A stretch of 64,000 nucleotides of DNA, from the NCBI GenBank assembly GCA_016463765.1, contig JAEMQS010000006.1:1-64000 (forward strand), in the 5' to 3' direction. The DNA is from Solirubrobacteraceae bacterium (GTDB lineage Bacteria > Actinomycetota > Thermoleophilia > Solirubrobacterales > Solirubrobacteraceae). How positions within the stretch are numbered: the first letter of the stretch is position 1; each line of letters opens with the position of its first letter. Both the position numbers and the translations under genes were made by a program. Below the pieces are notes generated by a model. The model made no database searches, was not told the DNA's origin, and was given only the letters and a program-made list of their open reading frames with translations. Positions 1 through 64,000 of this stretch are shown piece by piece.

Positions 1-47
1 CGCTGGCCATGTGAGCCGATCCTCCGGTGATAACGCCCGTACTCGTT

Positions 48-70
48 GGCCGAAACGCCTTCTTTCGGCC
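48..70. terminator. Hairpin GGCCGAAA-cgccttc-TTTCGGCC downstream of the minus-strand sugar transferase
   Basis: Perfect 8-bp inverted repeat with 7-nt loop, 3' of the CDS ending at 187. Confidence 0.5.
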
Positions 71-186
71 CGGTCGAGGCGGAACGTAGCACGCTGAACG
101 GCCAATTCTGGTGAAGTGCTGTGAACACCTCCCGGCGGTCCAAACGGACCGTGCAGGCGGTCGGAACAGACCGGCGCGGACGGGTG

Positions 187-1752
187 CTACATGCCGCCGC
201 GGCGCAGCATGTGCGGCACGGTGCGGAGCAGGATCTTCACGTCGGTCCAGAGCGACCAGTTCGCGACGTAGAGGTAGTCGATCTTGACCATCTCGTGCAG
301 CGGGATCCGCGAGGAGCCGAGGATCTGCCAGTGCCCGGTCATGCCGGGGGTGAGGTGCAGGCGACGGCGCCGCCAGCCCTCGATCTTGCTGTCCTCGTCG
401 AGCACGAGCGGGCGCGGGCCCACCAGGCTCATCTCACCGCGGAAGACGTTGAACAGCTGCGGCAGCTCGTCGAGCGAGGTCTTGCGCAGCAGCCGGCCGA
501 CGCGGGTGATCCGCGGGTCGTTCTCGATCTTGAACAGGCCGCCGCCGGCCTCGTTCTGATCGCGCAGGCCGTCTTTGAGGTCCTCGGCGTTGGCGACCAT
601 GGTCCGGAACTTCATGACCTCGAAGGTCTCGCCGTTGCGGCCCACGCGGACCTGGCGGAAGAGGATGGGGCCGCGCGAGTCGATCCGCACCGCGGCCGCG
701 ATGACCGCGAGGATCGGCGACACCGCGAGCAGACCGAGCGTCGAGCCGACGAGGTCCATCGTCCGCTTGACCATGAGCGACGAGCGGCTCATCCCGAAGT
801 TCCGGACGCCGAGCACGGTGACGCCGTCGAGCTCGTCGAAGACGACCGAGGAGCCGACGACCTCGAACATGCGCGGCAGCAGGCTCACGCGCACGCCCAG
901 GCTCTTCACGGTCCGGACCATGTCGAGGACGTACTCGCTGTCGGCCTGACGCGGCGCGAGGATCACGCGGTGCACGTCGCGGTCGGAGATCGCCTGTTCG
1001 ACACGGCGCAGCGTCCGGCGGTGATCGTGGTCCTCGTCCAGCGGGACGGTGCCGACGAGCACGGCGTTGACCGAGTGCGCGGTGCCGAGCTTGCGGTCGA
1101 TCTCGACGGCGACGTCGGAGCCGCCGACGACCAGGCAGCGCTCCTCGCGCGTGGTGCGGCTGACGACGGCGCGCGTGAGCCAGCGGCCGACGATCGCGAA
1201 GGTGAACAGGCAGAGCCACAGGCCGAGGACCTGGTCATGGCCGAGCCGGCCGTCGACGAACACGCTCTCGCCCAGCCAGAAGACGAGCGTGCAGATCGTG
1301 GACAGCTGGAAGAGCTGTGGTGTCTCGTCGAGCGTGGTCTTGCGCAGCAGGAGCTCGTCGCGGTCGTACAGACCGAGGATCTTCGCGGCCACGACGACCA
1401 TCGGGATCGCGAGCAGCGTCAGGCCCGAGACGTAGTCACTGCCGAGGACGAAGATGGACACCGTCAGCGCGAGCGTCGCCGCCAGCGCGTCGGACCAGGC
1501 CAGCGCGATGCGGTAGGTGTGCTCGCGGCGCCGGACCTCGCCCTTGACCGGTCCCTCGAAGATGGCGCCCGCCATCCGGAACCAGCCCTGCGAGCGGTTG
1601 CGCCGCGCGTTCCCGGAGCGACGGGAAACGGGTGCAGGATGCTCCGCCGCGCCGTGGCGGCGTTCACCCTTCGTTTCTGCAGCCCTCGTCGTCGTCTCCA
1701 CGCTCACGCCTCGACGCACCCCCCAGTGAGGTCGATTCCCCTGTGTTCCCAT
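187..1752 (-). CDS. Exopolysaccharide biosynthesis polyprenyl glycosylphosphotransferase (bacterial sugar transferase); true start may be downstream (e.g. MAGAIFEG)
   Basis: C-terminal KRTMDLVGS...[21 protein letters not shown]...[25 protein letters not shown]. Confidence 0.9.
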
Positions 1753-1964
1753 CGGCGCCCCGGCTCTCTATCTCGACGCCCGCGTGTCCGTCATGGACTC
1801 ACGTGCATCCCCCCAACCGGGACTACCTCTCGTAGCGATGCCAGTCCGTCAACCAGCAGCGCAGCGAGCTTACGCTTGGTAGTTCTACCGACACATCCGA
1901 CATTCGTCCACAAATTGCCTGGATTGCTCCGACCAACGGGCCAGCGACCAGCCCCTGCGAGCGG

Positions 1965-2177
1965 CTACGCAGACCGCGAGCGCCGCGCGCCGACAGGCGT
2001 TTCGCAGACGCTCGACCGGCGGCGGCTGACCGGCCGGCGGCGCCGGAACCGGCGACGGGTCGTCTCGCCGCACTGCTCGGCGGCCTCGCGGTCGGCGCGC
2101 TGCGCCGCCGCACACAGGCTGACCACGCCCAGGGCCAGGGTCAGCCAGACAATGCCGAGGAGGAGCAGGACTTCCAT
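1965..2177 (-). CDS. Small single-TM hypothetical protein (MEVLLLLGIVWLTLALGVVSLCAAAQ...)
   Basis: Internal ATG of ORF 1965..2330; N-terminal hydrophobic helix followed by basic tail. Confidence 0.4.
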   Translation of the reverse strand: MEVLLLLGIVWLTLALGVVSLCAAAQRADREAAEQCGETTRRRFRRRRPVSRRRSSVCETPVGARRSRSA

Positions 2178-2189
2178 GGGCTGGGATCG

Positions 2190-4055
2190 TTGTTCGGCAC
2201 GGTGGCCGTGGTGCTGGAGACCCGGGACATGACGAGGCCGCACTGTGCGGGAATTCGCAGGCTGAGAGCACCCGCGAACGCAACAATGCACCCCGCTTCG
2301 GACAGCATGTTCGTGACAGACGGCACGCACCGGGGACGGGGTCCGACAGCCGTCGCGCTCGAACGTTCGCCCGCCGAACTACAGAAGGCCGCGAGCCATA
2401 CCGATTGCATACTCGTGGCCACCTGGTTGCCCCCCGATCCGCTCGATCCTCCCGAGGTGTCCGCTTCCGCCCGCCGCGGTGACGTACCTCAGGCGCCTCC
2501 CGCCACATCGCTGCCGCTCGGCGGCGCGGGAGCGGGCACCATCCTTCCGCCGGCCCGGCCGGCCGGAGATCTGTTCGAGGGCGCGGCGTGGACGCTGGTC
2601 AGCGTGCTCACGGACGCCGTGGCGCTCGCCGCGGCCGTGATCGCCGCCGCCCGTCTGGCCGGTGCCGCCACGCCGTCGACGACCGCCCTCGGGCTGCTCG
2701 CCATCGTGGTGGCCGTGACCGTCCTGCGCATGGGCGCTCGCGGCATGTACGGGGCGCGCCCCGCCCGCATGCCCCTGAGCGACCAGCTCGTCCTCGTCTT
2801 CTCCTCGGTCGGCGGGGCGGCGCTCCTCGCCCTCGCGGGGGCAGCGATCGCCGACGCCACCCGCGTCGACGTGCTCACCGTCACCTGGGCCTGGTGCACG
2901 GCGACCCTCGCGCTCACCGCAGGCCGTTCCCTGCTGTGGGCAGCACGCCGCCATGCCCGCCGCCGAGGCCGCAGCGGGAAGCGCACGATCATCGTGGGCG
3001 CCGGCGAGATCGGCGCGCAACTCGCCGAGCGGCTCATCGACACGCCCGAGCTCGGTCTCATCCCGATCGGCTTCGTCGACGGCAACCCCCCGCAGTCCGG
3101 GCGGTTCGACGTGCTCCCGCCGCTGCTCGGCGCCCCCGACCGGCTCGACCAGATCGTCGTCGGCACCGGCGCAGAACACGTCATCTTCGCGTTCACGCGC
3201 GAACCGGACTCGGTGGTGCTGCCGCTGCTGCGCCGCTGCCAGCGGCTCGGGATCGAGGTCTCCGTCGTCCCCCGCCTGTTCGAGAACGTCAACGACCGCC
3301 AGTGGGTCGAACACGTCGGCGGCCTGCCGCTCATCGAGCTGCGCCAGACCGACCCGCACGGCTGGCAGTTCGCCGCCAAGCACGCCTCGGATCGGCTCAT
3401 CGCGCTCGTCCTGGTCGTCCTGCTGGCCCCCGTCCTCGCGCTGCTCGCGCTCGGGACGCGCGCGTCGTCGCCCGGGCCGATCCTGTTCCGCCAGCGGCGC
3501 ATCGGCCGCGACGGCACGGAGTTCGACATCCTGAAGTTCCGCTCCATGCGCCTGGCGCCCAAGGAGACCGACCAGGTCTTCCAGGCGAAGGTCGCCCGTG
3601 CCGGGGTCGCCCCCGGCGGCGTCGAGGGACTCGACCGGCGCACGCCCTTCGGCGCGTTCATCCGCCGCACGTCGCTCGACGAGCTGCCGCAGCTGCTCAA
3701 CGTGCTCATGGGGCACATGAGCCTCGTCGGACCCCGTCCCGAGCGCCCGGAGTTCGTCGAGATGTTCGGCGAGGCGCTCAACCGCTACGACGACCGCCAC
3801 CTCGTCAAGTCCGGCATCACCGGCTGGGCCCAGGTTCACGGGCTGCGCGGGCAGACGTCGCTGGCCGAGCGCGTCGAGTGGGACAACTGGTACATCCAGA
3901 ACTGGTCGCTCTGGCTCGATGTGAAGATCCTCTTCCTGACCCCGCTGGCTGTGCTCCGCGCCCCGGACGAGCCCAGGGTCACGGACACGCCCACCCCCGG
4001 CACGGCCGAGGCGGATCAGCCCGCAACCCTGGAGGCCCGATGGAAGGCGAGCTGA
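2190..4055 (+). CDS. Undecaprenyl-phosphate sugar phosphotransferase (polyprenyl glycosylphosphotransferase); start uncertain, probably further downstream
   Basis: TM segments, CoA-binding-like Rossmann domain (TIIVGAGEIGAQLAERL), C-terminal FRQRRIGRDGTEFDILKFRSM...[30 protein letters not shown]. Confidence 0.9.
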   Translation: MFGTVAVVLETRDMTRPHCAGIRRLRAPANATMHPASDSMFVTDGTHRGRGPTAVALERSPAELQKAASHTDCILVATWLPPDPLDPPEVSASARRGDVPQAPPATSLPLGGAGAGTILPPARPAGDLFEGAAWTLVSVLTDAVALAAAVIAAARLAGAATPSTTALGLLAIVVAVTVLRMGARGMYGARPARMPLSDQLVLVFSSVGGAALLALAGAAIADATRVDVLTVTWAWCTATLALTAGRSLLWAARRHARRRGRSGKRTIIVGAGEIGAQLAERLIDTPELGLIPIGFVDGNPPQSGRFDVLPPLLGAPDRLDQIVVGTGAEHVIFAFTREPDSVVLPLLRRCQRLGIEVSVVPRLFENVNDRQWVEHVGGLPLIELRQTDPHGWQFAAKHASDRLIALVLVVLLAPVLALLALGTRASSPGPILFRQRRIGRDGTEFDILKFRSMRLAPKETDQVFQAKVARAGVAPGGVEGLDRRTPFGAFIRRTSLDELPQLLNVLMGHMSLVGPRPERPEFVEMFGEALNRYDDRHLVKSGITGWAQVHGLRGQTSLAERVEWDNWYIQNWSLWLDVKILFLTPLAVLRAPDEPRVTDTPTPGTAEADQPATLEARWKAS

Positions 4056-5716
4056 TCGCAGTCGTCGCCGTCGCCGCGCTCGCCATCGCCGCGATCGGCG
4101 CGCTCGCCTGGGCGCTCGGAGGCTGGCGCCGCGCGGACGTCCACGCCCGGGAGATCCTGCTCGGGGAGCGCGAGGCCGACCTGCAGGCGGCACGGTACGA
4201 GTCCGCCCTGCACCGTGACCGCGTCGAGGTGCTGCACCGCGCCGCCGACCGGCTGACGAGCGCCGCCCCGGACGACCGGCTGCCCGGCACGATCCTCGAA
4301 CTGCTGCTCGACGCCGTGCGCGCCCCCGCGGGGACGCTGCACCTCGTGCGCGAAGGCGATGTCGCGGCCCCGGCCGTCGCGGCCCAGGGGCTGAGCCCCG
4401 GCGTCCTGCCCACCATCCGCCTCGGCGACGGGCCCGCCGGCCACGCCTGGCGCGACGGGCGGATCGCGACGGGCGAGCACGATCTCGGCCACGCGATCGA
4501 CAGCCCGAACGGCACCGTCCCCGCGGTGTTCGAGGTCGCCGTGCCGCTGCGCGACGGCGATCGGGTCCTCGCGGTCGCCCGCCTCGTCAGCACGGACGAA
4601 CGCGGCTATGGCGCCGGCCAGCTCCTGACCGCCGAGAAGGTCGCCGCCCTAGGCGCCCTGGCCCTCGCCCACCGCGAGCTGCGGGCAGCCGCACTGCAGG
4701 CGACCCGCGTCAACGCCGCCGTCCTCGACGCCACCCCCGACGCGCTGGCGCTGCTGGCCGCCGACGGCACCGTCATCGTCGAGAACGAGCCGATGCGCGA
4801 GCTGCGCGCCGCGGGCGTCGAACCCGTCACCGACCTCCAGGCCGAGGGCGAGCTGCGCGACGAGCTGCCCAACCCGGCCGGGGACGGTGTGCTCCTGCGC
4901 TTCAGCACCCCGATGCGCGACGAGACCGGCACGCCGCTCGGACGGGTCGTCGTGCTGCGCGACATCACCGGCGAGCGGGAGTCCGAGCGCCTGAAGGACG
5001 AGTTCTTCGCCCTCGTCAGCCACGAGCTGCGCACCCCGCTGACGTCGATCATCGGCTACCTCGACCTCGTCCTCGACGACGGCGAGGGGCTCGACGCCGA
5101 CACCCAGCGCTTCCTCGAGGTCGTGCAGCGCAACGCGCGCCGGCTGCTGCGCCTGGTGGGTGACCTGCTCTTCGTCGCCCAGGTCGAGGCCGGGCAGCTG
5201 TCGCTCGAACAGACCCAGGTCGACCTCGGCCAGATCGCGGCCGAGGCGGTCGAGGCGGCCCGGCCTCGGGCCGAGGGCAACGGCGTGTCGCTCGTCCTCT
5301 CCGCCGAGCCGGCGCGGCCCCTCTCCGGCGACCGCGACCGCTTCGGGCAGATGCTCGACAACCTCATCGGCAACGCGGTGAAGTTCTCGCCCGACGGCGG
5401 CCACGTCGAGGTCTCCCTCTCCGACGAGGGCAACGCCGCGATCCTCGAAGTGCGCGACACCGGCATGGGCATCCCGCCCGAGGACCTCGACCGCCTGTTC
5501 GAGCGCTTCTTCCGGTCCTCGGACGCAACGCGGCGGGCGGTGCCCGGCGTGGGCCTCGGCCTCACGATCGTCAAGGCGATCGTCGACGCGCACGGCGGCA
5601 CCATCGAGGTCGCCAGCGACCCGCGGGAGGGCACGACCTTCCTCATCACGCTGCCCTACCGCTCGCGCCCGGAGCTGGACCTCGACGAGCCCGGAGCGCT
5701 GGAAGTCGGCCGGTAG
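4040..5716 (+). CDS. Sensor histidine kinase (N-terminal TM, GAF-like and PAS-like regions, HisKA, HATPase_c)
   Basis: ATG at 4040 inside ORF 2588..5716; ALVSHELRTPLTSIIGYLDL, DNLIGNAVKFSPDGG, DTGMGIPPEDLDRLFERFFRS, GLGLTIVKAIV. Confidence 0.92.
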   Translation: MEGELIAVVAVAALAIAAIGALAWALGGWRRADVHAREILLGEREADLQAARYESALHRDRVEVLHRAADRLTSAAPDDRLPGTILELLLDAVRAPAGTLHLVREGDVAAPAVAAQGLSPGVLPTIRLGDGPAGHAWRDGRIATGEHDLGHAIDSPNGTVPAVFEVAVPLRDGDRVLAVARLVSTDERGYGAGQLLTAEKVAALGALALAHRELRAAALQATRVNAAVLDATPDALALLAADGTVIVENEPMRELRAAGVEPVTDLQAEGELRDELPNPAGDGVLLRFSTPMRDETGTPLGRVVVLRDITGERESERLKDEFFALVSHELRTPLTSIIGYLDLVLDDGEGLDADTQRFLEVVQRNARRLLRLVGDLLFVAQVEAGQLSLEQTQVDLGQIAAEAVEAARPRAEGNGVSLVLSAEPARPLSGDRDRFGQMLDNLIGNAVKFSPDGGHVEVSLSDEGNAAILEVRDTGMGIPPEDLDRLFERFFRSSDATRRAVPGVGLGLTIVKAIVDAHGGTIEVASDPREGTTFLITLPYRSRPELDLDEPGALEVGR

Positions 5717-5718
5717 CC

Positions 5719-6414
5719 CTACGCGGGCCGGTACCGGTACCCGAACCCGCGCACGGTCTCGATCGGGACTGTCTCCCCGTCCTTCAGCGCGCCTTCGAGC
5801 TTGCGCCGGAGGTAGCCGACGTAGAGCTTGACCTGATCGGGCGCGACCGCCGTGCTGTCACCCCACACGAGGTCGAGCAGCTGGTCGCGGCTCAGCACCT
5901 GGTCGGTGTGGCGGACGAACGCGAGCAGCAGCCGGAACTCCAGCGGCGTCAGCTGGACGCTGGTCCCGCGGACGGTGACCTCCGCGTTGGCGACGTCGAC
6001 ACCGAGCAGATCGTCCTGGTAGGTCTCGCGCTCGGGCGGGCGCTGCGACGTGGCGCGCCGCAGCAGGGCGTTGATGCGGGCCAGCAGCTCCTGCCGGCCG
6101 AAGGGCTTCGTCACGTAGTCGTCCGCGCCGCCCTGCAGGCCGCGGACCTTCTCGAGCTCTGCGTTGGCGGCCGTGAGCATCACCACGGGGACGTCGGTGA
6201 GGTCGCGGACGCGCTCCAGCGTCTGCCACCCGTCGAGGTCGGGCATCGTGACGTCGAGCAGGATGATGTCCGGCCGCGCGTCGTAGAGGATCTTCAGGGC
6301 CTCGCGGCCGTCGCGCGCCTCGCGCACGAGGCAGCCGGCCCGTTCGAGCATCTCCCGCAGGAGGCCCCGGACATCAGGGTCGTCGTCAACGACCAGTACG
6401 CGCGCATCCCTCAC
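5719..6414 (-). CDS. OmpR/PhoB-type response regulator (GTG start proposed; ORF extends to 6474)
   Basis: RVLVVDDDPDVRGLL, IILLDVTMPDLDGW, DYVTKPFGRQEL, winged-helix LTPLEFRLLLAFVRHTDQVLSRDQLLDLVWG. Confidence 0.92.
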   Translation of the reverse strand: MRDARVLVVDDDPDVRGLLREMLERAGCLVREARDGREALKILYDARPDIILLDVTMPDLDGWQTLERVRDLTDVPVVMLTAANAELEKVRGLQGGADDYVTKPFGRQELLARINALLRRATSQRPPERETYQDDLLGVDVANAEVTVRGTSVQLTPLEFRLLLAFVRHTDQVLSRDQLLDLVWGDSTAVAPDQVKLYVGYLRRKLEGALKDGETVPIETVRGFGYRYRPA

Positions 6415-6475
6415 GCCGTTCTCATACCAGATGGCTCCGTCGGTCACGCCCGGTCGGGGCACCCTCACAGGCACG

Positions 6476-6847
6476 ATGGCACGGATCTATCTGAGCGAGC
6501 CGAACCTGGAAACGCGCGATCTTCTCGCGCATCTGGTGACCCGGCTGGGCCACGACCTCGTCGACGCCGACGCAGACGTGGTCCTCGTCGAACCCGTCGT
6601 CGACGGCCCGGGTGCCGTGGGCCTGGCGCGGCGCGGGTCCCCGCACGCCCGCGTCGTCGTGTGCTCCATCGCGCTGCACGACCGCAGGCAGCTTGCGGAC
6701 CTCGGCGCCGACGCCTTCCTGCTCAAGCCGTTCGGCCGCGCCGAACTGGCCGCGGCGATCGCCGGCGATCACGACGCCGACCAGACGGCGGGCGGATCGA
6801 CGAGCAGCTCCCGGAGCCTGCCGGGCGCCAGCGGCCGCGCGAAGTGA
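6476..6847 (+). CDS. Receiver-only (REC-like) protein with Glu at the phospho-acceptor position
   Basis: MARIYLSEPNLETRDLL...ADVVLVEPVVDG...VVVCSIAL...AFLLKPFGRAEL; gac gtg gtc ctc gtc gaa ccc = DVVLVEP. Confidence 0.7.
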   Translation: MARIYLSEPNLETRDLLAHLVTRLGHDLVDADADVVLVEPVVDGPGAVGLARRGSPHARVVVCSIALHDRRQLADLGADAFLLKPFGRAELAAAIAGDHDADQTAGGSTSSSRSLPGASGRAK

Positions 6848-8319
6848 AAGCCCTGGCCGTGGGCGCAGCGCAGCGCTGAGAGCCGCCGCAGCTGCTGCGG
6901 GCTCTCCACCCCCTCGGCGACGACCGTGAGCCCGAGCGCGGTCGCCATGTGGATGATCGCGGCGACCAGCAGGGCGTCCTCGCCCTCGTCGGACCGGCCC
7001 AGTGAGGCGACGAACGACCGGTCGACCTTGATCGCGTCGAAGCGCAGCCGCTTGAGCTGCGCCAGCGAGGCGTAGCCGGTGCCGAAGTCGTCGAGCACGA
7101 GGCGCACCCCGAGGCGGCGCAGGCGTGCCAGCGCGGCCTCGGCGGCCTCGGCGTCGCTGTCGTCGACGAGCGAGCTCTCGGTGATCTCCAGCGCCAGCAG
7201 CCCGGGCGGCAGGCCGCTGTCGCGCAGCGCCGCCTTGACCGTCTCCTCGAGCGCGTCCGGGCGGCTGAGCTGGCGCGCGGACAGGTTGACGGCCAGTTCG
7301 AGGGGCGGCGGATCGCCGTCACCCCCGCGCCACGCGGCCGCCTGCATCGTCGCGTGACGCAGGACCCACGCCCCCACGCTGCGGATCAGACCCGATTCCT
7401 CGGCGATGTCGACGAACTGGTCGGGCCCGATGAGGCCCAGCCGCGGGTGCTGCCAGCGCACGAGGGCCTCGACCCCCACGATGCGCCCCTCGCGCAGGCC
7501 GATGATCGGTTGGTACTCCAGGCGCAGCTCGTCGCGCTCGACGGCGGTGCGCAGCTCGTTCTCGATCTGCAGCCGGTCGACCAGCCGCTCGCGCATCTGG
7601 GCGTCGAAGATCTCGTGCCGCATCCCGCCCCGGCGCTTGGCGCGATCCAGCGCGCTGTTGGCGTCGGCCAGAAGGTCTCCGGGACGGCGGTGCCCGTCGC
7701 GAGCGAGCGCCACGCCCGCGCTGACGGTCAGGACGAACTGGCGGTCACCCGTGCCCATGGGCTCGTCGAGCGTCGAGAGCAGGCGGGTGGCGACGTCGTG
7801 CACCGCCCGCTCGGACTCGAGCTGCACGCAGAGCACCGCGAACTCGTCGGCACCGACCCGGGAGAGCGTGTCACCGGGCCGCAGCACCGCCCGCAGCCGG
7901 CGGGAGAGCTCGACGAGCGCCGCGTCGCCGCCCTCGCTGCCGAGCCAGTCGTTCAGGCGCCCGAAGCGGTCGACGTCGATCTGGATGACCGCGGTCACCG
8001 ACGGGTGGCGCAGGGCGAGGGCCAGGGCGTGGTCGAGGCGGTCGAGGAGCAGCTCGCGGTTCGGCAGGCCGGTGAGCGGGTCGTACATCCCCTGGCGGTG
8101 CAGCGCGCGCTCGAGGTCGGCAATGCGCCGCTCGCGGGCCCGCAGCGCGGCCCGCAGCAGCTGGAGCTCGTCCTCGGTCACCGCCGCGCTCCCGGCCCAG
8201 GGGCGAGCGGGCCGCTCGCGGCGACGACGACGAGCAGAAGCAGACCGGTCCGTGGCACAGTGGCCTCGTTCGCCGCAAGTGGCGCCTCCCCTGCGCAGCG
8301 CGCGTGTGTGGTCAGGCAC
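6769..8319 (-). CDS. GGDEF/EAL domain protein (putative c-di-GMP phosphodiesterase/diguanylate cyclase)
   Basis: DPLTGLPNRELLLDRL, RVGADEFAVL, GVEALVRWQHP, DDFGTGYASLAQLK, KVDRSFV, EGVES. Confidence 0.93.
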   Translation of the reverse strand: MPDHTRALRRGGATCGERGHCATDRSASARRRRRERPARPWAGSAAVTEDELQLLRAALRARERRIADLERALHRQGMYDPLTGLPNRELLLDRLDHALALALRHPSVTAVIQIDVDRFGRLNDWLGSEGGDAALVELSRRLRAVLRPGDTLSRVGADEFAVLCVQLESERAVHDVATRLLSTLDEPMGTGDRQFVLTVSAGVALARDGHRRPGDLLADANSALDRAKRRGGMRHEIFDAQMRERLVDRLQIENELRTAVERDELRLEYQPIIGLREGRIVGVEALVRWQHPRLGLIGPDQFVDIAEESGLIRSVGAWVLRHATMQAAAWRGGDGDPPPLELAVNLSARQLSRPDALEETVKAALRDSGLPPGLLALEITESSLVDDSDAEAAEAALARLRRLGVRLVLDDFGTGYASLAQLKRLRFDAIKVDRSFVASLGRSDEGEDALLVAAIIHMATALGLTVVAEGVESPQQLRRLSALRCAHGQGFHFARPLAPGRLRELLVDPPAVWSAS

Positions 8320-8352
8320 GCAGCGGCGGGTACCGCGCGGGACCAGTGCGGC

Positions 8353-9066
8353 TCAGCCCAGCTCGGCGATCTGCTGACGCGCGACGGCGGCCAGGACGCG
8401 CTCCACGGCCTCGTCCAGATCGTCGGTCAGCAGCACGCGGTCGAGGTCCTGTTCGCTGATGCGGTGAAAGCCGAGGAGCTCGTCGCGCATCCAGCGCACC
8501 AGCCCGCCCCAGTGATCGCTCCCGATGAGGATCACCGGGAAGTCCTTGATCTTCTGGGTCTGGATGAGCGTCAGGCACTCGAAGAGCTCGTCGAGCGTCC
8601 CGAACCCGCCCGGCAGCGCGAGGTAGGCGCTGGCGTAGCGCACGAACATGACCTTGCGGCAGAAGAAGTAGTGGAAGTGGACCTCGAGGTCGACGTAGCG
8701 GTTGACGCGCTCCTCGGCGGGCAGGTCGATCGTCAGGCCGACCGAGAGGGCCTGGGCCTCGCGGGCGCCCTTGTTGGCCGCCTCCATCGCGCCCGGCCCG
8801 CCGCCGGTGATGACCGCGAGTCCGGCCTCGCCGAGCTTGCGGCCCAGCTCCACGGACCGGTGGTACTCCGGGTGGTCGATCGCCGTCCGCGCCGATCCGA
8901 ACACCGATGCCGCGGGGCTCACGTGCGTCAGTGCTGCGAACCCCCGTCGCAGTTCGTCGGCCATGCGCGCGACCCGCTGCTCGTCGGTCAGCTCGCTGAC
9001 GACGCGCAGCTCCTCGGCGCGGATGACCTCTTCGTCGGGGGTGAGCGGGCGGCGCGGTTCAGTCAC
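8353..9066 (-). CDS. LOG-family / TIGR00730-type Rossmann protein (GTG start proposed)
   Basis: ITGGGPGAMEAANKGA and PGGFGTLDE motifs. Confidence 0.9.
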   Translation of the reverse strand: MTEPRRPLTPDEEVIRAEELRVVSELTDEQRVARMADELRRGFAALTHVSPAASVFGSARTAIDHPEYHRSVELGRKLGEAGLAVITGGGPGAMEAANKGAREAQALSVGLTIDLPAEERVNRYVDLEVHFHYFFCRKVMFVRYASAYLALPGGFGTLDELFECLTLIQTQKIKDFPVILIGSDHWGGLVRWMRDELLGFHRISEQDLDRVLLTDDLDEAVERVLAAVARQQIAELG

Positions 9067-9070
9067 GGGC

Positions 9071-10207
9071 TCATGCTGACAGCGCCGCGTCGGCGACGGC
9101 GAGGGCGACCGCCGCGCGCGTGGGCAGCGACGACGCGAGCACGTGCTCGTGCGGCGCGTGGGCGCCCCCACCCCGCGGGCCCAGGCCGTCGACGGTCTGC
9201 GGGATCGTCGCGGCGAAGTGGCTGGCGTCGCTGGCGCCGCCGCGTTCGGCGGCGATGATCGGGCGGCCGAGGGCCGCGCTCGCACGCGCCAGGAGGCCGG
9301 CCGCCGGTTCGCGCGCATCCATGCCCGGCCAGCGCCGCAGGATCGCGGGCTCGAGTGTCGCTCCTCCGACCTCGGCGGGGATGGTGTCGACAACCGCTTC
9401 GATCGACGCGAGCGCGTCGGCCCGCAGATCGCAGGTCAGCTCGCCGGCGGCGGGCACGACGTTGAACGCGTCGCCGCTGTGCAGCACCGTCGGCACCGCG
9501 GTGAGGCGCTGGGGACCCGTGGGCGCGTGGTGGGCGGCGACGGCCTGGGCCGCGGCGGCGAGCGCGAGCAGCGCGTTGCGGCCGTCGTCCGGCGACGCGC
9601 CCGAGTGTGCCGAGCGGCCGTGCGCCCGCACCCGCAGCGTCCCGGCGGCCTTGCGCCGGACGATGACGGCGTCGTCCCCGTCGGCGTCGAGTTCGCCGGC
9701 TTCGAAGCACAAGCAGGCGTCGTACCCGGTGAACCGACCGGTATGTCCGAAGTCCCCGGTCCGCCATTCCTCGTCGCACACCAGCAGGAGGTCCGCGGCA
9801 GCGAAGTCGGCCGTCCGGTCCAGCAGCGCCCGGAGCACACCCAGCGCCAGGACGACCCCGCCCTTCATGTCCACGGTCCCCGAGCCGTTGAGCCGGTCGC
9901 CCGCGACCTCGAGGGCGCGGTGGTGCTCATGGGCGATGACGGTGTCGACGTGCCCGAGGAGCAGCAGCCGGCGGCTCCCGGTCCCGGTCAGGCGCAGCAG
10001 CAGGTCAGGGGCGTGGCGCGCCGTCGAGCAGGGGAGCCGGGAGACCTCCGCCTCGGCCGGCGCCAGTGCCGCGGCGATGGCGATCGCCTCCTCGGCGCCG
10101 GCGACATCCCCGGACGGGGACGAGACGCCGACGAGGGCCTCGAGGTCGCGAACCGCCCGCCGGGCGATGGACGCTGCGTGCGTGTCGATCCAGTCGGCCA
10201 CTCCCAC
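9071..10207 (-). CDS. M20 family metallopeptidase (glutamate carboxypeptidase/ArgE-like)
   Basis: LLLGHVDTV, GSGTVDMKGGVVLALG, CDEEWRTGDFGHTGRF, GRSAHSGASPDDGRNAL. Confidence 0.9.
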   Translation of the reverse strand: MGVADWIDTHAASIARRAVRDLEALVGVSSPSGDVAGAEEAIAIAAALAPAEAEVSRLPCSTARHAPDLLLRLTGTGSRRLLLLGHVDTVIAHEHHRALEVAGDRLNGSGTVDMKGGVVLALGVLRALLDRTADFAAADLLLVCDEEWRTGDFGHTGRFTGYDACLCFEAGELDADGDDAVIVRRKAAGTLRVRAHGRSAHSGASPDDGRNALLALAAAAQAVAAHHAPTGPQRLTAVPTVLHSGDAFNVVPAAGELTCDLRADALASIEAVVDTIPAEVGGATLEPAILRRWPGMDAREPAAGLLARASAALGRPIIAAERGGASDASHFAATIPQTVDGLGPRGGGAHAPHEHVLASSLPTRAAVALAVADAALSA

Positions 10208-10260
10208 CTTCTATCGCACGATGTGAACCGCAGGCGAGCCCGAAGACGTATGGTGGGGCG

Positions 10261-10731
10261 ATGGCTCGCACTCCGCAGATCGGTGACCCCGCCCCTGACT
10301 TCGAGCTCGAGGGCACGGATGGGCCCTTCCGGCTCGCCGACCACCGCGGCCGCCCCGTGGTGCTCCTCTTCTACCCCGGCGACGAGACGCCGGTGTGCAC
10401 GAAGCAGTTCTGCTCGTACCGCGATCGCGGCGCCGAGCTGTCCGCCCTCGACGCCGTCGTGGTCGGCGTGTCGGCGCAGGACGTCGACTCGCACCAGGCC
10501 TTCATCGAGCACCACGGGCTCAACGTCCCGCTGCTCGCCGACACCGAGCGCGAGGTCGCCCGCGCCTACGGCGTCTCCGCCCCCGTGATGGGCACCCGGC
10601 GCGCCGTGGTGATCGTCGACGGCGACGGCCGGATCGCGCACCGCAAGGTCCACGTCCTGGGCCTGTCGTTCGCGACGGTGGACGAGCTCGCGCAGGTCCT
10701 CGCGGACCTTCCGACGCGCGAGACGGTCTAG
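10261..10731 (+). CDS. Peroxiredoxin (AhpC/TSA, BCP-type)
   Basis: GDPAPDFELEGTDG, LFYPGDETPVCTKQFCSYRD. Confidence 0.92.
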   Translation: MARTPQIGDPAPDFELEGTDGPFRLADHRGRPVVLLFYPGDETPVCTKQFCSYRDRGAELSALDAVVVGVSAQDVDSHQAFIEHHGLNVPLLADTEREVARAYGVSAPVMGTRRAVVIVDGDGRIAHRKVHVLGLSFATVDELAQVLADLPTRETV

Positions 10732-10741
10732 CTGCGCGCCG

Positions 10742-10762
10742 CCCGGGCCCGACCGGCCCGGG
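10742..10762. terminator. Hairpin CCCGGGCC-cgacc-GGCCCGGG after the peroxiredoxin gene
   Basis: Perfect 8-bp inverted repeat 11 nt after the stop codon. Confidence 0.45.
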
Positions 10763-10777
10763 TGGTATTGGTGCGTC

Positions 10778-11356
10778 ATGCCTCGCCTTGCCCCGCCGCG
10801 GGAGCGGATTCTCGCTGCCGCAGACCGGTTGTTCACGCGCGAGGGCATCCGCGCCGTCGGCATTGACGCGATCCTGCGCGAATCCGGGTGCGCCAAGGCG
10901 ACGCTCTACGTCCATTACCACTCCAAGGACGGCCTGATCGCGGCGTACCTCGCTGCGCGCGCCGCGCGGCTGCGCGAACGGCTGGGCCGGGACCTGCGGG
11001 CCGTGGCCGATCCGCGCGTGCGGCCGGTGGCCTTCTTCGACGTGCTGGCTGCACTGACCGCGGAGAAGGACTGGCGGGGCGACCCGCTCCTCGGGGCGGC
11101 CGTGGAGCGCTGCGTCGGCGAGCCCGCGCAGGCCGAGGCGCTCGCCGAGCACCGGCAGTGGCTCGGTGTGCTGCTCGAAGCACTGGCGCGCGAAGCCGGT
11201 GCCGCCGACCCGCCGCGCGCCGGGCGGCAGCTCCTGCTCCTCCATGACGGCGTCATGGCCGAGGCGTTTTATGACAACGGCCCGGCGGCCGCAGCCGAGG
11301 CGAAAGCGGTCGCTGCGGGGCTGATCGGCCAACCCTCACCCTCGACTCCAGCCTGA
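10778..11356 (+). CDS. TetR/AcrR family transcriptional regulator
   Basis: RERILAAADRLFTREGIRAVGIDAILRESGCAKATLYVHYHSKDGL. Confidence 0.93.
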   Translation: MPRLAPPRERILAAADRLFTREGIRAVGIDAILRESGCAKATLYVHYHSKDGLIAAYLAARAARLRERLGRDLRAVADPRVRPVAFFDVLAALTAEKDWRGDPLLGAAVERCVGEPAQAEALAEHRQWLGVLLEALAREAGAADPPRAGRQLLLLHDGVMAEAFYDNGPAAAAEAKAVAAGLIGQPSPSTPA

Positions 11357-11424
11357 GGCTCAGCGCCCGTCCCCGACGTTTTACCCGCACAACGGGCCTT
11401 TCGTCAGTGTCCGGCCCGGAACGA

Positions 11425-11452
11425 CGAAGGGCGCCCCGCTGGACGCCCTTCG
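11425..11452. terminator. Bidirectional terminator-like hairpin between convergent tetR and sufD
   Basis: CGAAGGGCG-n10-CGCCCTTCG, perfect 9-bp stem in a convergent intergenic region. Confidence 0.65.
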
Positions 11453-11475
11453 CACAACGTTATGGAACCCCGGCG

Positions 11476-12726
11476 TTATCCGAGGACGACTTCGAGCCGG
11501 CGATCGAGGGCGGCGCCGACGGCCTCACGGACCGGGCCCTCCTCGAAGCGCTCGACCGTCGCCTGCAGGAACCCCTCGATGACCAGGCGCCGCGCCTTGG
11601 CCTCCGGGAGCCCGTGGGAGCGCAGGTAGTAGATCTGCTCGGGGTCGAGCTGCGCGATCGCCGCCGCATGCGTGCAGCGGACGTCGTTGGCGAGGATCTC
11701 GAGCCCCGGGATGGCGTCCGCGTGCGCCTTCTTGGAGATCAGCAGGTTGCGTGACTCCTGGAAGGCGTCGATCTGCTGCGCCCCCTCGTCGACCTTGATC
11801 ATGCCCGACCACACGGTGTGCGACCGCTCGCCCAGGATGCCCCGGAACGCCAGGTCACTGTTGGTCCGCGGCGCGGAATGCTCCTGCGTGGTGGCGTAAT
11901 CGAGGTGCTGGCGGCCGTTCGTGGCGTACGCGCCGGTGACGCGGCCCTCGGCGCCCTCGCCGGCCAGATCGGTCTCCACCGCGACGCGGCCGTTGGCCGA
12001 GCCGAAGCCGAGGATGATCCAGTCCAGCGTGCCGTCGCGCTGGACGACCGCGCGCTGGCTGCCGAAGACCCACGTCTTCTGGGACAGATCCTGCGCCCCG
12101 ACGTAGCGCAGCGACGCGCCCTGGCCCACGGACAGTTCGACGACCGTGGTCACCAGGCCGTCCTGCTCGCCGTCGGCGGACAGGTGCTGCTCCCAGACCT
12201 CGGCCTCCGCGCCGTCCTCGAGGACGACGAGCGTGCGCCAGTGCGCGGCGCTGCCGGGCGTGGCGTGCACAGCGGTCACGACGATCGGGGCGTCGACCGT
12301 CACGCCTCGCGGGACGTAGACGAACGCGCCACCGGTCCAGCCGGCCTCGTTGCGCGCGACGAACGGGTCGTCACCGTCGACGATCGACCCGAAGTGCTGC
12401 TCGAGCACCTCGGCGTGCGAGACCGCGGCCTCGGACAGCGGCAGGACGAGCGGGCCCTCGGAGTCGAGCTCCGGGCCCGGCGCGAACGTCGTGTCGACCT
12501 GGTCGAGCCGGACTGCGCCCTCGGGCGCCTCCAGCACGGGCGTCACCGACCGCGCGAGCGCGAGATCTCCCGCGCCGGCGGGCGCAAACGCGTCGAGATC
12601 GAGGCCCTTCAGGGGCGTGAACTCCCAGCCGAGCTGGCCGCGGAACGTCGGCAGCGGCAGGGACGCCGCCAGCTCGGCGCCGCGTGCGCGGCGGTCGGCC
12701 AGGAAGTCAGCAGCAGCGGTCGTCAT
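11476..12726 (-). CDS. sufD: Fe-S cluster assembly protein SufD
   Basis: SufBD fold; ...[70 protein letters not shown]; start overlaps the sufB stop. Confidence 0.93.
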
Positions 12727-14156
12727 CCGATGGAGCCCTCCATCTGCAGCTCGATCAGGCGGTTCATCTCGACCGCGTATTCCATGGGGAGCTCCTTGAC
12801 GATCGGCTCGATGAAGCCGTTGACGATCAGCTTGGACGCGTCCTCCTCCGGGATCCCGTGGGACTGGAGGTAGAACAGCTGCTCCTCGCCGACCTTCGAG
12901 ACCGTGGCCTCGTGGCCGACGTCGACGTCGTCCTCGCCGATGCGGATCGTCGGGTAGGTGTCCGAGCGCGACTGCTCGTCGAGGAGCAGCGCGTCGCAGA
13001 CGACCTTCGACTTCGCGCCGTGCGCGCCCTTGGCGACCTCGAGCAGACCGCGGTACGAGCTGCGCCCGCCGTCCTTGGAGATCGACTTGGCGAAGATGTT
13101 CGACGTCGTGTTCGGCGCGGCGTGCACGATCTTCGCGCCCGCGTCCTGATGCTGGCCGGTGCCCGCGAAGGCGATCGACAGCACCTCGCCGTGGGCGCGC
13201 TCGCCCATCAGCCAGACCGCCGGGTACTTCATCGTGAGCTTCGAGCCCAGGTTGCAGTCGACCCACTCCACCGTGGCGTCACGCTCGGCGACCGCGCGCT
13301 TCGTCACGAGGTTGAAGACGTTCTGCGACCAGTTCTGCACCGTCGTGTAGCGGATGCGGGCACCCGGCTTGGCGATGAGCTCGACCACCGCGGAGTGCAG
13401 CGAATCGCCGCTGTACGTCGGGGCGGTGCAGCCCTCGACGTAGTGCACGTACGAGCCCTCGTCGGCGATGATGATCGTCCGCTCGAACTGGCCCATGTTC
13501 TCCGTGTTGATGCGGAAGTAGGCCTGCAGCGGCATCTCGACGTGCACGCCCGGCGGCACGTAGACGAACGAGCCGCCCGACCACACGGCGCTGTTCAGCG
13601 CGGCGAGCTTGTTGTCGTTCGCCGGGATGATCGTGGCGAAGTACTCGCGGACGAGGTCCTCGTGCTCGCGCAGCGCGGTGTCCATGTCCATGAAGATCAC
13701 GCCGAGCTTCTCGAGGTCCTCGCGCACCTGGTGGTAGACGACCTCGGACTCGTACTGGGCGCCGACGCCGGCGAGGAACTTGCGCTCGGCCTCCGGGATG
13801 CCCAGGCGGTCGAACGTCTTCTTGACGTCCTCGGGGACGTCGTCCCACGAGCGCTCGGCCCGCTCGGACGCACGGACGAAGTAGTGGATGTCGTCGAAGT
13901 CGACCTCGGCGAGCATCGGGCTGCCCCAGGTCGGCATCGGGCGGGCCAGGAAGTAGTCGAGCGCCTTGAGGCGGAACTCCCGCATCCACGCGGGCTCGCT
14001 CTTCATCTCGGAGATCTTCTCGACGATCTCGCGGTTGATGCCCTTCGGCGCCTTGTACAGGTAGTTCTCGGCGTCGTGGAAGCCGTACTTCTCGGTGTAA
14101 TCCGAGTTGATGTCCTGCAGGGCTTCCTGCTCGGCGATGACGTCAGGTGTGGCCAT
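12723..14156 (-). CDS. sufB: Fe-S cluster assembly protein SufB
   Basis: [72 protein letters not shown]. Confidence 0.97.
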
Positions 14157-14159
14157 GGG

Positions 14160-14477
14160 CTACTCCACCTCCAGCTTGATCGTGTCACCCTCGACCCGAA
14201 CGACGAACGTCTCGACCGGGGCGTAGGCGGGCAGGGTCTGTGGCTTGCCGGTGCGCAGATCGAACAGCGAGCCGTGCCGTGGGCATTCCACGACACAGCG
14301 CTCCTGATCGAACGTGCCCTCGGCGAGCGGTCCGTCATCGTGCGAGCAGCGATCCTCGATGGCGAGGAGTTCGCCGTTGCAGTTGAAAACGCCGATCTCG
14401 TAGTCCTCCCAGACGACGATCTTGCGATCGCCGGGGGCGAGTTCCTCGAGGCTGCAGACGTCGATGACTTCGGGCAT
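14160..14477 (-). CDS. Rieske-type [2Fe-2S] ferredoxin, suf-associated
   Basis: EDRCSHDDG...VECPRHGSLFDLRTG Rieske motifs; 3 nt upstream of sufB on the same strand. Confidence 0.92.
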   Translation of the reverse strand: MPEVIDVCSLEELAPGDRKIVVWEDYEIGVFNCNGELLAIEDRCSHDDGPLAEGTFDQERCVVECPRHGSLFDLRTGKPQTLPAYAPVETFVVRVEGDTIKLEVE

Positions 14478-14495
14478 ACGGTGGAGCGGTTCCAA

Positions 14496-14517
14496 ATCCG
14501 ATTGCAGAGGTACGGAT
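14496..14517. promoter_or_regulatory. Candidate Rrf2/SufR-type operator upstream of Rieske-sufBD
   Basis: ATCCGattgcagaggtaCGGAT; shares AATCC-N7-GAGGT-(A)C-GGAT with 22174..22194. Confidence 0.45.
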
Positions 14518-14564
14518 TGTAGCGGGCGACCGGTCATCACGGCCGTCCGTGGCACACTGGCACG

Positions 14565-15755
14565 GTGATGTGTCGTCGCCTGTTCGCGTCGGTCGCCGTG
14601 GCGATCGCGGTCGTCGTGCCCACGTCCGCCGAGGCCGCCACCACCTGTGCGCCTCCGACCGGACCGCAGGAGTTCCAGCGGGCCGCGCCCGAGGCCCTCG
14701 GCCTCGACGCCGCGAAGCTGCGCAGCGCGACCCGGTTCATGGCTTCGCACAGCGCGCTCTCGGTCCGCGTGTACCGCCATGGCTGTCTGGCCTCGAGGAG
14801 CCATCTCGATCCCTACACCGAGCACGTCCGCAACAACGTCTGGAGCGTGACGAAGGGCGTCACCGCCCTGCTGACCGGCCGCGCGATCACCCAGGGCAAA
14901 CTCGGCCTCGACGACCCGATCGCCCGCTACCTCCCCGAGGCCGACGACGCACACGGCGCGATCACCGTCCGTCAGCTGCTCACGCAGACATCCGGGCTGC
15001 GTTTCTCCTGGTCCTCCGACGTCCTGGCGCGCGACGCCGTCGGCTACACGCTCACTCTGCCCTTCAAGCACCGGCCTGGCACGTACTTCGAATACGCGCA
15101 GACGACGGTGACGCTGCTCGGCGCCGTCGTTCAGCGTGCCGTGGGCGAGGACCTGCAGGCCTACGCGCACCGCGAGCTCTTCGCGCCTCTCGGCATCCCG
15201 CGCCACCACTGGACCTGGACGCGCGACGCGACAGGACAGACCCAGGCCTACGCCTTCCTGTTCATGCCGCCCAAGCACCTGGGCCGTGTCGGTCAGCTGC
15301 TGCTCTCGGAGGGACGCTGGGGACCGCAGCAGCTCATCAACCCCGCGTACGTGCGGGAACTGGCCGCGCCCACGCCGACGAACGGCGGCTACGGCTTCCT
15401 GACCTGGACGAACGCCGGCGGCTGGCTGATCACGGCCACCGCGCCGGACCGCCGCCGGATCGATGCGCCGTTCATCCCCACCGCGCCGCCCGACGCCTAC
15501 GCGTTCGTGGGGTTCCTGGGCCAGCTGGTCCTGGTGATCCCGAGCCTCGACATGGTCATCGTCCGCACCGGGCTGCCTCCCAGCAGTGGGCAGACCAGCG
15601 ACATCGACTACGAAGGCATCCGCCGCATCCTGCAGGCGGTGACCGATGTCGATGTTCCCGACCCGGGTCCGTATACGCCCATGCGGGGTTCCGGAAGCTT
15701 CAGCCTCGCCAGCTGGCTGGACCTCGAGACGCTGCAGCTCGCCGTGCGCCGCTGA
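14565..15755 (+). CDS. Serine hydrolase, beta-lactamase/class C (secreted)
   Basis: Signal peptide; WSVTKGVTALLTG (SxxK), YEYAQTTVTLLG-type YxN region, secreted N-terminus. Confidence 0.85.
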   Translation: MMCRRLFASVAVAIAVVVPTSAEAATTCAPPTGPQEFQRAAPEALGLDAAKLRSATRFMASHSALSVRVYRHGCLASRSHLDPYTEHVRNNVWSVTKGVTALLTGRAITQGKLGLDDPIARYLPEADDAHGAITVRQLLTQTSGLRFSWSSDVLARDAVGYTLTLPFKHRPGTYFEYAQTTVTLLGAVVQRAVGEDLQAYAHRELFAPLGIPRHHWTWTRDATGQTQAYAFLFMPPKHLGRVGQLLLSEGRWGPQQLINPAYVRELAAPTPTNGGYGFLTWTNAGGWLITATAPDRRRIDAPFIPTAPPDAYAFVGFLGQLVLVIPSLDMVIVRTGLPPSSGQTSDIDYEGIRRILQAVTDVDVPDPGPYTPMRGSGSFSLASWLDLETLQLAVRR

Positions 15756-16382
15756 CTACCGGCGCGAACGCCAGAACGACGTCCGCCCCATCGCCCCCGC
15801 CTTCGTCATCCCGATGTGGATGTGGTCGCGGTGGGCGACCGTGGGGCTGACCTTCTTGCGCGGCGTGATCCCGTCCTTGCCGAAGCAGTCGCGGTAGTCG
15901 CGGAAGTCCTCCATGCCCGCGGACCAGTAGCCGCAGTCCCAGATCAGCTCCTGGACGCCCATGCGGCGCGCCAGGGCCTGCGGTTCGCCGGTGCGGTCGG
16001 GGGCGAGCAGCAGGCGGATGAGCTTCGTGGCCGCCGCCTTGTCCGCCGGATCGTTCACGTTCAGGTGCCAGTCGATCGCCCGGCCCTCGGCGTGCAGCGA
16101 CGCGCTGTCCTCGCCCCACAGCTCGCAGCGATACGAGCCCCAGTGCTGACCGCGGTGCTTGGCCTGCAGCCAGGAGACCATCGCGTCGACGCCCGGGCGC
16201 CGCATCCGGACGCAGCGCGTGGCGGGGTCGTACTCGCTGTCCTCGATCGGCGTGTCCGCCAGGCGCTCTGCCGGGTTGCCCCGGACCGGCTGAGGGTCGA
16301 GCGGGAGGTCGACGATGGCGCCGGCCGCGGGAACCGACACGAGCGTCACGAGCAGCACGAGGAGTGCGACGGGGAGGCGCAT
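15756..16382 (-). CDS. Secreted M15-like/extensin-like (ARB_07466-type) putative peptidoglycan hydrolase
   Basis: Signal peptide MRLPVALLVLLVTLVSVPAAGA; HAEGRAIDWHLN ... HRDHIHIGM putative metal-ligand motifs. Confidence 0.65.
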   Translation of the reverse strand: MRLPVALLVLLVTLVSVPAAGAIVDLPLDPQPVRGNPAERLADTPIEDSEYDPATRCVRMRRPGVDAMVSWLQAKHRGQHWGSYRCELWGEDSASLHAEGRAIDWHLNVNDPADKAAATKLIRLLLAPDRTGEPQALARRMGVQELIWDCGYWSAGMEDFRDYRDCFGKDGITPRKKVSPTVAHRDHIHIGMTKAGAMGRTSFWRSRR

Positions 16383-16457
16383 GCCCCTTGGATCGGCCGG
16401 TCCATCATCCGAGGCCAGCACAGGCGGCGGATGTCCGATGCGCCTTGCGCCAGCGAA

Positions 16458-16472
16458 GTGAACGACGTTCAC
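16458..16472. promoter_or_regulatory. 15-bp palindrome GTGAAC-gac-GTTCAC in divergent intergenic region
   Basis: Perfect 6-3-6 inverted repeat between the gene starts at 16382 (-) and 16508 (+). Confidence 0.5.
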
Positions 16473-16507
16473 CTCAAAAAGCGGTCCGACGGGCGTATGG
16501 TCGGCGC

Positions 16508-17872
16508 ATGCTGTCTCGTGTCCGCCTCGTCACTTCGGCCGCGCTGGCCGCGCTCGCCATGGCTCCGGCGCAGGCCGGTGCCGCCCCGGCCGCCCCCGCC
16601 GACGCCTTCGCCGACTCGGTCGGCGTGAACACCCACGTCATGTACTCGAAGACGGCGTACTGGGACCTCGAACGGATGCGCACCGCGCTGCGCTACCTCG
16701 GCGTGCGGCACATCCGCGACGGCGTGCGCTGGTACACGTCGCCGAGCTACGGGTGGTACCGCGACGAGCAGGCCAAGCGCTACACGTCACTGGCGCGCAG
16801 CGGCATCGGGCTGAACCTGCTCATGCCATGGCCCAACGGCGAAGTCGGCACGACGCGCCAGGCGCTCGACGTCATCGCCGGCCTGCCGGGAGTCGTCTCC
16901 GTCGAGGCCGCGAACGAGTGGGACCTCCAAGGACCCTTCGAGACCTGGCCGCAGGAGATCCGCGCCCAGACCCGCGAGACGCGTGCTGCGATGAAGGCGG
17001 ACCCGAAGCTCCGGCGGACGCCGTTCATCGCGCCGTCGTTCGGGCGCAACGGCAGCCCGGTGACCGCCGGCGACCTCAGCGCCCACGTGGACTTCGGCAA
17101 CAGCCACCCCTACATGGGCGGCAGCCGCCCGGAGATCGGAGAGTTCCCCGGCCAGTGGTCGATCCAGCGCCACATCGACACGCTGCGTGCGGTCTCCGGG
17201 ACCAAGCCCTTCGTCATCACCGAGACGGGGTACCACACGGCGGCCAACCAGACCGACCGTCAGAAGCCCGTCGGCGCGGACGCCGGAGCCGCGTACCTGG
17301 TGCGCACACTGCTCGAGCACTTCCGCCTGGGAGCGACGCGCACCTACGTCTACGAGCTCGTCGACCAGTACGACGACCCGGAGCTCGGCAACCAGGAGGC
17401 GAACTTCGGCCTCTTCCGCAACGACTGGTCGCCCAAGCCCGCCGCGACCGCGGTGCGCAACCTGCTCGCCGTGCTGCGCAGCGGCCGCGCGCTGCGCGGC
17501 CAGTCGCTCGACTACACCGTGACCGGCGGGGACGCGAACCTGCGGACGATGGCCTTCACCAAGTCCGGTGGGGGCTTCACCCTCGCCATCTGGCGCCCCG
17601 AGGTGCTCTGGAACCATGCGACGAAGCAACCCATCGCGGTTCGGGACGTGCCGATGACGGTCACGTTCGGCAAGCAGTTCGCCGGCGCGCAGGTGTTCCG
17701 CCCGACGCGCGGCTCCGGCGCGTTCCAGACGGTCGGGGCGACGGCCGGCATGGACGTCGCGGTGGGTGCCGACCCGGTGCTCATCGACCTGCGACCGACC
17801 GCCGGCGACCGCTGGAACGCCCAGCTGCGCGAGTGGTGGTGCCGCGTGGCGCCGACCACCTGCCCGCGATAG
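16508..17872 (+). CDS. Secreted glycoside-hydrolase-like (clan GH-A-type TIM barrel) protein
   Basis: Signal peptide; VEAANEWD and VITETGYH resemble the acid/base and nucleophile strands of clan A hydrolases. Confidence 0.65.
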   Translation: MLSRVRLVTSAALAALAMAPAQAGAAPAAPADAFADSVGVNTHVMYSKTAYWDLERMRTALRYLGVRHIRDGVRWYTSPSYGWYRDEQAKRYTSLARSGIGLNLLMPWPNGEVGTTRQALDVIAGLPGVVSVEAANEWDLQGPFETWPQEIRAQTRETRAAMKADPKLRRTPFIAPSFGRNGSPVTAGDLSAHVDFGNSHPYMGGSRPEIGEFPGQWSIQRHIDTLRAVSGTKPFVITETGYHTAANQTDRQKPVGADAGAAYLVRTLLEHFRLGATRTYVYELVDQYDDPELGNQEANFGLFRNDWSPKPAATAVRNLLAVLRSGRALRGQSLDYTVTGGDANLRTMAFTKSGGGFTLAIWRPEVLWNHATKQPIAVRDVPMTVTFGKQFAGAQVFRPTRGSGAFQTVGATAGMDVAVGADPVLIDLRPTAGDRWNAQLREWWCRVAPTTCPR

Positions 17873-17923
17873 TTCACGACCTCTTCGCATCTGCCGGCGC
17901 GGCGCCTGACACGGTGCCGCGCC

Positions 17924-19255
17924 ATGCACCCTCATCGACTGTCCTGGCTGCTCGCGCTCGCCGCGCTGGCCGCCGCCCCCGGCGCCGCACAGGCCGCCGC
18001 CGACGTCACCCCGCTTCGTGAGTCCGCCCCGCTGTTCGAGGACGAGGGCAACGACGCGGACGACCCCGCGATCTGGGTCAACCCGCTGCTGCGCGACCGC
18101 AGCGTCATCGTCGCGACGAAGAAGGACGCCGGACTGACGGCGTTCGACCTGCGTGGCCGCACGCTGCAGGACATCGCCGCGCCGCCGGCACCGGCGGGCG
18201 GTGATCACGCCGTCGGCCGCTTCAACAACGTCGATGTCGTCTACGGCGCCCGCATCGGCGGGATCCGGCGCGACCTCGCGATCGTGTCCGACCGCGGCTC
18301 GGACAAGATCCGCACGTACGCGATCAACCCGCTCGCCGCGTCGCTCCGCCGGGCCCCGCTGACCGACATCAGCGCGTCCTCCCTCCCGTTCGTCTTCAAC
18401 ACCACGCAGGAGGAGGTCGACGAGCAGGCGACCGCCTACGGCCTCACCGCCTGGGTGGACGAGCGCACCGGCACGCCGTACGTGGTGACCTCGCGCCGGT
18501 CGCGCAGCCGCGTCGCGCTGCTGAAGCTCGTCGCCGCGCCGGGCGGGAAGGTGACCTACCAGACGGTGGACACGATCGACGCGCCCACGAGCTTCGCGCT
18601 GCCCAGCGGCGGCACGTGGTCACCCTGCGTCGAGGAGGAGGGCGAGGAGCCCCAGTTCGAGGGCATGACGGTCGACGCGGATCGCGGCACCCTGTTCGCC
18701 GGCCAGGAGGACGTCGGCATCTGGCGGATCTCCGTGTCCTCGCGCGGCTTCGGCGACGACGGCACGCTCATCGAGAAGGTCAAGGAGTTCGGCGCGCCGT
18801 ACACCCTCGTCCCCGACGACGACCCGGGCGAGTTCGAGTGCGAGACGACCGGCGACGCGCTGCCCGGTGACGGCGGCGAGCACATCGCCGCCGACGTCGA
18901 GGGCCTGACGATCTACCGCGGCGCCCGGGGCGCCGGGTACCTGCTGGCGTCCAGCCAGGGCGACGACACGTTCGCGGTCTTCGGGGACCGCGGCCGGGGC
19001 GCGTACCTCGGCTCGTTCGAACTCGTCGACGGGCCTGGCGCCGACGGCGTGCAGGAGTCCGACGGCGCAGCGGTCATCAACGTGCCGCTGGGCCGCGACT
19101 TCCCCCGCGGCCTGCTGGTCACCCACGACGGCGAGGACGACACGGGCACCGACCGCGACGCGACGAACTTCAAGCTCACACGCTGGGAGGACGTCGCGGC
19201 GGCCTTCGACCCGCGGCTGCGGATCGACCCGTTCGGGTGGTCGCCGCGGTTCTAG
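17924..19255 (+). CDS. 3-phytase (beta-propeller phytase), secreted
   Basis: [62 protein letters not shown]. Confidence 0.88.
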
Positions 19256-19689
19256 ATCGCGTCAGGTGAACCGGCCGGAGGCGTCGCGTCAGGCGTCTCC
19301 GGCTCCCAGTCCACCGCCGCGCCGAGCCCGGCGCTCTTGAGCACCTTCAGGCTCAGGAGCGCGCACTTCATGCGGGTGGCGCTGATGTCGATGCCCAGGA
19401 GGTCGAGGATGAACTCCCGGTCGAGCTTGACCAGCTCCTCGACCTTCATGCCCTTGACCTCGTCGGACGCCATCGACGCCGACGCCTGGCTGATCGCGCA
19501 GCCGTGGCCGGAGAACCGGACGTCCTGCACGACCCCGTCGTCGTCGACGGCGAGTTCCACGCGCAGCTCGTCACCGCACAGCGGGTTGTGGTCCTCGGCG
19601 CTCAGCGACGGATCCTCGAGGTGGCCCCAGTTGTGCGGGCGCTTGTAGTGCTCGAGGATCTCCTCGCGGTACAGCGACTCCATGCTCAT
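19252..19689 (-). CDS. sufU: SUF system scaffold/sulfurtransferase SufU (NifU-like)
   Basis: [70 protein letters not shown]. Confidence 0.95.
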
Positions 19690-20906
19690 CAGGCGAAGAT
19701 CTCCTGAACCTTGGCGAGGCCCGCGACGAGCGCGTCGACCTCCTCGCGGGTGGAATGCACGGCGAACGACGCGCGGGTCGTGGCCGGCGCGCCGAGGCGC
19801 TTCATGAGGATCTGGGCGCAGTGGTGGCCGGCGCGGACGCAGACGTCCTCGGCGCCCAGGATCTCGCCGACGTCGTGCGGATGCACGCCGTCGACGACGA
19901 AGGAGATGACGGCGCCGCGGTCGTCGGCGTCGAGCGGGCCGTGCAGCGTGATGCCGTCGAGCTCGCCGAGGCGCTCGAGCGCGTAGGCGGTGATGTCGCG
20001 CTCGTGGGCGCGGACGCTGTCCATGCCGAGGCGCTCGAGGAAGTCGACGGCGGCACCGAGGCCGATGACCTCGGCGATGGCGGACGTGCCGGCCTCGAAG
20101 CGGGTGGGCGGCTCGGCGTACGTAGAGCTGTCGCGCTCGACCCGGCTGATCATGTGCCCACCGCCGATGAACGGCGGCATGGTGGCCAGCGTGTCGTACT
20201 GGCCGTGCAGCACCCCGACGCCGGTGGGCCCGTAGGCCTTGTGCCCGGTCCAGACGTAGAAGTCGGCGCCGATCGCGCTGACGTCGACGGGCATCTGCGG
20301 GACGGCCTGGGTGCCGTCGATGAGCACGGCGGCGCCCGCCATGTGCGCGCGGCCGACGATGTCGGCCACGGGGTTGATCGTGCCGAGCACGTTGGAGACG
20401 TGGGCGACGGCGACGATCTTCACGCCTCCGGCGTGCAGCACCTCGTCGTACGCGTCGAGCTCCAGCCGGCCGTCATCGTCGACGGGCACGTACGCCAGGC
20501 GCGCGCCGGTGCGCTGCGCCAGCATCTGCCACGGCACGATGTTGGAGTGGTGCTCCATCTCGGTGAGGACGATCACGTCGCCCGCCGAGACGTTCGCGCC
20601 ACCCCACGCGTACGCGACGAGGTTCATCGCCTCGGTCGCGTTCCGGGTGAACACGGTGCTGCGCGACTCTCCACCGACGAACGCCGCGACGCGGTCGCGC
20701 GCGCCCTCGAAGCGGTTCGTCGACTCGACGGCGAGCGGGTAGACGCCGCGGTGCACGCTGGCCCGCGCGGTCTCGTAGTAGTCGGCCATCGCGTCGAGGA
20801 CCGGCCGCGGCGTCTGCGACGTCGCGGCGCTGTCCAGGTACGCCAGGCCCGGGTTCCCGGCCAGGACCGGGAACTCCGTGGCGACGGCTGACTCGAGCGT
20901 GCTCAC
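19689..20906 (-). CDS. sufS: Cysteine desulfurase SufS
   Basis: [61 protein letters not shown]. Confidence 0.95.
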
Positions 20907-21664
20907 ACTGCCAATTCTTCGCGCAGCCCGCCGTAGCCCTCGGCCTCGAGGCGGTCGACGAGCTCCGGGCCACCTTCGGTGGCGATGCGGCCGTCGAACA
21001 GGATCGAGACGCGGTCCGGGCGCACGATGTGCAGGATCCGCTGATAGTGGGTGATGATCAGGACGCCCATGCCGGCTTCCTTGGCGACGGTGTTCACGCC
21101 GTTGGCAACGACGTTCAGCGCGTCGATGTCGAGGCCGGAGTCGGTCTCGTCGAGCACGGCGACCTTCGGCTTCTGCAGCGCGAGCTGGAGGATCTCCAGG
21201 CGCTTCTTCTCGCCGCCGGAGAACCCGTCGTTGAGGTAGCGCGCCGAGAACTCCTTCGGCACGTTCGTCAGCTCCATCGCGGCCTCGACGGTCTTGCGGA
21301 ACTCCTTGAGGCTGATGTCGGCCTCGCCACGCGCCTCACGGTGCGCGTTCATGACCATGCGCAGGTACTTCGTGATGGTGACGCCGGGGATGGCGACCGG
21401 GTACTGGAAGGCCATGAAGAGCCCGGCGCGAGCGCGCTCGTCGGCGTCGGCCTCCGTGATGTCCACGCCGTCGAAGGTGATCGAGCCCTCGGTGACCTCG
21501 AGGCTCGGGTGGCCCATGATCGTGTTCGCGAGGGTCGACTTGCCCGAGCCGTTCGGGCCCATGAGCGCATGGACCTCGTCGGTGTTCACGGTCAGGTCCA
21601 CGCCCTTGAGGATCTGCTTGTCGTCAGCCTGGACGTGGAGGTTCTTGATCTCGAGGATGCTCAT
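20903..21664 (-). CDS. sufC: Fe-S cluster assembly ATPase SufC
   Basis: ABC ATPase: GPNGSGKSTLANTIMGHP, FSGGEKKRLEILQLAL, LDETDSGLDIDAL. Confidence 0.96.
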   Translation of the reverse strand: MSILEIKNLHVQADDKQILKGVDLTVNTDEVHALMGPNGSGKSTLANTIMGHPSLEVTEGSITFDGVDITEADADERARAGLFMAFQYPVAIPGVTITKYLRMVMNAHREARGEADISLKEFRKTVEAAMELTNVPKEFSARYLNDGFSGGEKKRLEILQLALQKPKVAVLDETDSGLDIDALNVVANGVNTVAKEAGMGVLIITHYQRILHIVRPDRVSILFDGRIATEGGPELVDRLEAEGYGGLREELAV

Positions 21665-21696
21665 GCGTCTCCGGTGTTCTTAGGAAGCTTGGTACG

Positions 21697-22164
21697 TCAG
21701 GCCGGGATCGGCGTGCGGATGTCGAACTCGACGAGGTCCGCGAGGGTCGTCTGCTGCAGCGCGCGGGTGACGCCGCCCTGCACGCGCGTCCACAGGAGCT
21801 TCGTCGCGCAGCCGTGGCCCTTGTCGGCCTCGTGCGAGCAGAGGACGCGGCCCTGGTCGGGACGGTCCTCGACGAAGCACGCCATCGGGGCTACGGGGCC
21901 CTCCAGCGCGACGATCACGCGGTCCATCGTCAGCTCCGCCGCGTCGACGGTCAGGCGGTAGCCGCCGTGCGCGCCACGCGTGGACTCGACGATGCCGTCC
22001 TTCTTCAGCAGCGCCACGATCCGCTCGAGATACGCGAGCGGCAGGCCCTCCGCCTCGGCGATGGCCTTGAGGCTCACCGGACGGCCGGGCTCGTCGGACC
22101 GCTGGACGCGACCGAGTTCCACCAGCAGCCGGACGCCGTACTCCGCCTTGGTCGTGAAGATCAT
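21697..22164 (-). CDS. Rrf2 family transcriptional regulator (SufR/IscR-like)
   Basis: MIFTTKAEYGVRLLVEL..., PLAYLERIVALLKKDGIVESTRGAHGGYRL; C-terminal cysteines ACFVEDRPDQGRVLCSHEADKGHGC. Confidence 0.92.
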   Translation of the reverse strand: MIFTTKAEYGVRLLVELGRVQRSDEPGRPVSLKAIAEAEGLPLAYLERIVALLKKDGIVESTRGAHGGYRLTVDAAELTMDRVIVALEGPVAPMACFVEDRPDQGRVLCSHEADKGHGCATKLLWTRVQGGVTRALQQTTLADLVEFDIRTPIPA

Positions 22165-22173
22165 CGTGCGATA

Positions 22174-22194
22174 ATCCTACCAGTGAGGTCGGAT
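22174..22194. promoter_or_regulatory. Candidate operator upstream of rrf2-sufCSU
   Basis: ATCCTACC-agtga-GGTCGGAT, 8-bp arms with one mismatch, 10 nt upstream of the rrf2 ATG. Confidence 0.5.
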
Positions 22195-22383
22195 AAGCCC
22201 CCCATCCCCGGTTGCGAGAACGGCGTCTGCGGCGCGGACGTGCCCCCGCTCATCGGCAGCGTGCTCACAGGCGTGGGCATGACGGTCGCGCAGGCCGCGA
22301 CCGCGCTGGAGCGTGGCGAGCGGGTCGCGCTGACGGACGTGCAGGAGCGCATCGTGCACGAGTGGGCCGCGGCGCGGCTGTAG
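22183..22383 (+). CDS. Small conserved-looking protein (66 aa) with CENGVC motif, divergent from rrf2
   Basis: GTG start; VRSDKPPIPGCENGVCGADVPPLIGSVLTGVGMTVAQAATALERGERVALTDVQERIVHEWAAARL. Confidence 0.5.
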   Translation: MRSDKPPIPGCENGVCGADVPPLIGSVLTGVGMTVAQAATALERGERVALTDVQERIVHEWAAARL

Positions 22384-22463
22384 CCGCAAGGCCCTGGGCC
22401 CCGGGCCGCCGGGCACCTGGGCGAGGCACCATGACGGTACGCTGGCGCTCCGCCTAGCGCCAC

Positions 22464-24968
22464 GTGCACGCCAAGACCACAGACCCTCTCGTCGGCCGTG
22501 ACCGGGTTCTCCCCCGGCTTGAGCAGGCCCTGTCCACTGGACGGGGTGTCCTCATCGTCGGCGAGCCCGGCGTTGGCAAGACCGCACTCGCGCGTGCCGG
22601 CGCACACGCTGCCGGGCGTAGGCGCGTGTGGGAGGGAGGCGGCATTGCAACGCTGAACTGGATGAGCTACCTGCCGTTCAAGCGGGCGCTCGGTCTCCCC
22701 CTCCCGAGCGGCGACGCCGTCATCGTCGCCAACTTCCTGATCGATCACGCCGAAGACGGGGCCTTCATCGTCGACGACCTGCAATGGGTCGACCACGACA
22801 CGGTCACGGTCACCATGATGCTCGCCGGACGCGCACCCGTCATCGCCGCCACCCGACCTGTCCCCCGCGGCCACGACGTCCGAGAACGGCTCGCGGGAGC
22901 CGGGTTCGACGTCATCGACCTCGCACCGCTCGACGAGCGCGACGCCGCGACCCTCGCCCGAGATCTCAACCCGTCGCTGACCGGACCGAGCGCACAGTCG
23001 GTCGCACGACGCGCCGGCGGCAACCCGCTGCTCATCCAGGGTCTCGCCCACGCCGGAGAGAACACCACCGAGCTCTCGCTCGCTCTCCGCGCGCGACTCA
23101 CCGAGCTGACACGGACCTCTCGCGACGCGCTCCATCTCATCGCCGTCCTCGAACGCCCGACGAAGCTGCAGATCGCCCCTGACGATCTGGGTCAACTGCT
23201 GGACATGGGACTCGTCGCCGAGACCCACGACGGCATCCAGGTCCGGCATGCGCTGATCGCCGCCGCCGTCCTGGGCGGCTTGTCCAACGACCACATTCGG
23301 GCGCTGCACAGCGCGGTCGCGCGCCGCGTCGACGATCCCGGCGAGGCCGCCCGGCACCTCGCCGCGGCGGGCGACCGATCCCAAGCGCGGGTGCTCGCGC
23401 TGAAGGCGGCCGGGATAGCCACTCGCGAGGTCGAACAGGCCCGCCTCACTGCGCTGGCCGCGACATGTCTCGACGGTCCCGACCGTGACCGTGAGCTGAT
23501 CACCGCCATCACCCGCCTCGCCGCGCTCGGCGACTTTCCTTCGGTCAGCGACCTCACGCAACACGTCGCGTCAGATAGCCCCCACCGACCTGAAGCCCTC
23601 CGTCTTCGCGCACGCGGGCTTTTCGAGACCCACGACCCTGAAGGCGCCGACACCGCGCTCGCCTCAGGACTGGCCGTCGCTGACCAGCTCGGCGATGACG
23701 CCGCCCGAGCCCGCCTGGGCATCACCGCCGGATATCACAGCCTGTGGTCTGCCCGACGCGCCGACTCGGCAGCTCTCATCGACCAGGCCAAGCGCCTGGA
23801 GGTCGCAGACGCCGAGATGTGTGTCCAAGCGGGAGCGTCATTCGCGGTGTCGGATCAGCATGAAGCGATGCGGCTGGCCCGCCAGGGGCGAGAGCTCGCG
23901 GCGATCGAGGGCAACGTGTGGGCCGAGCAGGAGTCCTGGACGGTGGAGGCCACGGCACTCAACAACCTCGGCCGCGGCCGCGACGCGCTCGAGACGACCC
24001 GCCGCGGCGCGGCGGAACTCCAGGCCAAGGGCCACGGTGCGGCCGCGGCGCGTTGTCGCGCGACCCTTGCCGACCTCCTCGCGTGGGAGTGCGACTACGC
24101 CGGCGCACTGGAACTCACGGACGAGTTGCTTGCCCGCCCAAGCCTCACAGCCGGCGCCTGGGACACCGCCGTCTGGAGCCGCGCCCTGGCCCTGAGTGAC
24201 ATCGGTGAAACGCAGGCAGCGGACGCCCTCTTCGCCCAGCTTGTGGGGCGGGTCCAAGCCGACGGAGCCCTGACCGTCATGTGGACTCGAGCGGAGGCAC
24301 TGCTCGCCAGGGGCGACGCCGCGTCAGCCTTGCCGGTGGCCCGGACGGCGCTGGAGCTGGCGAACCCGTGGCGCGCGTTCATCCCGCAGGTGGCGGCCTT
24401 GATCTCCCGCGCACAGTGGGAACTCGACCTTCCGGTGTCACGGTACGACGACCTTCCGCGGATGAGCGTTTGTGTTGAGCACGTCGAAGAAGCGGAAGGG
24501 CTCTTCGCCCTGCAGTCAGGTGACCCCGCAGCGGCTGTCTGCGCCTTCCAGGAGGCGCTGCGACATGCCAGCCGACGTCGGTTCGTCTTGCGCTTCCGCC
24601 TCGGCCTCGCCGAAGCCCTCGAACGCGTCGACCCAGACGCTGCCACCGTCCAGTTCGACGCGCTCGTCAGCGAACTCCGCGATGTCGGTTGGCACGTCCT
24701 GCACGACCGCGTCGCACCCCTGCTCGACGCCCGCCCCGGCACCAGGCGGCTGCGCGCGCTGACGACACACGCCGGGGCGGCGATCACCCACCGCGAGCAC
24801 GACGCGCTCACCCTCGTCGCAGACGGCCTCACCAGCCGAAGCATCGCCGAACGTCTGGGGATCACCCAGGCCACGGTGGAATCCCACATCCGCTCAGCCA
24901 TGCGAAAGCTTGGAGCACGCACCCGAGCTGAGGCGGCAGCCCTCGTCCGAGCGGGGACCGACACGTGA
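22464..24968 (+). CDS. LuxR family ATP-binding transcriptional regulator (LAL/MalT-like)
   Basis: Walker A GEPGVGKTALARAG, Walker B-like FIVDDLQWVDHD, C-terminal LuxR HTH HREHDALTLVADGLTSRSIAERLGITQATVESHIRSAMRKLGARTRAEA. Confidence 0.9.
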   Translation: MHAKTTDPLVGRDRVLPRLEQALSTGRGVLIVGEPGVGKTALARAGAHAAGRRRVWEGGGIATLNWMSYLPFKRALGLPLPSGDAVIVANFLIDHAEDGAFIVDDLQWVDHDTVTVTMMLAGRAPVIAATRPVPRGHDVRERLAGAGFDVIDLAPLDERDAATLARDLNPSLTGPSAQSVARRAGGNPLLIQGLAHAGENTTELSLALRARLTELTRTSRDALHLIAVLERPTKLQIAPDDLGQLLDMGLVAETHDGIQVRHALIAAAVLGGLSNDHIRALHSAVARRVDDPGEAARHLAAAGDRSQARVLALKAAGIATREVEQARLTALAATCLDGPDRDRELITAITRLAALGDFPSVSDLTQHVASDSPHRPEALRLRARGLFETHDPEGADTALASGLAVADQLGDDAARARLGITAGYHSLWSARRADSAALIDQAKRLEVADAEMCVQAGASFAVSDQHEAMRLARQGRELAAIEGNVWAEQESWTVEATALNNLGRGRDALETTRRGAAELQAKGHGAAAARCRATLADLLAWECDYAGALELTDELLARPSLTAGAWDTAVWSRALALSDIGETQAADALFAQLVGRVQADGALTVMWTRAEALLARGDAASALPVARTALELANPWRAFIPQVAALISRAQWELDLPVSRYDDLPRMSVCVEHVEEAEGLFALQSGDPAAAVCAFQEALRHASRRRFVLRFRLGLAEALERVDPDAATVQFDALVSELRDVGWHVLHDRVAPLLDARPGTRRLRALTTHAGAAITHREHDALTLVADGLTSRSIAERLGITQATVESHIRSAMRKLGARTRAEAAALVRAGTDT

Positions 24969-25471
24969 CGCGCTACGTGCTTGCTCCGGGGCGCGCCGCC
25001 GCAGAGCGCCTGGCTGATGCCCTACGCGGGGACGGCTGGCACGTCCATTCCGGGCTCGATGAGCCCACGACGGGCTGGCGGCTGGACCGCGGTCGCCATG
25101 TCTGTGTCTCCGAGGTCAAGGATCGTCAGATGGTGGAGGCTGCACTGCTGCTCGCCGTCCGAGGCGCAGGCATCGTCGCGTGGACGGAGTCGCGCGAGCA
25201 CGCGGCAGAGCTGTACGACGGCCTCTCACGCCTGGGTCAAGTGGAGCTCGTCAGCGCGGATGCGCGGCCCACCGACGGTCTCGCGCCAGACCAGCTGCGT
25301 ATGCTCGAGCTCCTCGCGGAGGGTGCGACGCAGGTCGAAGTCGCCGACCACCTCGGATGGTCGCGCCGCACGGTCGCCCGCCGGCTGGCGGAGGCGCGAC
25401 ACACCCTCGGCGCGCAGTCCACCGCACAGGCGGTCGTGGTCTGGCGCCGGCAGTCGGTTGCAGACGACTGA
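24965..25471 (+). CDS. LuxR-type HTH protein with degenerate receiver-like N-terminus
   Basis: GTG start overlaps the preceding TGA (GTGA); LAPDQLRMLELLAEGATQVEVADHLGWSRRTVARRLAEARHTLGA. Confidence 0.7.
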   Translation: MTRYVLAPGRAAAERLADALRGDGWHVHSGLDEPTTGWRLDRGRHVCVSEVKDRQMVEAALLLAVRGAGIVAWTESREHAAELYDGLSRLGQVELVSADARPTDGLAPDQLRMLELLAEGATQVEVADHLGWSRRTVARRLAEARHTLGAQSTAQAVVVWRRQSVADD

Positions 25472-25520
25472 TCTCGATCTGCGGCGACCACCGCTACGCT
25501 CGCGCCGAACCGCCACCACC

Positions 25521-28018
25521 GTGACGTCGCTGTCGACAGATCCCCTCATCGGGCGTGACCGTGAGGTCGCACGCGTGGCGCAGGCCGTCACCGCGAGCAC
25601 GCCGCTGCTGATCATCGGCCAGCCCGGTGTCGGGAAAACCGCCCTTGCCCGCGCCGGAGTTCGCGCCTCGGGCATCGCGCCCGTGTGGGAAGGCGGCGGC
25701 ATTGCCACCCTCGACTGGGTCAGCTATTTACCCTACCGACGGGCCCTTGGTCTTCCCCTGCCCGACGGAGACGCCACCGTCGTTGCAGACTTCATCGCCG
25801 ACCACACGGGTCACGGCGTGTTCGTCATCGACGATCTCCAGTGGGTAGACCATGACACGGTCAGCGCGACCGCGTTCCTCGCCGAACGGGTGCCTGTCAT
25901 CGCGATCTCCCGCCCGCTTCCGCACGGGGACGACATCCGTGCGCGGCTCGCCGAGGCTCGCTTCGATGTTATCGAGCTCACGCCGCTGGCCGAACGCGAC
26001 GGAGCACGCCTCGCTGTCGCGCAGAACCCGTCACTCACACCCGCCGATGCGCGCGCCGTCGCCAAACGGGCCAGCGGCAACCCGCTGCTGATCTAAGGCC
26101 TCGCGCACGCGAAGGAGGACACCGCGGAACTGGCCCTGGCCCTCCGCGCCCGCCTCAATGAACTCTCCCCGGCCGCCCGGAAGGCGCTCCATCGGGTTGC
26201 GGTTCTGGAACGCCCGGCACTTCTGCAGATTGCCCCGGATGACCTGCGTCAGCTCGTCGACATGGGGCTCGTCATTGAAACCCGCGAGGGTGTGCAGGTC
26301 CGCCACGATCTGATCGCTCGCGCCGTGCTCGAGAATGTCTCGCCGGTGCAGCTTCGCGAGCTGCACCGCATCGTCGCGCAGCGCATCGATGCCCCAGGCG
26401 AAGCCGCTCGCCATTGGGCCGCGGCCGGTGAGCGCGCGAGAGCCCGCGAGCTCGCCCTCGAGGCGGCACAGACGGCGGAGCGTGACGTCGAGCGCACCCG
26501 GTGCGCCGCCCTCGCCGCGCAGTGCTTGGACGGCCCTGAGCGTGAAAGAGAGCTCGTCGTCGCCATGCAGCGTCTGGCGAACCTCGGCGACTTCACGACC
26601 GTGCTGGACCTCAGTCATGACGTGCCTGAGGGCAGTCCGTCAGAACCTGAAGCGCTCCGGCTTCGTGGACGCGCGCTGTTCGATGCGCAGCATTCCGAGG
26701 AGGCCGCGGTCGCACTCGCCGCGGCCCGCTCATCGGCACGACGACTTGGTGACGAAGGGGCAGAGCTGCGCGCCCGGATCACCACCGCGTTCCACAACGT
26801 GTGGTCCATGGCGGTCGATGACTCACCCCTGGCTTGGATTCAGCGCGCCGAGGAGTTGGGGGCGGCAGATGCGGAGATGTACGTCTTCGTCGCGGCAGCG
26901 GTCATGTTCGGCAACGAGCGCGCAGCGGTCGCACTCGCACGGCGTGCACGGGAGGCGGCCGTCCGTGAAAGCAACCCCTGGGCCGAACAGGAGTCGTGGG
27001 CAGTCGAGGCGCTCGGCCTGAACAACCTGGGGCGATGGCCGGAGGCGCTCGAAACCGCACGTCGCGGCGAAGCCGAACTGGCGGCCAGGGGCCAGCACCT
27101 CCACCTCGCGCGCATCCGCATCGCGCGCGCTGACCAGATGGCTTGGGACTGTAACTTCGAGGTCGCCCTGGAACTCACCACGGAGTTGCTCGCGCGTCCT
27201 GCCCGCCTGGGCAGCAACTGGGACATCGCGGTCTGGAGTCGCGCGATCTCCTTGCACGAAACAGGGCGCACCGCCGAGGGAGAGGCCCTACTCGCCGAAC
27301 TCGACGGACGTGTGCTGCCCGACGGCGAGTACAACGGGAGATGGATGCACGCCGAGATGCTGCTCTCCCGCGGAGACGGATGGGGCGCCGTCACCCTCGC
27401 CGAATGCGCAAAACGCGCAGCACCGAACCCCCGCCTGGTCCTCCAGGTAGACGCGACAATCGCGCGCGCCCAATGGGAATGCGACCTCCCTGTCGTCGCC
27501 CTCGAACCAGGACCGCGCTATCCGCCCGACGAGGAACACGTCGCCGAGATCACCGGCCTCGCCGCGCTCCAAGCCGGCGACCCGACCGGTGCGCTCGCAG
27601 CGTTCCGCCACGCCCAGGAGACGGGGACCTGGCGACGCCATCAGGTGCGGTATCGCCTCGGGCATTTCGAGGCGCTCGACCTCCTCGACCCCGATCGCGC
27701 GACAGCCCAACTCGAGGAGCTGGTCCGCGACCTGCGCGAGATCGGCTGGGTCCCGCTGCTGCAGCGCGTCGAGCCGCTGCTGCACGCGACGCCCGGCGGA
27801 CGCCGGCTGCGCGCCAACCCGCCAGTGAAGACCGACACGCTGACGCAGCGCGAGCACGAGACGCTGACGCTCGTCGCCGACGGCCTCACCACCCGTCAGA
27901 TCGCCGACCGCCTCCCGCCACGGTCGAGAGCCACATCCGCTCCGCCATGCGGCGGCTGGGGGCGAAGACACGGGCCGAGGCAGCGGGTGCAGTCGGCATG
28001 CACCCGCCGGTGGAATAG
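25521..28018 (+). pseudogene. Disrupted LAL-type LuxR regulator, paralog of 22464..24968
   Basis: One continuous frame from GTG 25521 broken by TAA at 26094..26096 (SGNPLLI*GLAHAKEDT vs GGNPLLIQGLAHAGENT) plus ~10-nt deletion near 27914 that moves the PATVESHIRSAMRRLGAKTRAEA HTH helix out of frame. Confidence 0.85.
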
Positions 28019-28088
28019 CGGCCCGACGCAGGCATGCGCCGCGCCGCGTCACGCAGTTGGCGCAGATTGATGATGCGGCGCCCAGGTC

Positions 28089-28391
28089 GTGAACGGGAAG
28101 CTGCGGCGCACGATGGATCTCGCTCCACCCCTGACAACCGACGACGATCTCGCGCCCGCCCGCGAGAACGAGGCGGCGCCGTGGGCACCGCAGCTTGCGA
28201 TGCGCCTCGACGCGCATGTCGATGACCTCGTCGAGATGGTCGAAGACCTCCTCGCGACGGTGCAGACCCTCACGGGACACGCCGATGACCTTCTCGCACC
28301 GCGTGCGCGCCGTCGGCTCGACGACAACCTGCAGGGAATCGCGGGCGTGGCCGCCCAGCTCTGGCTCGGCCCGCCCGACGACGACGAGTAG
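28089..28391 (+). CDS. Hypothetical 100-aa protein
   Basis: ORF with GTG start; no recognised motif. Confidence 0.4.
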   Translation: MNGKLRRTMDLAPPLTTDDDLAPARENEAAPWAPQLAMRLDAHVDDLVEMVEDLLATVQTLTGHADDLLAPRARRRLDDNLQGIAGVAAQLWLGPPDDDE

Positions 28392-28406
28392 CCGTTCCTC
28401 AGCGGG

Positions 28407-28880
28407 TCAGGCCGCGACCCGGTCCCGCTCCGGCCGCACCACGCGCCGCAGCGACCGCCGCGACACCTCGGCCGGAGCCTGCGGCGCCCCGGCATGGCTG
28501 CGACGCGCGTGCTCCCGCGCCACGTGCGCCCGCACGACGTGGAACTCCTCGGTCGGCAGCTCGTAGAGGTTCGCCCCGCCGACGACCGGCTCGCCCTCGA
28601 CGTGCGGGACGTCTTCGGCCCCGCTCTCCGCCAGCCGCACCACGCACAGCAGCGCGAACGCGCAGAGCGCACCGGCGAGCGCGTTCCCCGCCGCGAGCAG
28701 CCCGGCGTGGAGCCCCACGAGATTGACGTAGCCCATGACGGCGTTCACCGACACGCCGACCGACCAGCCGGCGGCCGACTGCCCTTTCGAGCTGCCGGTG
28801 ACCAGCATGGAGACGATCTGCGGGATCACGCCGAAGAGTCCGGCGATGACGGCGAAGGTGGAGAGAATCTGGATGAGCAT
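28407..28880 (-). CDS. PQ-loop/SemiSWEET-like small membrane transporter
   Basis: MLIQILSTFAVIAGLFGVIPQIVSMLVTGSSKGQSAAGWSVGVSVNAVMGYVNL (PQ motif). Confidence 0.7.
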   Translation of the reverse strand: MLIQILSTFAVIAGLFGVIPQIVSMLVTGSSKGQSAAGWSVGVSVNAVMGYVNLVGLHAGLLAAGNALAGALCAFALLCVVRLAESGAEDVPHVEGEPVVGGANLYELPTEEFHVVRAHVAREHARRSHAGAPQAPAEVSRRSLRRVVRPERDRVAA

Positions 28881-29180
28881 CGTGCGTACCGGGGTGGATC
28901 GAGGTTCGGGGTGCGCTCGACCGCGGCGCGTCGTGCGCCGGGACGAGAGGTGAATGAGCGAGCAGAAAGGGCCGCTCGACGAGGCTCTGCGGTGCAGAGC
29001 GATTCGGGCGGCCCATGGCTGGGAGCTGGCCTCGCACTCCCAGTGGGTCTTACGTGTCGCGTGGGCTTGGATATCCCCCGCGGAGGCCGGTCTGTTCTCC
29101 GAGTATCGGACATCCACGAGCGAACTCGACCCTCCTGTGACCACGTGCACACGACCGGCGGTGGCGCACGGGGCCCGCAC

Positions 29181-29190
29181 CTGTATACAG
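29181..29190. promoter_or_regulatory. CTGTATACAG palindrome, candidate FCD-type GntR operator
   Basis: Perfect 10-bp palindrome 95 bp upstream of the DUF1116 gene start. Confidence 0.4.
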
Positions 29191-29284
29191 CGGGCCTCGA
29201 CCGGGTGTCGAAGCGGGCTGCCCGCATGTCCTACCGGCGGGATGTGGGCGGCGCCACGCGGTCACCGTAGGCTGCTGCCCACCG

Positions 29285-30517
29285 ATGGACACCGAACTGC
29301 ATACACCCTCCGAGGCGCTCGCGCAGTCCGTGGCGCGACTCGCAGCCGCCCGTCCCGTCGTGGTCGACGTCCTCCCCGCGCGTGAGGTGACCGACCACCA
29401 TGCCGCCGGCGGGGTCTCGCACGCCGGGCCGCCGATCACGCCCTCGCGCATGTGCCCGCCGATGCGTGCGGCGCTCGGCGCCGCGCTGACCCTCGAGGGT
29501 GTGGCGGGAACACCGGAGGAGGCCATCGCGCTGGTCGAGTCGGGCGACATCCCCCTGGTCCCGAACCACGGGATCGGCGGCGTCGGCCCGATGTCCGGGA
29601 TCGTCACCGGGTCGATGCCCGTGTGGGTGACCCGCGACGAGGCGACCGGCAAGACCGCCTGGGCGCCGCTGAACGAGGGCTCGGGCCGGGTGCTGCGCTA
29701 CGGGGCCGACGGGCCCGACGTGCTCGAGCGCCTGGCCTGGATGCGCGACACCCTCGCCCCCGCGCTGCGCGTGGCCCTGGACCGCACCGGCCCGCTCGAC
29801 CTCCTCGACCTGCACGTGCGGTCGCTCACCGACGGGGACGAGGCCCACCACCGCACCGAGTCGGGCACCGCGCTGTCGCTCGTCAAGCTCGCGCCCGGCC
29901 TGGAGGACGCCGACCCAGCCGTGCCCCGCTTCATCGCGACCAACGGCCAGTGGTTCCTGAACCTCGCGATGGTCTTCAGCAAGCTTGCGCTGGACTGTGC
30001 CCGCGACGTCGAGGGCTCGCCGCTGCTGACCGCGATCGCGCGCAACGGCGTCGAGGTCGGCATCCAGGTGTCGGGCACCGGCGACCAGTGGTTCGTCGGC
30101 CCGGCCGCGATGCCGGGTCCGGCGCGGCTGTTCGCCGGGTACTCCGAGGCCGACATGAACCGCGACCTCGGAGACTCCGCGATCGTCGAGACCTACGGCC
30201 TGGGCGCGATCGCCGTCGCAGCGTCACCCGAGGCGGCCTTCAACTGCGGGCTCGACCCCGAGGACCGCGAGGCGATCACCACCGAGCTGCGGCAGATCGC
30301 GGCGGGCGAGTCCCCGGACATCCTGCTGCCCAACGGTCGCGGCGCGATCCTCGGCATCGACGCGCTCGCCGTGGCGCGCACGCGCATCTCCCCGCCCGTG
30401 CACACCGGCATCGCCCACGTCCAGCCCGGTGTCGGGCAGATCGGCGCCGGCATCACGCACCCCCCGATCGAGGCGTTCGACGAGTTCGCCGCCCTCGTCT
30501 CGCCGGCCGTGGCGTGA
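29285..30517 (+). CDS. DUF1116 family protein (YlbE/AllG-like)
   Basis: ALTLEGVAGTPEEAIALVESGDIPLVPNHGIGGVGPMSGIVTGSMPVWVTRDEATGKTAWAPLNEG... resembles PF06545 proteins. Confidence 0.8.
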   Translation: MDTELHTPSEALAQSVARLAAARPVVVDVLPAREVTDHHAAGGVSHAGPPITPSRMCPPMRAALGAALTLEGVAGTPEEAIALVESGDIPLVPNHGIGGVGPMSGIVTGSMPVWVTRDEATGKTAWAPLNEGSGRVLRYGADGPDVLERLAWMRDTLAPALRVALDRTGPLDLLDLHVRSLTDGDEAHHRTESGTALSLVKLAPGLEDADPAVPRFIATNGQWFLNLAMVFSKLALDCARDVEGSPLLTAIARNGVEVGIQVSGTGDQWFVGPAAMPGPARLFAGYSEADMNRDLGDSAIVETYGLGAIAVAASPEAAFNCGLDPEDREAITTELRQIAAGESPDILLPNGRGAILGIDALAVARTRISPPVHTGIAHVQPGVGQIGAGITHPPIEAFDEFAALVSPAVA

Positions 30518-31263
30518 GCGCCGATTCGGTCCGCACGCGCCTGCTGGCCGGCCGCGGCGACGGGACCGACGGCGCGCGCTCGGCGGCCGACCGCGTCCAC
30601 GACGAATTGCGACGCGAACTGCTCGCCGGGCGGCTGCCGTACGGCCAGCGCCTGGTCGAGGAGCACCTCGCCGAGCAGTTCTCCACGAGCCGGACCCCCG
30701 TGCGCGAGGCGCTGCGCCGCCTGGAGAGCGACGGGCACATCGTCCGGGACCCGGCCGGCGGCGTGCGGCCGAACCCACCCCGCGTGTCATCCATGCGCGA
30801 CGTCTACGCGGTGCGCTTCGTCCTCGAGGATCTCGTCGTGACCCTGGCAGCGCGCGGCGGCGAGCGGGCCGACCGCGCGGAGTTGCTGCGGCTGCGCGAG
30901 GACTGGATCGAGCTGCGCGACGACTGGCCGGCGCTCCGCGACCGCATCGAGTGGCCGGACTTCGTCCACGCCGACGAGAGCTTCCACCTGGGCCTGGCCC
31001 GCGCGTCGGGGAACCGGGCCGCGGTGCGCTACCTGCGCGACGTCAACGAGCGCATCCGGGTCCTGCGCATCCACGACTTCACGACCGAGGACCGCATCGA
31101 CGCGACGATCACCGAGCACCTCGAGATCGTCGAGGCCGCCTGCGCCGGGGAGGTCGCGACGGCCACCGCGCTCATGGCCACGCACGTCGAGGCCAGCGCC
31201 GCGGTGGTCGAGCAGCGGGTGGGCGAGCTGCTCGCGCGGATGTTCGAAGCGGGAACCACATGA
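30514..31263 (+). CDS. GntR family (FCD/FadR subfamily) transcriptional regulator
   Basis: GTG start overlapping preceding TGA; RVHDELRRELLAGRLPYGQRLVEEHLAEQFSTSRTPVREALRRLESDGHI plus FCD domain. Confidence 0.92.
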   Translation: MSADSVRTRLLAGRGDGTDGARSAADRVHDELRRELLAGRLPYGQRLVEEHLAEQFSTSRTPVREALRRLESDGHIVRDPAGGVRPNPPRVSSMRDVYAVRFVLEDLVVTLAARGGERADRAELLRLREDWIELRDDWPALRDRIEWPDFVHADESFHLGLARASGNRAAVRYLRDVNERIRVLRIHDFTTEDRIDATITEHLEIVEAACAGEVATATALMATHVEASAAVVEQRVGELLARMFEAGTT

Positions 31264-32696
31264 GCGTCGCGACCGACGCCTTCGCGCAGGCGCTCGGCAC
31301 CCTGGCCGCGCAGCCGCAGGAGCCGCCGGACCGGCCGCCGGCGTACGACGTCTTCGGCGCGAAGCAGGCGCAGGGCGCGACGGGCACGACGCTCGCCGAC
31401 CTCCCGGCCACCGGGAGGATCGCCGCGCTCACCTCGGCCCTGCGCGCGGGGAAGACGACCAGCGAGCGGCTCGTGCGCGAGGCCCTGGACCTGATCGCCG
31501 CCGAGAACGACGAGCTGACCGCGTTCGTGGAGGTCCATGCCGCCGAGGCGCTCGCCGTGGCGGCCGAGCGCGACACCCAGCTCGCGACCGGCACGGTGCT
31601 CGGCCCACTCCACGGGCTGCCCATCTCGGTGAAGGACGTCATCGACGTCGGTGGCATGACGACGCGTTGCGGCTCGGACGCCTACGAGGAGCACCCGGCC
31701 GACGACGCGGCGGCCGTCGCGCTGCTGCGCGCGGCCGGGGCGATCGTCCTCGGCAAGACCGCCACGCACGAGTTCGCGCTCGGCGTGACGAGCCCGCAGT
31801 CGCGCAACCCGCACGACCGCACCCGCATCCCGGGCGGCTCGTCCGGCGGGTCGGCCGTCGCCGTGACGACGGGCATGAGCGTCGTCTCGCTGGGCACCGA
31901 CACCCGCGCGTCGATCCGCGTCCCGGCGGCGTTGTGCGGCATCGTCGGGATGCGCCCGACCTACGGGACGTCGCCGACCGCCGGCATGGTCCCGCTCTCC
32001 TGGACCATGGACACGACGGCGCTCCTCGCGCCCACGGTCGCCGATGTCGCCGTCGCGATGGACGTCATCCGCCCGACGGTCGACCCCGTAGCCGGTGCCG
32101 TCGACGCGCCCGTCGACACCCTGCGCGTGGGGATCCCGCGCGCCGCGTGGGAGGACGTCACCCCGGTCGTCGACGCCGCCGTCGAGGGCGCGCTGGCCCG
32201 GCTCGCGGGTCTCGTCGCCGACGTCGGCGAGCTGCGCCGGCCCGACGCCGCCGACTTCGCCGCCGGCAACGCGCTCGGCCTCATCGTCTCGCGGTCCGAG
32301 GCCGCAGCGTTTCACCGCGCCGCGGGCCTCGACCGATCCCGGTACTGGGACGAAGTCCGCGACCAGCTCGACGCGGCAGACGGCGTGCTCGCCATCGACT
32401 ACATCGACGCCCAGCGGTCCCGTGCCGCGCTGCACGACGAGATGCGCGGCGTCTTCGAGCTCGCCGACGTGCTCGCCATGCCGACCACGCCGGTGCAGGC
32501 GCCGCCGGCCGAGGACGCCGAGGACTACCTGACCGTCCTGTCGCGCAACGCGATCCTGTGGAGCTTCGTCGGGTTCCCGGCGATCTCCATCCCCTGCCCG
32601 GTTCCCGACGGCGAGCTCCCGGTGGGGCTCCAGCTCGTGGCCGCGCCGGGCGGAGAGGCGACGCTCATCGCGCTGGCGGCCGCGCTGACCTCGTAG
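31260..32696 (+). CDS. Amidase signature family hydrolase
   Basis: ISVKDVIDVGG (Lys), IPGGSSGGSAVAV, SLGTDTRASIRVPAALCGIVGMRPTYG. Confidence 0.92.
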   Translation: MSVATDAFAQALGTLAAQPQEPPDRPPAYDVFGAKQAQGATGTTLADLPATGRIAALTSALRAGKTTSERLVREALDLIAAENDELTAFVEVHAAEALAVAAERDTQLATGTVLGPLHGLPISVKDVIDVGGMTTRCGSDAYEEHPADDAAAVALLRAAGAIVLGKTATHEFALGVTSPQSRNPHDRTRIPGGSSGGSAVAVTTGMSVVSLGTDTRASIRVPAALCGIVGMRPTYGTSPTAGMVPLSWTMDTTALLAPTVADVAVAMDVIRPTVDPVAGAVDAPVDTLRVGIPRAAWEDVTPVVDAAVEGALARLAGLVADVGELRRPDAADFAAGNALGLIVSRSEAAAFHRAAGLDRSRYWDEVRDQLDAADGVLAIDYIDAQRSRAALHDEMRGVFELADVLAMPTTPVQAPPAEDAEDYLTVLSRNAILWSFVGFPAISIPCPVPDGELPVGLQLVAAPGGEATLIALAAALTS

Positions 32697-33693
32697 CCGC
32701 GTCGAGCAAGGCGAGCGCGCGGACGGCGTCCATCGGGTCGACCGGCATCGCGCCCTCGCCGCGCAGTGCCGTCGCGACCTGCGCGTAGAAGCGCGGGTAG
32801 GCGCCGCGTTCGGTCTCGACCGGGCGCGTGTCGTCGCCGGCGACGAGCAGCCCGGGCGGCCCCGCGCCCCAGTCCGGATCGGTCGGCGAGCCGCCAGCCC
32901 GCAGGGCGTCCTCCTGGCCGTCCAGCCCCTCCTTGACGTACGCGGCGCGCTCGCCGAGCACGCGCATCCGCGGCGCGAGGTGCGGGGACACGGCGCTCAT
33001 CCACAGGTGGGAGCGAACCCCGGAGGCGTGGGTGATCGCGACGAACGCGTCGTCCTCGACCCGCGCGGCGGCGCGCCGGACGTCGAGCTCGCCGTAGACG
33101 TGGGTGGCGGGACCGAACAGCAGGAGCGCCTGGTCGACGAGGTGGCTGCCGAGGTCGAGCAGCACGCCCCCGCCCTCCGCCGGATCGGCCAGCTCGCGCC
33201 ACCCGGGCTTGGGCTGCGGGCGCCAGCGCTCGAAACGCGACTCGAAGCGGTGCACCGCGCCGAGCTCGCCCGACAACAGCAGGCGCTGGACCGTGAGCAG
33301 GTCGCCGTCCCAGCGCCGGTTCTGGAAGACGGTGAGCGGGACGCCGGCCGCGCGCGCCTGCGCAACGACCGCCCGCGCCTCGTCGGCCGTGGCGGCGAGC
33401 GGCTTGTCGACGACGACAGGCAGGCCCGCCGCGATCGCGCCCTGCGCCAGTGGGACGTGCGCGCGATTCGGGGCGGCGACGACGACGAGATCGAACCGCT
33501 CGCGCGCGGCCCACACCTCGTCGGCGGAGCCGAGCAGCTCGGCTTCCGCATGCTCGGCGTGGGCCTGGGCCCGGCGCGTGTCGTCTGAGGTGACGATCGC
33601 TGCGAGCCGGAGACCCGGTTCGGCAGCGATCAGCGGCGCGTGGAACACGGCACCCGCGAGGCCGTAACCGATGAGCGCGACCCGAGCGGTCAT
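32665..33693 (-). CDS. Gfo/Idh/MocA family oxidoreductase
   Basis: RVALIGYGLAGAVFHAPLI, VVDKPLAATADEARAVV, GGVLLDLGSHLVDQALLLFG. Confidence 0.93.
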   Translation of the reverse strand: MTARVALIGYGLAGAVFHAPLIAAEPGLRLAAIVTSDDTRRAQAHAEHAEAELLGSADEVWAARERFDLVVVAAPNRAHVPLAQGAIAAGLPVVVDKPLAATADEARAVVAQARAAGVPLTVFQNRRWDGDLLTVQRLLLSGELGAVHRFESRFERWRPQPKPGWRELADPAEGGGVLLDLGSHLVDQALLLFGPATHVYGELDVRRAAARVEDDAFVAITHASGVRSHLWMSAVSPHLAPRMRVLGERAAYVKEGLDGQEDALRAGGSPTDPDWGAGPPGLLVAGDDTRPVETERGAYPRFYAQVATALRGEGAMPVDPMDAVRALALLDAATRSARPPAR

Positions 33694-33716
33694 CAGCGAA
33701 GCGTACGCTCCTCGGC

Positions 33717-35180
33717 ATGGAGACCCGACTGCTCATCGGCGGCGAGCTCGTCTCGGGCGGCGGCCCGGCCCTCACCGTCGAGAACCCGGCCACCGAGGCG
33801 GAGATCGCCACCCTCGCCACCGCGAGCACCGAGCAGGTCGGCGCCGCGGTCGCCGCCGCCCGCCGCGCCCAGCGCGCGTGGGGTGTCGAGCTCAGCGCCG
33901 CCGACCGGGCCGAGGCGCTGCACGAGGTCGCAAACGGGCTGCGCGCCCGCACCGAGGAGCTGGCGCAGCTCATGACGGCCGAGGGCGGCAAGCCGCTGCT
34001 CGAGAATCGCGACGAGGTCGGCTGGACGGCGTCGGCCTTCGACTTCTACGCCGAGCTGGCGCGCGCCGAGGAGGGCCGGGTCATCCCGCCCGTCGAGCGC
34101 ACCCAGCTCGCCCTGGTCATCCGCGAGCCGCTGGGCGTCGTGGCGTGCATCGTGCCGTGGAACTACCCGCTGCTGCTCCTGGCCTGGAAGCTCGCGCCCG
34201 TGCTGGCGGCGGGCAACGCCGCGGTCTGCAAGCCGTCCGAGCTCACGCCGCTGTCGACACTCGCGCTCGCCCCGTTGTTCGAGCACCTGCCGCCGGGCAC
34301 GGTCAACCTGCTCGCGGGGGCCGGCGAGGTCGGCGAGCACCTCGTCGAGCACGAGGGTGTCGACGGGATCGCGTTCACCGGGTCCGTCGCGACGGGCACG
34401 CGGATCGCCGAGCACGCCGCGCGCCGGATGGCGCGGGTGAACCTGGAGCTCGGGGGCAAGGACGCGTTCATCGTGTGCCCGGACGTCGCGGCGGACATCG
34501 AGATCGCGGCCCGAGGCGGCGCGTGGGCGGCCTACCTCAACGCCGGCCAGGTCTGCACGTCGGCCGAGCGGTTCTACGTGCATGAGTCGGTGTACGACGA
34601 CTTCGTCTCCGCGTTCGTGGACCACACGAAGACGCTGCGGGTCGGCGACCCGACCGACGACCAGACCGACATCGGACCGATGATCTCGGCCGGGCAACGA
34701 GCCAAGGTGACCGCGCAGGTCGACGCGGCGGTCGCCGCCGGCGCTGAGGTCCTGACCGGTGGCGGTGACGCCGGGCACGCCCGGGGCCACTACCTCGCGC
34801 CGGTCGTCGTCGTGGGCGCCGCCACGGAGACCGACCTGCTGCGGGAGGAGACCTTCGGGCCGGTGGCGCCCATCGTCCCGGTGCGCTCGCTCGACGAAGC
34901 GATCGACCTGGCGAACTCCACCCCGTTCGGGCTCGGCGCCAACGTCTACACCCGTGACCTGGAGACGATGGTCCGGTGCGCGCGCGAGATCCGCTCGGGC
35001 ACCGTCTGGATCAACGACCCGCTCACCGACAACGACGCCGGACCGTTCGGCGGCTTCAAGCGCTCGGGCCTCGGGCGCGAGCTCGGGACCGAGGGTCTGC
35101 ACGCCTTCCAGGAGCCCAAGCATGTCCACATCGAGACGCGCATCGAGGTGAAGGACTGGTGGTACCCGTACGGCGCGTAG
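33717..35180 (+). CDS. Aldehyde dehydrogenase family protein
   Basis: IVPWNYPLLLLAWKLAPVLAAGNAAVCKPSELTP, FTGSVATG, LELGGKDAFIV, NAGQVCTSAERFYV. Confidence 0.95.
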   Translation: METRLLIGGELVSGGGPALTVENPATEAEIATLATASTEQVGAAVAAARRAQRAWGVELSAADRAEALHEVANGLRARTEELAQLMTAEGGKPLLENRDEVGWTASAFDFYAELARAEEGRVIPPVERTQLALVIREPLGVVACIVPWNYPLLLLAWKLAPVLAAGNAAVCKPSELTPLSTLALAPLFEHLPPGTVNLLAGAGEVGEHLVEHEGVDGIAFTGSVATGTRIAEHAARRMARVNLELGGKDAFIVCPDVAADIEIAARGGAWAAYLNAGQVCTSAERFYVHESVYDDFVSAFVDHTKTLRVGDPTDDQTDIGPMISAGQRAKVTAQVDAAVAAGAEVLTGGGDAGHARGHYLAPVVVVGAATETDLLREETFGPVAPIVPVRSLDEAIDLANSTPFGLGANVYTRDLETMVRCAREIRSGTVWINDPLTDNDAGPFGGFKRSGLGRELGTEGLHAFQEPKHVHIETRIEVKDWWYPYGA

Positions 35181-35190
35181 TCTGCGGACT

Positions 35191-36531
35191 GTGAAGGTCA
35201 TCGTCATCGGCCTCGGTGAGGTCGGCCACCACATCGCCCACACGCTGAGCGCCCAGCGCCACGACGTCACGGTCGTCGACCGCGATCCCGTCCGCGTCGA
35301 GGCGGCGCAGGGTGACCTCGATGCCATGGTCGTGGCCGGCAACGGCGCATCACCGAAGTTCCTGCGCGAGCTGGGCGCCGCCGACGCGGACCTGTTGTGC
35401 GCCGTCACGCAGAGCGACGAGGCCAACGTCATCGCGGCGCTCGCCGCCGACCAGCTCGGGACGACGCGGACCGTCGCGCGTGTGCGCGACGACGACTACT
35501 TCGAGCCCGGGCAGTCCTCCGCCCGCGACGTGCTCGGCATCGACTTCGTCATCCACCCCGAGCGCGCGACCGCCGACGACCTCGCCGAGGCCATCCTGCT
35601 GCCCGGCGCTGTGCACGTCGAGCATTTCGCCGAGGGCCGCGTCGCCGTCGCGGAGACGATCCTGACGGACCGCTCCCCGCTCGTCGGCCGCCCGCTCGGC
35701 GATCGCCGACGCGTGCGTCCCGAGAAGGTCATCGCGCTGCTGCGCGACGGCAAGGCGGTCCCGGCCGAGCCGTACCACACGCCGAAGGCCGGCGACCACG
35801 CGCTGATCGCCGCGGCCCGTGAGGACATCGGCCCCGTCATCGCCCACGCGGCGGGGCACACGGCGAAGGTGCGCGACGTCGTCGTCTTCGGCGGCGGCCG
35901 GATCGGCCTCCCGCTCGCCAAGCGCCTCACGCGCCACGAGGGCATCCGCGTCACCGTCATGGAGAGCGACCCGGAGCGCGCGCGGTTCGCCGCCGAGCGC
36001 CTGTCTCGCACCACGGTCCTGCATGAGGAGGGCATCAGCAAGGACGTGCTGCTCGCCCAGGGCGTCGACCGGGTCGGCGCCTTCGTCGCGTGTGCGGGCG
36101 ACGACCGCGCGAACCTGCTCGCGGCGATGCACGCCAAGCAGCTCGGGGCAGGTCTCTGCCTGGCCGTCGTCTCGCGCGAGGAGTTCACCCCGCTCGTCGA
36201 CGCGCTCGGGATCGACGCCGCCTTCTCCCCCCGCCTCGTCACCGCCGAGGCGATCCTGCGCGCGATGCGCGGCACGAGCGTCGAGAGCGTCTACCTGCTC
36301 ACCGGGGGCGCCGAGGTCCTGGAGGTCGTCGCCGCCGACGGCTGCAAGGCCGCGGGCCGCACCGTGTCCGACGCGTCGTCCCTCGCGATCACGCGCATCG
36401 CTGCGATCGTGCGCGACGGCGAGGTCGTGATCCCCGACCAGGACGACAAGATCCGCGGGGGCGACCGCGTCATCGCCTTCAACGCCCGTGAGGGCGTCGC
36501 CGAGGTCCGCCAGGTGTTCGAGGCGGCGTGA
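35191..36531 (+). CDS. trkA: Trk system potassium transporter TrkA
   Basis: Two RCK_N domains (MKVIVIGLGEVGHHIAHTLSA; VVVFGGGRIGLPLAKRL) with RCK_C segments. Confidence 0.93.
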   Translation: MKVIVIGLGEVGHHIAHTLSAQRHDVTVVDRDPVRVEAAQGDLDAMVVAGNGASPKFLRELGAADADLLCAVTQSDEANVIAALAADQLGTTRTVARVRDDDYFEPGQSSARDVLGIDFVIHPERATADDLAEAILLPGAVHVEHFAEGRVAVAETILTDRSPLVGRPLGDRRRVRPEKVIALLRDGKAVPAEPYHTPKAGDHALIAAAREDIGPVIAHAAGHTAKVRDVVVFGGGRIGLPLAKRLTRHEGIRVTVMESDPERARFAAERLSRTTVLHEEGISKDVLLAQGVDRVGAFVACAGDDRANLLAAMHAKQLGAGLCLAVVSREEFTPLVDALGIDAAFSPRLVTAEAILRAMRGTSVESVYLLTGGAEVLEVVAADGCKAAGRTVSDASSLAITRIAAIVRDGEVVIPDQDDKIRGGDRVIAFNAREGVAEVRQVFEAA

Positions 36532-38015
36532 GGCTGCGCAGGACCGGCTTCGGGCCGCAGCTGAACTGGCGACTGATCATCCCGATCCTCGCCGGCGTGC
36601 TCCTGGCGGTCAGCCTCGGGCTCGGCGTGTGCGCCGTCGCCGCGGCACTCGACGGCGGAGAGGGACTGGTCGCCTTCGCGATCCCGGGCGCGATCGCGCT
36701 GCCCGTCTCCCTGCTCGCGCTGCGCTCGGCTCGTCTGCTGCGATCCATGCCGCTGCGTCCGCGGGACGGGTTCTTCGCGGTCACGATGGCGTGGGTGCTT
36801 GCCGCGGCGGTCGGCATGGCCCCGTTCCTGCTCTACGGGACGTTCGACCGGCCGGTGGACGCGTTCTTCGAGAGCATGGCCGGCTTCACCACGACCGGGG
36901 CGACGCTCATCGACGACGTCGAGGCCCAACCCGACGCGATCCTGCTGTGGCGCAGCCTGAGCCAGTGGCTCGGCGGCGTCGGCATCGTCGTCCTCGTCGT
37001 CGCGATCGCCCCGGCGACGGGCCTCGCGACGAAGCTGTTCGCCGCAGAGACCTCGCGGCTGACCGACCGGCTCACCCCCAGGATCGCGGACACCGCGAAG
37101 ATCATCTGGGGCATCTACCTCGTGCTGACCACCGGCGCGCTCGTCGCCTACATGGCCGCGGGGATGGGGCCCTTCGACGCGCTGAACCACGGGATGACCA
37201 CCGTCGCGACCGGCGGCTTCTCCACGAAGACCGCGTCGCTCGGGGCGTTCGACTCGACCGCGATCGAGATCGTCGCCATCGTCTTCATGCTCGCGGGCGG
37301 CGTGAACTTCGCCTTCTACTGGCGCGCCATCCGCGGGCGCGACATCTGGCCCCAGGCGGCCGAGGTGCGCGCCTACCTGCTCATCGTCACCGCCGCGACG
37401 GCCCTCCTGACGCTGACCCTCGTCCTCGCGCAGAACGAGACCCGGAGCCTCGGCCTGGAGATCCGCGACGCGGCGTTCAGCGCGACGAGCATCATGACCT
37501 CCACGGGCTACACGACCGCGGACTTCGCCGAGTGGAACGACACCGCCCTGCTCATCCTGCTCGGCCTGATGTTCGTCGGCGGGTGCGCCGGCTCGACCTC
37601 GGGTGGCATGAAGGTCATCCGGATCATGCTGCTCGGCAAGACCGCGTCGCAGGAGGTCCAGCGTCAGCTGCAGCCCCGCGCGGTGCAGGTCCTCCGGACG
37701 CGGCGCCGGGTGTTCGGCGAGGACGTCCGCCGTGCCGTCCTGGGGCTGTTCCTGCTCTACATGGCGCTGACCGCCGCGACCGCGCTGGCCCTGCTGGTGT
37801 GCGGCATGGACCTGCTGAGCGCGACGTCGGGCGCGGCGGCCACGGTGAACATCGTCGGGCCCGCGTTCGGCGACCTCGGGGCATCGGACAACTACGCCGC
37901 GCTCCCGGACGCGGCACGCTGGCTGCTGAGCGTCGTGATGCTCGCCGGCCGCCTGGAGATCTTCACCGTGCTCGTGCTGCTCACGCCCGCCTTCTGGCGG
38001 CCGAGCATCGCCTAG
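36528..38015 (+). CDS. trkH: Trk/Ktr-type potassium uptake membrane protein TrkH
   Basis: FFESMAGFTTTGATL, TVATGGFSTKTASLG, SIMTSTGYTTADF, LMFVGGCAGSTSGGMKVIR filter repeats. Confidence 0.94.
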   Translation: MRLRRTGFGPQLNWRLIIPILAGVLLAVSLGLGVCAVAAALDGGEGLVAFAIPGAIALPVSLLALRSARLLRSMPLRPRDGFFAVTMAWVLAAAVGMAPFLLYGTFDRPVDAFFESMAGFTTTGATLIDDVEAQPDAILLWRSLSQWLGGVGIVVLVVAIAPATGLATKLFAAETSRLTDRLTPRIADTAKIIWGIYLVLTTGALVAYMAAGMGPFDALNHGMTTVATGGFSTKTASLGAFDSTAIEIVAIVFMLAGGVNFAFYWRAIRGRDIWPQAAEVRAYLLIVTAATALLTLTLVLAQNETRSLGLEIRDAAFSATSIMTSTGYTTADFAEWNDTALLILLGLMFVGGCAGSTSGGMKVIRIMLLGKTASQEVQRQLQPRAVQVLRTRRRVFGEDVRRAVLGLFLLYMALTAATALALLVCGMDLLSATSGAAATVNIVGPAFGDLGASDNYAALPDAARWLLSVVMLAGRLEIFTVLVLLTPAFWRPSIA

Positions 38016-38020
38016 GTCAT

Positions 38021-38752
38021 CTAACAGCGGCCGACACGGCCCTTGAACGGCAGGCGCACGATGGTCCGCGCCGCGTTGTTGGCCTCGTTGCTCTCGACGA
38101 AGTGGTTGTACGGGTCCGCGATGTGCCACAGGGCGAAGCACCCGCGCAGGCCGGTCACGTCGATCCACTGCTCGTGGTAGCTGGCCGGGTAGATGTCCGC
38201 CCAGCCGACCGACGTGCCGAGCTCGACACGCTGGCGGGACTCGTCCTGGCTGCATCCCGGGTTCACCCGCTTGCGCGGCGACCGCGCCGACGGATGGGTG
38301 CGCCGCAGGTCCCGGAAGCAGTAGACGACCTTCGGCCCGACGCGCACACGCCGCCGGTTCTCGCCGACGGTCCACAGCTCGAAGCGCGCGGCATCCTCGA
38401 ACTTCCAGTAGTGGCCCTGCCCCGGGATGGCCTTCCAGACGATCCGCCCGTTGTTCGTCGGCCGGGTCACCTGCCCGTTGGCGGTGTAGATGATCTGCCG
38501 CGCGCGCATCGAGGTCTTCCCGATCCGCCACCCGTACATCTTCAGCGGCCCGCGGCCGAGCGAGTAGATCGAATTCGCGGCGCGCAGCACCGTGCGCTTG
38601 CCGCGCTTGTCGATCTCGAGGTCGTACGGCTCCTCCATCACGAGATCGGGGCAGCGGTACGCGGGCTGCGCACAGATCGGATCGGGGGCGGGAGCCGACA
38701 CGCCGGGGACGATGGCGGTGGCGGCGGCAACGGCGACGACGGAGGACAGCAC
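38021..38752 (-). CDS. Secreted lysyl-oxidase-like protein lacking the canonical His copper motif
   Basis: C-terminal GWADIYPASYHEQWIDVTGL...DPYNHFVESNEANNAARTIVRL typical of LOX family; HxHxH region replaced by GQGHYWKFEDAARFEL. Confidence 0.65.
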   Translation of the reverse strand: MLSSVVAVAAATAIVPGVSAPAPDPICAQPAYRCPDLVMEEPYDLEIDKRGKRTVLRAANSIYSLGRGPLKMYGWRIGKTSMRARQIIYTANGQVTRPTNNGRIVWKAIPGQGHYWKFEDAARFELWTVGENRRRVRVGPKVVYCFRDLRRTHPSARSPRKRVNPGCSQDESRQRVELGTSVGWADIYPASYHEQWIDVTGLRGCFALWHIADPYNHFVESNEANNAARTIVRLPFKGRVGRC

Positions 38753-38869
38753 GGCCGGGGGAAGGCTAGATCATCACCGGCACGGCTCCGGCGCCAACAC
38801 GTCACGGTCGTGACCATCCGGTGATCGAACCTGGACAGTCGACCAAGTTCAGGAGTAGCGTGCGCAGGC

Positions 38870-40549
38870 ATGACGAGCCCCATGACCCGCCGGAGGTTCG
38901 TGCGCGGTGCCGCCGTCGGCGCCGGGCTCGTGATCCTCGGTGACCCCCTCCTGGCGCGCGCCCAGCGCGCGACCGACATCGCCTTCACGCAGGGCGTCGC
39001 CTCGGGCGAGCCCGCGCAGCGCGGGATCACGCTCTGGACCAAGCTCGACGGGCTGGAGACCGCGAGCCGGCTGACGCTCGAGGTCAGCGCCGATCCGGGG
39101 TTCGGGTCGACCCTGCTGGCGACCGAGGTCCTCGCGGACCCCGCGCAGGGCGGGTCGGCGCGCACGCGCCTGGAAGGCGGCCCCCTGCAGCCCGGCGAGC
39201 AGTACTTCTACCGCTTCACGACCGGGTCTCAGGACTCCCCTGTGGGCCGCTTCCGGACGACGCGCCCGGCCGACAGCGCCGAGCCGGTGAAGGTCGCGTT
39301 CTTCAGCTGCCAGGAGTACATCGCGGGCTACTACTACGCCCATCGCGACCTGGCCGAGCAGGACGACATCGACCTCGTCGTCTGTCTGGGCGACTACATC
39401 TACGAGAAGGGCTTCGCGGGGACCGCCTCGGTGTCGAGGCCCGTCCGCAGGGACGAGTCGGCGCCGGAGACCGGCGAGACCGAGACGCTCGACGAGTACC
39501 GCGCGAAGTACGCCCTCTACCACTCGGACCCGCTCCTGCTCGAGGTCCGGCGCAAGTTCCCCCTCGTCGCCATCTGGGACGACCACGAGGTCGAGGACAA
39601 CTACGCAGGCACGTTCAAGGGCGGCGCCGCGGAGAAGCGCCGCCTCGCGTTCGGCGACCGGCGCCAGAACGGGTACCAGGCGCACTACGAGGCCATGCCG
39701 CGCGTCCGCGCCGCCGGCGAGCGCGACCGCACGTATGGGTCGATCAACCTCGGCGCGGCGGAGGTCTTCCTCCTCGACACCCGTCAGTACCGCACGAACC
39801 AGCCGTGCGACCCGACCGACAGCGCGCTCGCGCCGTTCTGCGGACCGTGGGAGTACAACCGCGGGTTCCGCACGCTGCTGGGCGCGCAGCAGAAGCAGTG
39901 GCTGAAGGACCGCCTGGTCGCGACCCCGGCGCCGTGGAAGCTCATCGGCAACCAGGTGATGATGATGTCCCTGGACTCCACGCCCGGCTGGCCGCTGAAC
40001 CCTGACGCGTGGGACGGATACGGCGCCGAGCGCGCCGAGCTGATCGACCACATGGTCCGCAACGGCGTCGAGGACGTCTCGTTCATCACCGGGGACATTC
40101 ACACGTTCTTCGCGGGATCCGTGAGCCGGACCGGGCGGGCGAAGAACTCCGTCGCCGGCCGCACGGACGGAGCGCGGGCCACGGAGTTCGTCTGCGGCTC
40201 GATCACCTCCCCCGGGATCGTCGACCGCCTGGCGTCCCGCGAACGGGAGCGGCGCGCCGCCGCGGCGCCCATCGACGGCCTCGTCCTGAACGTCAACCGC
40301 CACATCGCGTACTCGAACCAGGCCTACAAGGGCTACGGACTCGTCACCGCGAGCCCGACGGAGCTCACCGTCGACTACCGGGCCGTCCGGGACACCCGCA
40401 GTCTGCAGAACACGGCGTCGTTCCTGCTCGCCCGCTTCCGGGTCGCGCGCGGTGTCGCGGCGGTGGAGCGCACGTACTCGGCGTACCCGCTCGCGCCGCG
40501 CGGATCGGGCCCCCTGCCGCCCAGCCTGTCGCCCACGGCGGCGATCTGA
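38870..40549 (+). CDS. PhoD-like alkaline phosphatase/phosphodiesterase (Tat signal)
   Basis: MTRRRFVRGAAVGAGLVILG twin-arginine; VCLGDYIYEKGF, AIWDDHEVEDNYAG, SFITGDIHTF. Confidence 0.94.
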   Translation: MTSPMTRRRFVRGAAVGAGLVILGDPLLARAQRATDIAFTQGVASGEPAQRGITLWTKLDGLETASRLTLEVSADPGFGSTLLATEVLADPAQGGSARTRLEGGPLQPGEQYFYRFTTGSQDSPVGRFRTTRPADSAEPVKVAFFSCQEYIAGYYYAHRDLAEQDDIDLVVCLGDYIYEKGFAGTASVSRPVRRDESAPETGETETLDEYRAKYALYHSDPLLLEVRRKFPLVAIWDDHEVEDNYAGTFKGGAAEKRRLAFGDRRQNGYQAHYEAMPRVRAAGERDRTYGSINLGAAEVFLLDTRQYRTNQPCDPTDSALAPFCGPWEYNRGFRTLLGAQQKQWLKDRLVATPAPWKLIGNQVMMMSLDSTPGWPLNPDAWDGYGAERAELIDHMVRNGVEDVSFITGDIHTFFAGSVSRTGRAKNSVAGRTDGARATEFVCGSITSPGIVDRLASRERERRAAAAPIDGLVLNVNRHIAYSNQAYKGYGLVTASPTELTVDYRAVRDTRSLQNTASFLLARFRVARGVAAVERTYSAYPLAPRGSGPLPPSLSPTAAI

Positions 40550-40558
40550 GCGGCGACT

Positions 40559-40581
40559 CTCACCCTCAGGTCGAGGGTGAG
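40559..40581. terminator. Terminator-like hairpin between convergent phoD-like and gntR
   Basis: CTCACCCTC-aggtc-GAGGGTGAG, perfect 9-bp stem overlapping the gntR stop. Confidence 0.55.
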
Positions 40582-41351
40582 ATGTTCTCCGGCTGAGGGG
40601 CCGCCATGAGCCGCATGACGTGGATGTGCAGGCCCCCTGGGGCGAAGACGTCGGCCGAGCACTGCACCGGCCGCCCATCCGGCAGGTGCATGACCTCCAT
40701 GAGCTCGAGGACGGCCGTCGGCTCGGTGATGTCGAGTGCCGCGGAAGCGGGATCGTCGCCCCCGAGCAGCCGCGGTCGCACGTGGGTCTTCGCAAAGGCC
40801 ACGGGGACCCCGAACTCCGGCAGCAGGTCGAGCACCATGCGGCCCTGCTCCAGACCGGCGGCGATCTTCGCCGCGTCGGGCAGCGAGATGGACGGGTGCA
40901 GGACGTCGCGCATGAACGCGACGGGCTCGCCGTCGGCCACGAGCGTGCGCTCGACGGTGGTCGCACGCGCACCCGGCTCGAGTTCCAGCGCCACCGCCGC
41001 GTCCCGCGGCGCGTCGCCGTGCTCGATCCGCAGCGCGCGGACCGCGAGCTCGATGCCCTGGCGCTCGGCGAGCAGCGCGTAGGACTCCAGGACCTCGAGC
41101 CCGTCGCTGAAGCCGCGCCGCCGGGCGATCGACCCGACGTAGGTCCCGCTCCCCTGCCGGCGGACGACCTCCCCGGTCTCCTCCAGGCGTGAGAGCGCCG
41201 CGCGCAGCGTGCCCCGCGAGACCCCGAGCATCGCGGCGAGGTCGTGCTCGGGCGGGAGCCGGTCGCCCGCGCGATGGCGGCCGGGCGACAGCCACTGCCG
41301 CAGCGCCTGCTCTGCGTGATCGACGAGCGGGCGGTGCTCGGTGGTCGCCAT
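40566..41351 (-). CDS. GntR family regulator (HutC/UTRA-type)
   Basis: GDRLPPEHDLAAMLGVSRGTLRAALSRLEETGEVVRRQGSGTYVG plus UTRA-like effector domain. Confidence 0.93.
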   Translation of the reverse strand: MATTEHRPLVDHAEQALRQWLSPGRHRAGDRLPPEHDLAAMLGVSRGTLRAALSRLEETGEVVRRQGSGTYVGSIARRRGFSDGLEVLESYALLAERQGIELAVRALRIEHGDAPRDAAVALELEPGARATTVERTLVADGEPVAFMRDVLHPSISLPDAAKIAAGLEQGRMVLDLLPEFGVPVAFAKTHVRPRLLGGDDPASAALDITEPTAVLELMEVMHLPDGRPVQCSADVFAPGGLHIHVMRLMAAPQPENISPST

Positions 41352-41363
41352 GCGCACCAGTGT

Positions 41364-41378
41364 ACGAACCTGTTCGTC
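41364..41378. promoter_or_regulatory. Candidate GntR operator copy 1 (ACGAACctGTTCGTC)
   Basis: Perfect 6-2-6 inverted repeat ACGAAC-CT-GTTCGT 13 nt upstream of gntR start. Confidence 0.6.
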
Positions 41379-41426
41379 CACCGGGACTGGACCGAATGCA
41401 GGAAATCTCGCCACGCGCTCGTCCCA

Positions 41427-41441
41427 GTGAACAAATTCGTC
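41427..41441. promoter_or_regulatory. Candidate GntR operator copy 2 (GTGAACaaaTTCGTC)
   Basis: Shares GAAC-N3-TTCGTC with copy 1, offset exactly 63 bp, immediately upstream of soxD. Confidence 0.5.
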
Positions 41442-41458
41442 TACTGTGCCGCGGCACC

Positions 41459-41722
41459 GTGTCGTTCGTCCTGGAATGCCCCCACTGCGGACCCCGCGAG
41501 GTCACCGACTTCCGGTTCGGGGGTGAGGTCCGCCCCGGGGACGACGGGGGCCGGCCGGACGCCGCGGCCCTCACGCGCACGCTGTACCTGCGGGCCAACG
41601 TCGACGGGGTCCAGCGCGAGTGGTGGCAGCACCGCTCGGGCTGCGGCGCCTGGTTCCGGGCCGAGCGGGACACCGGGACGAACCGCGTCCTGCGGACCGC
41701 CGCCGCCGAGGTCGCGTGGTGA
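41459..41722 (+). CDS. soxD: Sarcosine oxidase subunit delta
   Basis: FVLECPHCGPREVTDFRFGGEV...RANVDGVQREWWQHRSGCGAWFRAERDT. Confidence 0.93.
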   Translation: MSFVLECPHCGPREVTDFRFGGEVRPGDDGGRPDAAALTRTLYLRANVDGVQREWWQHRSGCGAWFRAERDTGTNRVLRTAAAEVAW

Positions 41723-44568
41723 AGGGGAGACTGCCGTACAACGTCGGCGGCGCGCGGATCGACCGCTCGCGCGTGCTCCGGTTCACCTTCGACGGCAAGG
41801 TCGTCGAGGCCCATCCCGGCGACACGGTCGGCTCCGCACTGCATGCGGCCGGCCAGACCACGCTGTCGCGCTCCTTCAAGTACCACCGCCCCCGCGGGCT
41901 GCTGTGCTGCGCGGGGCAGTGCCCGAACTGCCTGGTCGACGTCGACGGGAGCCCGGGCGTGCGGGCGTGCACCGAGCCGGTCCGCGAGGGCATGACGGTG
42001 ACGCCGCAGAACGCGTGGCCGTCCCTGGGCTTCGACGCGCTGCGCGCGGTCGACCGCGTCGGCGGACCGTTCACCCCGCCCGGCTTCTACTACAAGATGC
42101 TCATCCGCCCGCGGGCCGCATGGCGGCTGGCCGAGCCGATGATCCGCCGCGTCGCGGGGCTCGGGCGCCTCGACCCAGGCGCGACCGAGCGGCGCTGGCG
42201 CACCGACTACCGCCGGCGGCACTGCGACGTTCTGGTCGTCGGCGGCGGCATCGCCGGGCTGGCCGCCGCCGTCCGGGCGGCTGAGCTCGGCGCCGATGTC
42301 GTGCTGGCCGACGACGGGCCGGAACCGGGTGGCCGCTGCCTGGCCGAGGGCGACGGCGCGCGGGTCGCCGCGCTGGCCGAGCGAGCGAGCGCCGCGGGCG
42401 TCGAGCTGCTCCAGGGCGCCAGCGCGCTGGGGTTCTTCGACGGCCTCGTGGCGGTCTGGCAGGGCAGCGTGCTGCACCAGGTGCGCGCGGCGCGGACCGT
42501 CGTGGCGACCGGCGCGGTCGAGCAGCCGCTCCTCTTCGCCGGCAACGACCTACCAGGCGTGATGCTGTCCGGCGCGGTGCGCCGGCTCATCTCGCTGTAC
42601 GGGGTGGCGCCGGGAACGAGGGCGGTGGTCGCCGGGGTGGGTGACCCCGCCCTCGAGGCGGCGGTCGCGCTGCGGGCGGCGGGGATCCACGTCGCGGCGG
42701 TCGCCGACGCCCGCCCGTCTCCGACCGGGGAAGCCGCCGACGCCCTGCGCGCGGCCGGCGTGCCGCTGCTCGAAGGCCACACGGTCGTGCGGGCGGCCGG
42801 AGGTTCCCGGGTCGCGAAGGTCACCCTCGCCGCGCCCGACGGCACGCGATCCCGGCTGCGGGCCGACCTGCTCGTGATCAGCGGCGGGATGGCGCCCGCG
42901 ACCTCCCTCCTCGCGCAGGCGGGCACGTCGCTGGAGCACGACGGCGAGCGCGGGCGGTTCGTCCCCGCCGACCTTCCCCCGGGCGTCTTCGCCGCCGGTC
43001 AGGTCCTCGGCCACGACGCACCGGCTGCCGCCGAGCTGTCCGGCGCGGTGGCCGGCGCCGACGCCGCCCACGAACTCGGGCTCGGCGACGACGCGTCACG
43101 CGCCCTGCTCGCCGAGGACGTCTCGGCGCTGCGCGGGGCCTCGCCCGGCACGCCGTCGGCGCCCCCGCCCGCGCCGCCGAAGGGCGAGCGCGGGCGCTGT
43201 GTCGTCTGCCTGTGCGAGGACGTGACGGTCAAGGACCTCAAGACCGCCGTGGCCGAGGGCTTCGACGACATCGAGCTCGCCAAGCGGTACACCACCGCGA
43301 CGATGGGGCCGTGCCAGGGGCGCATGTGCCAGCGGGCGGTCAACGCCGTGCTCGCGGAGGAGACCGGGCGCGCGCCCGCCGCCGTCGGCCTGACCACCGC
43401 GCGCCCGCCGTGGACGACCGTGCCGCTCGGCGTCCTGGCCGGCCGCCCGTACCAGCCGGCGAAGCGCTCGGCCCTGCACGCCCGCCACCGCGAGGCCGGC
43501 GCGCGGATCGAGTGGGCGGGCGACTGGCGCCGCGCCTACGACTACGGCGACCCCGACGCCGAGATCGCCGCGGTGCACGACGGCTGCGGGGTCATCGACG
43601 TGTCGTCGCTGGGCAAGCTGCTGGTCCGTGGGCCGGACGCCGCGGCGTTCCTCGACCGCGTGTACCCCAACCGCATGAGCACCCTCGCGCCCGGGCGCAT
43701 CCGCTACGGCGTGCTCACCGGCGAGGCGGGGCGGATCATCGACGACGGCACCGTCGCGCGGCTCGACGACGAGACGTTCTACGTCACGACCACGTCCAGC
43801 GGAGCCGGTGCGATCTTCGAGTGGCTGCAGTGGTGGCAGGCCGACTGGCGGCTGGACGTGCGGATCACCGACGTCACGCAGTCGCTGAGTGCCGTGAACG
43901 TCGCCGGGCCACGCGCCCGGGACGTGCTCGCCGTGCTCGCGCCCGGCCTGGACTGCTCCGCGGACGGCTTCGGCTACCTGGACGCGCGGCGCGGGGCCGT
44001 CGCGGGCGTCGAGGCGCTCGCGCTGCGCATCGGGTTCGTCGGCGAGCTCGGGTACGAGCTGCATGTCGCCTCCGCGCACGCGCTGACGCTGTGGGACGCG
44101 CTCGTCGCGGCGGGCGCGCGGCCGTTCGGCCTGGAACCCCAGCGCGTGCTGCGCCTGCAGAAGGGCCACCCCATCATCGGCGTGGACACCGACGCCGAGA
44201 CCACCCCGGCGATGGCCGGTATGGACTTCGCCGTGAAGCTCGACAAGGACGAGCCGTTCGTGGGCAGGTGGGCGCTCGAGCGCCTGGCCTCCCGTGAGTG
44301 CACCGAGCGGCTCGTCGGCGTCGTGATCGAGGGCGAGCACGTCCCCGGCGACGGCGCGGTCGTCGTCGCCGGGGACGCCCCGGCCGGGCGGATCACGAGC
44401 GCGCGCCGGTCCGCGCGGCTGGGCCGTGGCATCGGCTTGGCCTGGGTGCCCAACGGCCTGTCGGAGCTGGGATCGAGGATCGAGATCCGCGACGGCGGCA
44501 CGACCTTCGCGGCAGAGGTCGTCGACGCCGCCTTCTACGACCCCGACGGCGAGCGGCTGCGCACATGA
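41719..44568 (+). CDS. soxA: Sarcosine oxidase subunit alpha-like protein with Fer2_4-type and BFD-type cysteine motifs
   Basis: YHRPRGLLCCAGQCPNCLVDVDGSPGVRACTEPV; RCVVCLCEDVTVKDLKTAVAEGFDDIELAKRYTTATMGPCQGRMC; C-terminal GCV_T domain. Confidence 0.92.
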   Translation: MKGRLPYNVGGARIDRSRVLRFTFDGKVVEAHPGDTVGSALHAAGQTTLSRSFKYHRPRGLLCCAGQCPNCLVDVDGSPGVRACTEPVREGMTVTPQNAWPSLGFDALRAVDRVGGPFTPPGFYYKMLIRPRAAWRLAEPMIRRVAGLGRLDPGATERRWRTDYRRRHCDVLVVGGGIAGLAAAVRAAELGADVVLADDGPEPGGRCLAEGDGARVAALAERASAAGVELLQGASALGFFDGLVAVWQGSVLHQVRAARTVVATGAVEQPLLFAGNDLPGVMLSGAVRRLISLYGVAPGTRAVVAGVGDPALEAAVALRAAGIHVAAVADARPSPTGEAADALRAAGVPLLEGHTVVRAAGGSRVAKVTLAAPDGTRSRLRADLLVISGGMAPATSLLAQAGTSLEHDGERGRFVPADLPPGVFAAGQVLGHDAPAAAELSGAVAGADAAHELGLGDDASRALLAEDVSALRGASPGTPSAPPPAPPKGERGRCVVCLCEDVTVKDLKTAVAEGFDDIELAKRYTTATMGPCQGRMCQRAVNAVLAEETGRAPAAVGLTTARPPWTTVPLGVLAGRPYQPAKRSALHARHREAGARIEWAGDWRRAYDYGDPDAEIAAVHDGCGVIDVSSLGKLLVRGPDAAAFLDRVYPNRMSTLAPGRIRYGVLTGEAGRIIDDGTVARLDDETFYVTTTSSGAGAIFEWLQWWQADWRLDVRITDVTQSLSAVNVAGPRARDVLAVLAPGLDCSADGFGYLDARRGAVAGVEALALRIGFVGELGYELHVASAHALTLWDALVAAGARPFGLEPQRVLRLQKGHPIIGVDTDAETTPAMAGMDFAVKLDKDEPFVGRWALERLASRECTERLVGVVIEGEHVPGDGAVVVAGDAPAGRITSARRSARLGRGIGLAWVPNGLSELGSRIEIRDGGTTFAAEVVDAAFYDPDGERLRT

Positions 44569-45119
44569 TCGACCTCGGCTTCCTGGACCCGGCGGCCAGC
44601 ACGCCGCCGCCCCGCAGCCCGGTGGGCGACGTCCCCGGCGCGGGCGCGCTGGTCGACCGGTCGCTCGTGGTGAAGACCGAGCTGCAGACCGGTCCGGACG
44701 ACACCGCCGAGCTCGCCGCCGCCGTCGAGCGCGCGACCGGCGCGCCGCCGCGGACAGGCCGTGCGATCGAGGCCGACGGCGCGTGGTGGTGCCCGCTGAC
44801 GCCCACCCGCGTGCTCGTCGTCGGCGACCCGCCCGCCACGCCGGCGCCACCGGTCAGCGCCGTCACCGTCACCTCAGGGTTCGCCGCGTTCGGCCTGAGC
44901 GGCCCGACCGCGCGCGCGGTCCTGGCTCGTGTCAGCGCGCTGGACCTCCGCCGCGCGGACACCGGCACGCTCCTGCCCGGCTCGGTCGCGCGCGTCCCCG
45001 CGATCGTCCTCTGCCGCCGCGAGGACGAGCTCCTGATCCTGGCCGGCAGCGCCCACGCGCAGTACCTGTGGGAGACCCTCGTCGACGCGGCCGAGCCGTC
45101 GCAGGTGACGCATGCGTGA
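44565..45119 (+). CDS. soxG: Sarcosine oxidase subunit gamma
   Basis: Position between alpha and beta genes, 4-nt overlap with alpha; SoxG-like/GCV_T-like sequence. Confidence 0.8.
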   Translation: MIDLGFLDPAASTPPPRSPVGDVPGAGALVDRSLVVKTELQTGPDDTAELAAAVERATGAPPRTGRAIEADGAWWCPLTPTRVLVVGDPPATPAPPVSAVTVTSGFAAFGLSGPTARAVLARVSALDLRRADTGTLLPGSVARVPAIVLCRREDELLILAGSAHAQYLWETLVDAAEPSQVTHA

Positions 45120-46326
45120 CCTGTTCCGCACCCGCCGCATGTGGCGGCCCCGGCAGGACCTTAAGCCCCACTACGACGTCGTCATCGTCGGCGGCGGCAC
45201 CCACGGCCTCGCCGCCGCGCACTACCTCGCCCACCACCACGGGATCACCGACGTCGCCGTCCTCGAGAAGAAGTACCTCGGCTCGGGCGCGGCGGGCCGC
45301 AACACCACGATCGTGCGCGCGAACTACAAGACGCCCGAGGGCGCGCGGTTCTACGACGCGTCCCTGAAGCTCTACGAGGGGCTGTCCGCCGAGCTGGACT
45401 ACAACCTCATGTTCAGCCAGCACGGCCACCTCACCCTCGCGCACTCCGACCGCGCGCTGATGGTCATGCGCGAGCGCGCGGAGGCCAACCGGCTGCTCGG
45501 CATCGAGTCCGAGCTCATCGACGCGCGTGAGGTCGCCTCGATGGTTCCGGTGATGGCGCCGCTGGACACCATGGAGCACCCGGTGCGCGGCGCGCTGTAC
45601 CACCGCCCCGGCGGGGTGATCCGCCACGACGCGGTCGTCTGGGGCTTCGCGCGCAGCGCCGACCGCGGCGGCGCCGAACTGCATCCGGGCACCGAGGTCA
45701 CCGGCATCGACGTGCAGGGCGGGCGGGTGACGGGCGTGCGGACGAACCGCGGCGACGTCTCTGCGGGGACGGTCATCCTCGCGACCGCCGGGTGGAGCTC
45801 CCTGACCGCGTCGCTGGCGGGCGTCGAGCTGCCGATCACGACGCACCTGCTCCAGGCGTTCGTCACCGAGCCGCTGAAGCCGCTGCTCGACACGATCATC
45901 GTCTCGGGCGACCTGCACGTCTACGTCAGCCAGACCGACCGCGGCGAGTTCCTCATCGGCAGCGAGATCGAGCCGTGGACGACGTACCGCATGCAGGGCA
46001 CGCTGAACTTCCTGCAGGACTGCTCGCGCCACGCGCTCGAGCTGTTCCCGTGGCTGGGGCGCGCGCGGATGCTGCGCGCGTGGGCCGGGCTGTGCGACCT
46101 GACCCCGGACTACTCGCCGATCATGGGCGCGTGCGAGGTCGACGGGCTGCTCCTGTCCGCCGGCTGGGGCACCTACGGCTTCAAGGCGGCGCCCATCGTG
46201 GGACACACGCTCGCCGAGCAGGTTGCGACCGGCCGGACCCCGGAGCTCATCGCCCCGTTCGCGCTCGAGCGCTTCCACCGCGACGAGCTCGTCAGCGAAC
46301 TGGCGGCGGCGGCGGTCAGCCACTAA
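45112..46326 (+). CDS. soxB: Sarcosine oxidase subunit beta (FAD-dependent oxidoreductase)
   Basis: DVVIVGGGTHGLAAAHYLA, GAAGRNTTIVRANY, GGVIRHDAVVWGFARSAD (His corresponding to the covalent FMN site), SAGWGTYGFKAAP. Confidence 0.93.
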   Translation: MRDLFRTRRMWRPRQDLKPHYDVVIVGGGTHGLAAAHYLAHHHGITDVAVLEKKYLGSGAAGRNTTIVRANYKTPEGARFYDASLKLYEGLSAELDYNLMFSQHGHLTLAHSDRALMVMRERAEANRLLGIESELIDAREVASMVPVMAPLDTMEHPVRGALYHRPGGVIRHDAVVWGFARSADRGGAELHPGTEVTGIDVQGGRVTGVRTNRGDVSAGTVILATAGWSSLTASLAGVELPITTHLLQAFVTEPLKPLLDTIIVSGDLHVYVSQTDRGEFLIGSEIEPWTTYRMQGTLNFLQDCSRHALELFPWLGRARMLRAWAGLCDLTPDYSPIMGACEVDGLLLSAGWGTYGFKAAPIVGHTLAEQVATGRTPELIAPFALERFHRDELVSELAAAAVSH

Positions 46327-46338
46327 TACCGTTGGCGC

Positions 46339-47202
<864 letters not shown>

Positions 47203-47245
47203 ACAGCAGTTCCTGATCGTTCACGGTCGCGATACCATCCGCGCC

Positions 47246-48331
47246 GTGTCCCGGGTCGTCGTCCTGCTCATCGTCCTGGCCGTGGCCATCACGGCGCCGG
47301 CGACCGCCGTGGCGTCACCTGGTCCCCTCGCGCACGAGACCGACCCGGCGACGGGCGACGGGGTCCTCATCGTGAGCAGCTACAGCCCGTCGCTCGGTCC
47401 ACTGACCTGGGAGCAGTGTCCCCCCGGCGGTGCGTGCGCGCCGTTCGACGACGGCGACGGGAACGAGATGCGGCTGGCCGTGGGCGACCCGCCCGCCGGG
47501 ACCACGTACCGCGTGACCCAGGCCGCCACGACACTCGCAAGTGAGCCGTGGCAGGGCCGGCTGCACCGCGTCATGGGCCCGACGTACACCGGAGACCTGC
47601 GGGTCGGCTCCCGTGTCGCCCCGATGCTCGGCGCCTGGTCGCGCGGCTGGGGCGTCGAGAAGGCGCATCTCCAACTCCAGGCGTGCCCGGACGCCGTCTC
47701 GGCCAATGGGTGCGTCGTGATCTACGACACCTTGCTCTTCGGGCCCTGCTCGGCCGGTCAAGGCAGGGTGCTCGCGGCCCGTGACGCCGGGAAGTGGCTG
47801 CGTGTCGCCGAGGACCTCGGCTCGCAGCGCCTCCCCATGCCGGCGATCGGCTACGCCCAGCCCGAAGTGCTGACGCCGCTCACGGCGAACGCCCGTGTCG
47901 CGGTCACGCTCGCCGGCCGGATCGAGCCGGGTGGCGCCGACGGCGGCCCGTGCATCGGCGGCAGCTACGTGAGCCCGGGCTTCCCGTGGCCCGACCCCGG
48001 CTACCGCGACCCCGGCTACGTCGACCCGGGTCCGGACACGAAGGGCGCGGACAAGAAGCCGAAGGTCACGCTGCCCAAGCGGATCACGCGACACCAGCGC
48101 AGGGGCTTCGTCGCGGCGACGGTCACCTGTCCCGTCCGCTGCCGCCTCGAGCTGCGCGTGTCCCAGGGTCGCCGCGGGCTCACCGTGCGCCGCACGCTGA
48201 AGCGGGGCACGACCTCCGTCGCGCTGCCCACCGCGAAGGTCCGGCGCACCCTGCGCACGGGCACGGTGCGCGTTCGGGTGAAGGTCGGCGGCAGAGTGCT
48301 CGCCAACCGCTTGGTGACGCTGCGCCGCTGA
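47246..48331 (+). CDS. Secreted hypothetical protein (GTG start proposed)
   Basis: Signal peptide VSRVVVLLIVLAVAITAPATAVA; PDPGYRDPGYVDPGPD linker; C-terminal Ig-like/beta region. Confidence 0.6.
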   Translation: MSRVVVLLIVLAVAITAPATAVASPGPLAHETDPATGDGVLIVSSYSPSLGPLTWEQCPPGGACAPFDDGDGNEMRLAVGDPPAGTTYRVTQAATTLASEPWQGRLHRVMGPTYTGDLRVGSRVAPMLGAWSRGWGVEKAHLQLQACPDAVSANGCVVIYDTLLFGPCSAGQGRVLAARDAGKWLRVAEDLGSQRLPMPAIGYAQPEVLTPLTANARVAVTLAGRIEPGGADGGPCIGGSYVSPGFPWPDPGYRDPGYVDPGPDTKGADKKPKVTLPKRITRHQRRGFVAATVTCPVRCRLELRVSQGRRGLTVRRTLKRGTTSVALPTAKVRRTLRTGTVRVRVKVGGRVLANRLVTLRR

Positions 48332-48480
48332 CCTGCGGGAAGGTGCGAGGCCGGCGCCCGTAGTTTCCCCGTCCCCATGAGCGGGAGGACCGGGCGCCCA
48401 GTCGTCCATGCGTCTCGGGGTTGGCGCGGAGGCACCCGATGAAGGAGCCCGTACCGTTTCCATCCTCCTGAGGTTCCCGA

Positions 48481-50310
48481 ATGCCCCACGTCCGTCTCAC
48501 CATTCGCACGAAGTTGCTGGGCCTGTCCGGCCTGCTGCTCGTGCTCATGGCCGTCATCGGCCTCGTCGGAATCAACAACCTCGGCTCGGTCGCCGACAAG
48601 GCCGATGCTGCAAACGACACGGCGACGAAGCCGCTGGCCGACCTGGTCGCCGCCGGGTCAGCGATCAACGAGAACCGCGCGCTCGTCGGGTACCACGTCC
48701 TCACGGAGGACGAGGCGCGCATGCGCGAGCTCGACGAGCAGATCGTGGCGAACGTCAAGCTCATCGACCGCGCGCTGGCCGACATCGAGCCGACGCTCGT
48801 GAGCGCCGAGGGCAAGAAGCTGCTTGCGCAGATCACCGCGGCGCGCAAGGCGAACAGCAAGCAGCGCGACGCCGTGCTCGAGCTCTCGCGCGAGCAGCGC
48901 ACCGCTGAGGCGACCGCGCTCATCAACCGCGAGTACATCCCCGCCGCCGACAAGCTCAACGACCTGTTCGCCGCGCTGCTGGAGAACAAGCGCGGGGTCG
49001 CCGAGAAGGCCACCACGTCGATTCAGGACACGTACGCGGCGAGCAAGACCGTCACCATCGTCCTGCTCGTCGTCGCCATGCTGTTCGGTGCGATCGCGTC
49101 GTTCCTCGTCGCCCGCGCCATGTCGCGCAACGTCGGCCAGGTGCTCGTGGCCGCCGAGGGCATCGCCGAGGGCGACGTCGACCAGCACGTCGACGTCAAG
49201 AGCACCGACGAGATCGGCACGATGGCCGCAGCGTTCGGCCGCATGACCGCGTACCTCCAGGAGATCGCCGACAACGCCAAGCGCGTCGCGTCCGGCGACC
49301 TGACCGTCGAGATCACGCCGAAGTCCGAGCGCGACTCGCTGGGCACCTCGTTCGCCGCGATGACCTCCGGCCTGCGCGAGACCGTCGGAGAGGTCCAGAA
49401 GACCGCCGAGACGCTCTCGAGCTCGTCGCAGCAGATGGCGTCCACCTCCGAGGAGGCCGGCCGCGCCGTGGGCGAGATCGCCAACGCCGTCGGTGAGGTC
49501 GCCTCCGGCGCCCAGAAGCAGGTCGAGGCCGTGGAGTCCGCACGCGCCGTCTCCGAGGACGTCGTCCGCGCCACGTCGGAGTCGGCCGCCAATGCGGCGC
49601 AGACCTCTGAGTCCGCCGCCCAGGCCCGTGAGGTCGCCCGCGAGGGCGCCGTCGCGGCCGAGGAGGCCAGCCGCGCGATGGACGCCGTCCGCGCCTCGAG
49701 CGGCGAGGTCACGACCGCGATCCGCGGCCTCGGGGCCAAGAGCGAGCAGATCGGCGGGATCGTCGACACCATCGGCGGCATCGCCGAGCAGACGAACCTC
49801 CTGGCGCTGAACGCGGCCATCGAGGCCGCCCGTGCCGGCGAGCAGGGCCGTGGCTTCGCGGTCGTCGCCGAAGAGGTCCGCAAGCTCGCCGAGGAGTCCC
49901 AGGGCGCCGCCGAGCAGATCGCGACGCTCATCGGCGAGATCCAGACCGAGACGTCCCGCACGGTCGACGCCGTCGAGGCGGGGTCGCGCCAGACCGAAGA
50001 GGGCGCCGCCACGGTGGAGCAGGCCCGGACGCAGTTCGTCCGGATCGGCGAGTCCGTCGAGGACGTCGGCGGCCGCGTCGAGCAGATCGCCGCCGCGATC
50101 AACGAGATCGCCGAGTCCGCCCGCCGGATGAGCGACGACATGACCTCGGTCGCGTCGGTCGCCGAGCAGTCCTCGGCCTCCAGCGAAGAGGTGTCCGCAT
50201 CGACCGAGCAGACCTCGGCGTCGACGCAGCAGATCGCCGCCTCCGCGCAGGAGCTCGCCTCGACCGCCGAAGGCCTGTCGACGCTCGTCCAGCGCTTCCA
50301 GCTGCGCTAG
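48481..50310 (+). CDS. Methyl-accepting chemotaxis protein
   Basis: 4-helix sensor, TM, HAMP, signalling hairpin [43 protein letters not shown]. Confidence 0.97.
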
Positions 50311-50382
50311 CCCGACCCCATGTCCCCGACGGGGCGCGGGCCGAGACGGCCCGCGCCCCGTCCCCGTTTCCCAGGAGGTTTC

Positions 50383-50820
50383 ATGTCCGACCACGAACAG
50401 CTCGTGATCTTCACCGTCGGCGGCGAGCAGTACGCGCTGCCCATCGACCGCGTCCGCGAGATCATCCGCCTGCGCGATCTGCGCACGGTCGACGCCAGCG
50501 ACCCGGCCATCCGCGGCGTGATCAGCCTTCGCGGCAAGATCATCCCCGTCCACGACCTGGCGGTCCGCCTCGGCCTCCCGCCCCAGCAGGCCGACGGCGC
50601 AAAGATCGTCATCGTCGAGGGCGCGGGTGAGGCCGTCGGCGCGATCGTCGACGACGTCGAAGAGGTGCACACCGTCCCCACCTCGGAGATCGAGCCGGTA
50701 CCGGACGTCGGCTCCGAGCTGCTCACGGGCATCGCCCGGATCGAGGAGCGGCTCGTCGCAGTCCTCGACTGCGACCGTGCCTTCCCCGGGCACCGCGTCG
50801 CCGACGAGGCGCTCGCGTAG
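50383..50820 (+). CDS. cheW: CheW-like chemotaxis coupling protein
   Basis: QLVIFTVGGEQYALPIDRVREIIRL...IRGVISLRGKIIPVHDLAVRLGL. Confidence 0.94.
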   Translation: MSDHEQLVIFTVGGEQYALPIDRVREIIRLRDLRTVDASDPAIRGVISLRGKIIPVHDLAVRLGLPPQQADGAKIVIVEGAGEAVGAIVDDVEEVHTVPTSEIEPVPDVGSELLTGIARIEERLVAVLDCDRAFPGHRVADEALA

Positions 50821-50821
50821 C

Positions 50822-52210
50822 TCAGTCGCCCGGACGCGCGTCCAGGCCGGTGGCGTCGAGCTCGTCGACGCCCCCGGTCAGCCGCTGGTTGACGAACCAC
50901 AGCAGCACCCCGATCGCCAGCAGGGTCCCGGCACGGAGGTAGCTCTCCCCGCTCTTCTGCGTCATCAGTCCGAGACAGACGACGATTCCGATGATCGGGA
51001 TGGCCTTCGGCGTCACGAAGTGGTCGTGCTCCACCGGCGTGTTGCGCAGCACCAGCACGGCGACGTTGACCGCGACGAACACCGCGAGCAGCAGCAGGAC
51101 CGTGGTGTCCGCGAGCGCCGACAGGTCACCGGTGCTGACGAGCACCACGGCGATCGCCGACGTGAAGATGATCGCGACCCACGGGGTCTGGCGGGTCTCG
51201 TGCACCCGGCCGAGCCCGCGCGGCACGATGCCCTGGCTCGACATGCCGTACGTGATCCGCGACGCCATGATCATGTTGATGAGCGCGCCGTTGGCGACGG
51301 CGAGCAGCGCGATGAACGAGAAGACCTCGGTCGACATCGCCAGCGGACCCTGGTCGACGACCTCGAGCAGCGGCCCGCTCGAGGACACGAGGTCGTTCGT
51401 CGGCACCGCCATCGACGCGATGACCGTCACCAGCAGGTAGATGACCCCGGCGATGAGCAGCCCGCCGAACAGGGCCAGCGGGTAGGCGTGGGCCGGGTCC
51501 TTCGTCTCCTCGGCGACATTGACCGAGTCCTCGAAGCCGATGAGCGCGTAGAACGCCAGCGCGGCGCCCGAGAGGATCGCCAGCGGCACCGCGTCGCCCT
51601 CCTTGAAGTCGAGCGCCCGGCCCGGGTCGCCCCCGCCGTCGAGCACGAACGCCGCGCCGATGACGACGACGAGCAGCAGGCCGATGCACTCCACCGCGGT
51701 GAGCCCGAGGTTGAGCTTCACTGACTCGGAGATCCCCCGGAAGTTGATGAGGCCGATCACGATGATGAACCCGATGCCGACGAGCACCACCGGCAGCTCG
51801 ACGAACTCCCCGAGGTAGTCGCCCCCGAACGCGCGGGCGAGCGTCGATGCGGAGGTGACGCCCGACATCATCACCGCGAACGCCACGATGAACGTGAAGA
51901 ACGGCACCTTGAACGCGCCGTTGACCCACACCGCCGCGCCACCGGCCCGCGGGAACTTCGTGACGAGCTCCGCGTAGGCGAACGCGGTGAAGAGCGCCAG
52001 CGTGAGGGCGAGCAGGAACGACGCCCAGATGGCGCCGCCGACCTTCCCGCCGACCTCCCCCACGAGCGCGTAGATGCCCGCGCCGAGCACGTCGCCGACG
52101 ATGAACACCACGAGCATCGGCCGGGTGATCGCCCGGTTCAGCGGCGTGGCGGGCGTGGCCGGGACGGGGATGCGGCCGCCGGGGGCGCCGTGCGGGAGAC
52201 GTGGGCTCAT
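50822..52210 (-). CDS. APC family amino acid permease
   Basis: ITRPMLVVFIVGDVLGAGIYALVGEVGG, FAYAELVTKFPRAGGAAVWV, multiple TM segments. Confidence 0.92.
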   Translation of the reverse strand: MSPRLPHGAPGGRIPVPATPATPLNRAITRPMLVVFIVGDVLGAGIYALVGEVGGKVGGAIWASFLLALTLALFTAFAYAELVTKFPRAGGAAVWVNGAFKVPFFTFIVAFAVMMSGVTSASTLARAFGGDYLGEFVELPVVLVGIGFIIVIGLINFRGISESVKLNLGLTAVECIGLLLVVVIGAAFVLDGGGDPGRALDFKEGDAVPLAILSGAALAFYALIGFEDSVNVAEETKDPAHAYPLALFGGLLIAGVIYLLVTVIASMAVPTNDLVSSSGPLLEVVDQGPLAMSTEVFSFIALLAVANGALINMIMASRITYGMSSQGIVPRGLGRVHETRQTPWVAIIFTSAIAVVLVSTGDLSALADTTVLLLLAVFVAVNVAVLVLRNTPVEHDHFVTPKAIPIIGIVVCLGLMTQKSGESYLRAGTLLAIGVLLWFVNQRLTGGVDELDATGLDARPGD

Positions 52211-52271
52211 CGCGGGAGTGTGCCCCTTGCGCCACCTGACGCAAACGGCGGCGCGTAGGCTCGCAGACGCC

Positions 52272-52928
52272 GTGGCCGAATCGTTCACCGACACCCCGCT
52301 GCTGACCGCGCGCTTCGACGCCGCGCTGCACCACGCCACCGCGCACCACGCCCGGCAGCTGCGCAAGGGCACGCCGGTGCCGTACGCCGCGCACCTGCTC
52401 GCGGCCGCGTCGCTCGTGCTCGAGATGGGCGGCGACGAGGACGAGGCGATCGCCGCGCTGCTGCACGACGTCGTCGAGGACGGCGGCGGCCGCGACGCGC
52501 TGGACGAGATCGAGCGGCGGTTCGGCCCTGTGGTCGCGGGCCTCGTGCTTGACAACACCGACGCGGTCGAGCGCACCGATGACGGCGGCGCGGGGTGGTA
52601 CCACCGCAAGCGCGGGTTCGTCGAAGCCTTCCCGGAGAAGGCGCCGGCCGCGCTGCGGGTGAGCCTGGCCGACAAGCTGCACAACGCCCGCTCGATCCTC
52701 ACCGACTACCGCACGCACGGCGATGACCTCTGGGCGCGCTTCGGGCAGGGCCAGGGCCTCGCGACCCGCGTCTACTACCGCTCGCTGGCCCGCGCGTTCG
52801 AGCAGGAACGCGCCCGTCTCGGCCCCCTCGCCGAGCCCTATGTCGACGAGCTGCGGCGAACGGTCGACGCGATCACCGCGCTCGCCGAGGAGCACCAGGG
52901 ACCCGATTCGCGGGCCTTCCTGGCCTGA
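52272..52928 (+). CDS. HD domain protein (RelA/SpoT hydrolase-like)
   Basis: HHARQLRKGTPVPYAAHLLAAASLVLEMGGDEDEAIAALLHDVVEDGG; DKLHNARSILTDYR. Confidence 0.88.
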   Translation: MAESFTDTPLLTARFDAALHHATAHHARQLRKGTPVPYAAHLLAAASLVLEMGGDEDEAIAALLHDVVEDGGGRDALDEIERRFGPVVAGLVLDNTDAVERTDDGGAGWYHRKRGFVEAFPEKAPAALRVSLADKLHNARSILTDYRTHGDDLWARFGQGQGLATRVYYRSLARAFEQERARLGPLAEPYVDELRRTVDAITALAEEHQGPDSRAFLA

Positions 52929-53021
52929 TCGCAGGTCAATTTGTGCGAATCCCACAGAAACTTCGCCTGTATTTGCGGATACCGAGGAGTAGCGTCGTGA
53001 TCCTGTGGCGATCATGAGCGT

Positions 53022-54086
53022 ATGCATGTCCTCGATGTGGCTGCGTCCCTCACGACGCCGCTGCTGCCTGATGACTACCTGACGTACGTCAACCCGCTGT
53101 GGTCCCGGCGCGAGCCGCGCGGCCGCGTCGATGCCGTGATGCCGGAGACGCGCGACAGCGCGACGATCTGGCTGACCCCCGGCATCGGGTGGCCGGCCCA
53201 CACGCCCGGGCAGTACGTGCGCGTCGGTGTGGATGTCGATGGTGTCCGCCACTGGCGCACGTACTCGCTGACGTCCGTCCCGGGCCGCAAGGACAAGCGG
53301 ATCGCGATCACGGTGAAGGCCATCGCCGACGGCGTGGTCTCGACCCATCTCGTCCGCAACGCGCGCCGCGGCATGATCGTGCGCCTCGCGCCGCCCGCGG
53401 GCGAGTTCGTCCTGCCCGAGCGACTCGACCAGCCGCTGTTGTTCGTCACCGCCGGCAGCGGCATCACGCCGATCCTCGGCATGCTCCGCACGCTCGCCGC
53501 GCGCGGCCCGCTGCCGGACATCACCCACGTCCACCTCGCGCCGTCGGCCGACGACGTCATCGCGCGCGTCGACCTGCAGCGCCTGGCGCGCCGGCACCCC
53601 GCGTACCGCCTGCACGAGCACCACGACGACCGGCGCGGCATCTTCGACGTCGTCACCCTCGACGCCGTCGTCCCCGACTGGCGCACCCGCCCGACCTGGG
53701 CGTGCGGTCCCGCGCCCCTGCTCGACGCGCTCACCGCGCGCTTCGAGGCCGAGGGTGTGGCCGACCACCTGAACATCGAGCGCTTCCGCCCGGTCGTCGC
53801 CGCCGACGGCGCGGCGGGCGCGGGCGGCCTCGTCCGCTTCACGGCCAGCGACCGTGAGGTCGAGGCCGACGGCGCCACCCCACTGCTCACCGTCGGCGAG
53901 GACGCCGGCGTCCTCATGCCCAGCGGCTGCCGCATGGGCATCTGCCACACCTGCGTCGGCGCCCTGTGCGGCGGCAGCGTCCGCGATCTGCGCACCGGCG
54001 AGCAGATCGAGGGCGACCCCGATGACCCGCCGCACATCCGGACGTGCGTCTCCGCCGCCGCCGGCCCCGTCGAACTCTCCCTCTGA
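53022..54086 (+). CDS. Ferredoxin reductase with C-terminal plant-type [2Fe-2S] domain
   Basis: GQYVRVGVDVDGVRHWRTYSLTSVP, FVTAGSGITPILGMLRTL, MPSGCRMGICHTCVGALCGGSV. Confidence 0.93.
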   Translation: MHVLDVAASLTTPLLPDDYLTYVNPLWSRREPRGRVDAVMPETRDSATIWLTPGIGWPAHTPGQYVRVGVDVDGVRHWRTYSLTSVPGRKDKRIAITVKAIADGVVSTHLVRNARRGMIVRLAPPAGEFVLPERLDQPLLFVTAGSGITPILGMLRTLAARGPLPDITHVHLAPSADDVIARVDLQRLARRHPAYRLHEHHDDRRGIFDVVTLDAVVPDWRTRPTWACGPAPLLDALTARFEAEGVADHLNIERFRPVVAADGAAGAGGLVRFTASDREVEADGATPLLTVGEDAGVLMPSGCRMGICHTCVGALCGGSVRDLRTGEQIEGDPDDPPHIRTCVSAAAGPVELSL

Positions 54087-54106
54087 ACGCGAAAGGACCT
54101 GCACCA

Positions 54107-55297
54107 ATGAGCACGGATACCTCAGCATCTCCGCTCGCCCACCTCACCCCCGAGGACATCGAGGACATCGGCCGTGAGCTCGACGCCATCCGCGACGAGA
54201 TCTACAACGACCTCGGCGAGGAGGACGCCGCGTACATCCGCAAGGTCATCGCCGCCCAGCGCGGCCTGGAGCTCGCGGGCCGCGGCGCGCTGCTCGTCTC
54301 GCTCTTCCCGCCCGCCTGGCTGGCCGGCACGACCATGCTCTCCGTCGCGAAGATCCTGGAGAACATGGAGCTCGGGCACAACATCATGCACGGGCAGTGG
54401 GACTGGATGCGCGACCCGGAGATCCACTCGACGACGTGGGAGTGGGACAACGTCTCGAGCTCCGACGGGTGGAAGCACTCGCACAACTTCCAGCACCACA
54501 CGTTCACGAACGTCATCGGCAAGGACCGCGACCTCGGCTACACGCTGCTGCGCATCGATCCCGAGCAGCCGTGGAACCCGCTGCACCTGCTGCAGCCGGT
54601 GACGAACACCGTGCTGGCGCTGTTCTTCGAGTGGGGCGTGGCGTTCTACGACCTCGAGATCGACGAGGCCCGCGCGGGCAAGCGCCCGTGGAGCAACGTC
54701 GCGTCCGACGTCAAGCGCCTGGCGAAGAAGGCCACGAAGCAGCTCACCAAGGACTACGTCGTGTGGCCGGCGCTGTCGGGCCCGTCGTTCATCCCGGCGT
54801 TCCTCGGCAACGTCACCGCCAACGCGGCGCGCAACGTGTGGACGCACGGCGTCATCTTCTGCGGCCACTTCCCCGACGGGGTGCAGACGTTCGACTACGA
54901 CGAGGAGCAGCTCGAGGCCGAGACGCGCGGTGAGTGGTACCTGCGTCAGCTCGTCGGCTCGGCGAACATCGACGGCAGCCGGCTCATGCACATCATGACC
55001 GGCAACCTCAGCTACCAGATCGAGCACCACCTCTTCCCCGATCTCCCGAGCAACCGCTACGCCGAGGTTGCGCCGCGGGTCAAGGACATCTGCGAGCGCT
55101 ACGACCTCCCGTACGTCAGCGGCCCGCTCCCGCAGCAGTACGCGCAGGTCCTGCGCAAAGTGGTGCGGATGTCCTTCCCGGGTGGGGGAGACGCGTCGCC
55201 TGCGCCCACGGCCCGGGGGGAGGTCTCCGAGGAGACCGCCGCCGTGCAGGCGCGGGCGGCGCGCCGTCGTCTGCGGGTCGTCGAGGACGCCGCGTAG
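54107..55297 (+). CDS. Fatty acid desaturase
   Basis: His boxes GHNIMHG, HSHNFQHHTFTN, YQIEHHLFPDLP. Confidence 0.94.
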   Translation: MSTDTSASPLAHLTPEDIEDIGRELDAIRDEIYNDLGEEDAAYIRKVIAAQRGLELAGRGALLVSLFPPAWLAGTTMLSVAKILENMELGHNIMHGQWDWMRDPEIHSTTWEWDNVSSSDGWKHSHNFQHHTFTNVIGKDRDLGYTLLRIDPEQPWNPLHLLQPVTNTVLALFFEWGVAFYDLEIDEARAGKRPWSNVASDVKRLAKKATKQLTKDYVVWPALSGPSFIPAFLGNVTANAARNVWTHGVIFCGHFPDGVQTFDYDEEQLEAETRGEWYLRQLVGSANIDGSRLMHIMTGNLSYQIEHHLFPDLPSNRYAEVAPRVKDICERYDLPYVSGPLPQQYAQVLRKVVRMSFPGGGDASPAPTARGEVSEETAAVQARAARRRLRVVEDAA

Positions 55298-55300
55298 CGG

Positions 55301-56485
55301 TCAGTCCCCGATGACGCCCGCGGCGTGCAGGGCGATCTGGAGCTCGAGCCGAGCGACCGGGTCGTCCAGCACGTCGCCGAACGTCTCCCGCAGGCCGCCC
55401 AGGCGGTAGCGCACGGTCTGCGGGTGCACGTGCAGGGCGTCCGCCGCGGCGGAGACGTCGCCGAGCGCGTCGAGCCACGCGAGCAGCGTCTCCTCGGCGC
55501 GGCGGCGCGCGCCGTCGGGCATGGCGCGCAGCGGCGCGAGGCGCCGGTCGACGAGATCGCGAGCCAGCCGCTCGTCGCCGGCGACCAGGAGGGCCAGCAG
55601 GTGGTCGTCGGCGACGGCGAGCGTGTCGTCGCCCAGCCGCCCCTCGGCGTGCAGCGGCCAGCCGGCGAGCGCCCGGCGGGCCGAGTGGTGCGCCTGTTCC
55701 CACGCGACCGTCGGGCCGAGGACGGCGCGGCGGCCCCGCAGGCCACGCTGCAGCTGCCGGCGGCGACCGGGCGCCTCGGGGTCGGGAACCAGGAACACCG
55801 CGACCGGCTCGAGGGCGGCCCCGATCGTCCCCTCGGGGAGCCGCCGGGCGAGCGACACCACGTCGTGCTCCTGGACGGCGAGCACCGCGAGTGATGCGGG
55901 CAGCGGCCACGCCGCCTGCTCGGCGGCGTGCGCCACCGCGTCGGCGTCGAGGGCGACGCTGGTGGCGAGGAGCTCGACGAGCGCGTGTCGCCGCGCGTGG
56001 ACGGACCCTTCGCGCGCTGACTGCTCCTGCGCGAAGCCCGCCACCGAGGCGGCGGCGAGCCGGTCGATGTACGCGAAGATCGCCTCCGCGAGCGTGTAGA
56101 GCGTCTGTGGCTCGACGTCGGCGCCGAGGCGCTGGACCTCGCGCCACGCGACCCGTGCACCGACGCGATACGCGGACTGCAGCGCGTCGAGCGTCCGTCC
56201 GGCGCGCAGCTCGGCCCGTCCCATCTCCTCGTAGACGCTGACGTCGCCGAGATCGGTGTCGTGACCCAGCAGGTCGACGAACTGCCGCAGCGCGGCACCG
56301 CTGCCCTCGCTGATGAGGCGGCCGAACTCGCCCTCCATCGGCTGGTCGTACTCCGGGACCTCGGCGCGGACCGCGGCGATGATCTCGTCGACGACGCCGG
56401 TCAGCATCGGCCGGATGACGTCGGCCAGCTCCGGCGGGACGGCGGCCCACGGAATGGTGTCGGGTGCGGGGTGCGGGCCGGTCAC
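55301..56485 (-). CDS. PucR family transcriptional regulator
   Basis: C-terminal Puc[57 protein letters not shown]. Confidence 0.9.
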
Positions 56486-56519
56486 CGCGCCAGCTTCGCA
56501 TGCGCGCCGGTGCCCATCA

Positions 56520-56548
56520 CTACCGAGCGGTAGGGTTCGGGTGGAACC
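56520..56548. promoter_or_regulatory. Two adjacent inverted repeats in the pucR-SDR divergent region
   Basis: CTACCG-AG-CGGTAG (56520..56533) followed by GGTTC-gggtg-GAACC (56534..56548). Confidence 0.45.
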
Positions 56549-56567
56549 GTTCAGGAGGAGCACGACG

Positions 56568-57500
56568 ATGTCTTCAGGCTGGACCGCAGACGAGATCCCC
56601 GACCAGCGCGGGCGCACCGCGATCATCACCGGCGCGAACAGCGGCCTGGGGCTGTCGAGCGCCTGGGAGCTCGCGCGCCATGGCGCGCACGTGATCATGG
56701 CGTGCCGCAACACGCAGAAGGGCGAGGCGGCCGCCGCGAAGATCCGGGCCGACGTCCCGCAGGCGTCCCTGGAGGTCCGCGAGCTGGACCTCGCGTCGCT
56801 GGCGTCGGTCCGCGCCTTCGCCGACGCGATCACCGCGAGCCGCCCGTCGTTCGACCTCCTGCTGAACAACGCGGGGATCATGATGCCGCCGCGATCGCTG
56901 ACGCAGGACGGCTTCGAGCTGCAGTTCGGCACGAACCACCTCGGCCACTTCGCCCTGACCGGCCTCCTGCTCCCGGCACTGCAGGCCGGCAGCGGCCCGC
57001 GGGTCGTGACGGTCAGCAGCATCGAGCACCGCCCCGGGCGCATCGACTTCGACGACCTCCAGCGCGAGAAGTACGGCGCGCGCAGCGCCTATCAGCAGAG
57101 CAAGCTCGCGAACGTGCTGTTCGGGCTGGAACTCGACCGCCGGCTGCGCGCCGCCGGATCGCCGCTCATCAGCGTGCTCGCCCATCCGGGCTACTCGGAC
57201 ACGAACCTCCAGCGCACCGGCCCGACCGGCCTGATGCGCGGGATCCTGGAGATCGGCAACCGCGTGCTCGCGCAGAGCATGCGCCAGGGCGCGCTGCCGC
57301 AGCTGTACGCGTCGACGATGCCCGACGTGCGCGGCGGGGAGTTCTTCGGGCCGAAGGGCCCGGGCGAGATGCGCGGCAAGGTCGGCCGCGTGACCCCGGT
57401 CGCGGCGGGCCGCGACGAGATCACCGCCGAGCGCCTGTGGTCGATCTCCGAGGAGCTGACCGGCGTCAGCTACGCGCTGCCGTCGCCCGCCACGGCCTGA
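56568..57500 (+). CDS. Short-chain dehydrogenase/reductase (retinol dehydrogenase-like)
   Basis: [52 protein letters not shown]. Confidence 0.95.
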
Positions 57501-58117
57501 CGCGGGCGGGCACCGAGGTCGGCGAGCAGGGTGTCCCAGGCCACCGGGTTCGTGGGGCCGGGGACACCCGGAGGAATCGGGACGTTGCCGAGCATCCGCG
57601 CGCCGGCCCCGCCCGGAACCCCCTCGAGCTGGGTGGCCGCGACGTCGGGGTCGCCCTTCTTCAGCACGAGCGTCATGACCCCGCGGGACGCCAGCAGGGC
57701 CCCCGCGAGCAGCGCGCCGGGGTCGTCGATGACGATCGGCGGCGCGGCGGGCTCGGCGGGAAGGAAGAGCGACGCCGTGATCTCGCCCTTCCAGCGCCGG
57801 ACCCGCACGCCGTCTCCGAGCAGGTGACGCGTGATCGTGCGCGTGGCGGTGAGCCCGTCGGGCGTCTCGACGCGAACGTCGACGCGCACGGGCCGCAGGG
57901 AGGCGAGCGCGGCGTGCGGCGCGGCCGGGGACTTCGCGGGGGCCCAGGTCTCGTCGAGCTCCGCCGCGGTGTCGGCCGTCGCGCGCCATACGCGGCCGTC
58001 GTCGTCGCGGATGCGCGCGCGCCAGGTCAGCCGCGTGCCCGGCCCCGCCCCGCGCACGCGCAGGGCGAGCGGTTCGTCGAGGGGTGCGTCGGGGGGTCCG
58101 GTGAGCTCCACGGGCAC
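57470..58117 (-). CDS. Acyl-CoA thioesterase/BAAT N-terminal domain-like protein, apparently lacking an intact catalytic domain
   Basis: [48 protein letters not shown]... resembles the BAAT N-terminal domain. Confidence 0.55.
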
Positions 58118-58130
58118 AGCATGGCGTGGC

Positions 58131-58171
58131 TGTGGCGCAAACGTCAGGCCGGGGCTGACGAAGGCGCCACA
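58131..58171. repeat. Palindromic element copy 1
   Basis: TGTGGCGC-aaa-CGTCAG-gccgggg-CTGACG-aag-GCGCCACA. Confidence 0.75.
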
Positions 58172-58203
58172 GCGACGTCGTTGCCCGCGGCGCTGTTCGG
58201 GCC

Positions 58204-58242
58204 GTGGCGTTTTTGTCAGCGTGGGGCTGACATACGCGCCAC
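58204..58242. repeat. Palindromic element copy 2
   Basis: GTGGCG-ttttt-GTCAG-cgtgggg-CTGAC-atacg-CGCCAC. Confidence 0.75.
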
Positions 58243-58250
58243 AGCGCCAC

Positions 58251-59309
58251 TCAGCGGGCGGTGACGCGCGTCGCCGTCGCCTTCCACGACGCCGCGACCT
58301 GCACCCCGGGCGCCAGCCCGAGCTCCGCCACCGCCGCGGAGGTGACCTCCGCCACCAGCGGTTGCGGCGACGCGATCGCCACCCGCACGCGCCCGCCGAG
58401 GTCCACCACCGACGCGACCGGCCCGACCACCCGGTTGCGGGCCGAGCCGGGCGTCGCGGCGTCTGCGGGCTCGAGCGTGATCTCCCACGGGCGCACGCTC
58501 ACCGCCACCGGTCCAGGCGCCGCGTCACCGACGGCCTGCACCTCGCCGCCCCCATCGAGCGCCACCACCACGAGCCCATGCCCCGCCGCCCGCGCGACAC
58601 CGGCGAGCACGACCGCGCCGGTGAAGTCCGCGACGAACGCCGTCGCCGGCCGGGCGGCGAGTTCCGCCGCCGTCCCGACCTGCACGACCCGCCCGCCATC
58701 CATGACCGCCACCCGATCGGACATGGCAGCCGCGTCCTCGATGTCGTGGGTGACGAGGACCACCGGGACCTCGGGGACCGCCGCGAGCAACGCCGCCAGC
58801 TCACGCGCCGCCACGGCCCGCGTGCGTGGGTCCAGCGCCGACAGCGGCTCGTCGAGCAGCAGCACCCGCGGCTCGCGGGCCAGCGCCCGCGCGAGCGCCA
58901 CGCGCTGACGCTCACCACCCGACAGCTCACGGACCGGCGCGTCCGCGCGTGCGGCCAGCCCGAACCGGTCGAGCAGCGCCAGCGCGCGCGCCCGGCGGGC
59001 GCGCCGCGGCAGCGACCGCAGCGGGTAGGCGACGTTGCGCCACGCGTTCAGGTGGCCGAACAGCGCGTGCTCCTGGAAGACGTAGCCGCAGCGCCGCTCC
59101 TCGGGGGTGACGAACGTCCCCGTCGCGCCGTCGAGCCACACGTCCTCGCCGACCACGACCCGACCGTCTGCGGGCCTCGTGAGCCCGGCAATGATCCGCA
59201 GCAGCGTCGTCTTGCCGGCGCCCGAGGGACCCGCGAGCGCCAGGGTCTGCCCCGCCCCCACCTCGAGGGCCGCGTCGACGATCTCGGTGCGCGCCTCAAC
59301 GGACAGCAT
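58251..59309 (-). CDS. modC: Molybdate ABC transporter ATP-binding protein with C-terminal TOBE
   Basis: GPSGAGKTTLLRIIAGL, ELSGGERQRVALARAL, LLDEPLSALD; C-terminal TOBE-like segment; followed by modB/modA. Confidence 0.9.
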   Translation of the reverse strand: MLSVEARTEIVDAALEVGAGQTLALAGPSGAGKTTLLRIIAGLTRPADGRVVVGEDVWLDGATGTFVTPEERRCGYVFQEHALFGHLNAWRNVAYPLRSLPRRARRARALALLDRFGLAARADAPVRELSGGERQRVALARALAREPRVLLLDEPLSALDPRTRAVAARELAALLAAVPEVPVVLVTHDIEDAAAMSDRVAVMDGGRVVQVGTAAELAARPATAFVADFTGAVVLAGVARAAGHGLVVVALDGGGEVQAVGDAAPGPVAVSVRPWEITLEPADAATPGSARNRVVGPVASVVDLGGRVRVAIASPQPLVAEVTSAAVAELGLAPGVQVAASWKATATRVTAR

Positions 59310-60090
59310 CGGCGCCCCGCACGAACTTGACCGACAGGAGCAGCGCCGCGGACACGACCACGAGCACCGCCGACAGCGCGAGCGCCGCGTCGAAATCCGT
59401 GGCGAAGTCGTCGTAGATCGCCAGCGGCACCGTCTGGGTGACGCCCTGCAGCGATCCGGCGAACATGAGCGTCGCGCCGAACTCGCCGAGCGCCCGGCCC
59501 AGCGCCAGCGCGCCGCCCGCGGCAAGGCCGGGCAGGGACGCCGGCACGACCACGCGCGCGAACGCGGCGGCCTCCGAGCTGCCGAGCGTCCGTGCCGCGT
59601 CGACCTGCGTGCCGTCCACCGCGGCGAACGCCGCCTGCGCCTGGCGCAGGTAGAACGGCGCGGCGACGAACGTCAGCGCGACGACGACCCCCGCCGTGGT
59701 GAGCGCGACCTGCAGCCCGGCGTCCTCGACGTACCGGCCGAGCAGTCCGGACGGTCCCACCGCCGCCAGCAGGGCGATGCCCGCGACCGCGGGCGGCAGT
59801 ACGAGCGGCAACTCGATGAGCGTGATGACGACCGCGCGACCGCGAAACCGGCGGGTCGCCAGCAGGTACGCCGCGGGCGTGCCGAGCCCGACGATGAGCA
59901 GCATCGCGGCGCCGGTCGTCTGCGCCGAGAGCCACAGCGCGTCGCGCGCCTGCTCCTCCCCCAGCTTGCGGACGATCTGCGCCGGGGTGGTCTCCAGGAA
60001 GATCGCGAGCACCGGGACGGTGAGGAACACCAGCGCCGTCGTGAGCGCGGCGACCAGCAGCGGGCCGAACCACAGGCGGGAGCGGATCAC
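59296..60090 (-). CDS. modB: Molybdate ABC transporter permease
   Basis: TM permease; ELPLVLPPAVAGIALLAAVG, ARTLGSSEAAAFARVVVPASLPGLAAGGALALGRALGEFGATLMFAG. Confidence 0.92.
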   Translation of the reverse strand: MIRSRLWFGPLLVAALTTALVFLTVPVLAIFLETTPAQIVRKLGEEQARDALWLSAQTTGAAMLLIVGLGTPAAYLLATRRFRGRAVVITLIELPLVLPPAVAGIALLAAVGPSGLLGRYVEDAGLQVALTTAGVVVALTFVAAPFYLRQAQAAFAAVDGTQVDAARTLGSSEAAAFARVVVPASLPGLAAGGALALGRALGEFGATLMFAGSLQGVTQTVPLAIYDDFATDFDAALALSAVLVVVSAALLLSVKFVRGADAVR

Positions 60091-60818
60091 GGCGGCGGGC
60101 CGAACCCGCGGGCGCGCAGCGCCTCCGCGCACGACCCGTCCGTGAGGCCGTCCACGAAGTCCTCCGCCTGGGCGCGTCGCTCGCTCGCGGTCACGACCCC
60201 CGCACCGTAGGCGACGTCCGGCTCGAGTTCCGCATCGATGGCGACCGCACGCAGCCGGCCGCTCGCGGCCTCGACGTCCGTCGCGTAGACGACGCCCGCG
60301 TCGACGGCGCCCTGGGTGAGCTTGCCGACGACGCCCTTGACGTCCGGCTCCTCGCTGCGGACGTTCGCCAGGATCGCGCGCTCCTGCACCGCGGGCAGGC
60401 GAGAGAGCACCTCGCGGGTGTAGTCGCCGACCGGCACCCCCTCGGCGCCGATCGCGAGGTCGACGCCCGGGCGGGCGAGATCGGTCAGTGCGCGCACGCC
60501 GGAATCCGCCGGGACGGCGACCACCAGCGCGTTCGTCGCGAAGGCCACGGGATCGTCCAGCAGGCCGTCGTCCGCGAGCGCGGCGGGCAGCGCGGTGTTC
60601 GCGGCGAGGAACACGTCCACCGGCAGTCCCTGGCGGACCTGCGCGGCGAGCTCGTCCGAGCCGGCGAAGCTGGCGCGGACGTCGGGGGCGCAGGCGCGGA
60701 TGGCGTCCTGGACCGACGAGGCGGCGGCGACCGTCAGATCACCGGCGTCGTCGTCATCGGCGCCGCAACCGGCGACCACGACCGCGGCCAGAACACCTAT
60801 GCACCGCCTAGGCACCAT
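60087..60818 (-). CDS. modA: Molybdate ABC transporter substrate-binding lipoprotein
   Basis: Lipobox VVVAGCGAD; LTVAAASSVQDAI...SFAGSDELAAQVRQGLPVDVFLAAN. Confidence 0.93.
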   Translation of the reverse strand: MVPRRCIGVLAAVVVAGCGADDDDAGDLTVAAASSVQDAIRACAPDVRASFAGSDELAAQVRQGLPVDVFLAANTALPAALADDGLLDDPVAFATNALVVAVPADSGVRALTDLARPGVDLAIGAEGVPVGDYTREVLSRLPAVQERAILANVRSEEPDVKGVVGKLTQGAVDAGVVYATDVEAASGRLRAVAIDAELEPDVAYGAGVVTASERRAQAEDFVDGLTDGSCAEALRARGFGPPP

Positions 60819-60847
60819 GCCCGGCGCAGCGTATAGGCTCGCGCGCC

Positions 60848-61222
60848 ATGGAGCACCTCGTCCGCATCGGTGCCGTCGCCACCGCGCTCGGCGTCAGCGT
60901 CGACACGCTGCGCCGCTGGGAGCGTCAGGACCGGATCAGGTTCGAGCGGCGCGGCGGTGACCGCTATCTCCCCGGCGCGGAGCTGGCCCGCCTGTTGCGT
61001 GAACGGACGGCGAAGGGCGCGACGAGCGCACGCAACCGGCTCGACGGCGTCGTCGTCGACGTCAAAGTCGACGGTGTGATGGCGCAGGTCGACCTGGCCT
61101 GTGGAGAGTTCCGTATTGTTTCGCTCATGTCCCGCGAGGCCGTCGAAGAGCTCGGTCTCGAGCCCGGATCACCCGCTCGCGCCGTGGTGAAGGCCACCAC
61201 GGTGATCGTCGAGTCGACCTAG
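60848..61222 (+). CDS. HTH (MerR-like)-TOBE/Mop molybdate-responsive regulator
   Basis: IGAVATALGVSVDTLRRWERQDRIRFERRGGDRYLPGAELARLL then SARNRLDGVVVDVKVDGVMAQVDLACGEFRIVSLMSREAVEELGLEPGSPARAVVKATTVIV. Confidence 0.85.
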   Translation: MEHLVRIGAVATALGVSVDTLRRWERQDRIRFERRGGDRYLPGAELARLLRERTAKGATSARNRLDGVVVDVKVDGVMAQVDLACGEFRIVSLMSREAVEELGLEPGSPARAVVKATTVIVEST

Positions 61223-61244
61223 TCCACGGAAGGCCTGCCCGCCC

Positions 61245-64000
61245 ATGACGCTCCTTCGCCCCGTGGTCGGCGGGCTGATCGCTGCTCTGATGCTCGCGGC
61301 ACCCGTCGCCGCAGCGCCCGTCGCCAAGACCCCGGCGTTCACCGGCGGGACCCCGCGGGTGAAGACCGGCGCGCCGAAGACGGGGACCTCGACCCGGCCG
61401 GCGCGGGCGCCGATCACGCTGACAGGCGCGCTGTCCCGCCCCACGCCGCACGTCGCCGTCGATGACGCGGGGACGGCGTACATCGCGTGGCTGGAGCCGA
61501 CGGACGCCACGAGCGCGACCGAGGGCGGTGTCGGGTTCTGCCGCCTCCCGCGCGGCGCGACGGCCTGCGACAACCCGGCGGCCACCAGGCTCCTGCGCCC
61601 CGGCAAGAGCGCCTACGGCCCCGCGGACGACCCGGCGTACAACCAGGACGCCGGCGGCGGCGCGTACCCACTCGTCGTCGGCGACCAGCTCTTCATCCTG
61701 ACCAGCCGCAGCGTCACGACCTACGCGACCCCGGCAGGCGACTCGACGCTCACCACCATCGCGTTCGTCTCCACCGATGCCGGAAACTCGTTCTCCGCGG
61801 GCGTGCCGGTCGCCGGGAACATGGCGATGGGCACGCGCCCCGTGGCGTTCGGGCCCGACGACAATCCGCTCATCGGCCTGCTGGGCGGCGCCTCGACGTC
61901 ACTGGCCGGCGGCGATCCGTCGCGCTTCGTCGCCCTCCAGGGCGGCACCTTCGCCACGGACGGCATCGACCTCCCGCCGGCACAGTCCGGCGCGCTGGCG
62001 GCCCTGCCCGGTGGCGGCATCGCTCTTGCCTACGACACGGGCAGCGAGGTGTCCGTCCAGCGCTCACCGACGTCCGCGCGCCCGACGAGCGCAGGAGGCT
62101 TCGGCCCCCCGCAGCGCGTTCCGGGCGGCCGGCTGTCGGGGCTCGGCTTCGGGCCGAAGGGCCTGCTGGCCGTCGGCGTCGGCGGGAGGTCGGCGTCGCT
62201 GAACGAGCGTGTCGTCGCCACGCCGCTGGACGGCGGCTCGCCGCTCGCGCTCACGCCCGACTCGGCCACGGCGCCGAGACTCGCCACGGCGGGTGCCGGC
62301 GCAGGCGGTGCGCTCGTCGCGTCCTACACCGACGTGGGCGACCCGACGAGCGCGAACGGCCTCTACGTGCGCCGCAACACCAGCGGCACGACGTTCACCG
62401 CGCCGCAGAGGCTGACCGCGGCCACCGACGGCGTCCACGTCCCGGACATCGCCGCGGCGCCCGACGGCGGCGGGGTGGCCGTCTGGCAGTCCGAGGACAG
62501 CGGCGGCCAGGTCCGCGCCGCCGCGTTCGGCCCTCAGGGCCGCCTTTCCGCGCCCGGCCTCCCCGGCTCGGCGCCCGGCGCAGGCAGCACCACCGGCGGC
62601 GAGGACGGCGTCACGCGCGAGTGCAGCCGCATCGCCGTCGGCGCCATCGAGGTGCGGACCGCCCACGGCGTCGGCTGCTTCCTGCCCGGGATCGGCAGCA
62701 ACAAGGGCAAGTCCGTGTCCAACGGCGCGGTCCTCTACAACGGCCTGCGCATCACGCCGCTGAACGGCTCGCAGATCGTGCTCGACATCGACAAGGGCTC
62801 GAAGGCCGTGACGATGTACACGACCGGCCAGGCGACGGTGGAGATCCCCGGCGGCGAGGCGGGCGACATCCTGATCTTCCGCGGGCAGCTCAAGCAGAAG
62901 CTCACCGCGAAGGTCGGCCAGCCGGCGCTCGACCTGCCGAAGTTCCCGACGTCGATCCGCGGCTTCAAGGTCGTCAACGAGCTCGCGCCCCTGGCGACGA
63001 AGGGCGGCGGCGTCACGATCCCGACGGAGCTCGACCTCGGCCCGCAGTTCCTCGGCCTGACCGCCCACGCGGACCTCGTCGTCACCCCCGCCGGCCTCCA
63101 GCTGAACACGCTGCGCTTCCGCCAGGACACGCTGCCGCTGGGTCCCGTGACCGTCGAGAACCTCGACGTCAGCTGGACGCGCGAGGGCAACCTCTGGGCC
63201 GGCTCGGGCAAGATCGCGATTCCGGGCGGGGCGGCGCTCAGCCTCGCGGCGTCGTTCGACAGCACGTCGTTCACGGCGACCGCCGCCTACGACCTGCCGT
63301 TCCCGGGCATCCAGCTCTTCGCCACCCCGCCGGTGTACCTGCACCAGATCTCCGCGGGCCTGGCGGTCAACCGCAACAAGATCCCCCTGGCGATCAGCGG
63401 CGGCGTGCAGATCGGCGCGGTGCCCCTCGGCCCGGGCGCGTACCTGCTCGACCTCAGCGGGACCGTCGGCCTGCAGTTCGGCACGCCGTTCGTGCTCACC
63501 GCGCGCGGCGACCTGAAGCTGCTCAGCACGCTGAACGTCGCATCGGCGTCGCTGCGCGCCGGCACCGACGGCATCGTCACGGCCGACTTCTCCGTCGGGC
63601 TGATCGACAAAGACTGGGCCTACGTCGGCGCGACGGTGAAGGCCGGCGTGAGCAGCGCGGGGTTCGAGGGCAAGGGCGCGGGCGAGCTGTGCATCGGCAT
63701 CAAGCTCGTCAGCTACTGCGAGAACCTGCCCGAGGGCTACGTCTCGAGCAAGGGCATCGCCGGCTGCGTCTCGATCCTCGGCAAGGCGCGGACCGTCACG
63801 TACAAGTGGGGCGGCCCGATGACGCGCCGCAGCGGCCCGACGTGCTTCTACGAGGACATCTCGATCGGCCTGCTCCGCACCCGGGGACTGCGTCAGCGCA
63901 CGACCGGCCTGACGCTCGACGAGCCCGCGGACGTCCTCTCCATCAACGTCCAGTCGGCCGACGGCGCGCCGCAGTTCGACCTGATCGACCCGTCGGGCTC
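61245..64000 (+). CDS. Large secreted protein, 3'-truncated by the window edge (absent from the supplied ORF track)
   Basis: ATG 61245 with signal peptide MTLLRPVVGGLIAALMLAAPVAAAPVA; same frame checked near 61743 and at the right edge (GAPQFDLIDPSG); no stop noticed. Confidence 0.8.
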   Translation, partial: MTLLRPVVGGLIAALMLAAPVAAAPVAKTPAFTGGTPRVKTGAPKTGTSTRPARAPITLTGALSRPTPHVAVDDAGTAYIAWLEPTDATSATEGGVGFCRLPRGATACDNPAATRLLRPGKSAYGPADDPAYNQDAGGGAYPLVVGDQLFILTSRSVTTYATPAGDSTLTTIAFVSTDAGNSFSAGVPVAGNMAMGTRPVAFGPDDNPLIGLLGGASTSLAGGDPSRFVALQGGTFATDGIDLPPAQSGALAALPGGGIALAYDTGSEVSVQRSPTSARPTSAGGFGPPQRVPGGRLSGLGFGPKGLLAVGVGGRSASLNERVVATPLDGGSPLALTPDSATAPRLATAGAGAGGALVASYTDVGDPTSANGLYVRRNTSGTTFTAPQRLTAATDGVHVPDIAAAPDGGGVAVWQSEDSGGQVRAAAFGPQGRLSAPGLPGSAPGAGSTTGGEDGVTRECSRIAVGAIEVRTAHGVGCFLPGIGSNKGKSVSNGAVLYNGLRITPLNGSQIVLDIDKGSKAVTMYTTGQATVEIPGGEAGDILIFRGQLKQKLTAKVGQPALDLPKFPTSIRGFKVVNELAPLATKGGGVTIPTELDLGPQFLGLTAHADLVVTPAGLQLNTLRFRQDTLPLGPVTVENLDVSWTREGNLWAGSGKIAIPGGAALSLAASFDSTSFTATAAYDLPFPGIQLFATPPVYLHQISAGLAVNRNKIPLAISGGVQIGAVPLGPGAYLLDLSGTVGLQFGTPFVLTARGDLKLLSTLNVASASLRAGTDGIVTADFSVGLIDKDWAYVGATVKAGVSSAGFEGKGAGELCIGIKLVSYCENLPEGYVSSKGIAGCVSILGKARTVTYKWGGPMTRRSGPTCFYEDISIGLLRTRGLRQRTTGLTLDEPADVLSINVQSADGAPQFDLIDPSG

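What the first reader, a model, noticed from the sequence alone, without database searches (positions are those of the whole stretch)
29285..32696. Orphan DUF1116 gene in a tight operon with an FCD-GntR regulator and an amidase
DUF1116 (YlbE/AllG-like), GntR and amidase genes overlap by 4 nt at each junction (GTGA, ATGA). In enterobacterial allantoin metabolism the DUF1116 protein works with FdrA/AllF and a DUF2877 protein (AllH) in an oxamate carbamoyltransferase. Neither partner is visible in this window. A DUF1116 protein paired only with an amidase suggests a different carbamoyl/amide-transfer or degradation pathway; flanking Gfo/Idh/MocA and ALDH genes could process the carbon product.
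Basis: partly seen in the sequence, partly recalled or inferred. Interest (0 to 1): 0.6.

Follow-up and report, generated by a model that had tools for sequence, protein, structure and literature searches.

The report
Partnerless AllG protein in triuret-degradation regulon
A soil actinobacterium carries, without either of its usual partners, one subunit of a three-part enzyme that cuts carbamoyl groups off nitrogen waste compounds, and its relatives always keep this gene with enzymes that break down triuret and biuret (urea-fertiliser by-products), so it is probably a repurposed enzyme of that pathway rather than part of allantoin breakdown.

Summary
The three-gene operon is real (DUF1116/AllG 29285-30517, GntR-FCD 30514-31263, amidase 31260-32696; 4-nt overlaps), and no FdrA/AllF or DUF2877/AllH was found anywhere in the host genome. 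But the amidase is not the defining partner. The window protein belongs to a well-supported DUF1116 clade (100/100) found only in this family (18 of 146 genomes; 1 of those 18 has AllF/AllH, for a second, canonical DUF1116). All 18 also carry a triuret hydrolase (TrtA)-type gene; 15 have it beside DUF1116 with a shared permease. Two sister species carry a biuret hydrolase (biuH) between GntR and the amidase; in the window that gene is missing, and matching 5' ends of biuH and the amidase gene suggest a deletion. TrtA plus permease and an allophanate hydrolase lie elsewhere in the same genome. Best reading: a stand-alone AllG homologue recruited to oligo-urea (triuret/biuret) nitrogen use, probably acting on a ureido-carboxylate (1-carboxybiuret or allophanate) that resembles oxalurate, AllFGH's substrate. 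The link to triuret/biuret is strong; the reaction itself is inferred. New variant of a known kind.

The parts
29285..30517 (+). Stand-alone DUF1116 (AllG-type) protein, 410 aa
   Evidence: PF06545 226 bits; AlphaFold model pLDDT 94, Foldseek 3clq TM 0.94 and no other fold match; tree clade 100/100
30514..31263 (+). FCD-type GntR regulator, 249 aa; homologue (50% identity or more) next to DUF1116 wherever the contig reaches
   Evidence: PF00392 + PF07729
31260..32696 (+). Amidase-signature enzyme, 478 aa; catalytic Lys125, cis-Ser194/195 and Ser218 kept; closest NCBIfam models PRK07056 and AtzE, none over cut-off
31254..31275 (+). Junction where biuH is missing: GntR stop fused to amidase ATGAGCGTCGCGACC; in sister species a 0.68-kb biuH lies between, its start GTGAGCGTC (L004) or GTGATCGTCGCGGCC (L005) matching the amidase start
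29181..29190 (.). CTGTATACAG palindrome, candidate GntR operator about 95 bp upstream of DUF1116
   Evidence: TGTATACA kept in both sister species and in the DUF1116-trtA intergenic region of L025, L045, L053; 0 GTATAC in 130 kb of control loci

Best explanation
This is a local oligo-urea (triuret/biuret) nitrogen-use operon built around an AllG paralogue that works without AllF and AllH. Expected flow in this genome: a permease imports triuret or a related compound; TrtA (contig C164) hydrolyses triuret to 1-carboxybiuret + NH3; the operon's DUF1116 protein and/or amidase act on the resulting N-carbamoyl carboxylate (1-carboxybiuret or allophanate); allophanate hydrolase (contig C8) finishes to NH3 + CO2. 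GntR binds the TGTATACA palindrome and controls the unit. The DUF1116 protein probably cleaves a ureido-carboxylate chemically like oxalurate (H2N-CO-NH-CO-COO-), the AllFGH substrate, by hydrolysis or phosphorolysis. Shown: gene content, clade, TrtA/BiuH association, absence of AllF/AllH, missing biuH, retained AllG core residues. Inferred: that biuH was lost by deletion, the substrate, the reaction, the operator's role and the permease's substrate.
For: Clade: 14 stand-alone sequences form one group, 100/100 support; 36 other DUF1116 genes sit directly beside fdrA. Co-occurrence in 146 family genomes: TrtA-type gene in 18/18 stand-alone genomes versus 3/128 others, Fisher p = 3e-20 (not corrected for phylogeny); AllF and AllH in 1/18, and that genome (G165) has a second, canonical DUF1116 on the contig with fdrA and arcC. 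Physical linkage DUF1116-trtA-permease in 15 of 18; in the 3 same-genus genomes TrtA + permease is a second locus. Family assignment: sister biuH passes the NCBIfam BiuH cut-off, 414 > 370; hydrolases split into a TrtA clade containing crystallised TrtA 6xix and a BiuH clade containing 6azo and 6xjm. L026 has an equivalog allophanate hydrolase in the same cluster, 724 > 511; own genome has amidase + AH_C. Every TrtA genome without BiuH has the stand-alone DUF1116 (14/14, versus 4/7 with BiuH, p = 0.03), and the six genomes lacking the AH_C domain all have the in-operon amidase. About 70 positions, including H46, H95, NEG130-132, GDE184-186, H188, R190, K233, RNG253-255, W269, D294, GDS296-298, E302, D359 and Q385, are conserved in both classes, while 11 class-fixed positions change, several beside these motifs: C94N, L133S, N189H, N191T, N373H. 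Independent precedent: biuH/trtA next to complete allFGHK in nitrifiers (PMC12625717); an E. coli plasmid has TrtA-type gene + allHFG + arcC + AH_C.
Against: E. coli AllG alone gave no oxamate, and all three subunits were needed for full activity (PMC11326118), so a lone AllG may need an unknown partner or may only bind or regulate. No carbamate kinase was seen in the clusters. The window genome has no BiuH match and its TrtA is on another contig, so co-function is inferred from relatives. Co-occurrence counts are phylogenetically non-independent. Permease: no Pfam or NCBIfam match and a poor model (pLDDT 48).
Confidence: 0.6

Rival explanations
1. The stand-alone DUF1116 is not an enzyme by itself but a binding or regulatory subunit that pairs with the co-encoded amidase or TrtA/BiuH hydrolase.
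For: AllG is obligatory but insufficient in E. coli; the genes are translationally coupled here.
Against: The amidase is absent in half the clade, so it cannot be a required partner; the conserved polar core is retained, unlike a degenerate pseudo-enzyme.
Confidence: 0.2
2. It forms an AllFGH-like carbamoyltransferase with diverged or unrelated AllF/AllH substitutes (e.g. SucCD) encoded elsewhere.
For: AllF is related to succinyl-CoA synthetase; SucD-like proteins exist in the genome.
Against: SucD-like proteins also match in 10 of 14 control genomes; no fdrA or DUF2877 in single-contig genomes G010 and G020 that carry the clade; no carbamate kinase in the clusters.
Confidence: 0.12
3. The window operon is decaying after loss of biuH and no longer does anything relevant.
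For: biuH missing; DUF1116 is split by a frameshift in the sister S. abyssi assembly.
Against: dN/dS 0.11-0.23 for all three genes; intact frames; genus g12 has the same set without biuH.
Confidence: 0.08

Closest known systems
AllG (YlbE) of the E. coli oxamic transcarbamylase AllFGH (PMC11326118) and Enterococcus faecalis DUF1116 protein PDB 3clq
   Same: Family PF06545, same fold (TM 0.94, 36% identity to 3clq), conserved polar core
   Different: No AllF and AllH in the genome, no carbamate kinase in the cluster, 11 class-fixed substitutions several of which flank core motifs, neighbours belong to triuret/biuret use
TrtA-BiuH-AtzF triuret/biuret pathway of Herbaspirillum and Rhizobium (PMC7948467)
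   Same: TrtA-type hydrolase and allophanate hydrolase in the genome; BiuH in sister species
   Different: Adds a DUF1116 protein and, in two genera, an amidase; window genome lacks a BiuH match; TrtB/AtzH not seen in these clusters
biuH/trtA + allFGHK + gatA-like amidohydrolase clusters of ammonia oxidisers (PMC12625717)
   Same: DUF1116 next to biuret/triuret hydrolases and, in some, an amidase-signature gene
   Different: Those carry all of AllFGH plus carbamate kinase; here AllG alone

Membership tests
DUF1116 / AllG protein family (PF06545) | Profile match and fold | tested here: met
   226 bits vs cut-off 27; TM 0.94 to 3clq
AllFGH oxamic transcarbamylase | AllF (FdrA) partner | tested here: not met
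   Absent in own genome and in 17 of 18 clade genomes
AllFGH oxamic transcarbamylase | AllH (DUF2877) partner | tested here: not met
   Absent in own genome and in 17 of 18 clade genomes
AllFGH oxamic transcarbamylase | Carbamate kinase in the cluster | tested here: not met
   arcC matches only beside canonical DUF1116 genes; rest of own genome not searched
AllFGH oxamic transcarbamylase | Oxamate/oxalurate carbamoyl transfer activity | not testable with these tools
   needs enzyme assay
Triuret/biuret degradation pathway | TrtA-type isochorismatase-like hydrolase with Cys-Asp-Lys triad | tested here: met
   C164 of own genome (copy truncated by the contig end, Asp region missing), TrtA clade; triad intact in relatives
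Triuret/biuret degradation pathway | BiuH biuret hydrolase | tested here: not met
   Not found in own genome; present in the orthologous operon of both sister species, over cut-off for L005
Triuret/biuret degradation pathway | Allophanate hydrolase (amidase + AH_C) | tested here: met
   Own genome C8; also in L026 cluster
AtzE 1-carboxybiuret hydrolase or AtzF allophanate hydrolase (for the window amidase) | Curated model cut-off | tested here: not met
   AtzE 255 vs 426 bits; allophanate hydrolase 190 vs 511; no AH_C domain
Amidase signature family | Ser-cisSer-Lys triad | tested here: met
   K125, S194/S195, S218 conserved

The most novel reading that the evidence does not exclude
A single-subunit DUF1116 enzyme has evolved from the AllFGH complex to cleave 1-carboxybiuret (or biuret/allophanate) directly, replacing the TrtB/BiuH steps of triuret degradation: the first partner-free AllG activity, showing that the catalytic site for ureido-carboxylates lies in AllG.
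Probability: 0.3. Interest if true: 0.72.

Novelty: new variant of a known kind. Interest (0 to 1): 0.52.

Why it matters
AllFGH was identified only in 2024 as a transcarbamylase unrelated to known ones, and the paper does not say which subunit does the chemistry. A natural AllG lineage that has dispensed with both partners and is tied to a defined substrate class (triuret/biuret) gives a direct way to find out, and adds a possible alternative route for breaking down urea-fertiliser by-products in soil actinobacteria.

Tried and rejected
Pairing DUF1116 + amidase as the defining unit: rejected, present in only 9 of 18 genomes. Role of Gfo/Idh/MocA and ALDH: rejected, not linked outside the genus. 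Hidden FdrA: the matches are SucD-like. A Rfam riboswitch upstream: no match. Fold analogy for DUF1116 beyond 3clq: none. Permease identity: no family match and a low-confidence model, not interpreted.

Full report
OBSERVATION. The three genes, their coordinates and both 4-nt overlaps are exactly as described, and Pfam confirms AllG/DUF1116, GntR+FCD and Amidase. The window lies in a 4.57-Mb, 252-contig, 89%-complete genome of the genus Svornostia (NCBI: Solirubrobacterales, Baekduiaceae; same-genus genome G001 carries the S. abyssi locus). That genome has one DUF1116 gene, no DUF2877/AllH, and only SucD-like FdrA matches far below cut-off.

WHAT IS CONSERVED. The orthologous operon was found in S. 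abyssi J379 (L005) and in a MAG titled 'Bifidobacterium breve' (L004). Both have a fourth gene between GntR and amidase. It is a cysteine hydrolase whose best solved relatives are Rhizobium biuret hydrolase structures (phmmer 376 bits), and the L005 copy passes the curated biuret amidohydrolase model (414 vs 370 bits). In the window the GntR stop runs straight into the amidase ATG. The start regions of biuH and of the amidase share TGAGCGTC in L004, and a similar stretch in L005, which makes deletion between short repeats the simplest account. L005 is closer to the window than L004 in GntR and amidase, so biuH was probably ancestral in the genus. The three window genes show dN/dS 0.11-0.23 against sisters, so they look functional.

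CLADE AND PARTNERS. Of 146 genomes of the family, 34 have DUF1116, 6 AllH and 9 FdrA. An 80-row tree puts 14 sequences (58% identity or more to the window) in one clade with 100/100 support; all other sequences found in class and phylum searches are 50% identical or less, and 36 of them have fdrA directly beside. With G001 (frame-split copy), G162, G165 and G166 checked by hand, the clade occupies 18 genomes in genera g1, g9, g12, g18, g19 and g21. All 18 carry a TrtA-type hydrolase gene against 3 of 128 other genomes (Fisher p = 3e-20, phylogeny not corrected). It is beside DUF1116, with a ~545-aa permease, in 15; in the three Svornostia genomes TrtA+permease is a separate locus (own genome C164; L104 and L106). 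A GntR homologue adjoins DUF1116 wherever the contig reaches. Only G165 has FdrA and AllH, and it has a second, long-form DUF1116 on the contig with fdrA and arcC (L176). The amidase is in g1 and g12 only.

PATHWAY. A tree of the hydrolases with sequences of solved enzymes separates a TrtA clade (with 6xix) from a BiuH clade (with 6azo and 6xjm); the Cys-Asp-Lys triad is intact in full-length members (enzymology in PMC7948467). L026 adds a full allophanate hydrolase to the cluster, and the own genome has one on C8 next to a DUF1989 gene and a carboxyltransferase-domain gene. Family genomes G030, G152 and G154 have TrtA + BiuH + AH_C and no DUF1116; in G030 they form one cluster (L101). Two patterns suggest where DUF1116 and the amidase fit: every TrtA genome lacking BiuH has the stand-alone DUF1116 (14/14 vs 4/7, p = 0.03), and the six genomes lacking any AH_C domain (g12) all have the in-operon amidase. 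These are suggestive, not independent samples.

PROTEIN. AlphaFold gives a confident model (pLDDT 94) that matches only PDB 3clq, an AllG-type protein from E. faecalis, so the fold offers no outside analogy. About 70 positions are 95% or more conserved in both canonical and stand-alone groups, while 11 positions fixed in one residue in the canonical group are fixed in another in the stand-alone group, several touching core motifs. That pattern fits a retained catalytic site with changed specificity. Chemically, oxalurate, allophanate and 1-carboxybiuret are all N-carbamoyl carboxylates, which is why a switch from one to another is plausible (inference from known structures of the compounds).

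REGULATION. The palindrome CTGTATACAG lies 95 bp upstream of DUF1116; TGTATACA is conserved in both sisters and recurs in the DUF1116-trtA intergenic space of L025, L045 and L053, with none in 130 kb of control loci. FCD-GntR regulators commonly use such palindromes (own knowledge), so this is a candidate operator.

KNOWN WORK. AllFGH needs all three subunits for full activity in E. coli; single genes gave none and the pairs tested gave 7-16% (PMC11326118). Co-location of biuH/trtA with full allFGHK is reported in ammonia oxidisers (PMC12625717), and a TrtA-type gene lies with allHFG, arcC and a lone AH_C gene on an E. coli plasmid. Among the open-access papers searched, none described AllG without its partners. 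The finding is therefore a new variant: an AllG lineage freed from the complex and tied to triuret/biuret use. The reaction remains to be shown.

Noticed in passing
window 28966-29100: About 130-nt intergenic block, far more conserved across the three Svornostia genomes than its flanks, strongly folding (z about -2.6 on both strands) with paired compensatory changes in one hairpin (CTCTGC/GCAGAG vs CCCCGC/GCGGGG); no Rfam match. Lies upstream of the putative GntR operator, so perhaps the 5' leader of the divergent gene 28407-28880.
   Followed up: partly
window 28407-28880 (-): 157-aa membrane protein with a PQ-loop-like motif (GLFGVIPQIVSML), divergent from the operon and kept in both sister species; no Pfam match at E<=0.001.
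   Followed up: partly
L093, L094, L096 (genera g13 and g22): Another DUF1116 lineage without FdrA/AllH: DUF1116 genes (tandem in L093) next to glutamine-synthetase-like genes, with a sugar-type ABC transporter in L096.
   Followed up: partly
L099:5420-10527: Very divergent DUF1116 (34% identity) with an amidase, a GntR and genes that look like an ABC transporter: possibly an independent DUF1116-amidase association.
   Followed up: partly
L005:10001-11204: DUF1116 of Svornostia abyssi J379 is split between two frames; assembly error or real pseudogene not resolved.
   Followed up: no
L010 (E. coli plasmid p135-3): TrtA-type hydrolase + DUF2877 + fdrA + DUF1116 + arcC + stand-alone AH_C domain + permease: a possible plasmid-borne triuret/biuret carbamoyl-phosphate pathway.
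   Followed up: partly
L105:1859-12754 (own genome C8): Isochorismatase, oligopeptide-type ABC transporter, DUF1989, carboxyltransferase (CT_A_B + CT_C_D) and allophanate hydrolase: a urea-carboxylase-like operon.
   Followed up: partly
L004 (CAMCUD010000008.1): MAG record titled Bifidobacterium breve carries a contig that is clearly Svornostia-like: probably a mislabelled record.
   Followed up: no
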